Shown here: one piece after another, positions 1 to 64,000 of the stretch
Layout: each line of letters opens with the position of its first letter
How positions within the stretch are numbered: the first letter of the stretch is position 1
Assembly (NCBI RefSeq): GCF_003570995.1
Contig: NZ_QXIY01000030.1
Location: 1-64,000, forward strand
Source of the DNA: Candidatus Cryosericum septentrionale
GTDB taxonomy: Bacteria > Caldisericota > Caldisericia > Cryosericales > Cryosericaceae
Direction of reading: 5' to 3'
DNA length: 64,000 nt
The notes under the pieces: model-generated
The model's database searches: none
What the model was told of the DNA's origin: nothing
What the model saw: only the letters and a program-made list of their open reading frames with translations
Position numbers and translations under genes: made by a program

Positions 1-93
1 GGCAACCTTGATGAACACAACGACTGCCGCGATCAGCAGCCAGCCAATAATGACATCAGCCCACAGTTTCCATTTGCTCACGGGCATATCCAT
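1..93 (-). CDS. N-terminus of an unidentified membrane protein (partial)
   Basis: The reading frame runs off the left edge; only the first 31 residues are present. They begin MDMPVSKWKLWADV and then form a hydrophobic stretch (about residues 14-29, IIGWLLIAAVVVFI), so this is a signal-anchor or first transmembrane helix. A strong SD (GGAGGTGG, complement of 101-108) sits 7 bases before the ATG, which makes the start convincing. The gene is divergent from the sensor kinase at 307 and shares the regulatory region between them. The function cannot be told from this fragment. Confidence 0.6.
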   Translation of the reverse strand, partial: MDMPVSKWKLWADVIIGWLLIAAVVVFIKVA

Positions 94-152
94 TGTCGAA
101 CCACCTCCATGTGCTGCCGTCCATGCCTCATTTGGCAGTATAGTACTACATC

Positions 153-220
153 GTTAACGCAACGTTAAAACGAGAGCGTCTCTGGACACAACACCTCAAT
201 ACAGTTAACGTTGTCTTAAC
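153..220. promoter_or_regulatory. Two OmpR/PhoP-type direct-repeat boxes
   Basis: Two copies of TTAACN-N5-TTAA are visible: TTAACG.....TTAAAA at 154-170 and TTAACG.....TTAACG at 205-221. In each, the half-sites start 11 bases apart (one helical turn), the classic spacing for tandem binding of an OmpR/PhoB/PhoP-family response regulator. The copies are 51 bp apart, in the divergent region between the membrane protein at 1-93 and the histidine kinase. I infer that the kinase's partner regulator, not encoded in the window, controls this region. Confidence 0.5.
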
Positions 221-306
221 GCAGACCTGCTATGGTAGAAGAGCGGCCCCACTTTGGTGAGAGTCGGAGACTTTGGGGACAATCCCTGGCAAGCGGGAGG
301 AATACA

Positions 307-2769
307 ATGGTCTGGATGAAGCGAATGCGACACCTTGGAGCACTTGGAGTAGCTATATTGCTACTCATTACTGCGATCGTCCTGGGCAGTCTCATGCGCA
401 GCTCTACACGGGGCGCCGCCGACCCGGATACCCAGGAGATCACGACGGCCGAAGTGAATACCACGGTCAGGGAGCGTATCACAAGTCTCGACCCCGACGT
501 GATGACCGAAGCAGCAGTACGGGGTGCGATCGAAGACCAGCTGCCGGCCCTCGGAGCCAGAGGGTTCATCCGCCTGAGCATTCCGAGCAAGCACATCGAT
601 GTTCTGATAGGAACCGACTACAGCCTCGACAACGTCATGGGAATTTCTGTTCAGCAGAACACGTGGCAGTACCGCCTGTCGCTGGCCCCCGTGAATGCGC
701 CGGAAGAACTCCAGTCGCTGTACGTTACCTACATGAGTACCGGCATGGGCAACATCTCGGGTGAGCTCATGATCGGCAGCGCAGGTCCTACTGCCGCACA
801 GGTCAGGACCTCGTTGTCACTGATGATCGCCATGTGGGCGTGTCTGTGCCTTGCAGCTGTCTGTATCATCGCGGTGTTTGTAACGCCTGCGAACCACATC
901 GCTCACAGAACGAGGGCCTGGACGCCGCTGCGTCGCGGATTGACCATGACGCTGGTTGGCGCGCTCGTCGCCGTTCCCGTCGTGTGGACCCTCGCCAGCA
1001 GGACACACGCCGCCGCGCGGGAACAGTTTGCCAGAGGAACGGACCTCGTCGTGACGTCTGCAGTAAACACTATGTCCGAGTGGCTCTCAACAGGCGAGGT
1101 TTCGGCGGCGTACCTGCACGCGACGTATACCATGTCGTACCCGGATTGCTCGTTCCGTATCCTGGTGGACGGCAAGCTGCAGGATCGGGCGGGCGTGGAC
1201 TACGGTCCCGCCGCATATCAGAAACCTGGCGACCCGGCCACGTGGCGCCAGTTGGCCCCCTTCATCGAGGGTGGCACGCCGCGGCCCGCCTACCTGACGA
1301 CCGCCACCAAGGGTGGCGTCCGCGTGGAGCTGGTGGCTCCGGAGCCAGACTACTGGCAGGACATCCACCTGCGCCATATGCTCTTCTGGGCTATTCCAGC
1401 CCTCTTTGCCGTCCTCTTCGCACTGGGATACCTGACGGGCCGCCGGCCCGAGTCCACCGTCCCATCTTCCGAAGAGATCCTCCGTCATGCTGTCGCGCGC
1501 CAGGCGGTCCTCACGGTCCTCGTCGTCTGCCTGGCGCTGGTGCCCGCTGCCGGCTGGTTTGTCCAGACGTATGAGGCAGCAGCCGTCGGCCAGCTCGACA
1601 AGACCCTGCAACATGATGCCGCGGCTCTCAGCAGCCTGCTGAGCAGCCTCGACCCATCAGTAGCCGCCAAGAAATCCCTCCAGATTGCAGATTCTACGCT
1701 GGCTGTCGCCCGGACCGGCATGGTCTTCTCACTGAAATTTCAGCTGAAGGATGGGCGAACGGACGGTTTCAACATCAACCCGGCGGAGAGTATGCTCAGT
1801 GTCGTGACGGGCACGGACACACCCACGGTCCGCATCATCGCAAATAACTCCGACTGGTCCGTCCCACCCGGCCACAGCCTGGCCGTACGTGTCATCGGCG
1901 CAAGCGGCCGGCTGAAGGACGGCACGGTCTACACATTCCTGCTGGGAACGACGATGCGGCCTGTCCAGCAGGACATGCAAGAACTGTGGAAAGCTGCCGC
2001 ATGGGCTGGACCCGTCGCTTTCCTGTTCATCGTCCTGGCCGGTCTGATCGCGGCCAGCCTCGCCCTGCACCCGGTCGCCGAGTCGATGCGCCGGCTGGAG
2101 CGATTCACGGGGGACGCTGGGCATGAACTGCGGACTCCGCTCAGTTCCATCCGCCTCAACGCGCAGGTCGCACTCAACCAGGACCAGCAGCCGGAAGAAT
2201 TCCGCAGACACCTGACCGCCATCACATCACAGGCGGAGCGCTCCACGCACCTCTCGGAGTCACTGCTCCTGCTGGCAGGTCTCGACCGCGAGCAGTCTGC
2301 TCCACTGGCCCCCGTTCAGCTGCTGGACATCTGGACTGACCTGCACAGCGCACATGCTGAAGCATTGAATGCGAAGTCGGTGACACTGCAAACGCCGTCC
2401 AAGGCACTGACCGTCACCGCCAATCGCGAATTGCTGACCATCGCACTGGACAACCTGGTCGAGAACGCCGTCCGCTATGCGCCCGAAGGGACAACTGTCG
2501 CCATCACGGCTCTGCGAACCGGAGGGACGGTGACCATCGCCGTCGCCGACCAAGGCCCCGGCGTGCCGCCCGAGGCTTTACCCCACATCTGGAACCGCTT
2601 CACCCGCATCGACCCCAGCCGCAGTCGGGAGTCGGGGGGAAGCGGCCTGGGCCTAGCCATCGTCCGCAAGGCAGTGGAGGCCATGCATGGCCGTGTCGCC
2701 GTCACCAGCGAGGTCGGCAGGGGAAGCACGTTCTCCATCATCCTGCCGGCTAGAACCGCAGACCTCTAG
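307..2769 (+). CDS. Sensor histidine kinase with three extracytoplasmic loops
   Basis: An 820-residue two-component sensor kinase. The start at 307 is preferred over the upstream ATG at 232 because GGGAGG lies 6 bases before it and the protein then begins with a membrane anchor. Six hydrophobic segments at about 12-31, 171-190, 211-231, 357-376, 399-418 and 562-588 enclose three extracytoplasmic loops of 125-145 residues. The cytoplasmic part has the H box (GDAGHELRTPLSS, phospho-acceptor about His606), N box (NLVENAVRYAPEG, about 715), G1 (ADQGPGVP) and G2 (GGSGLGLAIV, about 776). No HAMP domain is obvious between the last helix and the H box. No response regulator is adjacent in the window. 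The gene ends in a 4-base overlap with the convergent CGGC gene. Confidence 0.93.
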   Translation: MVWMKRMRHLGALGVAILLLITAIVLGSLMRSSTRGAADPDTQEITTAEVNTTVRERITSLDPDVMTEAAVRGAIEDQLPALGARGFIRLSIPSKHIDVLIGTDYSLDNVMGISVQQNTWQYRLSLAPVNAPEELQSLYVTYMSTGMGNISGELMIGSAGPTAAQVRTSLSLMIAMWACLCLAAVCIIAVFVTPANHIAHRTRAWTPLRRGLTMTLVGALVAVPVVWTLASRTHAAAREQFARGTDLVVTSAVNTMSEWLSTGEVSAAYLHATYTMSYPDCSFRILVDGKLQDRAGVDYGPAAYQKPGDPATWRQLAPFIEGGTPRPAYLTTATKGGVRVELVAPEPDYWQDIHLRHMLFWAIPALFAVLFALGYLTGRRPESTVPSSEEILRHAVARQAVLTVLVVCLALVPAAGWFVQTYEAAAVGQLDKTLQHDAAALSSLLSSLDPSVAAKKSLQIADSTLAVARTGMVFSLKFQLKDGRTDGFNINPAESMLSVVTGTDTPTVRIIANNSDWSVPPGHSLAVRVIGASGRLKDGTVYTFLLGTTMRPVQQDMQELWKAAAWAGPVAFLFIVLAGLIAASLALHPVAESMRRLERFTGDAGHELRTPLSSIRLNAQVALNQDQQPEEFRRHLTAITSQAERSTHLSESLLLLAGLDREQSAPLAPVQLLDIWTDLHSAHAEALNAKSVTLQTPSKALTVTANRELLTIALDNLVENAVRYAPEGTTVAITALRTGGTVTIAVADQGPGVPPEALPHIWNRFTRIDPSRSRESGGSGLGLAIVRKAVEAMHGRVAVTSEVGRGSTFSIILPARTADL

Positions 2770-3215
2770 TCGTATGCCAGGCGGATCTCCTCGGTAGCAA
2801 GCGTGGGCTGGATGAGCTCCTGCCATAGCGGGCTTTTCCAGGAACCCAACGCGTCGTGGATCTTGAAGTACTTCTGAGGGATGGGATGGGTTCCGACGAC
2901 GACAGGGATGCCGTACTGCTCCCGGATGAACTGTCGGAAGTAGTCGATCCGCGTGCAGGGCGGGTAACCGACAAGCATGCCCGTGGCCAGATGGATGACC
3001 GTCACCCCGTTCTTCTTCATCTCGGCGGGAGCATATTCGATGTTGCCCCCGGGACACCCGCCGCATGTGGTACAGCCGACGAGTTCGACTTCTTTCCCCG
3101 CATAGATGCTGAACGCACCCTCACGGTTCCTCAAGGCACGCAGGCATTTGCCGGCCGCGCAGGTATGGTACCTGTTGCACATGATCATCCCCACACGCAC
3201 GATTTCGTCGCTCAT
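2766..3215 (-). CDS. CGGC-domain protein
   Basis: A 149-residue cysteine-rich protein of the CGGC domain family, named after its CxxCGGC motif, here CTTCGGCPGG at about residues 48-57. Further cysteines at about 13, 19 and 24 (CNRYHTCAAGKC) and near 87 could take part in metal or iron-sulfur binding. The family is common in anaerobes; its biochemical function is unknown to me. A GAGGAGG SD precedes the ATG by 5 bases. The 3' end overlaps the end of the convergent histidine kinase gene by 4 bp. The gene is separated from the Mrp gene by about 200 bp and a terminator, so it is probably transcribed alone. Confidence 0.8.
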   Translation of the reverse strand: MSDEIVRVGMIMCNRYHTCAAGKCLRALRNREGAFSIYAGKEVELVGCTTCGGCPGGNIEYAPAEMKKNGVTVIHLATGMLVGYPPCTRIDYFRQFIREQYGIPVVVGTHPIPQKYFKIHDALGSWKSPLWQELIQPTLATEEIRLAYD

Positions 3216-3331
3216 TGAACCTCCTCATCACACAAAACAGATCTACACCACAATTCTAGCCATATTCGGTCTGGCAGGCCAAAGCAAGACGCCGACCGAC
3301 GATGCAATGGCGTACCTGCAAACACAAAGAA

Positions 3332-3356
3332 ATCCCCAGGCCAAGAACCTGGGGAT
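3332..3356 (-). terminator. Rho-independent terminator of the mrp operon
   Basis: A perfect 9-bp stem (ATCCCCAGG / CCTGGGGAT) with a 7-base loop. Read on the minus strand it is followed by TTTCTTTG, and it lies 60 bases past the stop of the Mrp gene, so it fits as its terminator. Confidence 0.7.
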
Positions 3357-3417
3357 CTGACTCACATGCTGCGACAGGGCTTGCACCGTCTGTCTATCAG
3401 ATGATATCCGGCTGACG

Positions 3418-4254
3418 TCAGCCCGTGCTGTCGCCGGAACACGGCGAGCATGACACCTTAGGAGCAGGTGCAGGATTCGGAGCGGGAGGAACTGTGGACG
3501 GCGTGGCAACATACTCCGCCAGTGCCTCGGCGACCGGGGCGAAGGCTGCCATCTTCACGTCCTCCACATGTCCCGTGTCGGCAAGAGCGGTCACCGTGGG
3601 GTCGATGGGCAGCCGTGCAAGGACGGGAGCTCCGATATGATCTGCCAGTTCCTCGGCATGACTAGGCCCAAACAGCTCAAATGCCTCACCACAGTGAGGG
3701 CACGTGACCATCGCCATGTTCTCGACGATGCCCAGAATCGGCTTGTGCATCTGCTTTGCCAGGCCTGCAGCCTTCTCGACGATCATGCTGGCCAGCTCCT
3801 GCGGCGTCGTGACCATGAGGATGCCGTCGACAGGCAGGGACTCGAAGGTCGTCAGGGGGACATCGGCCGTTCCCGGCGGCAGGTCTACGATGAGGACGTC
3901 GAGGTCTCCCCACGCCACGTCAGTCCAAAACTGCTTGATGGCGGACGTGAGCAGCGGGCCGCGCCAGATGACCGGTTGGCCGGAGTCGTACAGGAACAGG
4001 TTCATCGAGATGATCTTGACGCCGGTCTCCGTCTCGGGCGGGATGATCCCGCCCATCGAGGACGCGGGACGCGCGGTCATGCCGAACAGGCGCGGGATGG
4101 ATGGGCCTGTGATGTCGGCATCCATGATGCCTACTTTCAGTCCGCAACGTGCCAGCTCGACTGCCGCCATGGCGGACACCAGGGACTTGCCCACGCCGCC
4201 CTTGCCGCTGGCAACCGCGAGCACGTGCCGCACGTGGTTGACCTGCGAGGACAT
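3418..4254 (-). CDS. mrp: Mrp/NBP35-family iron-sulfur carrier ATPase
   Basis: A P-loop ATPase of the Mrp/NBP35/ApbC family (about 278 residues), which in known members binds and transfers Fe-S clusters. Visible: the deviant Walker A GKGGVGKS near the N-terminus, DADITGPSIPRLFG, the DLPPGTAD switch motif, and a CPHC pair (TCPHCGEAFELFG) that would hold the bridging cluster. The C-terminus adds a Pro/Ala-rich tail with two more cysteines (CSPC). The ATG at 4254 is chosen since the longer frame to 4356 overlaps the upstream gene by 89 bp; no strong SD precedes 4254, but AAGGAG lies about 24 bases upstream, so coupling to the upstream gene is likely. It forms an operon with the DUF134-NifX gene. 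Confidence 0.9.
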   Translation of the reverse strand: MSSQVNHVRHVLAVASGKGGVGKSLVSAMAAVELARCGLKVGIMDADITGPSIPRLFGMTARPASSMGGIIPPETETGVKIISMNLFLYDSGQPVIWRGPLLTSAIKQFWTDVAWGDLDVLIVDLPPGTADVPLTTFESLPVDGILMVTTPQELASMIVEKAAGLAKQMHKPILGIVENMAMVTCPHCGEAFELFGPSHAEELADHIGAPVLARLPIDPTVTALADTGHVEDVKMAAFAPVAEALAEYVATPSTVPPAPNPAPAPKVSCSPCSGDSTG

Positions 4255-4267
4255 GTTCTGTTCATTT

Positions 4268-5008
4268 TCAGCGGGTGCGATGTCCTTCTCCTTCGTGATG
4301 GCAGGATACCTCTCCAGCGAGGTTGACGAAACTCCTTGCACAGTAGGCCTCCACAATGTCGTCCAGATTGCTCATGTCCGTCTGCATCACGGTGTAGCCG
4401 GCAGCAGTCAGTGCGTTCATGGCACCCATCCCCATTCCGCCAGCGATGATGGTGTCGCAGCCGTGAGCTGCGTCGGCCATGCGGCCGTGCACCTCTTCGT
4501 GGCTCACATCGGATTCTCCATGATTCTCCTCACCATGAACATGCGCAAACTTGTCACGCAATTCTGATGAAGTCACCTTGCCGTCCGCGATCTCGACGAC
4601 CTTGTAGTAGTGAGCGCGGCCGAAGTGCTGACACAGCCTCGTGCCATCGTCTGTCGGTAGTGCGATACGGGTTATCATGCTGATACCTCCTGTGCGATTT
4701 TCCTGGTGTCTCCGGACTCGTGCGCCGTTCAGGTCTGCGTCCCACGCCCGGGCGACCGTCAGCGGATAGCCGCCGACGAGCGATGCCACGACCTTGTGGC
4801 GGGCGCCCATAAGGATGCGATGGAACGTACTCTGGGAAATACCCATGCCGCGTGCCGCTTCCGTTTGGTCCAGGTCCAGCAGGTCGCTGAGACACAACGC
4901 CTCCATTTCGTCGGCCCCAAGGAGGTGCAACGTCCCTGCAGCCTCCGGACAGAAGGGCTGTGCTCGGTCATATGTACCGCACCTGCGGGCAACCTGTCGT
5001 CCTGGCAT
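4268..5008 (-). CDS. DUF134 DNA-binding domain fused to NifX/NifB-type domain
   Basis: A 246-residue open frame joining two proteins that are usually separate. Residues 1 to about 90 match DUF134: the MPGRQ start, DEMEALCLSDLLDLDQTEAARGM and a helix-turn-helix (GISQSTFHRIL), which suggests DNA binding. From residue 111 (MITRIALPTDDG) a dinitrogenase FeMo-cofactor-type domain follows, with HFGRA, a His-rich insert (HVHGEENHGESDVSHEEVHG) and GMGMGAMNAL. At 4678 the internal ATG has its own strong SD (AGGAGGT, 7 bases upstream), so the second domain may also be made alone. The first start has AAGGAG 7 bases upstream. Co-transcribed with mrp; together a putative Fe-S or metallocluster handling module. 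Confidence 0.87.
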   Translation of the reverse strand: MPGRQVARRCGTYDRAQPFCPEAAGTLHLLGADEMEALCLSDLLDLDQTEAARGMGISQSTFHRILMGARHKVVASLVGGYPLTVARAWDADLNGARVRRHQENRTGGISMITRIALPTDDGTRLCQHFGRAHYYKVVEIADGKVTSSELRDKFAHVHGEENHGESDVSHEEVHGRMADAAHGCDTIIAGGMGMGAMNALTAAGYTVMQTDMSNLDDIVEAYCARSFVNLAGEVSCHHEGEGHRTR

Positions 5009-5022
5009 GTCATCTCCTTGTA

Positions 5023-5046
5023 CGAAATGAATATATATTCATTTCG
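5023..5046. promoter_or_regulatory. Perfect 24-bp palindromic operator
   Basis: The half-site CGAAATGAATAT is followed immediately by its exact reverse complement, ending 15 bases upstream of the DUF134-NifX start codon. The AT-rich centre could also contain the -10 element. It is a strong candidate operator for a dimeric regulator, either the DUF134 protein itself or an ArsR-like repressor. The rest of the region between this operon and the P-ATPase (5047-5329) shows no further gene that I can support. Confidence 0.65.
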
Positions 5047-5329
5047 CTAAAACGTCAAGTCAGGTGCAACTGAACATTAACCTCCGGTTGCATGTACACA
5101 GGTCAGACGTGCTCTCACATACCGTGATGATCATGTCCCCATTAGACCCCACATCCAGGCGGTCCAGGCAGAGGAGGTCCCGTAGAGCAGAGCCGTCGCA
5201 TCCAATGCAGTAGTCGGAGTCCTCGAGGGAATTGACTCATGCACATCGTCAACGAAATGGTATACCATGTTGGCACACCTGCAGGAGACCGCCGACAAAA
5301 TGAACAGTCCACAGGTACGGGAGAAACCC

Positions 5330-7648
5330 ATGGAACCAGGGTTGTCAAGCACAGAAGCACAGAAAAGACTTGAACAGATCGGGCCTAACGAGATTCCTGA
5401 GCACCATGACCCCTCGTGGCTGGTCCTGTTCCGTAAGGTATGGGGTCCTGTCCCGTGGACGCTCGAAGTCAGCCTGATTCTTGAACTGGTTACGCACCAC
5501 TACACTCAGGCGACCATCATCGGCGCGCTCATCGTTTTCAACGCCGTCATCAGCTTTGTCCAGGAGCACCGGGCACAGGACGCGCTGAGACTTCTACAGC
5601 AGCGTCTGGTGGTTCACGTCAGGGTCCTGCGTGACAGTACGTGGCAGGCCATGGATTCACGGCTAGTGGTGCCCGACGATATCGTCCACCTGCGCATGGG
5701 AGACCTGGTTCCTGCAGATATGACCCTGTCAGACGGCAATCTGTCTATCGACCAGTCTGCACTGACCGGTGAATCGCTGCCGGTAGATGCGGCCGTCGGC
5801 AGTAGCATCTATGCCGGCAGCGTGGTGAAGCGCGGCGAGGCAAGCGGCAAAGTCACGGGCACCGGCACCCATACCTATTTCGGGCGGACTGCCCAACTGG
5901 TCGGTTCGGCAAAGACCGCCAGCCATCTGCAGGAAACCATTCTCGGCATTGTGAAGTACCTGCTTGTCCTGGATGTGCTGCTGGTCATTGGCGTCCTGGT
6001 CTACTCGTGGGTACACGCCATCCCGCTGCTGGACACGGTCTCCTTTTCGCTAATGTTATTGGTCTCCTCTGTGCCCGTCGCGCTGCCCGCCGTCTTCACT
6101 CTTGCCTCCGCAGTCGGCGCTCAGGAGTTGGCCAGCCGTGGAGTTCTGGTGACTCGCCTTTCAGCCATCGAAGAAGCGGCTGCCATGACTATCCTGTTCA
6201 GTGACAAGACAGGAACGATCACCGAAAACCGACTGAGGCTGGTCGATATGGTTCCAGTGTCAGGCATGACGCAAGATGATGTTCTGCGTCTTGCGCTGCT
6301 GTGTTCGGACGAGCGTTCGCAGGACCCTATCGACCTTGCCGTCATCACACACGCACGCGAGTCAGGCATCTCACCCGGTACGGCCACCATTTCCAGCTTC
6401 ATCCCGTTTGATTCGGCGACCAAGCGCACGGAAGCGATTGTTGCTCAGAACGGTGTCAGCACTCGAATTGTCAAAGGCTCTCCGCAGATCATTGAAGCTC
6501 TCGTCACAGACGGTCAGCCCTTTGCACAGGATGTCGAGCGCCTTGCTGCGATGGGAAACCGCGTACTCGCTGTGGCGGCCGGGCTCGAGGGTCATCTGGC
6601 TATGGCTGGATTGTTGGCACTGGAGGACCCGCCACGCAGTGACTCGGCAGAGCTGATCCATAATCTGAAGGACCTCGGCATCAGGGTTGTGATGGTCACC
6701 GGCGACACGCCCGAGACTGCTCGCACAATCGCCGCGCAGATCGGGCTGGGCACACGCGCATGTGATGCGGTCACACTGCGGGACAACACGCCTGGCACAG
6801 GTGCTCTGGACTGCGACGTCGTGGCCGGAGTTCTTCCGGAAGACAAGTATGCGCTGGTTCAGCACTCTCAGCATACCGGTAGCATCGTCGGCATGACCGG
6901 CGACGGTATCAACGACGCGCCCGCTCTCAAGCAGGCGGAGGTAGGCATCGCCGTCTCCAACGCGACGGATGTCGCAAGAGCAGCTGCAAGCGCTATTCTG
7001 ACCAGCCCCGGTCTCAGCGGAATCGTTACGGCCGTGACGACGGGACGCCAGATCTATCAGCGCATGCTGAGCTATACCCTCAACAAGATCATCAAGACCC
7101 TGCAGATAGCCCTGTTTCTCGCCGTAGCATTCTTCCTGACCGGCCACTTTGTAACGTCGCCGCGCCTCATTATCCTGCTCCTGTTCGCCAATGACTTTGT
7201 GACCATGTCCCTTGCCTCTGACACGGCAACAGCGTCGCAACTGCCGGACCGGTGGCGTGTGTCGCAGCTGACCGGTAGTGCTCTCCTGCTGGCAGTCGCC
7301 TGGCTGGCAGTCGCATTTGGCACGCTGTACGTCGGAACCAGCATCCTGCACTATGACCTGCCGCACCTGCAGACTCTGGTCTTTGGCATGCTGGTCCTGA
7401 CTGGACAGGCCAACGTGTATCTGGTCCGCGAGCGTCGCCACTTCTGGCAATCGCGGCCGGGACGGGCGCTTATCCTGAGCACGCTGGGAGATCTGCTGGT
7501 GATTGGGTTCATGGCTTCACGTGGAATTCTCATGGTGCCACTGCCACTGAACGTTCTAGCAGTCATGCTCCTGGGCATCGTGTTGTACAGTGTCCTGCTC
7601 GACTTCTACAAGCTGGTCGTCTTCCACTGGTTTCGCATCGCCGGTTGA
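5330..7648 (+). CDS. P-type ATPase, proton-pump (P3A)-like
   Basis: A 772-residue P-type ATPase most like plasma-membrane proton-translocating P3A enzymes: no N-terminal metal-binding domain, helix-4 motif VPVALPAVF, then the phosphorylation motif DKTGTIT with Asp at about 292, actuator TGES (ALTGESLPV), and hinge GDGINDAPALKQAEVGIAV. About ten membrane helices are expected, the last cluster from residue 570 on. The start at 5330 is chosen because GGGAG lies 6 bases upstream and the protein then starts GLSSTEAQKRLEQIGPNEI as in the family; ATGs at 5267 and 5300 are alternatives. The transported ion (H+ or another cation) is inferred. The 3' end overlaps the convergent lipoprotein gene by 93 bp. 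Confidence 0.88.
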   Translation: MEPGLSSTEAQKRLEQIGPNEIPEHHDPSWLVLFRKVWGPVPWTLEVSLILELVTHHYTQATIIGALIVFNAVISFVQEHRAQDALRLLQQRLVVHVRVLRDSTWQAMDSRLVVPDDIVHLRMGDLVPADMTLSDGNLSIDQSALTGESLPVDAAVGSSIYAGSVVKRGEASGKVTGTGTHTYFGRTAQLVGSAKTASHLQETILGIVKYLLVLDVLLVIGVLVYSWVHAIPLLDTVSFSLMLLVSSVPVALPAVFTLASAVGAQELASRGVLVTRLSAIEEAAAMTILFSDKTGTITENRLRLVDMVPVSGMTQDDVLRLALLCSDERSQDPIDLAVITHARESGISPGTATISSFIPFDSATKRTEAIVAQNGVSTRIVKGSPQIIEALVTDGQPFAQDVERLAAMGNRVLAVAAGLEGHLAMAGLLALEDPPRSDSAELIHNLKDLGIRVVMVTGDTPETARTIAAQIGLGTRACDAVTLRDNTPGTGALDCDVVAGVLPEDKYALVQHSQHTGSIVGMTGDGINDAPALKQAEVGIAVSNATDVARAAASAILTSPGLSGIVTAVTTGRQIYQRMLSYTLNKIIKTLQIALFLAVAFFLTGHFVTSPRLIILLLFANDFVTMSLASDTATASQLPDRWRVSQLTGSALLLAVAWLAVAFGTLYVGTSILHYDLPHLQTLVFGMLVLTGQANVYLVRERRHFWQSRPGRALILSTLGDLLVIGFMASRGILMVPLPLNVLAVMLLGIVLYSVLLDFYKLVVFHWFRIAG

Positions 7649-8725
7649 AGCAGGCGCGTGCCCGGTCTGGGCGCTACACCATGCGGATGCGTTCCCGGGG
7701 CCCCAGGGACTGGATGACAGCGCGCTCACCTTCCAGGCGCCACCGCCCTGCGGGATGAGTTCCACCCAGCGGACGTTGCAGCCGTTCTCCCACCCATACT
7801 TCTCCGGCAGTTCGGACGTCTGCACGTCCAGCGTCACCTTGTAGAACTCGCGTTCCGCCGTCCATTGCTCCAGGCTCGCCTGCTCCACGCTCACGATGGT
7901 CAGCGAGTTCAGGCTCCGGAAGTTGGCCAGCCACATCTGCGCGGTGGCGTCGTCGGGCGATGCGGCGTAGGCAAGCTGACGTACTGCCCATTCGGGCTGG
8001 CCTGTGCTGATGAAGCCGAAGAACTGGCGGAGGTCCTTCTCGTGGTTGTCCGTCCGCGGCTTCTGCAGTGCTTCGCGGTCGATGGGCAGCGTCATGCGCT
8101 CCTCCCTCTCGTTGAGGGCCAGGAGGACCTTACCCGTGATGCCGTCCACAAAGACCCTGTAATTCAGCGTGCCGCCAGAGCTGAGCGTCTCGGAGAAGGC
8201 GAACACCCACACCGGCTTGCGGCGGACGTCGCTGGCCGGATAGTCGCACGTAAACTCCGTCCATGTGAAAGCTGCAAGCTCTACGCCCTGTGCTGCGGCG
8301 GCCTTTGCAGCATCCTTCATGGCGACAGCGGGGTGCTCCCTCAGCCAGTCAGCGCCCATGGACATCTGCGATCCTCGGGTCCCGATGTCCCTGCTGACGA
8401 TGGCCGTACCGTGGATGCTGAACATCATCCAGTTCTCGCCGGCGGGGTCGGCGTACCAGACGAACCAGGCCGCCGACCGGTCGCTGTCCTGCCAGTCGGC
8501 GGCAAGGCCCATTGTAGCCGCCTCAGGTTCCTCAGTTGGCGCGAGCCGCCACAACACGGCGTCACCAAAATCACGCTTCGCCTCTGGCCACGCGAGTTCG
8601 GCAGCCTCGACGGAGGTCAGGCCGGCTGTCTGCGACGGACCGCCGGACGTGCGCCGACATCCGGCCAGTGAACACGAGACGATACACAGCAGAACACAGA
8701 GTACCAAGAGACGACGAGACGTCAT
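7556..8725 (-). CDS. Predicted lipoprotein of unknown function
   Basis: A 389-residue secreted lipoprotein. It begins MTSRRLLVLCVLLCIVSCSLAGC, a signal sequence with a lipobox (LAGC) at about residue 23; GGAGGTGG lies 6 bases before the ATG, so the much longer open frame upstream is discarded. The mature part is soluble, Trp-rich, with segments such as FAFSETLSSGGTLNYRVFVDGITGKVL that recall PepSY-like or propeptide folds (weak impression). The last 31 codons lie opposite the end of the P-ATPase gene and are probably not conserved. I do not recognise the family. Confidence 0.7.
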   Translation of the reverse strand: MTSRRLLVLCVLLCIVSCSLAGCRRTSGGPSQTAGLTSVEAAELAWPEAKRDFGDAVLWRLAPTEEPEAATMGLAADWQDSDRSAAWFVWYADPAGENWMMFSIHGTAIVSRDIGTRGSQMSMGADWLREHPAVAMKDAAKAAAAQGVELAAFTWTEFTCDYPASDVRRKPVWVFAFSETLSSGGTLNYRVFVDGITGKVLLALNEREERMTLPIDREALQKPRTDNHEKDLRQFFGFISTGQPEWAVRQLAYAASPDDATAQMWLANFRSLNSLTIVSVEQASLEQWTAEREFYKVTLDVQTSELPEKYGWENGCNVRWVELIPQGGGAWKVSALSSSPWGPGNASAWCSAQTGHAPASTGDAKPVEDDQLVEVEQDTVQHDAQEHDC

Positions 8726-8861
8726 AGCCACCTCCGGTGGACGATGTCCTTGGGTTTCTGCCCTCAGTGTGGACGGAGCAGGACGTCTGTCAAAAACGCC
8801 CGGCGCGCGCTCGTGTGTTCCCTCGCGACAGACTCTTTTCGGTACCAGGTATGGCAGGTTT

Positions 8862-9464
8862 CTACACCAGGCCGGACTGGCGATGCTGGATCGCAAGGCG
8901 CCGGTGACGGTCGAGCAACTTCTTTGTGGGGACAGCCACCAGCGACGTCGCCATGTGGAACAGCAGCACCTGTGAGCGCCCCCCTCGGTACTCGATGTAT
9001 AGGCCACACGCCAAGCCGATGCTCGCGCCTAGATCGGAGTTGTGCGTCAGCAGGTACAGACCGCCGAACAGCCCCAGCGCCACCGACATCTCAAGTGGCA
9101 TCAGCACGAGCAGGGTCCCCAACGTGGTCGCCAGGCCCTGCCCCCCGCGGAAGTGTGCGAACAGCGGGAAGTCGTGGCCAAGCACGGTCGCCCAGGCTGC
9201 CGCAAGGAGCCAGCCCTGCGAGAGGCCGAGAGCCCGTGCCAGCAGGACTGCCGCCGCTCCCTTGAGGAAGTCGCAGATTGCCACGATCACGGCGGGACCG
9301 GCTCCGATGGTGCGCGCCACGTTGCGTGCCCCCATGTTCCCGTCGCCCACCTCCCGGATGTCGACACCTTTCCGCCATGCCACGATGACCGCCGACGGGA
9401 TGGACCCCAGCAGATAGGCAACAGTCACTACAAGAATGGCCGGAAACAGTTCCAAGTACGTCAT
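8862..9464 (-). CDS. plsY: Glycerol-3-phosphate acyltransferase PlsY
   Basis: A 200-residue integral membrane enzyme that transfers an acyl group from acyl-phosphate to glycerol-3-phosphate, the first step of phospholipid synthesis. PlsY motifs are clear: LLGSIPSAVIV near the N-terminus, the GDGNMGARNVAR loop, FLKGAAAVLLA, and the phosphate-binding HFRGGQGLATTLG. Several membrane helices are evident. ATG 9464 is preferred over the GTG at 9473 because AGGAGG is 9 bases from it. It lies 24 bp downstream of the zinc-ribbon gene, likely an operon. A second plsY lies at 52127-52717. Confidence 0.92.
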   Translation of the reverse strand: MTYLELFPAILVVTVAYLLGSIPSAVIVAWRKGVDIREVGDGNMGARNVARTIGAGPAVIVAICDFLKGAAAVLLARALGLSQGWLLAAAWATVLGHDFPLFAHFRGGQGLATTLGTLLVLMPLEMSVALGLFGGLYLLTHNSDLGASIGLACGLYIEYRGGRSQVLLFHMATSLVAVPTKKLLDRHRRLAIQHRQSGLV

Positions 9465-9488
9465 ACCACCCACCTCCTCGTCGGACGG

Positions 9489-9992
9489 CTACCGGACGAG
9501 GAGCGCGACGACGAACAGCACGACCATCAGAGCGGAGGCGATGAACAAGATCTGACGCTCCTGCTTCGTGGGTGTGGGGATGGAACCCAGCCACCATGAG
9601 CGCGCAGGGAACCGGGCCGGCTGGAACGCAGACCATGAGGTGCCCCGGCTCGTCGTCGACCACGAGTCCCCCGGAACGGAGCGCACTCTCGTCCAGGAAC
9701 GCCGCCCGGCGCGCAGCATGGCCTCTCGGACACGTGCCAGCACAGGACGTGCGCCGGATGACCACCACGAGATCCGCCTCGCCGAGCGGGACACAGACGG
9801 AGGTATCTGTGAGGGACCACGCCCTACGCGCTCTATCAGGACGCGCCCGCAGGACGGGCACCGTTCGGACTCCCATGGGATGACGGAATGGCAGAAAGGG
9901 CAGGGACGGTGGCCGGTGGGCATGTCTCCGCCGGTGCCGTTCGTCCGTTGCTGATACTCCTGTCCCTGCACATGCGATGGACCGTAATCCAT
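9489..9992 (-). CDS. Zinc-ribbon protein with C-terminal membrane helix
   Basis: A 168-residue protein. Two CxxC pairs (CPFC at about 32-35 and CPSC about 15 residues later) form a zinc ribbon, and the C-terminus (QILFIASALMVVLFVVALLVR) is one membrane helix, so it is probably a tail-anchored zinc-ribbon protein. ATG 9992 has AGGAGG 6 bases upstream. The middle (about residues 60-130) is unusually rich in Arg, Ser and Trp, while the neighbouring frame gives a more protein-like sequence (EADLVVVIRRTS, GLVVDDEPGHLMVCVPAG), so a pair of compensating frameshifts is possible. Upstream of plsY in the same direction. Confidence 0.6.
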   Translation of the reverse strand: MDYGPSHVQGQEYQQRTNGTGGDMPTGHRPCPFCHSVIPWESERCPSCGRVLIERVGRGPSQIPPSVSRSARRISWWSSGARPVLARVREAMLRAGRRSWTRVRSVPGDSWSTTSRGTSWSAFQPARFPARSWWLGSIPTPTKQERQILFIASALMVVLFVVALLVR

Positions 9993-10046
9993 GACGACCT
10001 CCTGTCGTGGCAGACAGTATACAGCGGTCGCGCTGGACATGAAGGG

Positions 10047-10074
10047 GGCCCCACGTCCTTGCCGACGTGGGGCC
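10047..10074 (-). terminator. Hairpin downstream of the SLH-binding-protein gene
   Basis: A perfect 11-bp stem (GGCCCCACGTC / GACGTGGGGCC) with a 6-base loop, 50 bases past the stop of the gene at 10124. No long T-run follows on either strand, so termination is inferred from position and stem strength. Confidence 0.6.
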
Positions 10075-10123
10075 TTGAGGCTATGCGATGTCTTTTCTCG
10101 TGGTGCTATGTGTCAGGTCTTGC

Positions 10124-12319
10124 CTACTTGAACCAATACCAGTACTGGACGTTCCAGTTGTTGTAGATGGTGCAAGAGAAGAAGTGATCGTAGCCCTTGA
10201 GACCCTTGCGGACTTCGTCGGGATAGATGCGCTGTTCGAGATACAGGCACGGAAGATCTTCAGCAAAGATGTCCTGGATGTGAGAGTAGGCTTCCTTGAG
10301 GGCAACGGCCGTGGTGGCCTTCTCCGCTGTGTTGAGCCACTTGTCCATATCAGCGCTGCTGTAGCGGTAGTTGTTCTGGCCGTTCATGCCATTCTTCTCA
10401 GTGGGAATCTGATCGCTCCGGAAGGCGAGCACTGATCCGAATACGTCATAGTTGTCGAAGCTGACACCGTGCAGGTTGACGATGAAGGTTCCGGCAGTGG
10501 CAGCATCCAGGATGCCGTCGAAGTCCTTGGGGTCCTGCTCGACCGTGATACCGAGCTTGGCGAGCATGGGCTGCATGAGGGTGACTTCGCGTTCACGGAA
10601 GGTGGCACCAGTCGAATACGGAATCTTCAGGGTGGCCGGGGTACCATCCGGAAGGGCGCGCGCCGTCTTGGCGGCGTTCCACTTCCAGCCGGCGGCATCC
10701 AGGAGCGCGTTTGCCTTGGTGGGGTTGTACGCATACTTGGCCAGGACCGGCTTGAAGTAGACGGAACCGGAGGACAGGGGCGACAGGACGGCTTCAGTAC
10801 CAACCAGAGCCTTCAGGGTGATGGTCTTGCGGTCGATACCGTAGTAGAAGGCCTGGCGAACGCGCTTGTCCTTGAACCACGCGGAGGTCAGGTTCCACTC
10901 CATGATACCTGCAGAAGTGGACTTGTTGTAGTACACGTTGAAACTCTTGCCCATCTTTGACTCGAACTGCTGGGCAAGGTCAAGGGTCAGCGATTCGGAG
11001 GAGACGTCGGGCTGACCGGTCAGCATGTTAATCAGCAGGGTGTTGGTGGCGAGGATGAACTTCTCGGTGATGGTATCGAAGACGGGCTGACCACCGAACC
11101 AATTCTTGTTCGCAGCAAGGGTCATGTACTGGCCTTGGACGTTGGTCTTGACGGTGTACGGGCCACAGTAGACCGGTTTGTTGTTGAAGGCGGAGGTGTT
11201 GATGCTCTTGGGATCCTTGACGAACTGAGGTCCCAGGATGTGCTTCGGATAGATGGTCCAGCCCACGGGGATGTAGGTATTCCAGCTCTTCCAATAGATG
11301 CGGCACGTGTAGTTGTTGATCTTCTGGATCTTGGTGACGAGGTCCATGGGTGAGCGCGTCACGACCTGGATGGCGTCGGACATGTAGAGCTGATGCGAGA
11401 AGATGTAGTCGTCGATGGTGACAAGCTGGCCATCGGACCACTTCATGCCCTTGCGGAGCTCCACGTCGGAGATGACGGTGCCGTCAGCGTTGCGGATGAG
11501 GTGCTTGTTCGCAAGCGTCGGAACGTACTTGGCCATCTCGGGGAAAGGAACGCCGTAGGGGGTCACCGAGATCGGAGCGCTGGCCAGGAAGGTCACGGCC
11601 TTCATCGTATACGCGGAGTCGGAGATGAGCGGGAACAGGTTCTCGGGGGCGTTCTCATCAACCATGGTTATCGTCTTCTTGCCGGTGGCAGGAGGCGTTA
11701 TGGTGTTGTAGATAGCGAACGCGCAGTCGCCACGGGTGGCGGACATGGTGGGGTTCAGGTTGCGGGATTTGTCCCACGTCAGGAGCTGGACACGCGGGCG
11801 GACAGCGATGGTAACGGCGCCGATCGCGTAAGTACCGATCTTGGGCTCGTCGTTGGCGAAGGCGACGGACTCCTTGATGGTCTTGGACTCAGCTTCCTTG
11901 CCGATGACGCGGACCAGCAGGACAGCCATGTCCTGACGCTTGATCTGGGCAGCGGGAGCGTACTTCCCGCCACCGATGCCCTTAATGTAGCCGGCCTTGA
12001 CGGCGGCTTCGACATAGCCATATGACCAGCGGGATGCTGCAACATCGGTGAACGAGGCCTTTGCGGGCTTCACGAGGGCGAGACCCTTGGCGACAACGAT
12101 CATCTTGGCGAACTCTTCGCGGGTGACCTTGCCCCCGGGCTTAAAGGTCCCATCGGTGTAGCCGGCGAGAACTTTCTTCGCGGCCAGGGCGGTGATCTCA
12201 TCAAATGCCCAGTATGACGCGGCGACATCCTTGAAGCCGGCGGCGCGCGCGGTCAGTACTGGAGAACAAACGGCAAGCAGCATAACAACTGCAAGAACGA
12301 TAGATAGGAATCTCCTCAT
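10124..12319 (-). CDS. SLH-domain-anchored solute-binding protein (family 5)
   Basis: A 731-residue secreted protein joining a surface anchor to a transporter binding protein. Signal peptide at residues 1-27 (MRRFLSIVLAVVMLLAVCSPVLTARA). Then three S-layer homology repeats: about 28-75 (FKDVAASYWAFDEI, GYTDGTFKPGGKVTREEFAKM), 88-140 (FTDVAASRWSYGYVEAAV) and a more divergent one (YAIGAVTIAVRP...SATRGDCAFAIY). From about 225 on it is a bacterial extracellular solute-binding protein family 5 (peptide/nickel type), with YCGPYTVK and VRQAFYYGIDRKTI. AAGGAG lies 7 bases before the ATG. No permease genes adjoin. The anchor suggests that it is held at the cell wall or S-layer. Confidence 0.88.
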   Translation of the reverse strand: MRRFLSIVLAVVMLLAVCSPVLTARAAGFKDVAASYWAFDEITALAAKKVLAGYTDGTFKPGGKVTREEFAKMIVVAKGLALVKPAKASFTDVAASRWSYGYVEAAVKAGYIKGIGGGKYAPAAQIKRQDMAVLLVRVIGKEAESKTIKESVAFANDEPKIGTYAIGAVTIAVRPRVQLLTWDKSRNLNPTMSATRGDCAFAIYNTITPPATGKKTITMVDENAPENLFPLISDSAYTMKAVTFLASAPISVTPYGVPFPEMAKYVPTLANKHLIRNADGTVISDVELRKGMKWSDGQLVTIDDYIFSHQLYMSDAIQVVTRSPMDLVTKIQKINNYTCRIYWKSWNTYIPVGWTIYPKHILGPQFVKDPKSINTSAFNNKPVYCGPYTVKTNVQGQYMTLAANKNWFGGQPVFDTITEKFILATNTLLINMLTGQPDVSSESLTLDLAQQFESKMGKSFNVYYNKSTSAGIMEWNLTSAWFKDKRVRQAFYYGIDRKTITLKALVGTEAVLSPLSSGSVYFKPVLAKYAYNPTKANALLDAAGWKWNAAKTARALPDGTPATLKIPYSTGATFREREVTLMQPMLAKLGITVEQDPKDFDGILDAATAGTFIVNLHGVSFDNYDVFGSVLAFRSDQIPTEKNGMNGQNNYRYSSADMDKWLNTAEKATTAVALKEAYSHIQDIFAEDLPCLYLEQRIYPDEVRKGLKGYDHFFSCTIYNNWNVQYWYWFK

Positions 12320-12633
12320 GTAATTCTCCTTCCTTAGCAGGGTAGTTGCTGAAATAGTTGCTGCAGATGGTTTCAGGTGGAACGGTGGTTGGCAAGCACC
12401 TCCTTCTTCGCAGGCAGTTATCGCATTCATTGACCTGAGTTACTCAGGCACGGTTACCAATTGGAAAAGATGCACCAGCAGCCTCCTAACATAGTGCACG
12501 TTCATGTTGCACCACAACGCACGGCAAGGCACGTCAACGTCTACTTGAACATTACACGAACGGCTATTTTTGTCAAGCAACAGGTGGGGCCCTGAGCACT
12601 GAACCCGACAACTGGTGGACAAGAAATGGTCGA
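12320..12633 (-). promoter_or_regulatory. Long leader of the SLH-binding-protein gene with possible leader peptide
   Basis: On the minus strand a promoter-like pair TTGACA (12571-12576) - 16 bases - TAATGT (12549-12554) would give a leader of about 220 bases. Within it GGAGG precedes a GTG at 12475 that opens an 11-codon frame (VHLFQLVTVPE) ending in TAA at 12440. That stop lies in a small hairpin (CCTGAGT / ACTCAGG, 12434-12448). This could be a translated leader peptide controlling the gene, but a random origin is not excluded. Nothing else is seen in this stretch. Confidence 0.35.
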
Positions 12634-14103
12634 TCAGACCTTGTTCTCCTGCTGTTCCTTGCGCCACTTGAAGAAATCGAGTGCGACCTGTGGGAAGATG
12701 GCATAGGACAGGACGTCTTCCTCCTGCTGGGTATACTCCTTGATCTCTTCGCGGAACTTGGCCATCTGGGGCTCAATCAGGTCTGCAGGGCGACAGTCGA
12801 TGGTCGGTTCGTCACCGATGATCAGCTGCTTGATTTCGTCGGAGATTGGCACCGACGCGCGGCCATACTCGCCCTTGACGAGAGCCTTGGTTTCCTTGGT
12901 GCACTGGACGTACCGGCCCATCATCACGTTGAACACGGCCTGCGTGCCGACGATCTGTGACGTAGGGGTGACGAGGGGTGGGTAGCCCAGATCCGCGCGC
13001 ACCTGTGGAACCTCCTTGAGAACCTCCTCGTACCGGTCGAGCATGTTGGCTTGCCTGAGCTGGCTGACCATATTGGAGATCATGCCGCCGGGCAGCTGGT
13101 AGATGAGCGCGTTCACGTCGACCCCCATCACTTTGGCGTCCAGCAGACCCGACTCCAGCGCCTTCTCGCGGACCGGGATGAAAAACTGTGCCACAACGTT
13201 CAGGGCTTCAAGGTCGATACCGGTGTCGTATGGCGTGCCTTTGAGTGCGGCCACCATCGTCTCCGTACAAGGCTGGGAGGTCGCCATCGCGAAGGGCGAG
13301 ATGGCGCAGTCGACCACGTCGGCGCCCGCCTCGATCCCCTTGAGGTACGACTGTCCAGCCAGCCCGGTCGTGTAGTGGCTGTGGATCTGGATGGGCAGGC
13401 TGGTCATCTTCTTGAGTGCTGCCACCAGGTCATAAGTCGCATAGGGGGTCAGCAGACCGGCCATGTCCTTGATGGCGATGCTGTCCACACCCATCTGCTC
13501 AAGTTCGCGGGCGATACCCACGTACTTGTCGACCGTATACGTCGGGGCAATGGTGTAGACAATGCAGCCCTGTGCGTTCCCGCCCAGCTTCTTGGTCGTC
13601 CGGATAGCGCGTTCCACATTGCGCATGTCATTGAGCGCGTCAAAGACGCGGATAATGTCGATACCATTTGTGAGCGACTTCTCGACAAAGGCGTCCACGA
13701 CATCGTCGGCGTAGTTCTTGTAGCCGAGAACGTTCTGGCCGCGCAGCAGCATCTGCAGCTTGGTATGCTTCATGGCATGGCGTACCGTGCGCAGACGTTC
13801 CCATGGGTCTTCGTGGAGGAAGCGCAGGCAGGAATCGAAGGTTGCCCCACCCCACATCTCGATGGAGTGATATCCGACCGCATCGATCGCCTCGAAGGCA
13901 GGCTCCATCTCCTTGGTGGTCATGCGGGTGGCAATGAGCGACTGCTGCGCATCCCGGAGGACCGTCTCCATGATGCCGACCTTGTGAGCCGGAGCCATAC
14001 TGGAGGATGGGGATGCTAAGTCGGGTCTGCTTTCGGCGCTAAGTTCCTCAATCTCGACGTCGAACGACTTGCTACCGACGTTCATGCTGAACTTGTTTGA
14101 CAC
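12634..14103 (-). CDS. Pyruvate carboxylase subunit B / oxaloacetate decarboxylase alpha-type carboxyltransferase
   Basis: A 489-residue carboxyltransferase of the PycB/OadA/PC-CT family that moves CO2 between biotin and pyruvate/oxaloacetate. Evident: VLRDAQQSLIATRM, GATFDSCLRFLHEDPWERL, RGQNVLGYKNY, DIIRVFDALND, SIAIKDMAGLLTPY with the active-site lysine, and HSHYTTG metal-ligand histidines. The GTG at 14103 is taken as start (GAGGGG 7 bases upstream). The N-terminus (FSMNVGSKSFDVEIEEL) resembles the first strands of a biotinyl domain, yet no biotinyl domain with its MKM lysine follows; the protein ends soon after the CT domain. The carrier and the biotin carboxylase must be encoded elsewhere. 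Confidence 0.88.
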   Translation of the reverse strand: MSNKFSMNVGSKSFDVEIEELSAESRPDLASPSSSMAPAHKVGIMETVLRDAQQSLIATRMTTKEMEPAFEAIDAVGYHSIEMWGGATFDSCLRFLHEDPWERLRTVRHAMKHTKLQMLLRGQNVLGYKNYADDVVDAFVEKSLTNGIDIIRVFDALNDMRNVERAIRTTKKLGGNAQGCIVYTIAPTYTVDKYVGIARELEQMGVDSIAIKDMAGLLTPYATYDLVAALKKMTSLPIQIHSHYTTGLAGQSYLKGIEAGADVVDCAISPFAMATSQPCTETMVAALKGTPYDTGIDLEALNVVAQFFIPVREKALESGLLDAKVMGVDVNALIYQLPGGMISNMVSQLRQANMLDRYEEVLKEVPQVRADLGYPPLVTPTSQIVGTQAVFNVMMGRYVQCTKETKALVKGEYGRASVPISDEIKQLIIGDEPTIDCRPADLIEPQMAKFREEIKEYTQQEEDVLSYAIFPQVALDFFKWRKEQQENKV

Positions 14104-14179
14104 GTGAACCCCCTCTGCAGCGATTTCTCCATCTCGAACCCGGCAGGACAGCGGTACCCCCGGCCACCAGCGTTTTGTC

Positions 14180-14210
14180 ATTATACCCTATTGTGTCCGA
14201 TGTGACACAA
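14180..14210 (-). promoter_or_regulatory. Promoter with 20-bp dyad upstream of pycB/oadA
   Basis: A perfect -10 box TATAAT (complement of 14180-14185) lies upstream of the gene. Five bases further up, 14191-14210, is an exact inverted repeat TTGTGTC - 6 bases - GACACAA covering the -35 area. The outer TTGTG...CACAA resembles Rex-type NAD(H)-sensing sites, but the inner bases differ, so the regulator is open. Confidence 0.5.
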
Positions 14211-14448
14211 CACTCCAGCCCACACGCCCCGGGGTGAAGACTCTCTGTCATCATGCCGGTGGACCCCCGCAGTGCCCGGACCACCGACAGCCTAGTCCAC
14301 CGGGCCGGTGTGCTCGCGCCGAAACACCGAAGGCCGAGCCACTCCGCGCAGTGAGTTTCATGTGCATCTCTGCCAGTAGTGTAGTCAACGGTTTCCAGGA
14401 CGTCAACAACGCACCTGTCGTCAAGGAACTACGAGAGCCCCAAATGCT

Positions 14449-14472
14449 CGACCCCCGCTTCGGCGGGGGTCG
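14449..14472 (-). terminator. Hairpin terminator with a 4-base loop
   Basis: A perfect 10-bp stem CGACCCCCGC / GCGGGGGTCG closed by TTCG on the plus strand (CGAA on the minus strand), 27 bases past the end of the decayed gene at 14499-15333. The remaining intergenic sequence (14211-14448) holds nothing I can support. Confidence 0.65.
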
Positions 14473-14498
14473 ACTTACGTCCTATGAGGAAGAGCGTG

Positions 14499-15333
14499 CT
14501 ATGTGTTGGACGGTGTCGAGAAGCCCGAGGCAGATCCTGGCCCCTTCATGCCGCCACCGAACCCACGGCCATCACCCCGGTCGCCACCTCCAAATCCTTT
14601 GCCACCAAGAGTTACGGTCTTGCCGTCTGTGCCGGTGAAGGACGTAGCCATGATGGTGTTCGCGTCCGCCGACGTCTTGAAGCCTTTGATCTTGACCTTC
14701 TCGCCGACCGTCACGGTGATGCTGCTCGCATCACGTCCGAGGATCACTATCACGATGGTGCCGTCGTCCTAGCTGACCTTGATCGTCGCCATTGCCTTTG
14801 GAGCTGGCTTCGTCGTATCACCCAGTCGCGGGGGTCGTCGTGGTCGGCACGTTGACTTCAGTAACGGTTCCAGCGACGCTCACCGTCTCGATGTTAGGCG
14901 TTCCGTCGGCCTTGCACAACGTAACGGTCTTGTCGTCAGCGCCCGTGAACGTCCAGACGTAAAGCTCATTGACGCTATTTCGTGTTGCCGACGTCCCTTC
15001 GACGGTGACGGTGTCACCGGCCTTCATCGTCATGCTTGCAGCCTCTCCGCGGCCAAACTCAAGCGTGTAGATCGTCCCGTCCGCATTGTCCTTAATCTTC
15101 GCATAGCCCGCAGGTCCACGGCGGAACATGCCCATGAAGCCGTGGCTGGACTCAGCCGTGCTGGGCGTCGAAACCTCCGTTACTGTGCCGGTTACCGAGA
15201 TGACATCGACAGTAGTTCCTTGTGGCGTCGTCACGGTCCGTACCTTGGTCGCTGCTGATACTATGGCGATACCGCCTGTAAGGAGCCCGGCGATGACAAC
15301 CGCCAGAACAACCTTTCCCAACGTCTTCCTCAT
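14499..15333 (-). pseudogene. Secreted two-repeat beta-domain protein, disrupted
   Basis: The first frame starts at ATG 15333 (SD GAAGGAAG) with a signal sequence (MRKTLGKVVLAVVIAGLLTG) and one domain ending FTGADDKTVTL. A second copy of that domain follows, but in another frame: the first frame stops at TGA 14818-14820, whereas skipping one base continues as DTTKPAPKAMATIKVS, hits an amber codon (14769-14771) and resumes DDGTIVIVILGRDASSITV to a Gly-rich tail ending at 14499. The repeats align well (DGTIYTLEFGRGEAASMTM against DGTIVIVILGRDASSITVT), so the two pieces are one ancestral gene with a frameshift and a nonsense codon. It resembles DUF5666-type OB/beta domains; function unknown. Confidence 0.7.
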
Positions 15334-15606
15334 GGTGTTCTTCCTTCTTACGGGGTCACCCCCGGAGTACAGCACCCATAGATGTTGCCACCTGTAGTAC
15401 GCCGCAGGGAGGGGTTTCATACGCGCTAGCCTGTGAAGAAAGCGCACGTCGGTCGTGATACTGATTCGGCCGCGCGGACTCGACGCAAACCGCAACCCAA
15501 CTGTCAAACGACTGCGCCCACACGTCCGCGGAAATGACGCGTGCGAATGACAGGTCAACTACAGCGGAAAAAGGGAAAGGTCAGGAGTGGAACTGGAAAC
15601 CGAGAT

Positions 15607-16128
15607 CTATGGAGCGGCAAACTCCGCGGTGAACGTAATCGTCTCTGCGGCGCGACCCAACTGCGAACCCACCGGTGCAACGCTGAGCAGCCTGGCATCG
15701 GGAGGTCCGCCTCCGGTCACGGTCAGGGTGTAGACACCTGGGCGCACAAAGACCTCGTAGGGGACCATTGAGCCGGTCCACTGCTGCGCTCCATTCAACC
15801 GGAAGGTGAGGCGTCCCGACCATGCCGTCCCCTTCTGGGTCGCCTCGATGTGGACAACGGTCTCACCGTCCGGCACCATGACGCGCCTGACCTGTCCGAA
15901 GAAAACGGGCAGAACCATCCCCAGAACAACGCAGAACGCCAGGAAGACCGGCAAGCCGCGCTTCGCCTTTGACAGTTTCTCCGAATCGCGCCAGCCGGAG
16001 CGTGCCTGTTCCGACCTAGCCGAAGGCGCCACCTTGTAGCGGGATCGACCATGATAGCGGGCACCATCTGCACTCCTAGATGGGCGAGGAGCTGTCGTGT
16101 ATGAACTGCGTGACTTGTAGAGTCTCAT
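15607..16128 (-). CDS. Single-pass membrane protein of unknown function
   Basis: A 173-residue protein with a basic N-terminal tail (MRLYKSRSSYTTAPRPSRS...), one membrane helix at about 59-79 (GLPVFLAFCVVLGMVLPVFF) and an external beta-rich domain (VVHIEATQKGTAWSGRLTFRL ... YEVFVRPGVYTLTVTGG). GGAG lies 5-6 bases upstream of the ATG. It lies 143 bp downstream of the zinc-ribbon membrane protein gene in the same direction. I do not recognise a family. The 270 bases on its 3' side (15334-15606) contain no supported gene. Confidence 0.6.
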   Translation of the reverse strand: MRLYKSRSSYTTAPRPSRSADGARYHGRSRYKVAPSARSEQARSGWRDSEKLSKAKRGLPVFLAFCVVLGMVLPVFFGQVRRVMVPDGETVVHIEATQKGTAWSGRLTFRLNGAQQWTGSMVPYEVFVRPGVYTLTVTGGGPPDARLLSVAPVGSQLGRAAETITFTAEFAAP

Positions 16129-16271
16129 CTATTCTCCATCTTCAGTATAGCAGGCTTCGATGCACTGCCAATCCTGGCGCGACAGTTGACAGGGTCGGTA
16201 TGTCCCGAACCTGTCGAGGCGATCCTTGAGTGTGAGACACTGCAGCTCTTCGGACGTGCCGCCCGCTCGCG

Positions 16272-16964
16272 CTATGAGTGACGGAACAGACTGACCAGCG
16301 CAACCAAGAACCCAACCAGAACCATCACCATCGCTGTCACCGACACCCACGCTCCTGACGACAGAAACGTTCCGAGGCCGCTGGACCCGCCGGCGGCTAT
16401 CGCCGCGAAAACTGCCCACAGAAGGATCAGGTCGACGACCGATACGGCCAGACTCGCCACGAAGGCAAGCGCGACGCTGAGCCCCCCGCGGGCAAACAGC
16501 ATGAGAAAGCCGCATACGATGATGGACAGATCAACACCCACGTTCGACGGGGTCAGCCCCCCTTCGAGCACCAGGGCATGCATTGCCAGCATGATGATTC
16601 CGGCGATCAGAGTCAGTGCTCCACCACCAACGCGCTTCCGGGACGGCGCTCGCTGTGCTGTCATCCTCCCCTGCTGTGATCCAGCACGATAAACGCCGAC
16701 AGTGGGAGGGGGACCAGCATATGTTTCCTGCGGCGGGGTAGTAGCGATTTCACCATGTGGAGCACGCTGCTGCGAGGCAGGCGTGCCATACGGTCCTGCT
16801 GACGGCGTCTGCTGAGGAACAGGCGGCGAGGGGGGAACGGGTCGCTCGACTTCGCCAGGCCCTGGCGTCTGCACGACCGTGACTTCCGCCCCACAATGTG
16901 GACAGTGCTTCACCCCAGGTGGCAACGTCTCACCGCACTGAGTACAGAACTTCGCAGTTTCCAT
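16272..16964 (-). CDS. Zinc-ribbon protein with four membrane helices
   Basis: A 230-residue protein. The N-terminal METAKFCTQCGETLPPGVKHCPHCG is a zinc ribbon of two CxxC pairs, followed by a Pro/Gln-rich linker (about 30-115) and about four membrane helices (GGGALTLIAGIIMLAMHALV, VDLSIIVCGFLMLFA, LSVALAFVASLAVSVVDLILLWAVFAAIAAG, VSVTAMVMVLVGFLVALVSLF). ATG 16964 is preferred over 16988 as it has GGGGGTG upstream and starts directly at the ribbon. The same architecture class occurs at 9489-9992 and in the remnant at 17088-17236. Confidence 0.7.
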   Translation of the reverse strand: METAKFCTQCGETLPPGVKHCPHCGAEVTVVQTPGPGEVERPVPPSPPVPQQTPSAGPYGTPASQQRAPHGEIATTPPQETYAGPPPTVGVYRAGSQQGRMTAQRAPSRKRVGGGALTLIAGIIMLAMHALVLEGGLTPSNVGVDLSIIVCGFLMLFARGGLSVALAFVASLAVSVVDLILLWAVFAAIAAGGSSGLGTFLSSGAWVSVTAMVMVLVGFLVALVSLFRHS

Positions 16965-17087
16965 GCTTACACCCCCATAGAATAACATGTAGCAGCTCTG
17001 ACAGCTGCCTGGACCTGCCTGAAGTAACCCTCGATAGCGCCAGTATACGGAACGCCTCTCTTGCTACAAGAGCGCATATGGACTCCT

Positions 17088-17236
17088 TCAGAACATATGA
17101 ACTGACTGCCTCCCCTGCTGGATGCCATCCGGCGTCGCCGGATGAAGGCCGGCGATTTCCGGTCCACAGTTCGGGCAATGCTTCCCCTCGGGGACAGAGG
17201 TTTGCCACACTCGATGCAGAACTTCATAGGTTCCAT
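17088..17236 (-). pseudogene. Frameshifted remnant of a zinc-ribbon gene
   Basis: From an ATG at 17236 with a good SD (GGAGG, 7 bases upstream) the sequence reads MEPMKFCIECGKPLSP; in the next frame it continues EGKHCPNCGPEIAGLHPATPDG and stops at 17088. Together this is a copy of the neighbour's zinc ribbon, interrupted by a one-base deletion in the TCCCCGAGGGG stretch and lacking the membrane part. It looks like a decayed duplicate of the gene at 16272. Confidence 0.6.
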
Positions 17237-17353
17237 CGTTGGTCCTCCGGGGCCGTCTGGTCTTCTCCATGCAAGTTCGGCGGTCATGTGATCATCCATG
17301 CTGCGCTCAGTATACGGGGTGGGCGACGGGTTTCAACGACGACTGCGACTTAC

Positions 17354-17386
17354 TTGACAGGGCGGGGCACAAGGTCATGATAAAAT
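17354..17386 (+). promoter_or_regulatory. Probable lysA promoter
   Basis: A consensus -35 TTGACA at 17354-17359 is followed 17-21 bases later by an AT-rich -10 region (ATGATAAAAT, 17377-17386), about 85 bases upstream of the lysA ATG. I saw no lysine-riboswitch features in the leader. Confidence 0.45.
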
Positions 17387-17469
17387 GATCGGTCTGGGTG
17401 CAGCCCGGACGCGCGGACCATCGTCTCGTCCAATCACAGATGTGCCGTATTGTGCTAGAAAGGACCAGG

Positions 17470-18657
17470 ATGAACAACGACCTCATATATCAGAGCTCGG
17501 ATCTTATGCTTGACCGTTTGCCTCTCGCCACTATCGCGAGGAAATATGGCACACCCGTCTACGTCTACTCGGCCTCCTCGATCCGCGGGCAGGTCACACG
17601 TCTGATGCAGAGTCTGGGCACGATCGGATCACTGCGCTACGCCGTCAAGGCCAATGGGAACCCTGCTCTCCTTGCACTCATCTTCAGCATGGGCATCGGG
17701 GCCGACACGGTGAGCCGCGGAGAAATCCAGGCGGCCCTGGATGCCAGATGTCCTGCGGACCGCATCGTCTTCTCCGGTGTCGGAAAGACACCGGACGAAC
17801 TGGCATTTGCGCTGGACCACGGCATCTTCATCAACGCCGAAAGCGAGGAGGAGTTGACTGCGATTGCCCGCCTGCGAGCGGGCGCCCATGTCGGCATCCG
17901 CATCAACCCCGGCGTCGATGCACGCACCCATCACTACATCACCACCGGAACAGAGGAGAACAAGTTCGGCATCCCGGTCGACGCCGCCCCTGACGCGTTC
18001 CGGCTGGCAATGGACGCTGGGCTGGTGCCCGACACCATTTCCTGTCATATCGGCAGCCAGATCACGAGCCTCGAGCCCTATCGCAAGTCTCTGGCGCGCC
18101 TGCTGGAGCTGCATGACTCGCTGATGGGCGACGGAATCCCTGTGAGCAGTCTGGACATCGGCGGAGGATTCGGCATCAACTATGGGGAAGGCGCCGACTT
18201 CGCCGTGGAGGACCTGCAGGCTCTCCTGCGCCGCGACGTTCCCCAAGGCATGAAGCTGTGGTTCGAACCAGGCAGGTACATTGTGGGACACGCAGGCACG
18301 CTGGTGACACGTGTCCTGTACCGAAAACGCTATGCCAGGACATTTGTGATTGTCGACGCTGGCATGAACGACCTCATTCGTCCCGCGCTGTACCAGGCGC
18401 ATCATGCGATCCTCCCAGTGACCCGGAGGGATGCGGAGCCGACCCCGTGCGACATCGTCGGCCCCGTCTGCGAGTCCGCAGACTGCTTCGACCGGGACGT
18501 CCCCATGCCACTGCCTGAGCAGGGAGACCTTCTTGCTATCTGCGACACGGGCGCGTATGGATGGTCTATGAGTTCAACCTACAACGGTCGTCCGCTGCTG
18601 CCAGAAGTCCTCATCGAAGATGGAGAGCCAGTCCTCATCCGCGAACGCGGCCTCTGA
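17470..18657 (+). CDS. lysA: Diaminopimelate decarboxylase
   Basis: A 395-residue PLP enzyme that decarboxylates meso-diaminopimelate to L-lysine. Seen: the fold-III barrel PLP lysine in RYAVKANGNPALL, GADTVSRGEI, CHIGSQI, the glycine-rich phosphate loop DIGGGFGINY, EPGRYIVGHAG, and the second active-site stretch GPVCESADCFDRD with GAYGWSMSS near the C-terminus. The ATG at 17470 has AAAGGA upstream; the longer frame from 17398 is not needed. Monocistronic: its own promoter lies upstream and a terminator separates it from the convergent 3D-domain gene. Confidence 0.93.
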   Translation: MNNDLIYQSSDLMLDRLPLATIARKYGTPVYVYSASSIRGQVTRLMQSLGTIGSLRYAVKANGNPALLALIFSMGIGADTVSRGEIQAALDARCPADRIVFSGVGKTPDELAFALDHGIFINAESEEELTAIARLRAGAHVGIRINPGVDARTHHYITTGTEENKFGIPVDAAPDAFRLAMDAGLVPDTISCHIGSQITSLEPYRKSLARLLELHDSLMGDGIPVSSLDIGGGFGINYGEGADFAVEDLQALLRRDVPQGMKLWFEPGRYIVGHAGTLVTRVLYRKRYARTFVIVDAGMNDLIRPALYQAHHAILPVTRRDAEPTPCDIVGPVCESADCFDRDVPMPLPEQGDLLAICDTGAYGWSMSSTYNGRPLLPEVLIEDGEPVLIRERGL

Positions 18658-18795
18658 GCGTACCATGATCCGCACCTGTGTCCTCTGACTGTCATGCTAC
18701 GATACCACACGGGACGAACCCACACACAGAGTCGTGCTGGACGGTGACAACGTCAGAATAGACGTGACCCGAAGCAAGTACGGGGAGACCAAACC

Positions 18796-18829
18796 AGTGA
18801 ACCCCCAGCATCGCTGCCGGGGGTTCACT
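18796..18829. terminator. Bidirectional terminator hairpin
   Basis: An 11-bp stem AGTGAACCCCC / GGGGGTTCACT with an inner GCA/TGC extension, between the convergent ends of lysA (18657) and the 3D-domain gene (18847). Confidence 0.7.
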
Positions 18830-18846
18830 GTTACACAGTATCTATC

Positions 18847-19875
18847 TTACTTTATGCCAAGTTTCTTGTACAGCTGACTCCGTGTGATGGGAAGGACGTA
18901 GACTTTGACCGATTGGCGGCCCCAGTGGCACGCGTCGCCAAACGAGTTGAAGAACAGGTCGATGCGGTTTCCGTTGATGCTGGAACCCGTATCCGCTGCG
19001 ACCGCGTAGCCGTATCCTTGGACATACAGCACCGTCCCCATGGGGATAAGGCGCCGGTCGACTGCACAGGTGCCGTAGTGAAGCGACAAGCCCGAGTAAC
19101 CATAAAGGTGGTCCTTGCCGTCGAGGATTGCGGATGATCTATTGGAATAGGCAGTGGCAGACATGGTGTAGGTGCGCGTAGGCTTGAGGTCCAGACGAGC
19201 CGTACCGACGTCATAGACCTCATGGACGACGGCCTTGATGGTCTGCGTCTTGACGACAGCTGAACCGACTGCCTGCTGGCCGACCTTGGTCACCTTGATG
19301 GTCCTCTTGAGGAAGCCGTTCTGACCCATGACGCTGAGATAGCTGCGTCCGACTTCCATGTATGGGTTTTTCTTGTAGACACGCTGATATGCGATGGCCT
19401 CGGTCTTGCTGGTGTAGGCATACGTCGTGCGCTTGACGACGACATCCTCGGTGTACGGCACGGGATCCTTTGGATCCGGGCTAACCTTGTCTTCCGTGTT
19501 CAGTTTGACGCCGTTGTCCGCCAGAAGCTCTCCGACCGTCCAAACGGTCGAGTAGATGGTTTCGCTTGTATGATCAATGGTGAGTGTGACCGGCTTGGCG
19601 CGCACGATAGCGATTTCCCCCTGGGGGATGACCGCGGCGACATCCGGTGTTACCACATCTTCCGGGCGCAGGACACGAGTGTTCGCCTTCGCCAGGACCG
19701 TGCTCACCGACATGCTGTGGAACGCGACGATCCGCGTCTTGTTGCCCGCATCATTGACAACATAAGTGTGAACGCCTGCACTCCAGAGGAAGAGCCCACC
19801 AAGAAGGACACCCAGGACAGCAAAGAGGATGGCCTTTCTCCTGTGGAACACCCTCACGAGTCGTGTTGTGTCCAT
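18847..19875 (-). CDS. G5 and 3D domain cell-wall protein (YabE-like)
   Basis: A 342-residue secreted, membrane-anchored protein. One helix at about 15-33, then two ubiquitin-like DUF348 repeats (NKTRIVAFHSMSVSTVLAKAN... and ...TVWTVGELLADNG), a G5-type region (YTEDVVVKRTTYAYTSKTEAIAY) and a C-terminal 3D domain with its three aspartates (AVDRRLIPMG, AADTG, RIDLFF). 3D domains resemble MltA-type lytic transglycosylase cores, so a peptidoglycan-cutting role is likely. There is no SD; instead a near-consensus promoter ends 9 bases before the ATG, so the mRNA is probably leaderless. Confidence 0.88.
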   Translation of the reverse strand: MDTTRLVRVFHRRKAILFAVLGVLLGGLFLWSAGVHTYVVNDAGNKTRIVAFHSMSVSTVLAKANTRVLRPEDVVTPDVAAVIPQGEIAIVRAKPVTLTIDHTSETIYSTVWTVGELLADNGVKLNTEDKVSPDPKDPVPYTEDVVVKRTTYAYTSKTEAIAYQRVYKKNPYMEVGRSYLSVMGQNGFLKRTIKVTKVGQQAVGSAVVKTQTIKAVVHEVYDVGTARLDLKPTRTYTMSATAYSNRSSAILDGKDHLYGYSGLSLHYGTCAVDRRLIPMGTVLYVQGYGYAVAADTGSSINGNRIDLFFNSFGDACHWGRQSVKVYVLPITRSQLYKKLGIK

Positions 19876-19884
19876 AGTGAGCAG

Positions 19885-19913
19885 ATTATATCACCCACTA
19901 AAGCGGCTGTAAA
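19885..19913 (-). promoter_or_regulatory. Near-consensus promoter giving a leaderless mRNA
   Basis: TTTACA (19908-19913) - 17 bases - TATAAT (19885-19890) on the minus strand. Only 9 bases separate the -10 box from the ATG of the 3D-domain gene, so transcription should start within about 3 bases of the start codon. Confidence 0.75.
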
Positions 19914-19986
19914 GGTCCCCTTGAACAAGCAATGGCTGGGCCGCTATCTGGAGGGGTCCAGCCGCATTCACAACATAGGGGCTGAG

Positions 19987-20715
19987 TCAGTCGCGCCTTC
20001 GGCCACCGAAGAACCTGAGGACGAACAGGAACAGGTTGATCAGGTCCAGATATAGACTCAGAGCGCCGATGACTGCCGCCTTCTCGGCCTGCGGGTTGCC
20101 TCCGGCCATGGTAATCGGGCTATCGCCGGTGGGGTCCAGGCTAAGTGCCATCCTGCGCAGCTTCTGGGTATCCCAGGCGGTCAACCCCAGGAAGACGACG
20201 ATGCCGATGATGCTGATCAGGAAGTCCAGACCAGAGCTCTTCGTGAAGATGTTGATGATGGACATGCCAATGATGCCAAACAGCCCGAAGAGGGCAATGT
20301 TGCCGACCCTCGACAGGTCCATGCGCGTAGCCGACCCAATCAGCGACATGGCCAGGAACATGCCTGCCGAGGCGACAAACGCCATCGTGATATCTCCCTT
20401 TGCATACACCATAAAAATGGACGACAGCGTGAGTCCATTCACTGCGGCATACGTGAGGAACAGGAGCCCCGCCGTCTGCGGAGACATCCTGGCGATAGCG
20501 CGCGAGAGCCCAATGACCAGACCGAACTCGGCAACAATGAGGAGTATGAACACAAGCGAGTTGCCAAAGATGGCCTGCTGGATCGCCTGGTTGCTTCCGA
20601 CGAACCAGGCAATAGCTGCGGTCAGAGCGAGTCCTCCGGCCATCCAGCCATAGACCCGGTTGAAGAATGCCCGGACACTGTCCTCCGGACGTATGACGGT
20701 TCCCTGATATTCCAT
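19987..20715 (-). CDS. Bax inhibitor-1 (BI-1/YccA) family membrane protein
   Basis: A 242-residue protein with seven predicted membrane helices. Family signs are FFNRVYGWMAGGLALTAAIAW at the N-terminus, an F(L/V)TYAAVNGLTLSSIF segment and the C-terminal ALSLYLDLINLFLFVLRFFGGRR. Relatives conduct calcium or interact with membrane proteases; the role here is not known. AAAGGAG lies about 9 bases before the ATG. It stands alone; the 275 bases upstream to the next gene hold no further supported feature. Confidence 0.9.
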   Translation of the reverse strand: MEYQGTVIRPEDSVRAFFNRVYGWMAGGLALTAAIAWFVGSNQAIQQAIFGNSLVFILLIVAEFGLVIGLSRAIARMSPQTAGLLFLTYAAVNGLTLSSIFMVYAKGDITMAFVASAGMFLAMSLIGSATRMDLSRVGNIALFGLFGIIGMSIINIFTKSSGLDFLISIIGIVVFLGLTAWDTQKLRRMALSLDPTGDSPITMAGGNPQAEKAAVIGALSLYLDLINLFLFVLRFFGGRRRD

Positions 20716-20990
20716 GGAATCATCTCCTTTCTAATGCGCCAGATGCCGCTGTGCGGCTTCCAGGTGCGCAGCAATCATAGTCGGCCACTCTGCCTTGTCA
20801 AGCACGGGTCGACCCGGCGGACGTACGCGGCCCTCTGCTTATCAATACAGCGGTTACCGGATTTTCGTGTAGATGGATTGTGAAGCCGCCAGCCTCTCGT
20901 TGCAAATCCTCTACCACTTAATAACATAGACGAAGTGATGCGTTGCAACGGAAATGGGCGCTGTCTCTAACGTTACAGGGAGGTGTCACG

Positions 20991-21404
20991 ATGTTCGCCG
21001 ACTATGCACGAGTCTGGCCAGTTCACGCAATCCTTATGGGCAGCAGTGTCCTGTCGCTTCTCACGGCCGCCTGGGCTGTCACGTTCGGACACCACCGCAA
21101 GGGATCCTTCCGCATTCATAAGGCTGCCGCCGTGACAGCGTTTGTGCTGCCTGCAGCAGGGCTCGTCGTGGCCGCCGGCATGGTCCAAGCCAGTGGCGGA
21201 CCACACCTCCGCGTCCCCCACGGTGTCTTCGGTGCCATAACCATCGTAGTCGGATTCTTGACGGGCGCGGGAGGGCACATAACGACCAAGGCGCGCTCCA
21301 ACAGGAAGCAGCTACGGACCGTCCACCTGTGGGTGGGCCGCGTTGCTGTCTTACTCTTCCTGCTCACCGTTTTCGCCGGACTGCGCCAGGTGGGCATCCT
21401 CTAG
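20991..21404 (+). CDS. Four-helix cytochrome b561-like membrane protein
   Basis: A 137-residue protein with four hydrophobic helices and a histidine at or near the edge of each (VHAILMG, RIHKAAAV, VPHGVFGA, TVHLWVGR), the pattern of b561- or DUF4079-like haem-binding proteins. AGGGAGGTG stands 6 bases before the ATG at 20991, so the upstream part of the frame is not used. Haem binding is inferred from the histidine positions only. Monocistronic, convergent with the gene ending at 21473. Confidence 0.6.
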   Translation: MFADYARVWPVHAILMGSSVLSLLTAAWAVTFGHHRKGSFRIHKAAAVTAFVLPAAGLVVAAGMVQASGGPHLRVPHGVFGAITIVVGFLTGAGGHITTKARSNRKQLRTVHLWVGRVAVLLFLLTVFAGLRQVGIL

Positions 21405-21472
21405 AACCTGTCTGTCGATCGGTCCCCCGGGTGCGGTCACCGTGCACACACAACGACGAGTACGCCTGGAAC

Positions 21473-22135
21473 CTAGCTGGGCGTTCCCCCGTTTGAGAAG
21501 TACTTGGGAAAGTTCTCAACGAGTTGCTTCAGCTCATCAGGAGTCTTAAAGGGATCTGGCTTTATGAGGCAGTACAGAACATTGGTCTCCTTGACAACCG
21601 CTATGTGCCGTAGCCTCTTTGGGTCCATCGACGCCTCGACGAGTTTCCTCAGCTTTGCAATGTCGCCTTCTTCTTCGTAGAGAGTATAGAAACCCTTTGC
21701 GTTTGGAAACTCGGCCTTTCCCTTCGTGAGGTCTTTGACCTCCCTGATGGCAGGCCCAAAAAGGTAGTAGAAGTTCCTGATAATGTGCGCATCGGCATGT
21801 ACCTTGAAGCTGGGCCTGAGCACGATGTACAGCCGATCTCCCCTCTTCACGGGATACGAGAACGGCAGCCAGAAGAGGCTCTGCCGCGCCAGAAGCGTCA
21901 AGGTCATCTCGACTTTCTTGATGGACTTCTCGTTCACGTCATAGTCCGCCTTGAAACCGGAATACCCGCCAATCCAGGTATAGAGCTGGTCACGGATTGT
22001 GAGGTTGCTCTCGAAACCATGAACATAGTGCTTGATCAGGGCAATATTCAATCGGCGCCCCTGGTAGAACTGCAATACCGCAACTCCTGCAAGAACAACG
22101 AGAACCAATATCCAATTGCCGCTTATGTCCTGCAT
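21473..22135 (-). CDS. Membrane-anchored protein of the cstA-arsA operon
   Basis: A 220-residue protein with one N-terminal helix (about 8-24, WILVLVVLAGVAVLQF) and a mixed alpha/beta cytoplasmic-looking domain (FESNLTIRDQLYTWIGGYSGFKADYDV, LYIVLRPSFKVHADAHIIRNFYYLFG). I do not recognise the family. It is the last gene of a tight four-gene operon (13 bp after the ArsA-like gene), and shares that operon's lower GC and distinct codon use, so it likely works with the ATPase. Confidence 0.6.
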   Translation of the reverse strand: MQDISGNWILVLVVLAGVAVLQFYQGRRLNIALIKHYVHGFESNLTIRDQLYTWIGGYSGFKADYDVNEKSIKKVEMTLTLLARQSLFWLPFSYPVKRGDRLYIVLRPSFKVHADAHIIRNFYYLFGPAIREVKDLTKGKAEFPNAKGFYTLYEEEGDIAKLRKLVEASMDPKRLRHIAVVKETNVLYCLIKPDPFKTPDELKQLVENFPKYFSNGGTPS

Positions 22136-22147
22136 CTTTTCTCCTTG

Positions 22148-23101
22148 TCAGACCAGATACTTCAAGTACACGTGAAGAAGCTCATCAATGCCCCTCGGAG
22201 ACTTCCTCAACAATGGAATGTCCTTGACCTCGATTCCCCTTATCTCGGCTTTCATTCTCTTGATAACCCCCTCCTGCTCTTCCATTTTGCCCTTGATCTC
22301 CTCGGGGGGGTTGGCCATCGCGAAGAATTTGTTCAGAAAGATAGTCCTCACTCGTATCTTGAATGTGCCGAGTGATTCGATGATTCTCTTCGTTTCAAGC
22401 AGGGCAAGGTCCTCTGCCATCGTCACTATGTTGACGTAAGACTGCTCGGAGGAGAACATGTCCCTCAAAGCCCTCAGTTCCTCTCGGTAACTGACCAGTT
22501 CCTGCATGATGGGGTCTTCTTTCTCGTTCGAGGAGAGCACGACTCTCTCTCCATCGACTTCGGCCTCGAATTTCCCCTGAACATTTTCGACCATTCCCCG
22601 TGTCGAAAGAATCCTCTTGCGCATCTTGACCAGCTGGTCGGTCCACAAGAGAGACACACGAGGCATTGCAAGCACTCGTATCGTCATGCCTGTCGGGGGT
22701 GTGTCGAACACCACCGCGTCGTACCCTTTGAGGGCGACAAATTTCTTGATTGCCTCCATTGTGGCGTATTCCTCAATGCCGGGCGAGTTCTTGAGAATGT
22801 CGAAATACCCGTCAATGTTCATCGCCGACAGGTACCTGTAGGTATTCTTCATTTTGGCCGAGAGATCATCGAGATATGCTCTGATCATGTCTTCGATATT
22901 CACCTCGACTGCGTCAAGGTTGTCACCGACGTGCATGATCCTGTCACCGATTCGGACGGCGAACGCATCGCCAAGGTTGTGTGCCGGGTCGATGGATGCA
23001 ACAAGCGTTTTCAGACCGCTTTGTGCCAGACCCACGCTCCAGGCCGCTGAAGCGGTCGTCTTGCCGACGCCGCCCTTGCCAAGAAAAAAGTAGGTTTTCA
23101 A
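22148..23101 (-). CDS. ArsA/GET3-type ATPase
   Basis: A 317-residue single-domain ATPase of the ArsA/GET3 class. The N-terminus has the deviant Walker A GKGGVGKTTASAAW; then SIDPAHNLGDAF (switch I-like), VVFDTPPTGMTIRVLAMP (switch II-like) and a C-terminal LNK...MANPP region near the adenine site. Paired ArsA domains are absent, and no arsenic genes adjoin, so arsenite transport is unlikely; a role in moving, assembling or energising the membrane proteins of this operon is my inference. Start has only 9 bases to the upstream small gene. Confidence 0.85.
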   Translation of the reverse strand: MKTYFFLGKGGVGKTTASAAWSVGLAQSGLKTLVASIDPAHNLGDAFAVRIGDRIMHVGDNLDAVEVNIEDMIRAYLDDLSAKMKNTYRYLSAMNIDGYFDILKNSPGIEEYATMEAIKKFVALKGYDAVVFDTPPTGMTIRVLAMPRVSLLWTDQLVKMRKRILSTRGMVENVQGKFEAEVDGERVVLSSNEKEDPIMQELVSYREELRALRDMFSSEQSYVNIVTMAEDLALLETKRIIESLGTFKIRVRTIFLNKFFAMANPPEEIKGKMEEQEGVIKRMKAEIRGIEVKDIPLLRKSPRGIDELLHVYLKYLV

Positions 23102-23110
23102 CCGACTCTC

Positions 23111-23389
23111 CTAGTCGATGTCGAATGTCCCCAACGTCTGGGCAAACACATCATCGAGACCAGCGCTTCTCCTGGTCATAACAGAAATCTCCCGGGACAT
23201 ATGCGGGAGGATTCTCAGGACAACGCCTGTCGGAGGGGACGGTATGCCTGAGAAAACGCCCATCGTAAGAAGGGCAAATATGTTCTCTTCTTCGTCGAGC
23301 TGCTTACGGATGAGGAAGGTAGCATCCTCCCTCATCCCTTTGTCAAACGTCTTGAAACTCTTTTTCAACGAATCGAGGAGTCGCCTCAT
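23111..23389 (-). CDS. Small conserved-looking protein between cstA and the arsA-like gene
   Basis: A 92-residue soluble protein, helical at the start (MRRLLDSLKKSFKTFDKGM) with the segment LDEEENIFALLTMGVFSGIPSPPTGVVLRILPHM. From memory this segment resembles a family of small proteins found beside CstA and ArsA-like ATPases (cory-CC-star type), but the paired cysteines of that family are absent. It lies 11 bp after cstA and 9 bp before the ATPase gene. Function unknown. Confidence 0.6.
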   Translation of the reverse strand: MRRLLDSLKKSFKTFDKGMREDATFLIRKQLDEEENIFALLTMGVFSGIPSPPTGVVLRILPHMSREISVMTRRSAGLDDVFAQTLGTFDID

Positions 23390-23400
23390 TCAGTTGATAC

Positions 23401-25179
23401 TTATGCCTCTCCTGCCCTGTTCTGCTGCCCCTGATTCCAGCTCCTGAAGAAATTGATCACAAGCATGATATCAAGAATAAGCATGAGAACCACAAATCCG
23501 CCCAGTACTACCTGCAGTGCTGCGGCAGTGACCGGGACAATCACGAACAGGAACCAGACTAGAGCGGCAAAGACGGTGACCCAGAGAACGAATGTAGGAA
23601 TAAGGACTGCTGCAAGCATGCCTTTGCCTACTTTCTGTACCTTCTTGACCCAAGTTGCGGCAGTGAGCATTGCGATGGACGCAAGCAACTGGTTTGCACC
23701 TGCAAAACCTGCCCACAGTGCAGTGTACATATTGCCACCCTTTGTAATCAACCACAGACCAAGGACTGCCGCTAAGATCGAAGCAACCCATTTGTCTGCA
23801 AGGATTCCATGGAGCCCTTTAGAAACTTTCTTGAGCGGCTCAACAAGTTCCTGGAAGGCATACCTTGCAAGACGATTGGTCGTATCGAGCGTCGTGAGAA
23901 CAAACGCGGAAGCCCAGAGGCCGCCGAGTGTCTCCCCAAGCTTCACGGGGACTTTAATAACATTGAGCAGCTGTCCAAATGACTTGGTGAAAATGCCGAG
24001 TGCTCCGCCGATGCCGATGTCTTTGGAGTTGATAACGGCGGCGCCCACCTGACCGAAATACCCAGCATCAGATTGCATTTTTGCCAGATCAAAACCAGCT
24101 GCGGCAATTTTGTCGGCAAAACCCTGGAACACCGTGAACCCAAATGCTCCAATGGAGGTGATGACGATGGTGGAAAGCATGCCCTCCATGAACATGGCAC
24201 CGTACCCTACAAACAGTCCACTCAGTTCGCTATCAAGCTGCTTGGAAGTCGTGCCTGACCCGACGATGGAGTGGAATCCCGATAGGGCGCCACAGGCAAT
24301 GACAAGCGGAACAGTGGGCCAGAACGGCGAAGGCTGCCCCGAAATGACTCTGGCTGCGAAACTCGTGTACGCGGGCCAGCTGAATCCACGGAACGCAAAC
24401 ACCGCTGCGATTGAAGAGATGATAATGCCGCCCCACAGGATGTATGAGTTGAGGTAGTCTCTTGGCTGAAGCAGAAACCACACAGGAAGTGCTGCAGCAA
24501 GGATAATGTAAATAACCTGGAACACGTAGAGAAGGTTGATGTTGGGGCACTTGATGAACGGCCACAAGAACCCGACCACGATCGAAAGGATCGTAAGGGC
24601 GACGCCGATTGCTGACGAAAGCCAGAATGGAAGCTTCGTCTTGTAGAGCAGCTGCCCTTCAACGACTGCTGCAACCATGAATAAGACAGAAGCAGTAAGG
24701 ATTTCAGGGCTCTTTGAGGCAAGGGCTCCATAGACGCCCATAAATGCGGCGACGATAAGGATCATCGTGAAATAGATATACACCTCGAAGATGTATTTTG
24801 ATGATTTCCCCATCAACTCGCCCGAGACATGCTGGATGGATTTGCCGTCATAACGAACGGACGCCATCAGGGACAGGTAGTCGTGGATGCTACCGATGAA
24901 GAGGTTGCCAAACCACACCCAGAGCAGTGCGGGTAACCATCCCCATACTACTGCGATTGCAGGGCCCACGATTGGACCTGCACCTGCAATGGATGCAAAG
25001 TGGTGACCGAAGAGAACGAACTTGTTTGCAGGCACATAGTCGACATCATCACGCAACCTTACGGCGGGTGTTGGTCTCGTGCCATCTGCCCTGACGACAT
25101 TTCTCTCTAGCGACTTGCCGTACGTAAAGTAGAAAAAGATGTAGAACGCTGCGGCAAACAGGACAATCAATGCGGTCAT
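23401..25179 (-). CDS. cstA: CstA-type peptide/pyruvate transporter
   Basis: A 592-residue carbon-starvation protein A family transporter with about 15-16 membrane helices. Recognisable are the N-terminal DVDYVPANKFVLFGHHFASIAGAGPIVGPAIA, WLPALLWVWFGNLFIGSIHDYLSLMASVRYDGKSI, FHSIVGSGTTSKQL and TTLDTTNRLARYAFQEL. Members import peptides or pyruvate. GGAGG stands 10 bases before the ATG. It heads the operon with the small protein, the ArsA-like ATPase and a membrane protein; GC content here is visibly lower than in flanking genes, suggesting acquisition as a block. Confidence 0.92.
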   Translation of the reverse strand: MTALIVLFAAAFYIFFYFTYGKSLERNVVRADGTRPTPAVRLRDDVDYVPANKFVLFGHHFASIAGAGPIVGPAIAVVWGWLPALLWVWFGNLFIGSIHDYLSLMASVRYDGKSIQHVSGELMGKSSKYIFEVYIYFTMILIVAAFMGVYGALASKSPEILTASVLFMVAAVVEGQLLYKTKLPFWLSSAIGVALTILSIVVGFLWPFIKCPNINLLYVFQVIYIILAAALPVWFLLQPRDYLNSYILWGGIIISSIAAVFAFRGFSWPAYTSFAARVISGQPSPFWPTVPLVIACGALSGFHSIVGSGTTSKQLDSELSGLFVGYGAMFMEGMLSTIVITSIGAFGFTVFQGFADKIAAAGFDLAKMQSDAGYFGQVGAAVINSKDIGIGGALGIFTKSFGQLLNVIKVPVKLGETLGGLWASAFVLTTLDTTNRLARYAFQELVEPLKKVSKGLHGILADKWVASILAAVLGLWLITKGGNMYTALWAGFAGANQLLASIAMLTAATWVKKVQKVGKGMLAAVLIPTFVLWVTVFAALVWFLFVIVPVTAAALQVVLGGFVVLMLILDIMLVINFFRSWNQGQQNRAGEA

Positions 25180-25579
25180 CTTTCAGTACCTCCTTATAGA
25201 TTCTTGCTACCTGCGACTCCTCTGCTTCGCAAACTGCGTTTCCTTCTTGCTACGCCCTTTTCGATGTCAACCCGTTACGTCTCCCCTCCTTATGCCGAAT
25301 ATGCCCTCTGTCCTCCTCAACATATCCCTTCTCATTTTTTTCACAATACCCCCCATTGACCACTCCGAATATGCCCACATGGGATACTGCTCCCGCTTGT
25401 CCGCCGACCAGGTCCTCCAGGGAGAGGGGGACACTTGCAAATCGACGACAGGATATGGAATAGCGTCCGATACCGTGAGCGTCATCACAGCAGGACACCT
25501 TGGTTGATTTTTCAGATCCGTCAACGTATACTTGGCTAGCACCACGCTATGTGTCATGACTCTGCAACAGGAGGTCCTC
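25180..25579. other. Divergent intergenic region of cstA and the PAS/GAF sensor
   Basis: About 400 bases without a supported gene. It carries the SD of cstA and a 12-base direct repeat CCGAATATGCCC at 25295-25306 and 25365-25376, 70 bp apart, which could be a regulator site upstream of cstA. No clear promoter hexamers were picked out. Confidence 0.35.
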
Positions 25580-28195
25580 GTGGAGGAGCGATCGGACAAG
25601 CACCTGGAAGGAAAGCACGACGACTTCTCTGCGTGCGCCGAGCCAGTCGATGCCGTAAGATTCGCTGCGCACCAGTGGCAGGAGTTCCTGGAGTCCTCCC
25701 CCGACCCGATGTGGATCAAGGATACTCAGGGTCGCTATGTTGCTGTCAATAAAGCCTACCTGCGCGCCGACCCGGGACAGACACAAGACGTTATCGGCAA
25801 GACTGATTTCGAGGTTCAATCCCGTGATAAAGCCGAGATGTACCTCGCCGACGATCAGGTCGCCATCCATGACGGCGTGTGCGAGCACGAGTTCAGCGCG
25901 GTGGATCAGGAAGGCAACCTGAAGTACTACAATACGAAGAAGACCGCGCTGCATGATGTTGACGGCCTTCTGACCGGTGTCCTCGGCCAGGCTCGTGATG
26001 TCACCAGTCAGCGGCGCCTCGAACTCGCGCTCGCTCTGGAAAACCGCCGGTTCCGTCTGTTTCAGCGCATTCTCGAGGCAGCGGCCACAGCCACTTCTGT
26101 CGGTTCGTTCCTTGCAGACGTCCTCACTACGGCACATGAACTGTTCGACTACGACCGCGGTGGCGTCTATATGCTGACCCCCGACGGGAAAACGGCACAC
26201 CTGGTGTCCGCACAGGGAGACTCTCAAGCAGTGCAGGAGCAAGCCACGTCCGTCCCCTCGGACGAAGAACCATTCTCCCGGGTGTACCGGACTGCCGAGC
26301 CCTTCTTCAGCAACACCTGGCACAACCTAGGATCTTCGGGCCGTCCTGATGACCAACCCCTGGCACTTGCCGTCGTGCCCCTTGTCAGCCTGGGAAGCGT
26401 CGTCGGTTCGCTCAACATGGCATGGCGTGTGCCACCGAAACCCGAGGAGAACTGGGAGGAGGCGCTGGCGACCATCGCCCGCGAAATCACTATCGGTATG
26501 GACCGCATCCAGACGATGGCAGCACTGCAGGATAACAGGGCGAACCTGCAAGCGTTCTTCAACTCTGTGCAGGGATTCTTCTTTGTCGTCGGCCGGGACG
26601 GCAAGATCCTGGCTGTCGGAGAGCAGGGAGCCCGTCGGCTGGGACGGACACCCACAGAGCTGGGCGGAACGGACATCAACGACCTGCACCCACAGGAAGA
26701 GCGCGAGTTGTCGCGCATCATCCTGGGCGACATGATCAATGGCACGAGGACGAGTAGCACACAAACACTTGTGGCCGCAGATGGCACGCAGATCCCCGTC
26801 AACACCCTTGTGACGCGTGGCTCCTGGAACGGTAGCCTTGCGCTGTTCACCACCAGTCAGGACATCACCGCATCGCGGAGGGCGGCTGAGGCGCTTGCAG
26901 CCGACCGGAGGCGGGCGGACGCCCTCTATCACATCATTGAGGCAGCAGGCAGGGCGCGGTTGATGGAGGAGTTCCTGCCCGCGGCGCTGACCATCGCTCT
27001 CGAGGCTACACCATTTGAGGGCGGCGGCATCTACATCATCGACGGGGACCACGCCGCGCTCGCCTGCACGACAGGCCTTGGCAGAGAACTCATCGAACGG
27101 GTCCGCTCCCTTCCCATGGACGAACAGCCCTATCGCACCGTCCTCCGCGAAGGAAAACCCACGGCGTTCACCAAACTCGACCAGCTACCACCCGACATTA
27201 CCCAGCAGTACGGCGTCGTTTCATTGATCTCCATCCCCATCGGGGCAGGCGACACCGTCGTCGGCGCCCTGAACCTCGCCAGCACCCACAGCCATAACGC
27301 GGAACTGCAAACCGAACTGCTGATGTCGATCGGCCGCACCATTGGCGAAGCCGTCGTCCGCCTCCGCGCCGACGAATCTGCGCGAGTCAGCCTACAGGAG
27401 TTCAAGACGCTGTTCGAGGCCATGCCACATCTTGTGTTCATACTGCAAGAGGACGGAACGATCGCCAGGATCAACACCGCAGCAGCAGAAAGGCTGGGGC
27501 GGAAACCAGACGAATTGTGCGGCACATCGGTGCTGGACCTCTGCCCGCCGGACCGACGAGCAGAGACCGCTTGCATTCTGGCCGACATGATCGCGGGCAA
27601 GGCCAGCATCTATACCCTCTCCCTCGTGAGCCACGAAGACGAGCTCATCCAGATCGAGACGCGGGTCGTTCGCACTACGTGGGGCGGCAAGCCTGCCATC
27701 TTCGGGGTGAGTCGTGAGTTGACATCACATGGGCTGGACGAACAAACCGTGCTGAACGACAAGCTGACCGGCCTGTACAGTGCTTCCGGTTTTTCCGCCA
27801 TCGCCAGCCAGCAGCTCAAGATGGCACATCGAGGACACATCAACGCGGCGCTGGTCGTCACAGAAATCGTCAGCGGGGCCGATGCGGGACCCCCGGAACC
27901 TCATATGCTCGCCGACTTCGCGGGCGTCCTTCGTCAGACATTCCGGGGCTCTGACACCATCGGGCGTATTGGCACGGCTCGATTCGGCGTCCTGGCTATC
28001 CAGACAGACAACACTTGCCTTGATCTCCTTGCACAACGCCTGCAGGAATCTGTCGCAACTCTCAATGCCCAGCGGCCGACCGGCAAACCCGAGCTGGTGG
28101 CGCACGTCGTGGTCATGCCGGTGGATGCCATGAGACCAGCTCTCCTAGACGACCTCCTGTTTCAGGCCGACGCGCAGTTAAACAGTCCCGACTGA
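25580..28195 (+). CDS. PAS-GAF-PAS-GAF-PAS sensor with degenerate GGDEF-like end
   Basis: An 871-residue cytoplasmic sensor without membrane helices. Order: PAS (about 30-150, SSPDPMWIKDTQGRYVAVN), GAF (about 165-330), PAS (about 345-450, SVQGFFFVVGRDGKILAVG), GAF (about 465-620), PAS (about 630-750, EAMPHLVFILQEDGTIARI), and a final 110 residues starting DKLTGLYSASGF like a GGDEF domain but with GTARF in place of the GGDEF signature, so it should not make cyclic-di-GMP. No kinase domain is present. GTG 25580 is taken as start since AGGAGGT lies 4-5 bases upstream; ATG 25556 is an alternative without SD. Confidence 0.8.
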   Translation: MEERSDKHLEGKHDDFSACAEPVDAVRFAAHQWQEFLESSPDPMWIKDTQGRYVAVNKAYLRADPGQTQDVIGKTDFEVQSRDKAEMYLADDQVAIHDGVCEHEFSAVDQEGNLKYYNTKKTALHDVDGLLTGVLGQARDVTSQRRLELALALENRRFRLFQRILEAAATATSVGSFLADVLTTAHELFDYDRGGVYMLTPDGKTAHLVSAQGDSQAVQEQATSVPSDEEPFSRVYRTAEPFFSNTWHNLGSSGRPDDQPLALAVVPLVSLGSVVGSLNMAWRVPPKPEENWEEALATIAREITIGMDRIQTMAALQDNRANLQAFFNSVQGFFFVVGRDGKILAVGEQGARRLGRTPTELGGTDINDLHPQEERELSRIILGDMINGTRTSSTQTLVAADGTQIPVNTLVTRGSWNGSLALFTTSQDITASRRAAEALAADRRRADALYHIIEAAGRARLMEEFLPAALTIALEATPFEGGGIYIIDGDHAALACTTGLGRELIERVRSLPMDEQPYRTVLREGKPTAFTKLDQLPPDITQQYGVVSLISIPIGAGDTVVGALNLASTHSHNAELQTELLMSIGRTIGEAVVRLRADESARVSLQEFKTLFEAMPHLVFILQEDGTIARINTAAAERLGRKPDELCGTSVLDLCPPDRRAETACILADMIAGKASIYTLSLVSHEDELIQIETRVVRTTWGGKPAIFGVSRELTSHGLDEQTVLNDKLTGLYSASGFSAIASQQLKMAHRGHINAALVVTEIVSGADAGPPEPHMLADFAGVLRQTFRGSDTIGRIGTARFGVLAIQTDNTCLDLLAQRLQESVATLNAQRPTGKPELVAHVVVMPVDAMRPALLDDLLFQADAQLNSPD

Positions 28196-28229
28196 CCGAA
28201 ACCTCTCCTGGACGTTAGCCTTCCGTAGC

Positions 28230-28251
28230 AGGCCCATGTTTTTGTGGGCCT
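28230..28251. terminator. Terminator hairpin after the PAS/GAF gene
   Basis: AGGCCCA / TGGGCCT stem with an 8-base T-rich loop, 35 bases past the stop of the PAS/GAF gene. Confidence 0.5.
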
Positions 28252-28296
28252 TGTACTCCACCTGCAGGGTGGCTCAGGTCTTCGGAGAAGTGACGA

Positions 28297-28420
28297 TTAC
28301 ACCCTCGTCTTCGCGTCGTAGCTGACCGCGCATCCCAGCTGCTCGGCGACAAACCGGGCGGACAGCATCGTCCTCCCGTGGAGGATGACCGGCACCACGC
28401 GGACGTCAGCCGGGTCGAAC
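28297..28420 (-). pseudogene. Fragment of a copper-amine-oxidase-N (stalk) domain
   Basis: On the minus strand, downstream of the CDF gene, a frame reads RFDPADVRVVPVILHGRTMLSARFVAEQLGCAVSYDAKTRV and stops. This matches the core of the stalk domain seen in the binding protein at 37676 (PIRNVVELTGGDVTW type). There is no start: in this frame the upstream sequence is the CDF gene read out of frame. It is probably a leftover of a secreted stalk-domain protein. Confidence 0.5.
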
Positions 28421-28429
28421 CGTCCCCTA

Positions 28430-29332
28430 CTAGTCTCTGCTGTGTACGATGAGCCCAGCTCCCTTGCAGGACTCATACTCGAACTGCAGGGTGGCGTGCG
28501 TGACGCCGTACTTGTCGTGCAGCAGTTCCTGGATCTGCTCTCGCACCGGCCCGGTGTCGCAGACCGAGATGTTGTCCACGTTGACGTGCCCCTCGAACAT
28601 CGTCTCAGTATCGCTGAGCTGCCAGACATGGACATGGTGCAGGTCCTTGACGTGCGGCAGCGCACGGATGTCGGCGTCCAGCCGCGCCAGCTCCAGCCCT
28701 TCCGGGGCCCGCTCCATGAGGATGCCACCTGCCTCGCGGACGACCGAGAACGCCTCCTTCAGAACCCAGGCTGCCACCAGAACCGTGACCAGCGGGTCCA
28801 CCCACGTCACGTGCCACAGCGTGACGACGACACCGCCCACAACAACGCCAACCGACGAGAGCGTGTCCGAAAGCAGGTGCAGGTAGGCACCGCGGATATT
28901 GAGGCTTTCACCGGCGGAGCGGTGGAGCAGAAGGACCGACATGAGGTTGGCCACCAGCCCGACCAGGGCAACGGCCAGCATGATGCCGCCCTTGATGGGA
29001 ACCGGATGCAGGAACCGTTCGTATGCCTCGCGGAACAGGACGAACGCGATGACGACCATGGCCCCGGCGTTGATGCCCGCGGACAGGATCTCGGCGCGGC
29101 GATACCCGAACGTGTACTGTTCGTCATGAGCGCGCCGCCCCAGGCGCAGCGTCCACAGCGCCAGGACACCGGCCAGGGTGTCTGTCGCATTGTGGAATGC
29201 GTCGGCAAGCAGCGCGAGCGAGCCGGAGACGAGACCGCCGACCACCTCCGAGACAGTGATGACGACGTTCATCAGGATGGAGATAAGCAGGTTGCGCCCA
29301 GTGGGCAGCTCGTGGTCGTGGTGGTCACTCAT
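28430..29332 (-). CDS. Cation diffusion facilitator metal exporter
   Basis: A 300-residue CDF transporter exporting Zn/Cd/Co-type divalent metals by proton exchange. Six membrane helices; metal-site motifs SLALLADAFHNATD (HxxxD in helix II) and YLHLLSDTLSS (HxxxD in helix V), and a His-rich start (MSDHHDHE). The C-terminal cytoplasmic domain has VKDLHHVHVWQLSD. ATG 29332 overlaps the end of arsR by 8 bp with AAGGA upstream, so the two are translationally coupled and the exporter is under ArsR control. Confidence 0.92.
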   Translation of the reverse strand: MSDHHDHELPTGRNLLISILMNVVITVSEVVGGLVSGSLALLADAFHNATDTLAGVLALWTLRLGRRAHDEQYTFGYRRAEILSAGINAGAMVVIAFVLFREAYERFLHPVPIKGGIMLAVALVGLVANLMSVLLLHRSAGESLNIRGAYLHLLSDTLSSVGVVVGGVVVTLWHVTWVDPLVTVLVAAWVLKEAFSVVREAGGILMERAPEGLELARLDADIRALPHVKDLHHVHVWQLSDTETMFEGHVNVDNISVCDTGPVREQIQELLHDKYGVTHATLQFEYESCKGAGLIVHSRD

Positions 29333-29627
29333 GATGCAGTTCCTTTTCTGCAAGGTGGTCCAGCGCGAACCCGACGATGATGTCGATGTGTTTGTCCGCC
29401 AAGGCGTAGAACGTGCGCCGTCCGTCCTTGCGGGAACGGACGACATCGCTGCGGTGCAGGACGGCCAGCTGGTGCGAGACGAGCGTCTGGCTCAGGGCCG
29501 TGCGACCACAGATGCCGGCAACGTTGTCCTCACCGTCGCGGAGGGCAAGCAGGATGGACAGCCGGGATTCGTTTGCCAGCAGCTTGTAGAAGGACGTCAA
29601 TGCGTCAAGTGTCGTGTTGGTTTTCAT
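29325..29627 (-). CDS. ArsR/SmtB-family metal-responsive repressor
   Basis: A 100-residue winged-helix repressor. Recognition helix region is ALSQTLVSHQLAVLHRSDVV; wing SRKDGRRTFYAL. A dimer-interface helix near the C-terminus has DKHIDIIVGFALDHLAEKELHHE, with Asp/His residues suited to a CzrA/SmtB alpha-5 zinc site. The start is taken at 29627 rather than 29657, because the promoter overlapping the operator would start transcription within a few bases of it and there is no SD. It regulates itself and the CDF exporter. Confidence 0.88.
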   Translation of the reverse strand: MKTNTTLDALTSFYKLLANESRLSILLALRDGEDNVAGICGRTALSQTLVSHQLAVLHRSDVVRSRKDGRRTFYALADKHIDIIVGFALDHLAEKELHHE

Positions 29628-29664
29628 GATGGCTGTATCATATGATAATACCATCATGTGTCAA
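29625..29664 (-). promoter_or_regulatory. arsR promoter embedded in a 34-bp dyad operator
   Basis: Half-sites CATGATGG - 3 bases - TATCAT and ATGATA - 3 bases - CCATCATG form an exact dyad centred between 29641 and 29642. A promoter TTGACA (29659-29664) - 16 bases - TATGAT (29637-29642) lies within it on the minus strand, so a bound repressor would block polymerase directly. Confidence 0.75.
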
Positions 29665-29675
29665 GAGGTCCATTC

Positions 29676-29702
29676 TGTCATTCCCGCGAAGGCGGGGATC
29701 CA
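29676..29702 (-). repeat. Dispersed palindromic repeat, family A, copy 1
   Basis: The palindrome ATTCCCGC...GCGGGGAT lies between arsR and the AttH-like gene. Similarity with copies at 35244-35284 and 57949-57985 extends beyond the palindrome (GATGCAAGGATGGAT on one side, GAATGACAGA on the other, minus-strand reading), so it is one repeat family. Confidence 0.7.
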
Positions 29703-29727
29703 TCCTTGCATCACCGCGTGAGGAGTC

Positions 29728-30798
29728 CTACCGTTCGTATCCCGTCAGCTCCACGTAAGCGAAGCCGTCCAGTACCTTTTTGTCCAGGAAGCGGGTGCCG
29801 TCCAGCTCGACCGGGGTCATGATTTCGCCGTGAATGGTGCACAGGCCCTCCCAGTAGTCTGGCGTGATCAACGACGACAGGTACTGCCCCTTGAGCATCG
29901 CCCTCACGTGCGCAGTCATGAAGGGCGTAGGTGCGTCGGGGCTGTCGAAGATCCGTATCTCCCAGTCGACGGGGTACGTGACACCGTTCCGAGCCATGCA
30001 GACATCCGACGCCCGCACCTGGAACCGTTCGACGCGCATCGTTTGCCCATGCCGGTATATGTTCCCGGCTCCATACGTCGTGCCCCACCGGTCAAAGTTG
30101 AACAGCATGACGTAGAGGTCGTCGGAGTCGAATCGAAGCGAGAACCAGTCCCACTTCATCTTGACCGCGTTGAAGTTGCCCCACTGGTGGTCATGCCACG
30201 TCAGCCCGGTGACGGGCAGACTCTCGCCGTTCAGGACGATCGTGCCCTCGGTCTTCATGTTGGGCAGCGTGAAATAGTAGGAGGCATCGCCCGGACTGTT
30301 CTGCATCTCCTGGATACCGCCCCCTCCTTGTGCCATGAGGTTCCGGATGGCACAAGAGCAGTGCACCCGCAGACCCCTCAAGCGTGCGTCGATGACGAGA
30401 CTGTTGCTCTCCTCGTTGAACCCAATCTGGTTGCCGAAGAGCGCAATCACCGTTTGAGCGTCGGAGGTGAAGGGGATGTGCACAGGCAGGACCATACCGG
30501 TAGAGGAGAACCTCTGGCCCTCGACGTCGGTGACAGCCGCGTGGACGATCACACTGTCGACCAGCGTTTTCACCCTGAAAAACGTCACTTCGAGTCCAAC
30601 GGGAGCTTTCCTCTTTGGTGTCGTCAGAACGCTGGTGAAATACCACCACTCGATGCGCGCGCCCCGGTGAGGAAAGTGGTCCCTGCTGGTGAAGTCGACG
30701 GGAGGAAGCGGGCGGCGTGACGCGCCCCGGACCATCAGCTCATAAAGTTCGATGGGCAATTGGGTCAGCGCTCCCTTGAGGATTCCCCTGAAGGTCAT
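29728..30798 (-). CDS. AttH/CrtC-like lipocalin-fold protein
   Basis: A 356-residue protein of the AttH / carotenoid 1,2-hydratase-like family, two lipocalin-like barrels. Typical signatures are DHFPHRGARIEWWYFTSVL near residue 40-58, FTLPNMKTEGTIVLNGESLPVTGLTWHDHQWG and WDWFSLRFDSDDLYVMLFNFD. Family members act on hydrophobic substrates, including hydration of carotenoids in CrtC; no carotenoid genes are nearby, so the substrate is unknown. GAGAGG stands 9 bases before the ATG. No signal peptide is clear. Confidence 0.75.
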   Translation of the reverse strand: MTFRGILKGALTQLPIELYELMVRGASRRPLPPVDFTSRDHFPHRGARIEWWYFTSVLTTPKRKAPVGLEVTFFRVKTLVDSVIVHAAVTDVEGQRFSSTGMVLPVHIPFTSDAQTVIALFGNQIGFNEESNSLVIDARLRGLRVHCSCAIRNLMAQGGGGIQEMQNSPGDASYYFTLPNMKTEGTIVLNGESLPVTGLTWHDHQWGNFNAVKMKWDWFSLRFDSDDLYVMLFNFDRWGTTYGAGNIYRHGQTMRVERFQVRASDVCMARNGVTYPVDWEIRIFDSPDAPTPFMTAHVRAMLKGQYLSSLITPDYWEGLCTIHGEIMTPVELDGTRFLDKKVLDGFAYVELTGYER

Positions 30799-30957
30799 CT
30801 GTAGTCGCCTCTCATGGCCACAGTATCGCCGGATCCTGTGACTCGCTCAAGTGCGACAAGAAATGGCTTCCCGCTGTGGTAGGCTGGTGGCTCCGAGGAT
30901 GGCTCAAACCATAGCATAGGGAGCGACACTTAGTCGGCGCAAGGCTGCCCTCGGCGG

Positions 30958-30986
30958 TTGTCTCGCTGACCGAATCCTGCTAAAGT
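30958..30986 (+). promoter_or_regulatory. Probable promoter of the recQ-dprA operon
   Basis: TTGTCT (30958-30963) - 17 bases - TAAAGT (30981-30986), in the 331-base gap upstream of the RecQ-like gene. The gap before it (30799-30957) shows nothing supported. Confidence 0.4.
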
Positions 30987-30995
30987 ATTCAATGA

Positions 30996-31133
30996 GTCCC
31001 GAAAGGAGCCGTCGAGGAAGGGGCAAGGGGCGTCAATGGGGAACGGAGAGGTCAACTGGACTACGATCCTGACACCGTGGACCAGAGCGACGATGCTGTC
31101 GACGCGGACTCCGATACCGAGGAGAATTTATGA
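30996..31133 (+). other. Possible short acidic reading frame coupled to recQ
   Basis: A frame without a clear start codon reads ...EEGARGVNGERRGQLDYDPD and then [19 protein letters not shown], with its TGA overlapping the recQ ATG as ATGA. The strongly acidic, natural-looking composition and the coupling suggest a small coding frame; an ATG at 30992 lies in another frame, so a frameshift would be needed. Low certainty. Confidence 0.25.
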
Positions 31134-33205
31134 TCACCTATTCCCATGAATGGTCGTTGCAACTTCTGCGCGTCGGGACTGGTCTGGCAGACGCGCAGTT
31201 CCGCAAGGGACAGGAAGAGGCCATCCGCTCCATCGTCGAACAACCTGGTCGGTATCTCGTGGTGCAGAAGACCGGCTGGGGCAAGAGCTTCGTCTACTTC
31301 ATCGCCACCAGACTACTGCGCGAGGTGCATCAAGGACCTGTCCTGCTGGTCTCTCCCTTGCTCGCGTTGATGCGAAACCAGATAGCCGCCGCTGAACGCA
31401 TGGGTGTGCGGGCTAAGACGATCAATTCTGACAATCCAGATTCCTGGAATAGTATCGAAGCTGCTGTGCAGCACGACGAGGTGGACATTCTGCTCATCTC
31501 ACCAGAGCGGCTGGCCAACGAGCACTTTCGCACAGAGATCCTTGCCCACATCGCTGCAAAAATCTCTCTGCTAGTGATTGACGAGGCGCACTGCATCTCG
31601 GACTGGGGCCATGACTTCAGGCCACACTACCGTCTGCTGCAGCACACCATCGAGGCTCTGCCTTCCAACATGCGCCTGCTTGCAACGACGGCAACCGCCA
31701 ACAACCGCGTGATACAGGACCTCCAGACCGTGCTGGGACCCAACCTCAACGTGTCTCGGGGGGAACTGAACAGGCCATCGCTCAAACTTCAGGCCATCCG
31801 TCTGGCCAGCCAGGCTGAACGCCTGGCCTGGTTGGCCAAGCAGATACCGACCATGCCTGGCAGCGGCATCATCTATACGCTGACGGTACGGGACGCCGTC
31901 CAGGTAGCCGAATGGCTCACACTGCACGGAGTGCATGCAATGGCGTATACTGGCGACAGCGGCAGCGGCCGGCCTGAACTCGAACACACATTGCTGGACA
32001 ACCGGGTGAAGGCGCTGGTGGCAACCACGGCATTGGGCATGGGCTTTGACAAGCCAGACCTGGGCTTTGTCATTCACTACCAGACCCCGGGGTCGGTCGT
32101 GGCCTACTACCAGCAGGTGGGCCGCGCAGGGCGCGCACTGGATGCAGCCTATGGCATTCTGCTGAGTGGCACCGAGGAGAACGACATCAACGAGTACTTT
32201 ATCAAGACCGCCTTTCCGACACGCGACGAAGTACAACAGATCGTGAGGGCACTGGAACGCAGTCCTCAGGGACTCTCGCTGCCCGGCCTCATGGCCAGTG
32301 TCAACGTCGCCAAAGGTCGCATCGAGAAGACCATCGACCTGCTGGCTCTGGAGTCACCCGCACCCATCGTCAAGCAGGGTACCAGGTGGCAGCTGACGAC
32401 GACCAACCTGAGCGAAACGTTCTGGCAGCGGGCGCAGCGCCTGACCGACCTACGGCACGCTGAACAGGGACAGATGCAGAAATATGTGGATCTGCACACC
32501 GGACACATGGCCTTCCTCATCCGTGCCCTTGACGGGGATCCCGGCGATTGTTGTGCTCCTGACCTGCCAGATCTGCCTGCAACTGTCGACCAGCTCCTGG
32601 TGCGGGAAGCCGTGGCGTTTCTTCGCCGGACCAGTCTGCCCATCGAGCCCCGCAGACAATGGCCACTGGACAGCATGCCTCTATACGGCCTCAAGGGCAA
32701 CATTCCCCGCGAGCTCCAGGCAGAACCGGGGAAGGCACTCTGCACATGGGGTGACGCCGGCTGGGGCGATCTGGTGCGCCAAGGCAAATGCCAGGACCAC
32801 CATGTTGCAGATGATCTGGTCACGGCGTGCGCGTCGATGGTTCAGGAATGGAACCCACAACCTGGGCTCACCTGGGTCACCTGCATACCGTCCCTGCGCG
32901 ACCCGGCGCTGGTACAGGATGTTGCCGAGCGCCTGGCACACCGGCTGGAACTACCGTTTCGAGCTGTGATTCGCAAGAGCATCGACCGGCCTCCGCAGCA
33001 AACAATGCAGAACAGCATGCAGCAAGCCCACAACCTCGATGGATCGTTTGAACTCACGGCGACGTTGCCCGAAGGGCCCGTGCTGCTGGTGGATGACACG
33101 GTCGATTCGCGCTGGACCATGACCGTCGCAGCGTGGCTGCTGCGGTCCCATGGCAGTGGCGACGTCTACCCAGTGGCACTCGCATCCATAGGACCCAAAG
33201 GATGA
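31130..33205 (+). CDS. RecQ-family helicase with C-terminal phosphoribosyltransferase-like domain
   Basis: A 691-residue protein. Residues about 15-350 are a RecQ-like superfamily 2 helicase: Q-motif region FRKGQEEAI, Walker [10 protein letters not shown], Walker [18 protein letters not shown], motif [13 protein letters not shown]. The RecQ-C zinc site and HRDC are not evident. The C-terminal part (about 590-690) contains [24 protein letters not shown], the PRPP-binding loop of type I phosphoribosyltransferases (ComF-like). GAGGAG precedes the ATG. It overlaps the dprA-like gene by ATGA, so the two are coupled. Such helicase-PRTase proteins next to DprA suggest DNA uptake, recombination or defence; the precise role is inferred. 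Confidence 0.88.
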
Positions 33206-34413
33206 GTACAACACTGTCGCCAGACGGCCAAGCGATCCTGCTGCTTACGGCACCCTTGATGGCGGGGCGCATGGAGCTATCGGCCGACCTATTGACGCTG
33301 GGTGAGTATGGGTGTCTTGCGGTCTTCCTGCACGAGGTGCAGAGAGGTCCCGGCGATCTTCTCACTGTTGATGCGGATAGCCTGATTAGACAATGCCAGG
33401 AAATCGTGGACGGTGACCGCCTGAGACAGCTGCTTGGCCGAGGCTTCCTGCTGAGCCAAGCGGTCGACCGCTGGCAGGCCCGCGCCATCTGGGTTGTCAC
33501 GAGCGCGGATACGTCATACCCGCAGCGGCTCAAGGAACGGTTGAAGGACAATGCGCCGGCGGTGCTGTATGGCTGCGGAGACGCCACGATCCTGGAGACA
33601 GGTGGATTGGCTGTGGTCGGTAGCCGCAACGCGACCCCGGCACTGCAGACGTACACAGAGCACATCGGACAACTGGCAGCTCATGCACAGCAAACAGTTG
33701 TATCGGGCGGAGCGCGCGGGATCGACCAGGCGTCCATGCGCGGTGCTCTGGAAGCCGGTGGAACGGCTGTTGGCATGTTTGCAGACAGTCTGGAACAGGC
33801 AGCCCTCTACCGCGAGTATCGCTCCCCACTCATGGAGGGCAGGCTGGTCCTCGTGTCGCCCTACGATCCGATGGCCGGGTTCAATGTGGGCAACGCCATG
33901 CAGCGCAACAAGCTGATCTACGCTCTGGCCGATGCAGCACTGGTCATCAGTTCCGACTATCAGAAAGGCGGGACGTGGGCCGGTGCGGTGGAACAACTGA
34001 CGAAGTTGAGGTTGGTGCCGGTGTTTGTCCGCTCATGTGGCGACATCGGAAAAGGAATCCAGGAACTGCAGAACATGGGTGCATTGCCATGGCCGAACCC
34101 CAGCAACCCTGCAGAACTGGTTCGCACTCTGAGACTGGAGCAGGATCCAACCACAACCACTCACAACGAGGAAGTGGTGCCCACTCACGCGCATCAATCG
34201 ATGGCGGAACCACCAATCGCAATGCAGACCAAACCCGCCCCGACAAAGCGTCGTGCCAGACCCGCGAAGCCGGCAGGGATCATTGCCGAGCCGACGCTGT
34301 TCGACTCCACGCCGGAGGCGATAACCCCGAAAAAACGTGCGGCGACGGCACACAAGAAAACCGAGGGTAAGACTGACGGAGAAGAGGGAGAGGCTGACCA
34401 TGCCGATGACTGA
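33202..34413 (+). CDS. DprA/Smf-like DNA-processing protein
   Basis: A 403-residue DprA family protein. The Rossmann-like core has [61 protein letters not shown] (DprA signature SGGARGID), and a [10 protein letters not shown] region for nucleotide or DNA contact. After about residue 310 the C-terminus becomes a basic low-complexity tail ([26 protein letters not shown]) holding an EPTLFD segment, instead of a normal DprA winged helix. Coupled to the RecQ-PRTase upstream (ATGA) and to the RhuM-Fic gene downstream (14-bp overlap), so it is a part of one system rather than a stand-alone competence gene. Confidence 0.88.
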
Positions 34414-35258
34414 TAGCAGTAATAAAGGACTGGGGGCACTTCCTGACTTCTGCGGCGACGGCATCGTCTTGTGCACGGCGCCCGACGGTACCATGAAACT
34501 TGATGTCCGACTCGAGAAGGAAACCGTCTGGCTGACACAACCATCCATCGCGGAACTGTTCCAGACCACGGTGCCCAATATCAGCATGCACTTGCGCAAC
34601 ATCTACGAAGAAGGTGAGTTGAGCGTTGAAGCAACCCTTAAGGATTTCTTAACGGTTCGCCAGGAAGGCACCCGCCAGGTCAGCCGGAACCTCGAGTATT
34701 ATAACCTCGACGCCATCATCTCCGTGGGTTACCGCGTGATGTCCCGCGTGGCCACGCAGTTCCGCATCTGGACCACAAACGTGCTGCGCGACCGCCTCAT
34801 CAAAGGCTACTTAGTCAACGAGCAGCGCCTGCAGGAGCTCAATCAGGCTATCCGCCTGGTTGCCGACCTGGCCAGTCGGCGGGATCTCACGGGATGAGGC
34901 GATAGCACTGTTGCGTGTCGTGGGCGAGTACAGCTTTGCGCTCGACCTGCTGGACGACTACGACTATCAGCGTGTAGCGGCTCCTGGTGCCGGTTCCACG
35001 GTCATCCATGCCCTCAGCTACGACGAGGCGATCCGCATCGTGGAGCATCTGCGCGGACGCTTTGGCAGTTCGGAGCTGTTTGGACGCGAGAAAGACAACA
35101 GTCTTCAGAGCGCGCTGAGCGCGGTGATGCAGACCTGGGGCGGGGCCGACCTGTATCCAGGCGTCGAGGCAAAGGCTGCTAACCTGCTGTACTTTGTGGT
35201 CAAGAACCATGCGTTCTTTGATGGGAACAAGCGCATCAGCGCCGTGACGCAAGGATAG
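34400..35258 (+). pseudogene. RhuM-Fic protein, frameshifted and 3'-truncated
   Basis: From ATG 34400 (GAGAGG 6 bases upstream) the frame encodes a RhuM-type N-terminal domain (ETVWLTQPSIAELFQTTVPN, YYNLDAIISVGYRVMSRVAT) and stops at 34897 after LASRRDLTG. In the next frame the protein continues DEAIALLRVVGEYSFALDLLDDYD and reaches a Fic/Doc core HAFFDGNKRISA, so a one-base loss in the ACGGGATGAGG stretch splits it. Immediately after ISA the frame enters a dispersed palindromic repeat and stops, so the C-terminus is lost. Fic/Doc domains AMPylate or phosphorylate targets and often are toxins. It is the third gene of the recQ-dprA operon. Confidence 0.75.
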
Positions 35259-35284
35259 ATTCCCGCATGCGCGGGAATGACAGA
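35244..35284 (+). repeat. Dispersed palindromic repeat, family A, copy 2
   Basis: GTGACGCAAGGATAG followed by GATTCCCGC-ATGC-GCGGGAATGACA; same family as 29676-29702 and 57949-57985. It replaces the 3' end of the fic coding region and supplies its stop codon. Confidence 0.7.
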
Positions 35285-35315
35285 GAGTGGCGACGGGCAG
35301 CAGTCGCAGCGACCG

Positions 35316-35343
35316 TTGCACAGCAGCCTCCGTCTCGTAGACT
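35316..35343 (+). promoter_or_regulatory. Promoter giving a leaderless mRNA for the P-loop kinase
   Basis: TTGCAC (35316-35321) - 16 bases - TAGACT (35338-35343), with 6 bases left before the ATG at 35350, which has no SD. Confidence 0.5.
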
Positions 35344-35349
35344 GATTGC

Positions 35350-35874
35350 ATGAGCTCACATGTCATCCTTATCACTGGTCCGCGTGCGGCCGGCAAGTCA
35401 ACGTTCGCGGCTGAGGTCCACCAAGCACTTGCGGGCTCGGTCCTCCTGCATGTGGACGACCTGTTCCATGAGCTGCTGGCGCAGGACTGCAACAGATGGA
35501 TGGGCAACGAGGCTGAATTGTACACCGTGATCCTGCTCCACCAGCTGGCCCTCGCGCACGACCTCGCCCTGGCGGGCAGCTGCGTCATCGTCGACGCGAC
35601 CGTCCTGCCGGATCAGCTCGGCCCCCTTCAGGAGACGCCGGCTTCCGACGTGAGCGTCGTCGTCCTGTTGCTGTCCTTGGAGGAGTGCCTAGCGAATGAG
35701 CATCGGGCAACGCGGACAGTCCCGGTTCGAGAAGAGAAGGTGACCGCCACGTGGCAGGAGATGCAGGAATGGCGCACGGGGACAGAAGTCCCGGTTCGAA
35801 TCGTCGACGGGGATGAAGTCGAGCGCAGAAAAGCGTTGTCCATGGTCGTGAAACAGCTGCAGCAGGCGCCCTAG
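35350..35874 (+). CDS. P-loop kinase-like protein (AAA_33 type)
   Basis: A 174-residue protein with a Walker A GPRAAGKSTFAAEVH at residues 10-24, a VDDLFHELL segment and IVDATVLPDQL like the Asp-containing motif of zeta-toxin / chloramphenicol-phosphotransferase / gluconate-kinase-like small-molecule kinases, and a lid-like ANEHRATR. Substrate unknown. No SD; the start fits a leaderless transcript. The 3' end overlaps the convergent ABC permease gene by 4 bp. Confidence 0.65.
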   Translation: MSSHVILITGPRAAGKSTFAAEVHQALAGSVLLHVDDLFHELLAQDCNRWMGNEAELYTVILLHQLALAHDLALAGSCVIVDATVLPDQLGPLQETPASDVSVVVLLLSLEECLANEHRATRTVPVREEKVTATWQEMQEWRTGTEVPVRIVDGDEVERRKALSMVVKQLQQAP

Positions 35875-36884
35875 TCCCAGTCCGATCGGCTCCGGCGCAA
35901 CAACAGCGCGAAGACGGGCGCACCAACGATCCCGGTCAGGATGCCCAGCGGGATCTCCGCCATCGTCAGGCTACGCGCCACATCGTCGATGATCATCATG
36001 TAAATTGCCCCCAGGGCGATGGAAGCCGGGATGAGCCTGCGGGAATCCGGCCCGACGATGCCGCGTGCCAGATGCGGCACGACCAGCCCCACCCACCCGA
36101 TGACACCGGAGAGCGCCACGCTGACAGCGGTGGTCATGGTCGTCAATCCGATGAGGACAACCCTCATCGCCGCTGGGTTTTCGCCCAGCGACCGCGCCTC
36201 GTCGTCGCCCATGGAAAGGATATTGAGCTTCCAGCGCAGCACCGTGATGACCACCAAACAGGGCACGATCACGACGACGGCCCTGAGGAGGTCTGCCCAC
36301 TGTACAGACGCAAGCGAACCCATCAGCCAGAAGACGATCTGAGGCAACTTCGTCGACGGGTCAGCCACATATTGCGCGCCCGCCACCAGCGACGAGAACA
36401 GGCTGCCGACGACGAAGCCCGCGAGCACCAGGGTCACGTGCGACCGGTCACGTCCGGACCTGGCGATCAGCCATGTCAACGACACCGCCACAGCTCCTGT
36501 CGCAAAGGCTGAGGCTTGTGTGACTGCTGCGCTTGCGCCCAGCAGGATAGCGACTGCTGCCCCGAACCCTGCACCCGAGGAGACACCCAGAACATACGGC
36601 GAGACCAGCGGGTTGTGAAACAGCCCCTGGAAGACTGCTCCGCCAGAGGAAAGCGCGGCACCGACCAGCGCAGCCGCCAGCGCACGGGGAAGGCGCACCT
36701 GCCAGACCACCGTCTCGACGGTCGGATCCCATGTGCGGATGATTGGTACAAACCGGGAGACCAGCGCCCGCAGGACTGTTTGCGGGGCGATGGAATAGCG
36801 GCCCAGGCAAAGCGACGCAAGGAGCACCACCAGCACGCCCACCCACATGAGGAGCAGGGTCGGCAGAAACCGCCCACGCTTCAT
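35871..36884 (-). CDS. FecCD-family ABC transporter permease
   Basis: A 337-residue permease of the BtuC/FecCD family with about ten membrane helices. Signatures: VRLPRALAAALVGAALSSGGAVFQGLFHNPLVSPYVLGVSSGAGFGAA, MGSLASVQW, RSLGENPAAMRV and SGVIGWVGLVVPHLARGIVGPDSRRLIP (the cytoplasmic loop that meets the ATPase). It overlaps the ATPase gene by 4 bp. Imports ferric siderophores, haem or cobalamin in relatives; this operon's ligand cannot be fixed from sequence. Confidence 0.92.
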   Translation of the reverse strand: MKRGRFLPTLLLMWVGVLVVLLASLCLGRYSIAPQTVLRALVSRFVPIIRTWDPTVETVVWQVRLPRALAAALVGAALSSGGAVFQGLFHNPLVSPYVLGVSSGAGFGAAVAILLGASAAVTQASAFATGAVAVSLTWLIARSGRDRSHVTLVLAGFVVGSLFSSLVAGAQYVADPSTKLPQIVFWLMGSLASVQWADLLRAVVVIVPCLVVITVLRWKLNILSMGDDEARSLGENPAAMRVVLIGLTTMTTAVSVALSGVIGWVGLVVPHLARGIVGPDSRRLIPASIALGAIYMMIIDDVARSLTMAEIPLGILTGIVGAPVFALLLRRSRSDWD

Positions 36885-37672
36885 GAACCGATCCCCGCGA
36901 CAATCACGTGCCGTGTGCCATCAGTCAGGACCTCGATGGGCATGCCATAGAGCTGTCCCAGGTTATCTGCCGTCAGGACCTCTTGTGGAGTCCCGAGGGC
37001 GACCAGCACCCCATCACTCACAAGCCCCACCCGGTCGGCGTACTGCATGGCATCGTTTGGGTCATGGACGGTCATGATGACCGTCAGCCCACGGCGGACG
37101 GCAAGATCGCGTATCCTGCTCAAGACCAGGTGCTGGTTCCGGAAGTCCAGGTGGGCCGTCGGCTCGTCCAGCAGCAGGACCTGTGTCTCCTGCGCCAGCG
37201 CGCGGGCAAGCAGGACCATTTGAAGCTGTCCACCGGAGAGCTGGGTGTAGGGACGGGCGCCGATCGCACGTATGCCGAGTTCGTCCATGGCCTCCTGTGC
37301 CACCGCCACGTCATGCGGACCGGGCTGAGAGGCAGCGCTCAGATGCGGATTGCGTCCCATCAGCACAATGTCCTGGACGGTATACGGGAACGCAGGGGTA
37401 TGAGACTGTGGAACGGAAGCCACACGCCTGCTCACGTCGCGTGCAGACAGTGACTTCAGGTCGCGCCCGTCGATGCGGATCGTCCCAGTTCGGGGGCTCA
37501 GGACCCGCTCAACACATCGAAGGAGCGTCGTCTTGCCAGCCGCGTTCGGTCCCACGATGGCGAAGACCTCGTGGGGACCCACAGCCATGGTGAGATCGTG
37601 GAGGATCATGGCCTCGCCGTAGGCGAAGCCCAGGCTCTGGATGTCAACGACCGACGGACGGGCTTGTTCCAT
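36881..37672 (-). CDS. FepC/BtuD-type ABC transporter ATPase
   Basis: A 263-residue ABC ATPase. Walker A GPNAAGKTTLL, Q-loop VPQSHTPAFPYTVQDIVLMGRNPH (a sequence typical of siderophore/B12 ATPases), signature LSGGQLQMVLLARALAQ, Walker B VLLLDEPTAHLD and H-loop TVHDPNDAMQYADRV. Lies between the binding protein (3 bp upstream) and the permease (4-bp overlap); one operon. Confidence 0.93.
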   Translation of the reverse strand: MEQARPSVVDIQSLGFAYGEAMILHDLTMAVGPHEVFAIVGPNAAGKTTLLRCVERVLSPRTGTIRIDGRDLKSLSARDVSRRVASVPQSHTPAFPYTVQDIVLMGRNPHLSAASQPGPHDVAVAQEAMDELGIRAIGARPYTQLSGGQLQMVLLARALAQETQVLLLDEPTAHLDFRNQHLVLSRIRDLAVRRGLTVIMTVHDPNDAMQYADRVGLVSDGVLVALGTPQEVLTADNLGQLYGMPIEVLTDGTRHVIVAGIGS

Positions 37673-37675
37673 GCT

Positions 37676-39115
37676 CTACTGGGAAAGCGCTGCGAGGTCG
37701 GCCGCGGGGACCGTGAACTGGTAGAACTGCCGATAGAACTGCGTAATCTCGGCAGACATATCGAACCGGACCTGATCGGGATAGAGCTTGTGGGCCAGCC
37801 ACATCGTGCCCAGAAACGACTCGGGGACCGGCATGTCCCACGAGACGACGTATTTCGGCATCACGTAGACCCTGTGGTCCCGCACGGCCGCCACATTCTG
37901 CAGCTTGGGGTTGGTAATGACGTCACTCACGGTGTCGGTGGTATAGGACGTGAGAATGATGACGTCTGGGTTCCAGACGAGCACCTGCTCGGGAGAAACG
38001 TCAATCTTGCCGCCGGTCAGCTGCTCGGAAACGCTCACTCCCCCCGCGTTCCTCACCATGAACGTCTGGAAGAAGTCGCCGGCAAAGGTCTTGAAGATGC
38101 CCGTCCCTGCGACGTAGACCCTGAGGCGTCTTGCAGGTTCCACGGCACCGACCTCGTCCGCGATTTCTTTCATCTTCGTGGTCAGCAGGTTGAGCGAGGC
38201 AGCTGCTTCTGCCATGTGACCAGTTAACACTCCCATCCGCTTGATAGCATCATAGAGTTGCCCCGGCTGCTCGGCCGAGAACGCATACGCCGGCAGTCCG
38301 ACCGCCTTCATCTGATCCAGCGCTGGACCCTCTTCCGTCAGGACGATGTCCGGACGGGCCGCAAGCAGGGTCTCGATGTTCGCCGCATTCTGGTTGCCGG
38401 CTTCGGGGACCTGGTTCATCCTCGGATAGATCGCTCCCATGGCCTTCCCTTTGACCGCGGAACCAAAGCTTGCGACGACGAGCTGGTCCTGTGCTCCGAC
38501 GGCAAAGACAAGCTGTGTGGCAGTCGCAGAAAGGGTCGCGATGCGTACGACGTGACGCGGCACAGTCACAATGTGCCCCATCATGTCAGTGACCTGCTCC
38601 ATCTGTTTGGGCAGGGTGAGCGTAATCGTCCTGCTCTGGAGAGTCCAGGTTGCGAGCCCCCCGAGCGACTGTGCGGCAAACCGAACCGGGACCATGACAT
38701 GACCGAGAACAATGGTCGGCACGACCCGGTGGTCTGTGTCGATCCATACCGTGCGCCCGTCGACGCGCGCATTGGCGTTCCCGACCGTCAGTTCCACCAC
38801 GTGCGACTCCAGCGACAGCCAGACCGTTTTGGCAGCGGGCGTCCACGTCACGTCACCACCAGTCAGCTCCACGACGTTGCGAATCGGCACGAGGGCTCTG
38901 TCCCAGGCTGCTTCAACAACAGGAACCACCTTCGGGTCCACCGGGTCGATTGGGAAGCGGAAACCGTTCACGGTCATCGTGGGGCTCCCCACAGTCAGAA
39001 CGACGGACGACACCGGTTGGTACGCCGCCCGTGCAGTGATGGATGGAAAGCCGACGACAAGCATGGCGGTGACAATCACGACAAGACAGATGGGACGATA
39101 AACTCTGGTGTGCAT
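37676..39115 (-). CDS. ABC metal-chelate-binding protein with N-terminal stalk domain
   Basis: A 479-residue secreted binding protein. Signal peptide 1-31 (PICLVVIVTAMLVVGFPSITARA). Residues about 40-175 form a copper-amine-oxidase-N-type stalk domain: the two halves DRALVPIRNVVELTGGDVTW and LGHVMVPVRFAAQSLGGLATW. From about 185 the TroA/FecB-type domain follows (MEQVTDMMGHIVTVPRHVVRI, NIETLLAARPDIVLTEE, GGKIDVSPEQVLVWNPDVIILTS). GGAGG lies 9 bases before the ATG. The stalk fusion would tether or space the binding domain at the cell wall. First gene of the importer operon. Confidence 0.88.
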   Translation of the reverse strand: MHTRVYRPICLVVIVTAMLVVGFPSITARAAYQPVSSVVLTVGSPTMTVNGFRFPIDPVDPKVVPVVEAAWDRALVPIRNVVELTGGDVTWTPAAKTVWLSLESHVVELTVGNANARVDGRTVWIDTDHRVVPTIVLGHVMVPVRFAAQSLGGLATWTLQSRTITLTLPKQMEQVTDMMGHIVTVPRHVVRIATLSATATQLVFAVGAQDQLVVASFGSAVKGKAMGAIYPRMNQVPEAGNQNAANIETLLAARPDIVLTEEGPALDQMKAVGLPAYAFSAEQPGQLYDAIKRMGVLTGHMAEAAASLNLLTTKMKEIADEVGAVEPARRLRVYVAGTGIFKTFAGDFFQTFMVRNAGGVSVSEQLTGGKIDVSPEQVLVWNPDVIILTSYTTDTVSDVITNPKLQNVAAVRDHRVYVMPKYVVSWDMPVPESFLGTMWLAHKLYPDQVRFDMSAEITQFYRQFYQFTVPAADLAALSQ

Positions 39116-39308
39116 AGCGCAATCCTCCGAGGCAATTAGCAAATAAGGGCGACAACACGCCCTATCTTACCGGAGGCACAGCGCACGACGGCGCAGAACC
39201 TGAAGCCACACGCACGACGGCGTACAGCCATAGCGACAGCCCACGACGGAACTGAAGCCGGTTTACTCTTGACCACGAATAGTATAAGTCCTGGAGGCCT
39301 GGTGTCAA
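39116..39308 (-). promoter_or_regulatory. Promoter and repeat-bearing leader of the chelate-import operon
   Basis: Promoter TTGACA (39303-39308) - 16 bases - TATACT (39281-39286) gives a leader of about 160 bases. In it the 12-mer CGCACGACGGCG stands at 39182-39193 and 39211-39222, with a variant CCCACGACGGAA at 39240-39251: three copies exactly 29 bp apart. Nearer the gene a hairpin (AGGGCG / CGCCCT, 39146-39163) precedes TTATTTG, like an attenuator. I recognise no known riboswitch; operator iterons or a new leader RNA are both possible. Confidence 0.5.
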
Positions 39309-39389
39309 AAACCCGTGGTGCATGAACACAAACGGCCCTTGCCCACAGGCTCCCGCCTCCTTGGGGAACGGCGGCATTCCACGACATGC

Positions 39390-39417
39390 AGAGCGGCCGC
39401 AAGTTCGCGGCCGCTCT
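39390..39417 (-). terminator. Hairpin downstream of oppA-like gene 1
   Basis: Perfect 11-bp stem AGAGCGGCCGC / GCGGCCGCTCT, loop 6 bases, 48 bases past the stop at 39465. Nearly identical hairpin and flanks occur at 41325-41352. Between 39309 and 39389 nothing else is supported. Confidence 0.6.
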
Positions 39418-39464
39418 CTTCACTCCTGATGTGTTGGGCTGTGATCTTCAGAGACTCCTGAGGG

Positions 39465-41171
39465 CTACCCCATATAAACGTTCTTCCAGTCGACAATTCC
39501 CAGCGCCGACTCGTAGAAGTTCTTGATGTGCTTGCTCAGAAGCATCGGGTTCGTGTAGAAGTAGACTGGAGCAATGGGCATATCGGTCATGAGGATCTTC
39601 TCTGCGGCATGCAGTACCGTCATGCGCGCCTTCGGGTCGACAGTGGCCTTTTCCTTTGCAATGAGAGTATCATAAGCCTTGTTGCTGTACCCAGTCATGT
39701 TCCTTCCATTGCCTGTCACCCACAGCTCCAGGAACGTATTGGGGTCCATGTAGTCAGCAGTTGGGGCCCTACGCACGACATCGTAGTTGAGGCTCGCCTC
39801 GTCAGCCAAGTAGACACCCCACTCCTCGCTCCTGAGGGTACAGGTGATACCAAGGTTCTTCTTCCACATCTGCTGGATCGCCTCGGCGACGGATTTGTGC
39901 AGGTCGGAGGTGTTGTAGAGCAGTGAGAAGGCTGGGAACCCCTTGCCATTCGGATAACCAGCCTGGGCAAGCAGTGACTTTGCGGTAGCGATATCGTTGT
40001 CCTTGAAGTATGGACCACCCACAGTGCGGAAATCGCTGCCAGGAAGTGCGTCCGGAATACCGTTGGAAACCATACCCAGCGCGGGAACCTGCCCGCCCTT
40101 CGTGATGGACGTGGTGATCTGATGACGATTGATTGCGAGCGTCAAAGCCTTGCGCACTCGGACATCGTTGAACGGCTTCTTGGTGACGTTGAACATATAC
40201 AAGTATGTCGCAAGCATTGGAAGGATCTTTACATCGCCTGAGGCTACCAGTTTGGGCAACTCCGAGCTGGGCACGTCCGCCGCGGAGTCCAACTGACCGC
40301 TCTCATACATCGAAAGCGCAGTCGAACTATCCTCGACCATGAGGAAGGTGATCTTGGTGAGCTTGACTGTGTCCTTGTCCCAGTAGGTCGGGTTCTTGAT
40401 AAAGACCATCTTGTCGTTGTGTGACCATTGCGTGAGTTTGAACGGTCCATCGGTCACATATGTCTTGACATCGGAAGCCCACTTGTCATTCGTGCTGACA
40501 ACAGCCTTGCAGACCGGATACAGCGTATTGAACGCCGTCAACGCGAGGAAGTAGGCGGTGGGCGACTGGAGATAGACCTTGAGCGTCTTGGCATTCAGTG
40601 CTTTGACGCCGACGTTCTTGCTGGGGTCGATCTCTTTCGCCATGTTTGCAACGGGGACGTCCTTGCCCCCTACTTTCTTCGTAAGAGGATTGCCTTTAGC
40701 ATCGACAGCCTGGACATAGTACTTGGTGCCGACCTTGATGGACTTGTTGAATGCCTGACCACCATACACGTAGTAGAGCTGGGTGGCGTATTCGGCAGCC
40801 AACTCTGGGTTGAGCACGCGCTTCCAGGCATACTCGAAGTCATACGCCGTGACAGGCGTTCCGTTCGTCCAATACGCGCCGCGAAGCGTGAAGATGTAAG
40901 TCTTCCCGTCCTTGGAGATCGTCCAGCTCTTTGCGATTGCTGGCTGCGGCACATTCTTGTTGTCGAGACGCGTCAACCCATCGAAGACCTGCATCTCGAT
41001 AGTGGCTTCCGGAACGCCAATGGTAATGCCCGGATCGATTCCAGGTGGCTCAGCCCCCAGGTTGTACGTCACCTCCTGAGCGACAGCCTTAGCTGACGGT
41101 ACCGCAGACAGTCCACCAAAGATTGAGACCACAAAAAGCAGTACCAAGACAAGCGATAGTACCTTTTTCAT
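39465..41171 (-). CDS. Oligopeptide-binding protein, family 5 (paralogue 1)
   Basis: A 568-residue extracellular solute-binding protein of the OppA type. Signal peptide MKKVLSLVLVLLFVVSIFGG without lipobox cysteine. Family marks: YNLGAEPPGIDPG, VFDGLTR, WTISKDGKTYIFTLRGAYWTNG, AYDFEYAWKRVL, DGPFKLTQWSHNDKMV, FNDVRVRKALTLAINR, EEWGVYL. GGGGAGG is 7 bases before ATG 41171. No oligopeptide permease genes adjoin. Very similar to the two following paralogues, which share the odd insert DAKGNPLTKKVGGKDV. Confidence 0.92.
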   Translation of the reverse strand: MKKVLSLVLVLLFVVSIFGGLSAVPSAKAVAQEVTYNLGAEPPGIDPGITIGVPEATIEMQVFDGLTRLDNKNVPQPAIAKSWTISKDGKTYIFTLRGAYWTNGTPVTAYDFEYAWKRVLNPELAAEYATQLYYVYGGQAFNKSIKVGTKYYVQAVDAKGNPLTKKVGGKDVPVANMAKEIDPSKNVGVKALNAKTLKVYLQSPTAYFLALTAFNTLYPVCKAVVSTNDKWASDVKTYVTDGPFKLTQWSHNDKMVFIKNPTYWDKDTVKLTKITFLMVEDSSTALSMYESGQLDSAADVPSSELPKLVASGDVKILPMLATYLYMFNVTKKPFNDVRVRKALTLAINRHQITTSITKGGQVPALGMVSNGIPDALPGSDFRTVGGPYFKDNDIATAKSLLAQAGYPNGKGFPAFSLLYNTSDLHKSVAEAIQQMWKKNLGITCTLRSEEWGVYLADEASLNYDVVRRAPTADYMDPNTFLELWVTGNGRNMTGYSNKAYDTLIAKEKATVDPKARMTVLHAAEKILMTDMPIAPVYFYTNPMLLSKHIKNFYESALGIVDWKNVYMG

Positions 41172-41324
41172 ACACGAACCTCCCCTTTTCAAAAAAAGCG
41201 TGCCGCATCTTACGGCTACCGAAATAATAACAATACGCCAAGAAAACGCAATACGACCTGGTCTGGGTGGCGACCCAAGGGTGTCCTCTGTTTCTGCAGC
41301 GGCTACGGTCTCCTGCAAACATGC

Positions 41325-41352
41325 AGAGCGGCCGCGAGTTCGCGGCCGCTCT
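41325..41352 (-). terminator. Hairpin downstream of oppA-like gene 2
   Basis: Perfect 11-bp stem AGAGCGGCCGC / GCGGCCGCTCT. Hairpin and the following about 50 bases up to the stop codon match those of gene 1, so the duplication included the 3' flank. Confidence 0.6.
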
Positions 41353-41399
41353 CTTCATTCCTGATGTGCTGGGCTGTGGTCTTCAGTGACTCCTGAAGG

Positions 41400-43109
41400 C
41401 TACCCCATGTAGGCGAGCTTCCAGTCGACAAATCCCAGCGTCGACTGGTAGAAGTTCTTGATGCTCTTGCTCAGGAGCACTGGGTTCGTGTAGTAGTAGA
41501 TTGGAAGAATGGGCATATCTGTCATGAGGATCTTCTCTGCGGCATGCAGTGTCGCCATGCGCGCCTTCGGGTCGACAGTCGCTTTGGCCTTTGCGATGAA
41601 AGCATCGTAAGACTTGTTGCTCCAGCCAGTACCGTTGTTTCCGCCGCCCGTGACCCACATGTCCAGGAACGTGTTGGGGTCCATGTAGTCACCAATCCAG
41701 CCCGCACGCGCAACAGTGTAGTTGAGGTTTGTCCGGTCATCCAAGTAGACGCCCCACTCCTCGTTCTTGAGGGTGCAGGTAATACCAAGGTTCTTCTTCC
41801 ACATCTGCTGGATCGCCTCGGCAATGGATTTGTGTGCCTCGGAGGTGTTGTAGAGCAGTGTGAAGGCTGGGAACCCCTTGCCATCGGGATAACCGGCCTG
41901 AGCAAGCAGTGCCTTTGCAGTTACGATATCGTTGTCCTTGTAGAAGCTCTCCTGGGAAGCCTTGCGGAAATCGCTGCCAGGAAGCGCGTCTGTAATACCG
42001 TAGGGAACATACGCCAGCGCGGGGACCTGTCCGCCCTGAGTGATGGACTCAGTGATGCTCTTGCGGTCGATCGCCAGGAGCAAGGCCTTACGGACGCGGA
42101 CATCGTTGAACGGCTTCTTGGTGACATTGAACTGATAGTAATATGTCCCAAGGTACGGAAGGATTTGTGCATCACCTGAGGTGACCAGCTTGGGCAACTC
42201 TGAAAGGGGTACGGTGGCCGATGCATCCAACTGACCACTCTGATACATCGAAAGCGCAGTCGACGCATCCTCGACCATTAGGTAGGTGATCTTCGTGAGC
42301 TTGACCTTGTCCTTGTCCCAGTACGTCGGGTTATTGACGAAGACCATTTTGTCGTTGTGTGACCACTCCGTGAGTGTGAACGGTCCATCGGTGACGTAGT
42401 TCGTCGGATCGGAGGCCCACTTGTCATTTGTGCTGACAACGGCCTTGCAGACCGGCAACAGGGTAGGGAACGCCGTCAAGTTGAGAAAGTAGGCAGTGGG
42501 TGATTCAAGATTAACCTGGAGCGTTTTGTCATCCAGTGCTTTAACGCCGACGTCCTTGCTGGGGTCGATCTCTTTCGCCATGTCCGGCACGGCAACGTCC
42601 TTGCCCCCTACTTTCTTCGTAAGAGGATTGCCTTTGGCGTCGACAGCTTGGACATAGTACTTGCTGCCGACCTTGATGGACGTGTTAAAAGCTTCACCAC
42701 CAGAAATATAGTACAGCTGATATGCATATTGTGATGCCAGTTCCGGGCTGAGTGCGCGCTTCCACGCATACTCAAAATCGTATGCAGTGACGGGTGTTCC
42801 GTTCGTCCACAACGCATCGCGAAGCGTAAACACATACGTCTTTAGGTCTGTAGAGATTGTCCAGCTCTTCGCAATCGCTGGCTGCGGCGTATTCTTGCTG
42901 TCGATACGCGTCAACCCGTCAAAGACCTGTAGTTCGATGTTGGCTTCTGTAATGCCAGTCGTAATGGCCGGATCGATCCCAGCAGGCTCGGTCCCCAGGT
43001 TATACGTTACCTCCTGCAAGCTGCCTTTGCTGGCGGTGCAAGAAACGGTCCCCAAAAGAACGACAACAAGGAATGCCGATATCAAGACAAGCCACAGTGT
43101 TTTCCTCAT
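41400..43109 (-). CDS. Oligopeptide-binding lipoprotein, family 5 (paralogue 2)
   Basis: A 569-residue OppA-type binding protein. The signal peptide MRKTLWLVLISAFLVVVLLGTVSC ends in a lipobox-like Cys, so unlike paralogue 1 it is probably a lipoprotein. Otherwise closely similar (DAKGNPLTKKVGGKDVAVPDMAKEID, KNLGITCTLKNEEWGVYLDD). GGGGAGG stands upstream of ATG 43109. It is in tandem with paralogue 1 and has its own 3' hairpin, so the pair arose by recent duplication. Confidence 0.92.
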   Translation of the reverse strand: MRKTLWLVLISAFLVVVLLGTVSCTASKGSLQEVTYNLGTEPAGIDPAITTGITEANIELQVFDGLTRIDSKNTPQPAIAKSWTISTDLKTYVFTLRDALWTNGTPVTAYDFEYAWKRALSPELASQYAYQLYYISGGEAFNTSIKVGSKYYVQAVDAKGNPLTKKVGGKDVAVPDMAKEIDPSKDVGVKALDDKTLQVNLESPTAYFLNLTAFPTLLPVCKAVVSTNDKWASDPTNYVTDGPFTLTEWSHNDKMVFVNNPTYWDKDKVKLTKITYLMVEDASTALSMYQSGQLDASATVPLSELPKLVTSGDAQILPYLGTYYYQFNVTKKPFNDVRVRKALLLAIDRKSITESITQGGQVPALAYVPYGITDALPGSDFRKASQESFYKDNDIVTAKALLAQAGYPDGKGFPAFTLLYNTSEAHKSIAEAIQQMWKKNLGITCTLKNEEWGVYLDDRTNLNYTVARAGWIGDYMDPNTFLDMWVTGGGNNGTGWSNKSYDAFIAKAKATVDPKARMATLHAAEKILMTDMPILPIYYYTNPVLLSKSIKNFYQSTLGFVDWKLAYMG

Positions 43110-43312
43110 ACAGTAGCCTCCCCTTCCCAACAGGATTCGTGGCATCTTGCGGCCACCACAAGAGTAACCTAACTATTATAAGGATAACAGTACATCAGGA
43201 AAAAACAACACGATTCTGTATTGCGTATGGTCTTGCAAAAACACACAGGCATCCATACAATTGCTCTTACGTCAGGTTTTGCTCGGGAGACAAAAAACAT
43301 CGGAGGAATCAC

Positions 43313-45046
43313 ATGAGGAGAAAAGCTGTTGTATTCCTGGTTCTATGCATGCTGGCCGCTACGCTCGCCGGTTGTGGAACCAAGAGCACGGGTGGTGTCA
43401 GTACATCTGACATGGCAGCCGATCAGACGGTACGGTACAATCTTGGTGTCGAGCCGGGCAGTCTTGATCCTGCGCTTGCAGTTGGTAATCCAGAGTTGGG
43501 AACGCTGATCCAGCTTTTTGACGGTCTAACGCGCAACGATAAGAACAATGTGCCCCAACCAGCTATCGCAACCAGCTGGGACGTCTCGGATGACAAGCTG
43601 ACCTATACGTTCCATCTTCGGGACGCCAAATGGAGCAACGGCGATCCTGTTACGGCACAAGACTTTGAGTATGCCTGGAAGCGAGCGCTGGCTCCTGAGA
43701 CGGCGGGTGATTTTGCATATCAGTTGTATTACGTCAAGAACGGCGAAGCATTTAACAAGTGCTTGGTACAGGACGGAAAGTACTATGCCGTCAAGGTAGA
43801 CGCGAAGGGCAATCCTGTGACCACGACGGTCAACGGAACTGCAGTCCCAGTAGCGGATACGACCAAGCCGTTTGACGTCAACTCGGTCGGAGTAAAAGCG
43901 CTGGACGACAAGACGCTGGAGGTGAACCTGGAGGGGCCTACTCCATATTTCATCGACCTCACAACCTACCCCACCCTGTTCCCAGTTGACAAGAAGGTCG
44001 TTGAGGCGAACCCGAAGTGGGCTGCCGATCCATCGACCTATGTTTGCGATGGTCCCTTCAAGCTTACTGAATGGGCTCACAACGATCACTTGACGATGGT
44101 CAAGAACGACACATATTGGGATGCCGCCGCGGTGCGTCTTACCACCGTTATGTACGATATGGTCGAAGACTCGTCGACAACCCTGACAATGTATCAATCT
44201 GGACAGATCGATGCCGCAGCTGACGTCCCCACCTCCGAACTGAAAAGCCTTGTCGCTTCAGGCGACGCGCAGATTCTGCCATATCTTGGCACCTATTATG
44301 TCAATTTTAACAGCAGCAAGAAACCGTTCAATGACCAGCGTGTCCGTCAGGCCCTGACACTGGCGATCAATCGTCAGCAGATCGTGGATAACATTACCAA
44401 AGGTGGCGAGCTGCCTGCGATGGCGTTCATCCCCTATGGCTTTCCTGATGCGACCTCGAACAGTGATTTCCGCAAAGTAGGCGGTGAAACGTACTTCAAG
44501 GACAACGATATCGCAACTGCGCAGAAGTTGCTGGCAGACGCAGGATATCCAGGAGGAAAGGGATTCCCTGCATTTACCTATCTGATGAACACCTCCACCA
44601 CACACAAAGCGATTGGTGAAGCGATTCAACAAATGTGGAAGAAGAACCTGGGGATCACTTGCACGATTCGCAGTGAGGAGTGGGGTGTGTTCCTGCAGGA
44701 CAGGGACAATCTCAACTATGACGTTTCCCGTGCGGGATGGACTGCTGACTACATGGATCCCAATACATTCCTTGATCTGTATATTACAGGTGGTGGCAAC
44801 AATGATCTCGGGTGGAGCAGCAAGGTTTATGATCAGGCTATTGCAGCCGAGAAATCGACTGCTGATCAGACGGCTCGCCTGAAAGCCATGCACCTCGCCG
44901 AGGATACATTAATGAAGGACTTCGCCATTTGCCCAGTCTACTTCTACACGAACCCTATTCTGCTGAGCAAAAGGGTCAAGGACTTCTATCAGGGCAGCAT
45001 CGGGTTTGTCGACTGGAAGTACGCGTACATGGCACCAAGCAACTAG
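43313..45046 (+). CDS. Oligopeptide-binding lipoprotein, family 5 (paralogue 3)
   Basis: A 577-residue OppA-type lipoprotein, divergent from paralogue 2. Signal peptide MRRKAVVFLVLCMLAATLAGC with lipobox LAGC. Motifs as in the paralogues: YNLGVEPGSLDPA, VKALDDKTLEVNLEGPTPYF, FNDQRVRQALTLAINRQQI, EEWGVFLQDRDNLNYDVSRAGW. GGAGGAATCAC leads to ATG 43313. The divergent 200-bp spacer carries an AT-rich stretch (ACTATTATAAGG, about 43174-43185) that may hold the -10 boxes. Confidence 0.92.
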   Translation: MRRKAVVFLVLCMLAATLAGCGTKSTGGVSTSDMAADQTVRYNLGVEPGSLDPALAVGNPELGTLIQLFDGLTRNDKNNVPQPAIATSWDVSDDKLTYTFHLRDAKWSNGDPVTAQDFEYAWKRALAPETAGDFAYQLYYVKNGEAFNKCLVQDGKYYAVKVDAKGNPVTTTVNGTAVPVADTTKPFDVNSVGVKALDDKTLEVNLEGPTPYFIDLTTYPTLFPVDKKVVEANPKWAADPSTYVCDGPFKLTEWAHNDHLTMVKNDTYWDAAAVRLTTVMYDMVEDSSTTLTMYQSGQIDAAADVPTSELKSLVASGDAQILPYLGTYYVNFNSSKKPFNDQRVRQALTLAINRQQIVDNITKGGELPAMAFIPYGFPDATSNSDFRKVGGETYFKDNDIATAQKLLADAGYPGGKGFPAFTYLMNTSTTHKAIGEAIQQMWKKNLGITCTIRSEEWGVFLQDRDNLNYDVSRAGWTADYMDPNTFLDLYITGGGNNDLGWSSKVYDQAIAAEKSTADQTARLKAMHLAEDTLMKDFAICPVYFYTNPILLSKRVKDFYQGSIGFVDWKYAYMAPSN

Positions 45047-45073
45047 GATAGCTTTACAGAAAGACTGTATGCA

Positions 45074-45106
45074 ACAATGCCGGGCACATCGCGTGCCCGG
45101 CATTGT
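45074..45106. terminator. Strong bidirectional terminator hairpin
   Basis: Perfect 14-bp stem ACAATGCCGGGCAC / GTGCCCGGCATTGT with a 5-base loop between the convergent ends of paralogue 3 and dppA. Confidence 0.75.
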
Positions 45107-45130
45107 CATCGACTGAGAGAACGTGATGGG

Positions 45131-45988
45131 CTACAGGTCGCGGTCGTACTTCCCTGCGACCGTGCAGCTCATCAGGAAACGGTAAAGCTCGGTCGGCTCA
45201 TCCGAGGTGTACGAAAGTTCACGGCCACCGGAACGTCGGGAGCCGGGGATCCAGGCGGCGACGTCGCAGGCGCTGGTCGTCAGGAAGCGCACAGTCCAGG
45301 TCGATGTCGAAGTTGCCAGAACCTCATGCTGGACGGTCCCCTGAAGCTGCTCGTCAGCGAGGTTCGTGCGGCCCCGGGTCATCAATTGACGCGTCGCATT
45401 GGCGGCACCGTCGCGGATCAGCGTCTTCGACGCCTCGGGCATCAGCGTCCGCTGGGAATACCGGCCGGTGGCCCACTTGGTCGTGACAAAGACGGCGTGG
45501 GGGAAAAACTGCTGTGAGAATCCGCAGTACTGCTCATCACCGCTGCCGAAGATGAATGGGATGCCCAGGCGGGCCAACAGGACCATGTTGAGCTCTGTCT
45601 CACCCACGACGTGCCCGTTGGCCAGAACCTCGTAGATGGCGGACGAGGAGTAGGTATGGTCCATGGACCCATTGCGCGTTCCGATGGGAGCATGATAGCC
45701 GACAAACAGGGCTGCGTCGCAGGTTGCATCTGCTCCTTCGACCATATACAGCGGGCGCGGGTAGCCCCGCACGACCTGCACGTCCTGTGGGAGCCTGTCG
45801 AGCAGCAGGTTCTGCCCACGGCTGTGACTGTCGGCGATCACGATTGCAGCTTTGTTGTCGACACTCCGGATGCCTTCGATGGCGGCGCAGGTCTCGCCCG
45901 TCATGAGCTCTCGCTGCTCCTGGCTGGTTTCCGACCATGACGCAAGACCAGCTACACCCTCCATGTCCAGACTAATGAAGTACTTCAT
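45131..45988 (-). CDS. dppA: D-aminopeptidase DppA (M55)
   Basis: A 285-residue zinc peptidase of the M55 family which removes D-amino acids, such as from cell-wall peptides. The metal-binding start MKYFISLDMEGVAGLASW (Asp8, Glu10) is present, as are ADSHSRGQNLLLDRLP, LFVGYHAPIGTRNGSMDHTYSSSAIYEVLANG and VGETELN. GGGAGG stands 9 bases before the ATG. Beside three oligopeptide-binding proteins it suggests reuse of imported or wall-derived peptides. Confidence 0.93.
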   Translation of the reverse strand: MKYFISLDMEGVAGLASWSETSQEQRELMTGETCAAIEGIRSVDNKAAIVIADSHSRGQNLLLDRLPQDVQVVRGYPRPLYMVEGADATCDAALFVGYHAPIGTRNGSMDHTYSSSAIYEVLANGHVVGETELNMVLLARLGIPFIFGSGDEQYCGFSQQFFPHAVFVTTKWATGRYSQRTLMPEASKTLIRDGAANATRQLMTRGRTNLADEQLQGTVQHEVLATSTSTWTVRFLTTSACDVAAWIPGSRRSGGRELSYTSDEPTELYRFLMSCTVAGKYDRDL

Positions 45989-46262
45989 TTCAGATACCTC
46001 CCAGCGGCAACCGCCGCAGTAATCTACAGTTTCTCACTAGCGACACAAGTATATCCGGATTTCGCCGTTTCATGTCGCAAACATCTACGTTGCATGCATT
46101 CATGGCAGGCTTCTGCCATGCTGACGCCATTCCATGGACATGATGCAGGACGCGGGGCGCAGAAGCCCACAGTACCCAAACATGCCCGTCATCGGCTCAG
46201 ACGCTTGCATCACAGCGCCCTTTTGGGTATGCTGGTCTCATCGATTCTGAGGAGGTCGGAGC

Positions 46263-46835
46263 ATGGAGAACCTGCCTGTTATCATGCGTGGAACCAAGGT
46301 CGTCCTGACGCCTGCCTGCCGCGAAGACGTCCCGGCGTACTTGCGCTGGATCACGGACTCTGAACTGAACGTCTTTCTCCTCAACTACGGCAAGGTATTA
46401 ACACTGGAGCAGGAGTATGCCTGGTACGACGACGTCGTCGCAAAAGCCGCCAGCCACCACCTGGTCCAGCTGGCCATCCGGCTGGCCGGCGACCAGAAGC
46501 TCATCGGCAACTGCAGCCTGCTCGACATCAACAACAGGGAGGACACCGCCGAGGTCGGCATCCTGGTGGGCGAGAAGGAGTATCAGAGCAAGGGATACGG
46601 CAGTGAAGCGCTGTACCTCCTGTGCCGCTACGGGTTCGACAAGCTGAACCTGCACAGCATCCTCCTGCGGCATCTGTCCATCAACACGCGCGGCGACAAG
46701 GCCTACCGCAAGATCGGCTTCCGGGAGTTTGGCTGCTTCCGCGAGTCCGTCGTCCGCGACCGTGTGCGCTACGACATGGTGTACATGGACCTGCTCGAGT
46801 CTGAGCTGCGTAATCCGGCTGCAGGAGAAGGATGA
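46263..46835 (+). CDS. GNAT N-acetyltransferase (RimJ/RimL-like)
   Basis: A 190-residue acetyltransferase. It has the RimJ-type layout: GTKVVLTPACREDVPAYLRW at the start, LIGNCSLLDINNREDTAEVGILVGEKEYQSKGYGSEAL (acetyl-CoA loop Q-x-x-G-x-G), and LHSILLRHLSINTRGDKAYRKIGF. GGAGG is 7 bases before ATG 46263. Its TGA overlaps the next ATG (ATGA), so it is the first gene of an operon with the M28-type peptidase and Pnkp. Substrate unknown. The 270 bases upstream contain no supported gene. Confidence 0.88.
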   Translation: MENLPVIMRGTKVVLTPACREDVPAYLRWITDSELNVFLLNYGKVLTLEQEYAWYDDVVAKAASHHLVQLAIRLAGDQKLIGNCSLLDINNREDTAEVGILVGEKEYQSKGYGSEALYLLCRYGFDKLNLHSILLRHLSINTRGDKAYRKIGFREFGCFRESVVRDRVRYDMVYMDLLESELRNPAAGEG

Positions 46836-48550
46836 CACTCCGCGAAGACCTGCTCCGGGAGTTCTGCCCGCAGAACGCGCTAGAGCTGGAGCGCGACCTT
46901 GCCCTCCTGCATCGTTCGAAGGGTGGACGGGGATTTGTCGACGCCATCACCAGATTGCAGGAGTTCGTGGGAGCAAGTACGGTGAGCCACTACCCATGCG
47001 CCACCACATGCCAGGGGTATGTCGTGCCGCGCCCCTGGAACCTCAAGGACGGCTTCCTGCGCCTGTCCACCGGCGAGTGGCTGGTCCCCGACCTGAGGAT
47101 GGCCCCCATCGGCGGCATCTTCCTGTCCGGGGCAAGTCACGGCATCGAACGTCTCCGCATCGTCGACGTTGGGTCCGGAACGGAGGACGCCGATTACGCT
47201 CAATCGGTCAAGGGCTGTGCCGTCCTTGCCACGGGCAAACCTCCGGTCATCTACCGCGAAGCAGTCGCCAAGCGCGGGGCGCGCTGTGTCATCACGGACT
47301 TCATGCCTGCGCAGGACGCCCGCATCGGCCGGACGCCCGAGGAGATGCCCGACACCGTGAACTATGCCTCCTTCGGCTCCGAGGTGCAGGGCGAGGGCTT
47401 CGGCTTCAACGTCAGCCACCGTACGTTCAAGCATCTGCAGGACATGGTCGGGAAGAAGGTCGTCGAAGTCGACGCCTTCTTCGATGCTGACGCCGGCACG
47501 GGCGACCTGCAGGTGCTGGAAGCTCACGTGGGTGCGCCGGGAGCGCAGAAACCCATCCTCCTGCTGGCGCACCTGTGTCACCCCCGGCCGGGAGCGAACG
47601 ACAACGCCAGCGGGGCCACCCTGCTCGCCGAACTTGTGCGCGTCCTCCACACCGTACCGCTGGAGCGCGAGGTCATCGCCCTGTGGATGCCCGAGTTCTA
47701 TGGCACAATCGCGTGGCTTGCCGACCAGAAACCCAATCTGGCATGCGCCATCAACATCGACATGGTCGGCGAAGACCAGACGAAAACCGGCTCCACCCTG
47801 GAAGTCACCGCGACCCCATGGTCACTGCCGTCGTTCATTGCGGACCTCATGGCCGTCAACTTGACCACTCACGACTTCCGCCTGACGCTCACCGGGTTCA
47901 CATGGGGCTCCGACCACGCCATCCTCAACGATGCGAGCGTCCACGTCCCTGCTCTGTCGCTGACCCAGTGGCCCGACCGCTTCTATCACTCCAGCGACGA
48001 CACGCCGGACAAGTCCAGCGTCCAGTCATTCGAGTGGGTGGGCCATGGCGTTCTGGATACTCTTGCAGATCTTGTCTCCGGCATCCCGGAAGAGCGCGCC
48101 GCCGCCGTCGCAGCCCGCATACGTGAACAGGGACTGGCAGACAGCGTACGGCACAACGACCCATTGATACGGGACTGGGTGGCTCGGCGTACCCGTGCCG
48201 CACTCCTCACGCTGCAGGAGACCACCGACACCCCGGTCGTCCGCGCTGAACTGGCTGCGGCGGGCACGACCGCTCCCATGCCAGCATTCCAGCCAAGGGT
48301 CCCGATCATTGGCCCCATCGAGGAGGTGTGGATGACCCCGGAGGACCTCCAGTGGAATGACCGTCTGATGCGCGATTTCCCCTGCTGGTACAACCTAAAG
48401 GGAGAGGTAGTCAACTTCATCCAGCTGGACGTAGAACGCGAAGACGCCCTGAAACTGGCCACCGCGGAATTCGACGCGCCAGCCGCCGCCGTCCACGCAG
48501 CACGGCACTATCTCGACCTTCTGACAGGAAAGGGGTACCTTCTTCCATGA
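46832..48550 (+). CDS. M28-type metallo-aminopeptidase (DUF4910-like)
   Basis: A 572-residue protein with the zinc-peptidase core of the M28/DUF4910 group: LLLAHLCHPRPGANDNASGATLLAEL (metal-binding His and Asp), WMPEFYGT (Glu), INIDMVGED (Asp) and FYHSSDDTPD (His). A PA-like insert lies at about 100-180, and a C-terminal helical extension follows from about 400. No signal peptide, so cytoplasmic. Coupled to the GNAT gene before it and to pnkp after it by ATGA overlaps. Confidence 0.82.
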   Translation: MTLREDLLREFCPQNALELERDLALLHRSKGGRGFVDAITRLQEFVGASTVSHYPCATTCQGYVVPRPWNLKDGFLRLSTGEWLVPDLRMAPIGGIFLSGASHGIERLRIVDVGSGTEDADYAQSVKGCAVLATGKPPVIYREAVAKRGARCVITDFMPAQDARIGRTPEEMPDTVNYASFGSEVQGEGFGFNVSHRTFKHLQDMVGKKVVEVDAFFDADAGTGDLQVLEAHVGAPGAQKPILLLAHLCHPRPGANDNASGATLLAELVRVLHTVPLEREVIALWMPEFYGTIAWLADQKPNLACAINIDMVGEDQTKTGSTLEVTATPWSLPSFIADLMAVNLTTHDFRLTLTGFTWGSDHAILNDASVHVPALSLTQWPDRFYHSSDDTPDKSSVQSFEWVGHGVLDTLADLVSGIPEERAAAVAARIREQGLADSVRHNDPLIRDWVARRTRAALLTLQETTDTPVVRAELAAAGTTAPMPAFQPRVPIIGPIEEVWMTPEDLQWNDRLMRDFPCWYNLKGEVVNFIQLDVEREDALKLATAEFDAPAAAVHAARHYLDLLTGKGYLLP

Positions 48551-49833
48551 CCACGCAACTCTCAGGACCCAGCATCGCGCAGGGGGCGCTCGTCGTCCTC
48601 ATCGGCCCGTCCGGGTCTGGCAAGTCGACCTTTGCACAGCAACACTTCAAGCCGACCCAGATCGTGTCGTCCGACGCCTGCCGCGCCATGGTCGCCGACG
48701 ACGAAGCGGACCAGGCTGCGACCACAGCCGCATTTGCGGTCCTGCACTGTATCGTCGAACAGCGTCTGCGCGCCGGCCGCCTCACGGTCGTCGATGCCAC
48801 GAACGTGCAGGCAAAGGCACGCCGGCCACTGCTAGACCTCGCAGTCCGCTATCACCGTCCGCGTATGGCTATCCTGTTCGAGCTTCCACCCCAGGTGTGC
48901 AAGGAGCGCAACCGGCAGCGGCTGGACCGCGTCGTAGGCGACTTCGTCGTGGACCGCCAGTGCGCCCAGGCACCCGTCAGCGAGGGTGTGTTGAGTCGTG
49001 AGGGATTCGACCACGTCATCGTGCTACATTCCGCGGAAGAGGCAGACGCCTTTGGAATGCCCTCTCATCCCTCGCCGACCCTGTGGCGCGACAGAGCCGG
49101 CTCCTTTGACGTGATCGGCGACCTCCACGGGTGCTGTGATGAACTCCTCTCACTGCTCAGGATCATGGGCTACAAAGTTGAGAATTCGAGCGCCCTGATT
49201 CCCCGCATTACGGCGCCAGAGGGTAGGACGGCGGTTTTCGTCGGCGACTTCGTGGACCGTGGACCCGACAACGTCCGCACGCTCCTCATCGTCATGGCGA
49301 TGGTCCGTTCCGGCGCTGCCCTTGCTGTACCTGGCAATCACGACGACAAGTTGCTCAGGGCATTGCAGGGATCTCCGGTCAAGATCAGTAACGGACTCGA
49401 CCATACACTGCAGGAGCTAAGCGCGGCGGGCGAGGAGATGCAGGCGCTTGTCCGCGAGTTCCTGGACGGACTGCCCTCACACCTCATCCTGGACGGCGGC
49501 AACTTGGTAGTCGCACATGCAGGCCTGCCCCAGGACCTCCACGGCATCGACTCGCCGCGGGCCCGCGACGTCGCGCTGTTTGGCTCCCCGACCGGCCAGC
49601 GGGACGAATTCGGACTCAAGGTCCTTGCCGACTGGGCACATGCATACGAGGGCGACGCGGTGGTCGTCTGGGGACACCTGCCCGTCGCCGAAGCGACATG
49701 GGTCGGGAACACGATCAACATCGACACCGGCTGCGTCCACGGAGGTGGTCTGACTGCACTGCGCTATCCCGAGCGCGAGCTAGTCAGCGTACCCGCCGCG
49801 CGCGTCTACTCCTCGCCGATCAAGCCTCTGTAA
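48547..49833 (+). CDS. pnkp: Polynucleotide kinase-phosphatase lacking the ligase domain
   Basis: A 428-residue protein matching the first two domains of bacterial Pnkp, an RNA-repair enzyme. Kinase about 1-170: Walker A GPSGSGKSTFA, SSDACRAMVADDEADQAATT, VVDATNVQ, ERNRQR. Phosphatase about 175-420: DVIGDLHGCCDEL, VFVGDFVDRGPDNV, VPGNHDDKLLR, VVAHAGLP, WGHLPV. Full-length Pnkp continues for about 400 more residues with a ligase/adenylyltransferase domain; here the frame stops right after RYPERELVSVPAARVYSSP, and the stop codon lies in a repeat element. The end-healing functions can remain, while sealing would need another ligase. Confidence 0.9.
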   Translation: MTTQLSGPSIAQGALVVLIGPSGSGKSTFAQQHFKPTQIVSSDACRAMVADDEADQAATTAAFAVLHCIVEQRLRAGRLTVVDATNVQAKARRPLLDLAVRYHRPRMAILFELPPQVCKERNRQRLDRVVGDFVVDRQCAQAPVSEGVLSREGFDHVIVLHSAEEADAFGMPSHPSPTLWRDRAGSFDVIGDLHGCCDELLSLLRIMGYKVENSSALIPRITAPEGRTAVFVGDFVDRGPDNVRTLLIVMAMVRSGAALAVPGNHDDKLLRALQGSPVKISNGLDHTLQELSAAGEEMQALVREFLDGLPSHLILDGGNLVVAHAGLPQDLHGIDSPRARDVALFGSPTGQRDEFGLKVLADWAHAYEGDAVVVWGHLPVAEATWVGNTINIDTGCVHGGGLTALRYPERELVSVPAARVYSSPIKPL

Positions 49834-49893
49834 CAGACATGAAACCACCCCTGTTGTTAGTGTAACAGATATGGAACCGTCCCGAATGTTACA
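49831..49893. repeat. Tandem inverted repeats, family B, copies 1 and 2
   Basis: Two related units in tandem: TGTAACAGACATGAAACC...CCC...TTA and GTAACAGATATGGAACC-GTCCC-GAATGTTAC. The second is an imperfect dyad (GTAACA / TGTTAC). A relative lies at 62400-62428. The first unit provides the stop codon of pnkp, and an SDR fragment begins directly after the second. Confidence 0.6.
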
Positions 49894-49902
49894 GGGCAGG
49901 GG

Positions 49903-49992
49903 TACCTGGTGACAGGCGCCACACGCGGCATTGGCGCAGCCATAGCGGAAGCTCTTGCCTATATGGGGGCGACGGTCGGCGCCGCTCAGTAG
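49903..49992 (+). pseudogene. N-terminal fragment of a short-chain dehydrogenase
   Basis: The frame reads YLVTGATRGIGAAIAEALA YMGATVGAAQ and stops at TAG 49990. TGATRGIG is the NAD(P)-binding motif of short-chain dehydrogenases. It has no start codon and directly follows a repeat unit; the remainder of the enzyme is absent. The following 80 bases to the next gene hold nothing. Confidence 0.65.
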
Positions 49993-50072
49993 TGCCTCTG
50001 GCTCATCAGCGAGGAGTTGACGGGCCTGTCTGCGAGATCTGGCACGTAGCCGGCGCCCGCAAAAGCGTGTAG

Positions 50073-50999
50073 CTATCGGTCGAACAGGAGCTCGGGAGCC
50101 GTGGGAATCCTGGGCAGCTCCAGCAGTTCGTAGTCCGTCGCGTTGACCGTCACAAACCCGCACCGCTGGTAAAGGGAAAGGGCGTTCCGGTTCTCTGTCT
50201 CGACCTCGATGGTGATCCATTGGCTGCCGCTGTTTTGCAGGCCGCGGACAATGGCCATCAACATCTGTCGCCCGATGCCCTGTCCCTGCATCTCGGGCCG
50301 CACTGCGAAGTGGATGATGAACGCGCGGCCGTCGCTGACGGCCGACTGGATGACCCCGACGGGCCGCCCGTCCTGCGCCGCCAGGTAGGTCGTCCGCGTA
50401 GGGTCCTTCATCAAACGCACGAGAGCCTGTTCCTCTTCCCCAACCGGCTGTGCAAACGCTGACGCAACAATCGCCGCCATGACCGGCACATCCTCAGTAC
50501 CTGCAGGCCGGAGTTCCACTGGGTCAGGCATGGTCTCGAACGAAGGGACCCGCGTCACATCGAGGTCCATCGTGTACTCGCTGTGGGAGTGCCGCGTTCC
50601 CGTTGCACGAGCGAACTCGGCGCCCTCTCGCGACTCCTGCGGCACGGCGAGCAGGAGTCGCCTCACTCCGCGTTTCTGGCACTCCCTCGCCACGGTGCGC
50701 GCCATGATACGCCCCATGCCCCTCCTGCGGAAATCCGGATGGACGAGGATACTTGCCTCGACTTTCGAGGGGTCGCCGTAGCCGTACATGCCCGCGAACC
50801 CGACAAGCTGTCCGTTCTCATACCAGAGAACGTCGCTGGACGACCCCTCACACCGTGTCTCCAGCGTGCCGAAGTCCAGCCGGGCCTCCATCGAGTAGCC
50901 ATCTCTCGCCTCGCAGGCGCCCGCAAGAGCCCGAATCTGGCTGACCTGCTGCGTCGAAAGCCATGTTGGTATCATTATGCCATCGTCGCCAGTCGACAT
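50073..50999 (-). CDS. Tandem GNAT acetyltransferase
   Basis: A 308-residue protein with two GNAT domains: the first (about 20-150) has VEASILVHPDFRRRGMGRIMARTVARE, the second (about 165-300) has FIIHFAVRPEMQGQGIGRQMLMAIV and ENRNALSLYQRCGF, both with the R/Q-x-x-G-x-G/A loop. Tandem GNATs resemble mycothiol-synthase-like enzymes, but the substrate is not predictable. GGAGG stands 5 bases before ATG 50999. Confidence 0.85.
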   Translation of the reverse strand: MSTGDDGIMIPTWLSTQQVSQIRALAGACEARDGYSMEARLDFGTLETRCEGSSSDVLWYENGQLVGFAGMYGYGDPSKVEASILVHPDFRRRGMGRIMARTVARECQKRGVRRLLLAVPQESREGAEFARATGTRHSHSEYTMDLDVTRVPSFETMPDPVELRPAGTEDVPVMAAIVASAFAQPVGEEEQALVRLMKDPTRTTYLAAQDGRPVGVIQSAVSDGRAFIIHFAVRPEMQGQGIGRQMLMAIVRGLQNSGSQWITIEVETENRNALSLYQRCGFVTVNATDYELLELPRIPTAPELLFDR

Positions 51000-51071
51000 G
51001 CGATCCTCCAGTGTACGTCATGAATCCGCCGCGTGCCCTGCAGCGGTCCGGGACTTCAGCCACCGGGCCGA

Positions 51072-51413
51072 CTACTTCGCTCTCAGGCTGTCCAGGGTGG
51101 GTTTCGCCTCGGGGCAGAACCCAAAGAACCCGTTGATGCTCTTGCACTCGTTATATTCGCCGCACTCGGCGCAGGTGGCGTAACCCTTGTCGTGGGCACA
51201 CGCCCTCACGTCGCAGACGGCACAGTGCGAGAACAGTCGCGGTCCAGCCGACTGACACCCGTCACAGACAACGTCTTCAGGCTTGACCTGAATGCCGTAG
51301 CCTGCCGACCATTCGGCGGCCGTCTTCTCCTGCAGTGCCCTGTCAGTCATCCTGCCAGCCACATATGCCGGACAAGTCGTACAAACGAGACCACACGCTG
51401 CAATCATCTCCAT
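51072..51413 (-). CDS. DUF3795-type cysteine-rich protein
   Basis: A 113-residue protein with about a dozen cysteines (IAACGLVCTTCPAYVA, CDGCQ, HCAVCDVRACAHDKGYATCAECGEYNECKS). This is the DUF3795 pattern, small Cys-rich proteins of anaerobes that may bind metal or Fe-S clusters; function unknown. GGAGAGG precedes the ATG by 3 to 5 bases. Downstream of the tandem GNAT in the opposite-flow sense: both are on the minus strand, with 72 bp between. Confidence 0.8.
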   Translation of the reverse strand: MEMIAACGLVCTTCPAYVAGRMTDRALQEKTAAEWSAGYGIQVKPEDVVCDGCQSAGPRLFSHCAVCDVRACAHDKGYATCAECGEYNECKSINGFFGFCPEAKPTLDSLRAK

Positions 51414-51653
51414 GTCCCTCTCCTTTGTCTGCGAAGCTCCTGTGGTGGTGCGCCCTGCGCAAGTTTCTCATCCAGTATAGTGTCACATAGGGGAAACGCC
51501 ACGCCCGTGCAAGAAACGACGAACGATGTGATGAGTATGACCGGCGGCTCACGCCCCTTGGGGTGGAGTCGAGTCCAGGAAACTCCCGGTAAGCGTTCGA
51601 CTGAGAGCCGGGATTCCCGGCTTTCCCCAAAGATCAGTGCGGTCCGGGGAGGC

Positions 51654-51848
51654 GCAGCGACGCGTGGTCCCAAGGAACCCGAATATGTCATTGGCAGCCT
51701 TGTTGACGTGTGCGGTCGACTGCCACTTGTATGCACCGGTGCGGGTCGTGTGAGGCAGAGTCTAGGCCTTGCCCTCGGGCACGAGAAGGACGTGTGCATC
51801 GTCCGCGTCCGGGACGATGAAGTAGTGCTCGCGAATTGGGTCGCTCAT
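51654..51848 (-). pseudogene. Disrupted NUDIX-like reading frame
   Basis: From ATG 51848 the frame reads MSDPIREHYFIVPDADDAHV, LLVPEGKA, an amber codon (51762-51764), then TLPHTTRTGAYKWQSTAHVN and KAANDIFGFLG before it becomes unconvincing. VLLVPEGKA-W-TLPH with the amber read as Trp would look like the start of a NUDIX hydrolase. The NUDIX box itself is not visible. Both flanks (51414-51653 and 51849-52126) show no other gene. Confidence 0.4.
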
Positions 51849-52126
51849 GGGTTTGTTCCACAATTCCTTATGGGTACATTCTGATCCGCATGGCACCGGA
51901 CCCGCATCCCCGCCCACAAGTTGAAATGATCTCCACAACCCTCTCCTGTTCCGACGGCGCAGTGAGTCATCTCACCCTACTCTGTCCGACTAAATAGTAG
52001 TACACCGCTTGTCACAGAAGATGCCACACGCGCAAGCTCCCCGTCCACTTGATCTCGTTCGCCTACGACTTCTCATATTGGATATGATGACGGTTCAAGC
52101 AAGAATTCTCAAGAATAAGTGTCTGG

Positions 52127-52717
52127 TTACCATATAAGGGGGGTATTGGGCTCAGTTCCTTTGCGAAGTCTTTTAATATTGTCCCTCAAAGCAAACACCA
52201 AGAAGGATGCCCCCAACAAAGCGAAGATGGCGTAGTATACTGGAAAAAAGATGTACATCAAAACTACCAGGACCCACGAGAATACTAAGTTAGACAAACT
52301 CGTTTTCTTGGTCACAAGAAAGGTGAGCAACAAGACAGGGAAAAAGCAGACAAAATACCGTGGCCCTATGAATGCAAGAGTCGCGCCATAGAAAGTAGAA
52401 GCGCCCTTTCCTCCTTTGAATCTAAGAAAGATCGAGAAGACCTGTCCAAGGGTGGGGAGCAATGCGACAATCACAATCTGCCAGTGACTCGACAAGAGCG
52501 TCTTGGCCAAATATGCTGGCAAAAAGCCCTTTGAGAAATCGAGGAGTGCCGAAACAACCCCCCATTTCCAGCCAAGCGCCCTTGAGACATTTGTCGATGA
52601 GGCAGATTTTGAGCCAATCGTCCTTATGTCCACTCCCTTCAATTTGCCTACCAGAAAACCAAAAGGAATAGAGCCCAAAAGATAGGCGGCAATCGAAAGC
52701 ACAATGAACACGGTCAT
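52127..52717 (-). CDS. plsY: Second PlsY-like acyltransferase
   Basis: A 196-residue membrane protein with PlsY motifs: YLLGSIPFGFLVGKLKGVDIRTIGSKSASSTNVSRALG, LLDFSKGFLPAYLAK and FKGGKGASTFYG. The G-N-x-G-A-T-N loop is changed to GSKSASSTN. The start at 52717 overlaps the upstream stop (ATGA). Base composition is clearly more AT-rich than the window average, together with the upstream gene, which suggests transfer of the pair. Confidence 0.88.
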   Translation of the reverse strand: MTVFIVLSIAAYLLGSIPFGFLVGKLKGVDIRTIGSKSASSTNVSRALGWKWGVVSALLDFSKGFLPAYLAKTLLSSHWQIVIVALLPTLGQVFSIFLRFKGGKGASTFYGATLAFIGPRYFVCFFPVLLLTFLVTKKTSLSNLVFSWVLVVLMYIFFPVYYAIFALLGASFLVFALRDNIKRLRKGTEPNTPLIW

Positions 52718-53706
52718 CCCCTTGCCTTCATCGTTTGGCAAATCTTCCTATTCACCGGAGTATCAACGTTGAATCGCTCCCCAATTCTTACGACTGCACC
52801 GTTATAGTAATCAATTTCGTCAATGTTGCCTTTTTCCTTCCCTCCTCTCCCTTTCGCAATTGCTTTGGCAATCCGCTTTCTGAAAAGGCTCAGAAGGGGT
52901 AAAGGAAGAGAGCTAAGCAAAGAAGCATACAGACGTATTGGATACTGGTGCAAATTCAAAAATCTTCCTCCACTTTCTTTGACTGTTCTTGCATACTCTC
53001 TCAACGATTCAATTTCTTCCTCGAAAACCTTCTTGTCTGCAAAACCCTCTTCAATGGTCAGCCCGTACGAAGAGGAAGACATTCCCAACAGATTCGTAAA
53101 GAGCTTCGAAAACTCCATGTTCTTGACATTTTCGGATGCAATTTCCTCGGCTTCAAGTTCGGCCTCGAGGAAAAGTCCTCTTAGGTCCTGTATCTCATCA
53201 GGCCCAAACGCCACTCCGAAAGCCAATCTTATTGGTTCAAAATACGAAATCACCGTATTCTCAGCGGTTTTTTCCATGGAAACGGGGTTAAACAGGCTAA
53301 CCCTTATTATTCTGATCCTTTGGGCGTTGGAACCGAACATTCTCCCAAGTTCGGTTCTTGCCTCTTCCGCTGCAAAAACACCATTTTGAGACAAGATCAA
53401 GTCAGGAGGGTTTTCTTGTTGTACTCTTTGGTAGTAGTACCTCACTGATGGAGCAACGGGATTTTTCGTTGTCAGAAGAATAAAATCCGGGGCAGTTTCC
53501 TTGGTGAATGCATCTTCTTCAATGACATCACATTCAAATCTTGTCGGCTTGCTCCCTTGCCTTGCAACAAGGACTTTGCCGTCCTTAATATTGTCCATTT
53601 GCACATGCCTTGCAACTCCCAGTATTTGAGCAGAGTTCCGCATCTCATAGGCAAACAGCGTCCCCGTCCTGCCACCAACTCCAACAACAGCAATCTTCTT
53701 TGTCAT
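52714..53706 (-). CDS. Ketopantoate-reductase-like (PanE/ApbA) oxidoreductase
   Basis: A 330-residue NAD(P)-dependent reductase. Rossmann start KIAVVGVGGRTGTLFAYEM, and the C-terminal PanE-type stretch KGNIDEIDYYNGAVVRIGERFNVDTPVNRKICQTM. Middle: FILLTTKNPVAPSVRYYY and LSQNGVFAAEEA. The reaction may be ketopantoate reduction or a related 2-keto acid reduction. There is no SD; a -10-like TACAAT lies 6 bases before the ATG, so a leaderless start is possible. Coupled to plsY2; both AT-rich. Confidence 0.8.
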   Translation of the reverse strand: MTKKIAVVGVGGRTGTLFAYEMRNSAQILGVARHVQMDNIKDGKVLVARQGSKPTRFECDVIEEDAFTKETAPDFILLTTKNPVAPSVRYYYQRVQQENPPDLILSQNGVFAAEEARTELGRMFGSNAQRIRIIRVSLFNPVSMEKTAENTVISYFEPIRLAFGVAFGPDEIQDLRGLFLEAELEAEEIASENVKNMEFSKLFTNLLGMSSSSYGLTIEEGFADKKVFEEEIESLREYARTVKESGGRFLNLHQYPIRLYASLLSSLPLPLLSLFRKRIAKAIAKGRGGKEKGNIDEIDYYNGAVVRIGERFNVDTPVNRKICQTMKARG

Positions 53707-53827
53707 GTCACTATTGTATCAATGGGGGAGCGTTTTCAGTGGTCATTGCAGCAGCTACTTCGGAACATTGCCCCCTGGGAAGAAGGGTACGGATACTCCC
53801 TCCTTGATGCTGCGACATGTCCGTACA

Positions 53828-54871
53828 TTACGCTTCAATTCTTGATCGTGCGCCGTTGCTCCGGTCGACGATAGAGGGAATTGCTCGGGCAGGTCCGGGG
53901 CTTGCCTTCGGGGCTTCTCGACCACTGTGACGCTTGTAATAGGGTGACATGGCAAGCAGTTTCCGACGGATGAATGGCCGTGCGATAGGCACGAACAGCT
54001 TCTTCCATCCCAAGGTCTTCCGCTGCAGCGCCAGCGTCTCGTCAAAGCTGTGGTGCTGGTAGTGCAGCAGCTGCTCGCTCTCCTCGGTGTCCATGAAATC
54101 ACAATGGAACGGTGTCTGCGAGAACGCCGACTCAGGCAGCATCCCGATGCCCAGCGCGTCGAACGAGCGCTGCATGAACTGCCGTCCGGTCACCTGGCAG
54201 GACGGGCCGCCCGCGACCATCAGCGTCTTTCCTTCCAGTCCAGACAGCATCGCTGCCGCAGCAACCGCCGTGCCAGCGTCCATGGGCGCAAGGTACTCCA
54301 TGCGGTCGTCCATCCGGACCTCAAACATGAGAGGGTCCAACTCACCGAATTCGATGGGAGGAACGGCACCGAACCGGAGGATGACCCAGGGCAGGCCCGA
54401 CGCATGCAGCATGTGCTCGCAAGTCAGCTTGTGGTAAGCGTAGTCCTCGTATGGGTGCAGCTGCTCGTCAGCCTTCCGCGGAGGTGCGAGGTGTTGTGTA
54501 CGACCGTACAGAGCGATGGAGGAGCTGAAGACAATGCGCGGCCTGCGCCCCGAGGCGAGCGCGGCCTGCAGGAGATTCCACGTGCCGCCGACGTTGATAG
54601 TCTCAGCCCACGCGGGACGCTGCTCGCTCTTCGGCGGGATGATAAAGGCCAGGTGGACGATGGCATCGACACCCTGGACGGCCCGTGCCACGATCTCCGT
54701 GTTTCGGATGTCACCCCATGTGATTTCGATCTTGCCGGCATAGGGCCGGGCTTTCCACTTCGACATACGCGACGGGACATCCAGACATCGGACGGTCGCT
54801 CCACGGCGCAGCACCTCATCGACGGCGTACGTTCCGACGTTCCCAAATGCACCCGTTACCAGGACCTTCAT
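53828..54871 (-). CDS. NAD-dependent epimerase/dehydratase family protein
   Basis: A 347-residue extended short-chain dehydrogenase. The N-terminal MKVLVTGAFGNVGTYAVDEVL has the GxxGxxG dinucleotide loop; VHLAFIIPP, IVFSSSIALYG and YHKLTCEHML (YxxxK) give the catalytic Ser-Tyr-Lys set; GLPWVILRFGAV follows. The C-terminal tail (RKLLAMSPYYKRHSGREAP) is basic. The start overlaps the tetR stop (ATGA), so it is translated with and probably regulated by that repressor. Substrate unknown. Confidence 0.85.
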   Translation of the reverse strand: MKVLVTGAFGNVGTYAVDEVLRRGATVRCLDVPSRMSKWKARPYAGKIEITWGDIRNTEIVARAVQGVDAIVHLAFIIPPKSEQRPAWAETINVGGTWNLLQAALASGRRPRIVFSSSIALYGRTQHLAPPRKADEQLHPYEDYAYHKLTCEHMLHASGLPWVILRFGAVPPIEFGELDPLMFEVRMDDRMEYLAPMDAGTAVAAAAMLSGLEGKTLMVAGGPSCQVTGRQFMQRSFDALGIGMLPESAFSQTPFHCDFMDTEESEQLLHYQHHSFDETLALQRKTLGWKKLFVPIARPFIRRKLLAMSPYYKRHSGREAPKASPGPARAIPSIVDRSNGARSRIEA

Positions 54872-55470
54872 GGTTTCCTCCCACCCATGGACTCCATGAG
54901 CATGGCCAGTACGCGCTGCATGAGTGCCCCCCAATCCTGGCCTTCGGGGTCCAGGATGCCCTGGAGCAGCAGCCCCAGCACGACGCTGAGCATGAGGGTC
55001 GCTGCCAGGTTCGAATCATTCACCTTCAGACTCCCTTCGGACACGCCGCGGTCCAGCACCTGCTGGAAGAACCCCTGGTATCTGCGAATCATGTCGACAG
55101 TGCTGTGTGCCACTTCGGGATCTGCCTTGGACTTGGCCCAGAATTCGAGCAGGATGTTCCACTTGGCGCCAGCGACGTGATAAATCCCGTTCACTCCTGC
55201 CGCCATTGCCGCAACCTGCTGAGGCACAGATTCACCGCCGGTTTGCGCTGCAGCGAACTGCCCATCGAGCTCTGCCAGCCAAGCATTCAGCAGTGCCACA
55301 AACGCCGACCCCTTGCTGGGAAAATGATGATAGAATGCTCCCTTGCTGACACCGGCGGCGCGACAGATGCTGTCGACGCTCGTCACATCATAGCCGTGTT
55401 CAGCAAAACTCTGCTCAGCGGCCGCAAGGATACGGCTTTGTGTCCCCTGCGAACGTTCTTCCTGTTTCAC
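54868..55470 (-). CDS. TetR-family transcriptional regulator
   Basis: A 200-residue TetR regulator. DNA-binding part RILAAAEQSFAEHGYDVTSVDSICRAAGVSKGAFYHHFPSKGSAF is textbook. The ligand domain ends MLMESMGGRKP. GTG 55470 is chosen as start (Val-Lys-Gln-Glu-Glu-Arg), with a purine-rich stretch upstream; GTG 55500 would add ten residues. It is coupled by ATGA to the epimerase gene, a likely target. Confidence 0.88.
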   Translation of the reverse strand: MKQEERSQGTQSRILAAAEQSFAEHGYDVTSVDSICRAAGVSKGAFYHHFPSKGSAFVALLNAWLAELDGQFAAAQTGGESVPQQVAAMAAGVNGIYHVAGAKWNILLEFWAKSKADPEVAHSTVDMIRRYQGFFQQVLDRGVSEGSLKVNDSNLAATLMLSVVLGLLLQGILDPEGQDWGALMQRVLAMLMESMGGRKP

Positions 55471-55603
55471 GGTAACCCCCAATCCTTCGGCCTCAGCCAC
55501 ACAAACCGACCGGTTGGTCTTATTGTCGCCTGATGAAGGCGGCGGTCAAGCCCGATGATGGAGACGCTGTTCGCAGATGCGGTCGGTTTCTGTAAAGGAA
55601 TCC

Positions 55604-55988
55604 TCAGTGCGGGCGCAGGAAGAGGTACCAGCTGGCGACAGCCACTGCCTGCAGGGCGACAATAAGCCCGAAACGCTCGAGAAAGGTTTCCCTGCTCGTC
55701 TTGTGGTGAAAGACCCGCATGCCGAGGAGCGCTCCAACGGTACCGCCGGCAAACGCCAGTGTCAGCAGGACCTTCCCCCAGTACACGGGTTGCTCCGGTC
55801 CCTGCAATCAGCTTGTCATAGCCATAGGTAAGAAACGTGATGCCCATGACGGCCAGCACCCACGACTGCACCCAGTCGAGTGCCGGCAGGTAGCCATGCA
55901 GCAGAAACATGCCCATGACGGCCAGCCCCAGCGTGAGAACCAACGCTCCGATCACGGTACGACGACGGGCACGGACGACGACAGTCAC
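55604..55988 (-). pseudogene. DUF1294 membrane protein with frameshift
   Basis: The N-terminal half (GTG 55988; two helices, ...WVLAVMGITFLTYGYDKLIAG) and the C-terminal half (GPEQPVYWGKVLLTLAFAGG, ALLGMRVFHHKTSRETFLERF, GLIVALQAVAVASWYLFL) are in different frames. GYDK...GG..GALLG.R.FHHKT is the DUF1294 signature, so the two belong to one protein, split by a one-base indel near the GCAGGGACCGG stretch at about 55800-55810. Confidence 0.7.
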
Positions 55989-56141
55989 TGCCCTCCGTGC
56001 TCCCCACCGCCCAGCGTCTACCGAACCCTAGCTGCCAGAGCCTGCACGGTAAACGAATTGTCGATCAGACTGACTATGATCATCCTTGCGCTCCTCTGCT
56101 CACACTGACTCGACGTGCAGGCGCTCCAGACCATGATACGA

Positions 56142-56174
56142 AGCTCCCCGTCACGTGCAACGTGACGGGGAGCT
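56142..56174 (-). terminator. Hairpin downstream of the pirin gene
   Basis: Perfect 15-bp stem AGCTCCCCGTCACGT / ACGTGACGGGGAGCT with a 3-base loop, 55 bases past the pirin stop codon. Confidence 0.65.
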
Positions 56175-56228
56175 CGCCGGCGTCTTCAGAACAGGGAGGT
56201 GACGCCGTCGGCAGAGACGGAATGGCAA

Positions 56229-56930
56229 TTAGACAGAAACGTCTACGAGGACGAAGCTCCCGCCCGTTGCCGAAGCAAGGGAAAGCGCCTTGGTTTCCCA
56301 GGTCACTCGTCCCTGGTCTCCTTGCTCCAATAGGGTCCCGTTGAGTGAAATGGATCCGGATGTCACATACAGCAGGACACACCGGTCGCCCGTGATGGGG
56401 TACTCAAGCACAAAGGCTGGAGAAAACGTCGACAGCGAGACGGAGGCATCGGCATGCAGCGTCACCGCACCGGGCTGTCCCTTGCCAGAGGCCACCGTCA
56501 GCAACCGCTCCTGCCGCGACATCTGTGTGAAGTCCTTCTCTTCGTGCGATGGTATCAGCCCGGGCTTGTCCGGGAAGATCCAGATCTGATAGTATCAGGC
56601 CGGATCGCTCTCCTGGTTCTTCTCCATGTGCCGCGTCCCCGTACCGGCAGAGATGCGGTGTACCTCGCCTGCATGGACAGTCGTGCGCTCCCCGGCATCA
56701 TCGGTGATGGTCAGTTGCCCCACCAGCATGATCGTGACTATCTCCAGCTCCTCGTGGAGATGCATCCCGAAGCCTTCCCTCGACTGGATCAAGTCGTCGT
56801 TGAAGGCGCGCAACTTGCCCAGGCGCACGTTGTCTGGCACATACCACTCGCCGTATGAGAAGAGCCAATAGGCCTGCATCCATGACAGGTCGACAAAATG
56901 GCGTTCCTGTGCCGGTATGCGGGTGACCAC
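56229..56930 (-). pseudogene. Pirin-family protein with in-frame UGA
   Basis: From GTG 56930 (AGGGGGT upstream) the frame encodes the pirin cupin core (GFGMHLHEELEIVTIMLVGQLTITDD, HRISAGTGTRHMEKNQ) and meets TGA at 56595-56597; in the same frame it continues YYQIWIFPDKPGLIPSHEEK to a normal pirin C-terminus at 56229. The stop replaces a residue just before the conserved QIW-P motif, where Arg would fit (CGA to TGA). Iron-binding cupin residues are retained. Other genes here end in TGA, so general recoding is excluded; read as a nonsense mutation, with readthrough an outside possibility. Confidence 0.75.
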
Positions 56931-57031
56931 GTCAGACCCCCTTATGACAACCGTACAAAACCTGCAGCGTACCCGATCCAGACCAGCCAGGATCTCTCCC
57001 TCAAGGCCGTGACAGAGCAGACCATTTCGCT

Positions 57032-57089
57032 ATGATTCTTAATGATGCAATGACTCACACGTTCACGATGATTCCTATATGATGCAATA
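57032..57089 (-). repeat. Direct repeat pair upstream of pirin
   Basis: ATGATTCTTAATGATGCAAT (57032-57051) and ATGATTCCTATATGATGCAA (57068-57087) are near-identical repeats with starts 36 bp apart, about 100 bp upstream of the pirin start. A tandem regulator site is likely. Confidence 0.5.
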
Positions 57090-57129
57090 CGCAAGTGCCA
57101 GGATGCGCACCACTCTGGGGTGGATTGCT

Positions 57130-57825
57130 TCAGGTCGTTCGGGGAGCCTTCTTCTTTCTCCTGCCGGCGACCTTGTAGCGCAGCCACACCAGGCCCTCAC
57201 CCATTGTCTCGGCGCTGACAAGTGCGAGAGGAATGACGCCGTCGGGAGACGCCAGGTCTGGCGCGCGGAACATGGAGCGCTGCGACGTCCCACCCACCAG
57301 CGCGGGATGCACGAGGATGCTGACCTCATCGACGAGCCCCGCGCGGAGGAGCACGCCGTTCAGGATACCGCCCGAGTCGACGCGCACAGTTTGGATGCCG
57401 TAGCGTTCGTTCAACTCTTCCAGTGCGGCTCTCATGTCGACCTTCTCGGGTCCAGCAACGATGAAATCGACCCCCACCTCGGCCAGGTACTGCAGATATT
57501 CGTCCGGCGTGCTGTCTGAGCAGATCGCCACGCCCCCTCGCCAGTAGGGCATCGCCAGCCACGTCTTCCAGCAGCGGACGCGCCCCCGACCGTCCACGAT
57601 CGCCAGTAATGGACGTGTGTCGGTCGGGAGGGCGACCTGTGGTTCCCAGGGACCCTTGTCCCGTGCCGCCGATTCGGGAGCCGCCAGCACCGTTCCCGAA
57701 CCGACCAGTGCGCAGTCCTCATGCCATCTCCCAGCGAGGTCGTACAAAACCCCGACGTCGGCTTCAAACCAGTCGATACGTCCGTCCGCGCTCACTGCAT
57801 TGTGTATGATCACCCGAGGCAACAT
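57130..57825 (-). CDS. RibD C-terminal-type (dihydrofolate-reductase-like) reductase
   Basis: A 231-residue NADPH-dependent reductase of the RibD_C/DHFR-like superfamily. Marks: RVIIHNAVSADGRIDWF at the start, CALVGSGTVLAAP, VDGRGRV, and VRVDSGGILNGVLLRAGLVDEVSILVHPALVGG, which is the classic RibD_C pattern. The deaminase half of RibD is absent, so it may act on another pyrimidine or folate-like substrate. AAGGGG is 8 bases before ATG 57825; the frame upstream is not needed. Confidence 0.85.
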   Translation of the reverse strand: MLPRVIIHNAVSADGRIDWFEADVGVLYDLAGRWHEDCALVGSGTVLAAPESAARDKGPWEPQVALPTDTRPLLAIVDGRGRVRCWKTWLAMPYWRGGVAICSDSTPDEYLQYLAEVGVDFIVAGPEKVDMRAALEELNERYGIQTVRVDSGGILNGVLLRAGLVDEVSILVHPALVGGTSQRSMFRAPDLASPDGVIPLALVSAETMGEGLVWLRYKVAGRRKKKAPRTT

Positions 57826-57948
57826 ATGGCACCCCTTGTCTGCTGACTGCATCATACTGCAGGAGTGGAAGCGGTCAACGTGGCGACGCGTGCGAATGCA
57901 TTGACACCCATGAACGTCGATTTTCCCAGTCTAAAGGCACTGGTGCCT

Positions 57949-57985
57949 ATGCAACACATGGATTCCCGCCTGCGCGGGAATGACA
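57949..57985 (+). repeat. Dispersed palindromic repeat, family A, copy 3
   Basis: TATGCAACACATGGATTCCC then GCC-TGC-GCGGGAATGACA; shares arms and flanks with copies 1 and 2. It lies in the gap between the RibD-like gene and pxpB, without touching a gene. Confidence 0.65.
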
Positions 57986-58091
57986 GGCCAGAAGATCAGC
58001 CGATGCGCTGCGTCGTCCCGCGGGAACCTCGTCCTCACGGTCCCGACGAGCCCGGGAGCGTACTCTGAGCAAACAGAGCTATCATGATACT

Positions 58092-58808
58092 ATGGAATCG
58101 CAGGAATGGGCCGTATCTGTAGTGCAGGACGGCGACAGCTGCTGGCTGGTCGTGGTCGGAGGTGACGTCTCGCCCTCGAACAGTCCGCGCGTCCACGCGC
58201 TGCAACGCGCCGTCGAGACGCTGAGTCCTGCCTGGCTTGTGGAAACGGTGCCAGGGTACTGTTCGCTGGGGCTAGTCGTCCAGCCATTGCAGGTCTCACT
58301 GGAAGAGGTCGAAGAGCTTGTATCCACAGCCGCAAGAAACGTCACGGCTGCCCCGCTGGTCCAGCCCAGGACCGTCACGATCCCAGTCTGTTATGGCGGC
58401 GCATACGGTCCGGACATGGAGGCCGTCTGCCAGCAATCTGGACTGAGCGAACAGGGGGTCGTGCAGCGACACACCGCAGCGATCTACCAGTGCTCCATGC
58501 TCGGGTTCCTGCCCGGCTTCCCATACCTCATGGGCCTCGACCCGCAACTGGCGACGCCGCGAGCCGTCGTTCCGGCAGGGAGCGTGGGGATAGCGGGCGC
58601 GCAGACGGGCGTCTACCCGGTGTCCAGCCCGGGAGGCTGGAACATCATCGGCCGCACGCCTCTCACCTTGTTTGACCTGTCGCGCGAGCAGCCCTCGCTG
58701 GTGCAGGCAGGAGACCTCGTCCGCTTCTCTCCCATCAGCCTTCAGGAATTTGAAGAGCAGCAGTCACATAAAATGTTATCCACAGGTATGCGATGTTACG
58801 GAGTATGA
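58092..58808 (+). CDS. pxpB: 5-oxoprolinase subunit B
   Basis: A 238-residue subunit of the bacterial ATP-dependent 5-oxoprolinase, which opens 5-oxoproline to glutamate. Family marks: TVTIPVCYGGAYGPDMEAVCQ, MLGFLPGFPYLMGLDPQLATPR, VPAGSVGIAGAQTGVYPVSSPGGWNIIGRTPL and FDL...PSLVQAGDLVRFSPIS. No SD is present upstream; a TATCAT box 6 bases before the ATG may give a leaderless mRNA. First gene of pxpBCA; the C-terminal 15 residues are unlike the family. Confidence 0.92.
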   Translation: MESQEWAVSVVQDGDSCWLVVVGGDVSPSNSPRVHALQRAVETLSPAWLVETVPGYCSLGLVVQPLQVSLEEVEELVSTAARNVTAAPLVQPRTVTIPVCYGGAYGPDMEAVCQQSGLSEQGVVQRHTAAIYQCSMLGFLPGFPYLMGLDPQLATPRAVVPAGSVGIAGAQTGVYPVSSPGGWNIIGRTPLTLFDLSREQPSLVQAGDLVRFSPISLQEFEEQQSHKMLSTGMRCYGV

Positions 58809-58839
58809 GGTTGGTGGGTGCGACGTACTCGAGCCCGGC

Positions 58840-59871
58840 ATGTTGACGACAGTACAGGACGACGGGCACTGGGGACTGCAGAACACGGGGATCCCCGTTT
58901 CAGTGGCCATGGACCAGCAGGCGCTGGCGCTCGGGAACCTTCTGGTTGGAAACGAGGAAGGGGTGGCGGCTCTGGAAATCACCTTATTCGGTCCACGCCT
59001 AGCATTCACGATAGACGCACTGATGGCCGTGACGGGCGTGGACATGGGCCTGCAGGTGGATGGACACGATATCCTGGCATGGACCGCGATCCTGGTACGA
59101 ACCGGCAGCGTCCCCTCCATGACCGGTTTCACTGGAGCCGGTTGCCGTGCCTGGCTATGTGTCGCTGGTGGTATCGACGTTCCAGACGTACTAGGCAGCC
59201 GTTCGACGCTACTGCGCGTTGCACTAGGAGGATTCAAAGGACGAGCCCTTCGTACGGGAGACAGTCTGCATCTGCGCCCTCTGACACAACAGGTAAGGCG
59301 TCTCGATGGGTTCTCCTGCCCTGTCGGGTTGCGACCGCAGTATACCGTGGACGCTCCGGTCCTGCCGGGTCCACAGGCAGAGTCGCTGACACCCGGCACA
59401 CGACAGGCATTCCTCGACGCGACGTGGACTGTGAGTGATGCCAGCGACCGCATGGGCTGCCGGCTGGAGGGGCCACAGCTTGCGCTCGGTCACGGTGCCG
59501 ATGTCATCTCGGAGGTCATCCCTGAGGGAGCTGTGGAAGTGACGGGCTCGGGGTTGCCCATCGTCATGCTGGCGGACCGCCAGACGACAGGAGGATATGT
59601 CAAGCCGTTCGTCGTCGCCTCGGCAGCACTCGGGTGGCTGGCCCAGCGTCGACCGGGTGACAGCGTCCGCTTTCGCATGTGCTCCCGCGATGACGCACGG
59701 GAGATGCTTGAGAAGCAATCTTCTGCAAGGAAAGAATTGACCCGCCTGCAGGCCATCTGGCGCCAGCGCCACGCAGGTGGTACACTGCATCTAACCGTGA
59801 ACGGCGTACGGCACGTGGTTGAATGGCAGGACGTGACTTCTTTGGAGGCGGACCATGAGCATGGCAGCTGA
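58840..59871 (+). CDS. pxpC: 5-oxoprolinase subunit C
   Basis: A 344-residue (from the first in-frame ATG) PxpC protein: MLTTVQDDGHWGLQNTGIPVSVAMDQQALALGN, GADVISEVIPEGAVEVTGSGLPIVMLADRQTTGGY. Family homology begins upstream with CDVLEPG, for which no start codon exists in this frame. An ATG overlapping the pxpB stop (58805, ATGA) would give MRLVG in another frame; adding one G to the GGTGGGTG run at 58814-58820 would join it to CDVLEPG. So either a start-proximal frameshift or an assembly error is present. Pathway and partners as for pxpB. Confidence 0.85.
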   Translation: MLTTVQDDGHWGLQNTGIPVSVAMDQQALALGNLLVGNEEGVAALEITLFGPRLAFTIDALMAVTGVDMGLQVDGHDILAWTAILVRTGSVPSMTGFTGAGCRAWLCVAGGIDVPDVLGSRSTLLRVALGGFKGRALRTGDSLHLRPLTQQVRRLDGFSCPVGLRPQYTVDAPVLPGPQAESLTPGTRQAFLDATWTVSDASDRMGCRLEGPQLALGHGADVISEVIPEGAVEVTGSGLPIVMLADRQTTGGYVKPFVVASAALGWLAQRRPGDSVRFRMCSRDDAREMLEKQSSARKELTRLQAIWRQRHAGGTLHLTVNGVRHVVEWQDVTSLEADHEHGS

Positions 59872-60631
59872 TCTCAACGGCGACGTAGGCGAAAGCTTCG
59901 GGGCGTGGACACTTGGCGATGACGCACATGTCCTAGACCATGTCACCAGCGCCAATGTCGCCTGCGGCTTTCACGCAGGGGACCCACAGGTCATGCTGGC
60001 GACGGTGAGGGCGGCACGTGACCGCGACGTCGCTGTCGGAGCACACCCGGCGTATCCAGATCTGGTCGGATTCGGACGCCGCGCTATGACGTGTACCCCC
60101 GATGAAGTCTACGCCTTCTGCCTGTACCAGATTGGAGCTCTGGCAGCCCTCTGCCGTGCCGAAGGAGTCCCCCTGTGCCATGTCAAGGCACACGGAGCGT
60201 TGTACAACCAGTCGGCCAGGGATCCAGATCTCGCCCGCGCTCTTGCGCGAGCGACCCGGGATGCAGCCCCTGCTCTGATCCTGCTTGGACTGCCCCGGTC
60301 ACAGCACGAGGCTGCTGCCCGTGAAACAGGCATCCCTTTTGCCGCCGAAGCTTTTGCCGATCGCGCTTACCAGGCGGATGGTTCGCTGGTCGCTCGCGCC
60401 CATGAGGGCTCAGTCCTGCACGATCCGGAGGCTATCACCCCACGCGTCATCAGGATGGTGACCGAGGGAACCGTCGAGACAGTGCAGCGAGAAGTCGTTA
60501 CGATACTTGCCAGCTCCATCTGCGTTCACGGGGACAATCCGGCTGCGCGCCGAATCCTGGAGGCGGTCCGTCATGCTCTGGACGAGGCTGGCGTGCACAT
60601 CAACCCTCTGCGGGAAGTGCTCAGCCTCTAG
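59855..60631 (+). CDS. pxpA: 5-oxoprolinase subunit A (LamB/YcsF)
   Basis: A 258-residue PxpA subunit: ADLNGDVGESFGAWTLGDDA, TSANVACGFHAGDPQVM, VAVGAHPAYPDLVGFGRR, CHVKAHGALYNQSARD, FADRAYQADGSLVAR and SSICVHGDNPAA, all hallmarks of the YcsF family. GGAGG lies 7 bases before the ATG, which is 17 bases inside the pxpC 3' end, so the operon is pxpBCA. The 3' end overlaps the convergent ogt by 11 bp. Confidence 0.95.
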   Translation: MSMAADLNGDVGESFGAWTLGDDAHVLDHVTSANVACGFHAGDPQVMLATVRAARDRDVAVGAHPAYPDLVGFGRRAMTCTPDEVYAFCLYQIGALAALCRAEGVPLCHVKAHGALYNQSARDPDLARALARATRDAAPALILLGLPRSQHEAAARETGIPFAAEAFADRAYQADGSLVARAHEGSVLHDPEAITPRVIRMVTEGTVETVQREVVTILASSICVHGDNPAARRILEAVRHALDEAGVHINPLREVLSL

Positions 60632-61103
60632 CGGCCAGAACCCTCCGCTCGTGCTCCAGCAGCCACCGCTTGCGGTCGAGACCACCCGTGTAGCCAGTGA
60701 GCGCTCCGTCGCTGCCGATGACACGATGACAGGGAACGATGATGGCAATGGGGTTGTGCCCGACTGCTCCACCCACCGCGTGTGCCGACCTGGGACGGTG
60801 GATGGCCATGGCAACGTCTCGGTAGCTTTTCGTCTGGCCAAACGGGATTTCGCACAACGCAAGCCAGACCAACCTCCGGAACTCCGTGCCTCCTGGGTTC
60901 AGGAGAACGGAAAACATCGTCCGCTTGCCACCGAAGTACTGACTCAGCTCTGTAATACACTGCTGTACGACCGATGTCATGCAAGCCGCTCCTGTGTCGA
61001 CGTTCTCGACGAACGTCACCGACATGATGCCATGTTCAGTGCCTGCGACCTCCAGTGCGCCGATGTCCGTGAAAAGGTATCCCTTATCCAGCTGTTCCAT
61101 CAT
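60621..61103 (-). CDS. ogt: Methylated-DNA-protein-cysteine methyltransferase
   Basis: A 160-residue O6-alkylguanine-DNA alkyltransferase which repairs O6-methylguanine by irreversible transfer to its own cysteine. Active site IIVPCHRVIG; other marks CEIPFGQTKSYRDVAMAI (recognition helix) and GAVGHNPIA, TGYTGGLDRKRWLLEHE. ATG 61103 or the next ATG has AGGGGG upstream. Monocistronic. Confidence 0.93.
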   Translation of the reverse strand: MMEQLDKGYLFTDIGALEVAGTEHGIMSVTFVENVDTGAACMTSVVQQCITELSQYFGGKRTMFSVLLNPGGTEFRRLVWLALCEIPFGQTKSYRDVAMAIHRPRSAHAVGGAVGHNPIAIIVPCHRVIGSDGALTGYTGGLDRKRWLLEHERRVLAARG

Positions 61104-61152
61104 ACGACCCCCTGAACGACCGATCGGATGCATCGACATCCGTGACACAGCA

Positions 61153-62277
61153 TCAATCCTCTACGGGCAGTTCCTTGACACGCCGGGCAGGAACGCCGGC
61201 GTACATGCCATTGGGGGCGCAGTCCTTGTTGACGACGGCTCCCGCGCCTATGACGCAGCCGTCCCCAATCGTCACGCCCGGCAGAATGACTGCGCGTGCG
61301 CCGATCCAGCAACCGTCCCCGACCGTGATGGGTTGGGGATTGACGTGCCCCGCCCTCTCGGTCGCCGACCCCATGATGTGCGTCGACGTGCAGAACAGCA
61401 CTTCCATGCCAATACCACATTTCCTGCCGATACGGATGGGCGCTGAGCCATCGAAGAAGCAGCGGTAGTTGACGAACGTGTCTGCACCGATGACGATGTC
61501 GCGGCCGGCAAAATAGCATCCGGGCCGAATCCCGTGCGTGCTTGTCCGTATCCCATAGAGGCGCATCAATGACGCTCTGACCGGATTCACGAGAAGTGGA
61601 CTGGCTGCCAGCCAGTTGATGAAGAAGCCTCTCCACATGCGATCGGCCACCGTGATGATGACAGTCAACCGGTCTGTGCCAGTACGCTGTGCTACCATGT
61701 CCACACCCCTTGTTCGTTTTTGACGCTGCCCTTGCCTTCCCTGCCACGAACGGGTTCCATTAATAGGCCCCCGCCAGCCTCCACCCTCGCACTTCAGATC
61801 GGATGAAGAACGATGAGAGCGGAACGTGCATGTCAGAATCGCAGCGGCTGCACGGACGTCACCCGTCCATGCCTCCATGCTGCTTTCGATGATTCCGTGC
61901 CGCATCGAGACGACACTGCCTGTGAGTTTTACGACTGCGCCGGGGAGGACCGCCTTGAAGAACCGCGCCTCTCTGATGCCGACGAAGTAGCCGATCTGAC
62001 CCGAGCAACGCGGTGTCGTCAGCATCATCAGCGAGGCGGCCTGCGCCATCGTCTCGATGACGATCACACCGGGTGTCAGTGGAAATCCGGGGAAGTGCCC
62101 AGTGTAGAAGGAACTGTCCTCCGGATAGGTAGCCTGCGCTGCCACACGGACGCCGGGAACGACATCCGCAGGGCCGTTGACGAACAGAAACGGCTCTCTC
62201 TGGGGCAGGAGTTCACGGACCTGTTCCGGGCTTAGTCTGAGAGTACTTTGCGCCTGTACACTTGCTTCTGATATCAT
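61153..62277 (-). CDS. FabZ-like dehydratase fused to hexapeptide-repeat acyltransferase
   Basis: One open frame of 374 residues. Residues about 1-160 are a FabZ-like hotdog domain: LLPQREPFLFVNGPADVVPG, FPGFPLTPGVIVIETMAQAAS with the catalytic His (FYTGHFPG) and Glu. Residues about 195-374 are a left-handed beta-helix transferase (CYFAGRDIVIGADTFVNYRC, GHVNPQPITVGDGCWIGARA, GAGAVVNKDCAPNGMYAGVP) of the maltose/galactoside acetyltransferase kind. An internal ATG at 61698 (AGGGG, 8 bases upstream) starts the second domain; the linker between (CEGGGWRGPINGTRSWQG) looks like translated spacer. It can be a true fusion or two genes whose stop was lost. Confidence 0.78.
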   Translation of the reverse strand: MISEASVQAQSTLRLSPEQVRELLPQREPFLFVNGPADVVPGVRVAAQATYPEDSSFYTGHFPGFPLTPGVIVIETMAQAASLMMLTTPRCSGQIGYFVGIREARFFKAVLPGAVVKLTGSVVSMRHGIIESSMEAWTGDVRAAAAILTCTFRSHRSSSDLKCEGGGWRGPINGTRSWQGRQGQRQKRTRGVDMVAQRTGTDRLTVIITVADRMWRGFFINWLAASPLLVNPVRASLMRLYGIRTSTHGIRPGCYFAGRDIVIGADTFVNYRCFFDGSAPIRIGRKCGIGMEVLFCTSTHIMGSATERAGHVNPQPITVGDGCWIGARAVILPGVTIGDGCVIGAGAVVNKDCAPNGMYAGVPARRVKELPVED

Positions 62278-62606
62278 GTTCGCCCTCTCGTACTGGAGTG
62301 ACCGTCTGCCCGCGTCGAGCGTGCAGAATTGGCATTCCATTCTATGCAATTCGCTCCCCGTGACCACCCTGCAACCGTACCAACCGACGAGAGGATGCCG
62401 TAACATCGGGGACAGGTCCAGATGTTACGGGTGGCGGAGGCCGTTGATGGGGATGGAGGTCTCCAGTCGGCATGTCCATCAAGATGCCGGCCTCCTCAGC
62501 ACGAGTTGCGCAGTTCTTGGCTGCTGCCGCCTTCTCTCACCGGTTTGTGCTAAACTCATATTGTTCTGTGCGTAACGCACGATCCCTGGTAAACGAGGTT
62601 GGATAG
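62278..62606. other. Divergent intergenic region upstream of MFS and FabZ-fusion genes
   Basis: No supported gene. It contains the family B repeat (62400-62428) and the SD of the MFS gene (GAGG at 62595-62598). Confidence 0.4.
62400..62428. repeat. Inverted repeat, family B, copy 3
   Basis: Arms GTAACATC and GATGTTAC around GGGGACAGGTCCA. It resembles the reverse complement of the unit at 49862-49893 (GTAACATTCGGGACGGTTCC...), so it belongs to the same dispersed family. Confidence 0.6.
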
Positions 62607-63911
62607 ATGGTTGATGAGAAGATGAACGAGCGTTCTGCGGTGGAGTGCTGCGATACGCAGGACATGGTTCCTGAACAGCGCATCAGCCCACGCAATACAT
62701 TCGCGGCCATGCAGTACCCGAACTACCGCATCTGGTTCGCCGGACAGTTTGTTTCCCTCTTTGGGACCTGGATGCAGGTGACAGCGCAGGGGTACCTTGC
62801 CTACCAGTTGACCAAGTCATCAGCCTTCCTCGGCTATGTCGCGTTCGCCAATGGCGTCCCGGTCTGGCTGTTCATGCTCTATGCGGGTTCGGTCGCAGAC
62901 CGCGTGCCCCGCAAGACGCTGATGCTCTATACGCAGTCTGCCATGCTGGTGCTGGCCTTTGTCCTGGCATTGCTGACATTCACCGGCGCCGTGCGCCCGT
63001 GGCACATCCTAGTCCTAGCGTTTCTACTTGGTATCGCCAATACCTTCGACTCCCCAGCGCGCCTGGCCCTCGTGAACCAGCTGGTCGACGACAAGCGGCA
63101 CCTGCCCAACGCCGTCGCGCTCAACGGTTCGATGTTCAACATGGCGACGGCTCTGGGACCGGCGGCCGCGGGTGCTGTGTACGCCCTGCTGGGACCGTCC
63201 TGGTGCTTCACCATCAATGGCCTGTCCTTCGTCGCGGTCATCGCAGCCCTCTTGCTCATGCGCCTTCGACCGGTGCCATTATCTCCCAGGGATCAGAGCC
63301 CCATGGTGGGAATCGTCGAGGGGCTCACGTACGTCTGGAGACACGAGAACATCCGTGCACTCATTCTCCTCATCGGCGTCACGTCGCTGTTCGGCCTCTC
63401 GTTTGCCGCGCTCATCCCTGCCTGGGCAGTCAAGGTCCTGCACGGCAACGCAACGACCGGCGCGACCATCAACGGCCTGCTCCAGTCTGCACGGGGCATC
63501 GGCGCCCTGCTGGCAGCGCTGACCATCGCGACCGTAAGCCATCTCAAGGTGAAGGGGCGCATTGCCACGTTCGGAACCTTCGCTTATCCCGCCGCTCTTC
63601 TGGCCTTTGCCGTTGCCCGCTCGACGGCCCTTGCGTCGCTTCTCATGGCCCTGGTCGGATTTGCCAGCATCCTGGTCGTCAATCTCTGCAACGTGCTGAT
63701 CCAGTCGCAGGTGGAAGACTCTCTGCGCGGGCGCGTCAGCGCTGTCTACAGCCTGGTGTTCTTCGGCATGATGCCCATCGGCTCGCTTCTGACAGGCTGG
63801 CTTGCACAATGGACCAGCGAGCCCGTGGCTATCATCGTGAGCGCTTGTGGAGCATTGACAGGCGCAGTTCTCATCTGGATACTCGTTCCGCGTCTCAGGG
63901 CCATGCCATGA
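62607..63911 (+). CDS. MFS transporter (EntS/MFS_3-like exporter)
   Basis: A 434-residue major-facilitator protein with twelve membrane helices, starting after about 35 cytoplasmic residues. Family cues: NYRIWFAGQFVSLFGTWMQVTAQGYLAYQLTKSSAFLG, AGSVADRVPRKTLMLYTQ (motif A), DSPARLALVNQLVDDKRHLPNAVALNGSMFNMATALGPAAAG and the C-terminal LRGRVSAVYSLVFFGMMPIGSLLTGWLA. This is the EntS-like drug/siderophore exporter group; the substrate is not known. GAGG is 8 bases before the ATG. A further gene follows in the same direction. Confidence 0.9.
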   Translation: MVDEKMNERSAVECCDTQDMVPEQRISPRNTFAAMQYPNYRIWFAGQFVSLFGTWMQVTAQGYLAYQLTKSSAFLGYVAFANGVPVWLFMLYAGSVADRVPRKTLMLYTQSAMLVLAFVLALLTFTGAVRPWHILVLAFLLGIANTFDSPARLALVNQLVDDKRHLPNAVALNGSMFNMATALGPAAAGAVYALLGPSWCFTINGLSFVAVIAALLLMRLRPVPLSPRDQSPMVGIVEGLTYVWRHENIRALILLIGVTSLFGLSFAALIPAWAVKVLHGNATTGATINGLLQSARGIGALLAALTIATVSHLKVKGRIATFGTFAYPAALLAFAVARSTALASLLMALVGFASILVVNLCNVLIQSQVEDSLRGRVSAVYSLVFFGMMPIGSLLTGWLAQWTSEPVAIIVSACGALTGAVLIWILVPRLRAMP

Positions 63912-63949
63912 ATGACATGCCTGCTCAGGGTCGTCACCAGGAGGCTGAC

Positions 63950-64000
63950 ATGGAAGAACACATCGGCTCGGCAAGACTGCTCGGTCATGGACGAACTGCA
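63950..64000 (+). CDS. Start of an unidentified gene (partial)
   Basis: An AGGAGG SD lies 5 bases before ATG 63950, and the frame is open to the window edge: MEEHIGSARLLGHGRTA. Just 38 bases separate it from the MFS gene, so it is probably co-transcribed. Too short to identify. Confidence 0.5.
   Translation, partial: MEEHIGSARLLGHGRTA

Follow-up and report, generated by a model that had tools for sequence, protein, structure and literature searches.

The closest described counterpart of the locus analyzed here is PsyrTA, also named RqlHI, in which a helicase carrying a phosphoribosyltransferase (PRTase) domain is paired with a DprA-like protein. Escherichia coli RqlH alone is genotoxic, and its toxicity requires the PRTase domain; RqlI neutralizes RqlH and co-precipitates with it via this domain (PMC4670107). 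Two reports list PsyrTA among anti-phage systems (PMC10121019, PMC10855318); in one native E. coli host it slowed growth, and phage protection was not detected (PMC12409345). ShosTA and the P2-phage DprA-PRTase system (PMC9122126) also combine a DprA-fold antitoxin or sensor with a PRTase toxin, but in these systems the PRTase stands as a protein of its own, with no helicase fused to it. A RecQ-like helicase core is found in the Dpd helicase DpdF.

We analyzed a stretch of 64,000 nucleotides of Candidatus Cryosericum septentrionale (contig NZ_QXIY01000030.1, positions 1 to 64,000), referred to below as the window. It contains two adjacent genes, psyrT and psyrA (Table 1), and the PADLOC PsyrT profile matched the product of the first with an E value of 7.4e-269, spanning 679 of its 691 residues, while the PsyrA profile matched the product of the second with an E value of 1.3e-117. 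The RecQ-type helicase ending in a PRTase motif, the DprA homologue joined to it by an ATGA overlap and the 14-bp overlap (34400-34413) between the DprA-like gene and the next start codon, all part of the original prediction, were confirmed. The DprA-like partner lies directly 3' of psyrT on the same strand, the arrangement by which PsyrTA (RqlHI) is recognized, and the window pair shares with PsyrTA/RqlHI its gene order and overlap, its domain architecture and profile matches over the full length; the differences are a PsyrA with a disordered charged tail instead of the C-terminal winged helix, and a Caldisericia bacterium as host. Window PsyrA matched the PADLOC ShosA profile at 2e-23, compared with 1e-117 for PsyrA. 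DpdF models also aligned to the C-terminus of PsyrT, but the PsyrT match was far stronger and no further Dpd genes were noted around window psyrT. The proposal that the helicase-PRTase and DprA-like pair is a conflict or defense unit was thus supported, and by these homology criteria the pair is the already described PsyrTA (RqlHI) in a Caldisericia host, not a new system.

Table 1. Features of the psyrTA locus, in window coordinates
Feature	Coordinates	Strand	Description
psyrT (rqlH-like)	31130..33205	+	RecQ-family helicase with C-terminal type I phosphoribosyltransferase domain, 691 aa
PsyrT helicase Walker A TGWGKS (residues 48-53) to DEAH box (residues 151-154)	31271..31591	+	
PsyrT helicase motif VI QQxGRAGR	32111-32134	+	
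PsyrT PRTase domain (residues 505-691)	32642..33205	+	AlphaFold and Foldseek
PRPP-loop equivalent of the PsyrT PRTase domain	33080-33118	+	residues 651-663
psyrA (rqlI-like)	33202..34413	+	DprA-like antitoxin by homology, 403 aa
EPTLF (PsyrA residues 363-367)	34288..34302	+	variant of QxxLF / QLxLxF motif; candidate DnaN (beta clamp) binding motif
RhuM half of decayed rhuM-fic	34400..34897	+	Virulence_RhuM E 4.5e-24; PADLOC PDC-S05/S23
Fic half of decayed rhuM-fic, other frame	34893..35258 (start ~34893)	+	Fic E 7.7e-12
Palindromic repeat ATTCCCGCATGCGCGGGAAT	35259..35278	.	terminates Fic reading frame; dispersed repeat family

Pfam and NCBIfam agreed on a DEAD/RecQ helicase and a phosphoribosyltransferase for PsyrT and on DNA-processing protein A for PsyrA, with the RecQ subfamily model TIGR00614 scoring above its cut-off, and Pfam Pribosyltran also matched (E 3e-4). 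The Walker A, DEAH and motif VI sequences are intact in the window protein, and the helicase motifs are at least 95% conserved across 74 PsyrT sequences. The C-terminal domain, which contains the VDDxxDS.WT loop, was modeled by AlphaFold as a type I PRTase (pLDDT 95.9), and its best Foldseek matches were PurF, PRPP synthetase, purine PRTases and ComF, that of H. pylori included. D151 and W158 of this domain are among the positions that are invariant in 48 sequences. The loop reads S-[RG]-W-T, with the Trp invariant in the same number of sequences, and canonical PRTases have TGGT at the corresponding position; this replacement hints that PsyrT may have an unusual PRTase substrate. It also distinguishes PsyrT from ComFA/ComFC, which share the logic of a helicase plus a PRTase, whereas PsyrT is one fused protein. 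Comparison of the window gene with three sister copies of the same genus gave dN/dS values of 0.13-0.15, showing that psyrT is under purifying selection. Viral carriage was considered as well, and a search of IMG/VR with a Pseudomonas PsyrT query matched only two contigs.

PsyrA was matched by Pfam DNA_processg_A (E 4.6e-36). AlphaFold predicted an ordered N-terminal helical domain and a DprA/SLOG Rossmann domain, which matched the folds of Streptococcus pneumoniae DprA (3uqz) and the antitoxin ShosA (8zva), followed by a tail of mostly low confidence from residue 327 (pLDDT <50 for most of residues 327-403). The earlier observation that the winged helix has been replaced by a tail therefore holds, the tail being charged. 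The winged helix or helix-turn-helix (HTH) is kept by most PsyrA homologues of the first set that we collected yet is absent from many family members, so it is a common rather than a defining feature. For E. coli RqlI, residues 1-320 with the HTH removed are sufficient for neutralization, and the C-terminal 80-residue region is dispensable for it (PMC4670107).

The DprA and ComF-like folds could be read as signs of a housekeeping pair, in which a helicase, DprA and a ComF-like PRTase serve DNA repair or DNA uptake and do not form a toxin-antitoxin system. Such a role would accord with the active helicase RqlH of Mycobacterium smegmatis, as cited in two reports (PMC4670107, PMC5512222), and with the frequent occurrence of rqlH without rqlI in Gram-positive bacteria (PMC4670107). 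We consider it improbable, since the genome encodes a separate, canonical DprA on another contig (C11), the pair is patchily present with empty sites within one genus, and the homologue's PRTase domain is toxic (PMC4670107). Because of this second DprA, the lack of competence genes near the pair is uninformative.

The third gene, predicted as a single RhuM-Fic gene reaching position 35258, was found to consist of two out-of-frame ORFs that have lost the C-terminal ~60 residues. The Fic half is 86% identical to intact RhuM-Fic proteins of the same genus and ends right after HAFFDGNKRISAV, at the palindromic repeat. Intact relatives of the same genus (L114, L115 and L116; 346-361 aa) have an unbroken frame with ~60 further residues after HAFFDGNKRI. 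The window rhuM-fic is thus a pseudogene unless its frameshift stems from an error in the assembly, and the truncation at 35259 holds in both cases. Both halves match the PADLOC RhuM-Fic candidate PDC-S23, from which the window copy differs in being frameshifted and truncated, and elsewhere this family is not linked to PsyrTA. The dispersed repeat that terminates the Fic frame has the form ATTCCCGC...GCGGGAAT. A genome-wide search matched it 48 times (E <= 0.01), and further copies in the window lie at 29677 and 57962.

When the three intact genes (L114 12433-13479, L115 6222-7262 and L116 2478-3563) were compared with the window, identity was ~86% for the Fic half and ~54% for the RhuM half. 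This contrast suggests that the N-terminal module has been exchanged or is fast-evolving.

We compared the site among genomes of the genus. It is flanked by a CrtC-like gene (29728-30798, minus strand) and an AAA_33 kinase gene (35350-35874, plus strand), and psyrTA was found there in five genomes (G000, G001, G005, G007 and G002), the G007 copy being divided between two contigs whose overlap falls within psyrA, and the G002 copy lying at a contig end. Five sister genomes (G008, G009, G010, G011 and G013) have an empty site, with the flanking genes only ~180-390 bp apart, and in another (G004) the place of psyrTA is taken by a patatin-like gene and yyaL. In G001 and G005, yyaL lies 3' of psyrA. 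The gap between the flanking genes is therefore a variable site that holds psyrTA, alone or together with rhuM-fic or yyaL, the patatin-like gene with yyaL, or nothing, and presence against an empty site is the pattern that would be expected of a module subject to gain and loss. About 80 bp of the rhuM-fic start remain behind psyrA in G007 (MSKTDGRNKGLGALPEFAGGNIILYTA) and G001, from which it follows that rhuM-fic had become linked to the pair within this lineage and was later lost or damaged independently. It was a lineage-specific neighbor that decayed.

Several other features were noted at or near the site. Just past the CrtC-like gene, G007 has an extra block (L092 5047-11325) with a 1066-aa P-loop protein and, as judged by eye, an apparent HicA/HicB pair. 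A small acidic ORF upstream of psyrT in the window, ending at the ATGA at 31130, was rejected as a gene, as it lacks an ATG start and G001 and G007 are without the 79-bp stretch 31017-31094. The Rfam search of the window gave no matches. Downstream, at 39465-41318 and 41400-43145, two adjacent paralogues resemble substrate-binding proteins of peptide-type ABC transporters, with a short ORF starting MKRAAAN.RPLCM near each of two genes of this type.

Damage within the genus was also found in psyrT itself. In G005 (L093 3439-3443), a 73-bp deletion removes the PRTase active-site loop and psyrA is intact, which is the pattern to be expected if the toxin is lost before the antitoxin. An apparent psyrA deletion in G001 was not real, because the assembly has a gap of consecutive Ns at that place. 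The G005 lesion and the adjoining pseudogene in the window genome could indicate that the module is decaying in the genus and is non-functional in the window genome. This is unlikely, as window psyrT and psyrA are both intact, psyrT is under purifying selection and the G001 lesion is only an assembly gap.

The neighborhoods of 80 PsyrT relatives from many phyla were surveyed, 76 of which had downstream DNA and could be tested; the other four loci end inside or just after PsyrT. Of the 76, 70 have a PsyrA-like gene behind PsyrT, with only a short gap or overlap between the two, and PsyrA was undetectable 3' of PsyrT in six. None of the 80 relatives has RhuM beside PsyrTA. Three loci carry the Fic signature HxFx[DE]GN[GK]R, and Fic is the third gene in 2/62 (L024 and L085, which are unrelated to each other and both carry other Fic types). 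The conserved trio of RecQ-PRTase, DprA and RhuM-Fic genes that a co-occurrence check, proposed beforehand, might have revealed was therefore not borne out. Third genes vary and include type I restriction R subunits (three cases), Hma (three), SoFic (two) and, in single cases each, BrxL (BREX), Mokosh, Zorya and DpdE. The E. coli plasmid PsyrTA is embedded in a type I restriction operon, flanked by the genes for the specificity and R subunits. A third gene that varies had been one possibility considered in advance, and this part stood, although on a qualitative view of the neighborhoods the third gene is often another defense gene. No recognizable defense island surrounds window psyrTA. These neighborhoods indicate that PsyrT and PsyrA form a unit and that the partners beside them are not fixed.

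The survey and the site history bear on the reading of all three genes as one defense system, with RhuM-Fic as the effector and the RecQ-PRTase/DprA pair as the sensor. All three genes point the same way, with overlaps of 4 bp and 14 bp, the remnants in two sister genomes point to past linkage, and Fic is a third gene at the two unrelated loci. We regard this three-gene system as very unlikely, because the local rhuM-fic is broken in two ways, RhuM never adjoins the pair among the relatives, the sister genomes have yyaL or nothing in its place, the intact RhuM-Fic genes of the genus stand alone elsewhere, away from PsyrTA, and the pair persists without rhuM-fic under purifying selection. RhuM-Fic was accordingly rejected as the effector, its gene being broken and its association not conserved. 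The original prediction had Fic as the toxin; in the characterized relative, the toxin is the helicase's own PRTase domain and the DprA-like protein is the antitoxin (PMC4670107).

Window psyrTA is thus very probably a chromosomal PsyrTA (RqlHI) toxin-antitoxin or anti-phage module, and rhuM-fic a dead neighbor without a role in it. By analogy with the characterized pair, we infer toxicity, neutralization and a response to phage for the window pair. PsyrT would be a DNA helicase whose toxic part is the C-terminal PRTase-fold domain, and PsyrA would bind this domain and keep it silent, as was shown for E. coli RqlHI. Infection or a disturbance of replication would then release or activate PsyrT, which would damage DNA and stop the cell.

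The PsyrA tails recurrently end in QLSLL, QLGLGL, QPSLF, QLDLEF, QMNLF and similar sequences. In the window protein the corresponding sequence is AEPTLFD (residues 362-368), which has E where the motif has Q and is kept in three sister genomes (G001, G005 and G007). The recurring endings resemble the motif that binds the beta sliding clamp. Its published consensus reads Q-phi-x-[LM]-[FL] or Q-phi-x-[LM]-x-[FL] within an accessible segment, and the Q helps but is not strictly needed (PMC13254535). The last 25 residues were searched with a relaxed pattern, Q..[LMI][FL] or Q..[LMI].[FL], which was chosen after the first set had been inspected and matched 23/66 PsyrA of that set, against 2.8 +/- 1.6 in shuffles. 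In an independent set of 42 PsyrA outside the first one, taken from two other genome groups and one viral contig, 20/42 matched against 3.2 +/- 1.7, the shuffle expectations in both sets ignoring the relatedness of the sequences. The pattern was found in 0/74 PsyrT tails, 2/24 canonical DprA (3.2 expected) and 6/134 neighbor genes (4.3 expected). Most matches begin 5-9 residues before the C-terminal end and prefer S at position 3 and L or P at position 2, neither of which is imposed by the pattern. Not all PsyrA have the motif; it is missing from L061, L081 and the E. coli plasmid copy, among others. The strict published consensus matched 9/66 of the first set against 0.6 expected and only 1/41 of the second, without enrichment, so that this validation set did not support it as a family-wide PsyrA feature.

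These tails led us to a tentative proposal, plausible though somewhat short of probable, that the C-terminal motif binds the sliding clamp (DnaN), so that PsyrTA patrols replication forks and, when a phage replicates, its displacement from the clamp or competition for it frees the PRTase toxin. The motif on the flexible tail would tether the pair to the clamp at forks, where takeover by a phage could be sensed, and where the winged helix is absent, as in the window, the tail motif may be the remaining route to replicating DNA. The RqlI paper does not mention the clamp (PMC4670107), and none of the papers in the collection searched joined anti-phage defense with a clamp-binding motif. The one lead from this locus that may be new is the clamp-like tail motif.

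Taken together, the analysis corrects a tempting three-gene reading, placing the likely effector inside the helicase and not in the Fic neighbor. If the clamp lead is true, it would suggest in concrete terms how a replicating phage might be sensed by PsyrTA.
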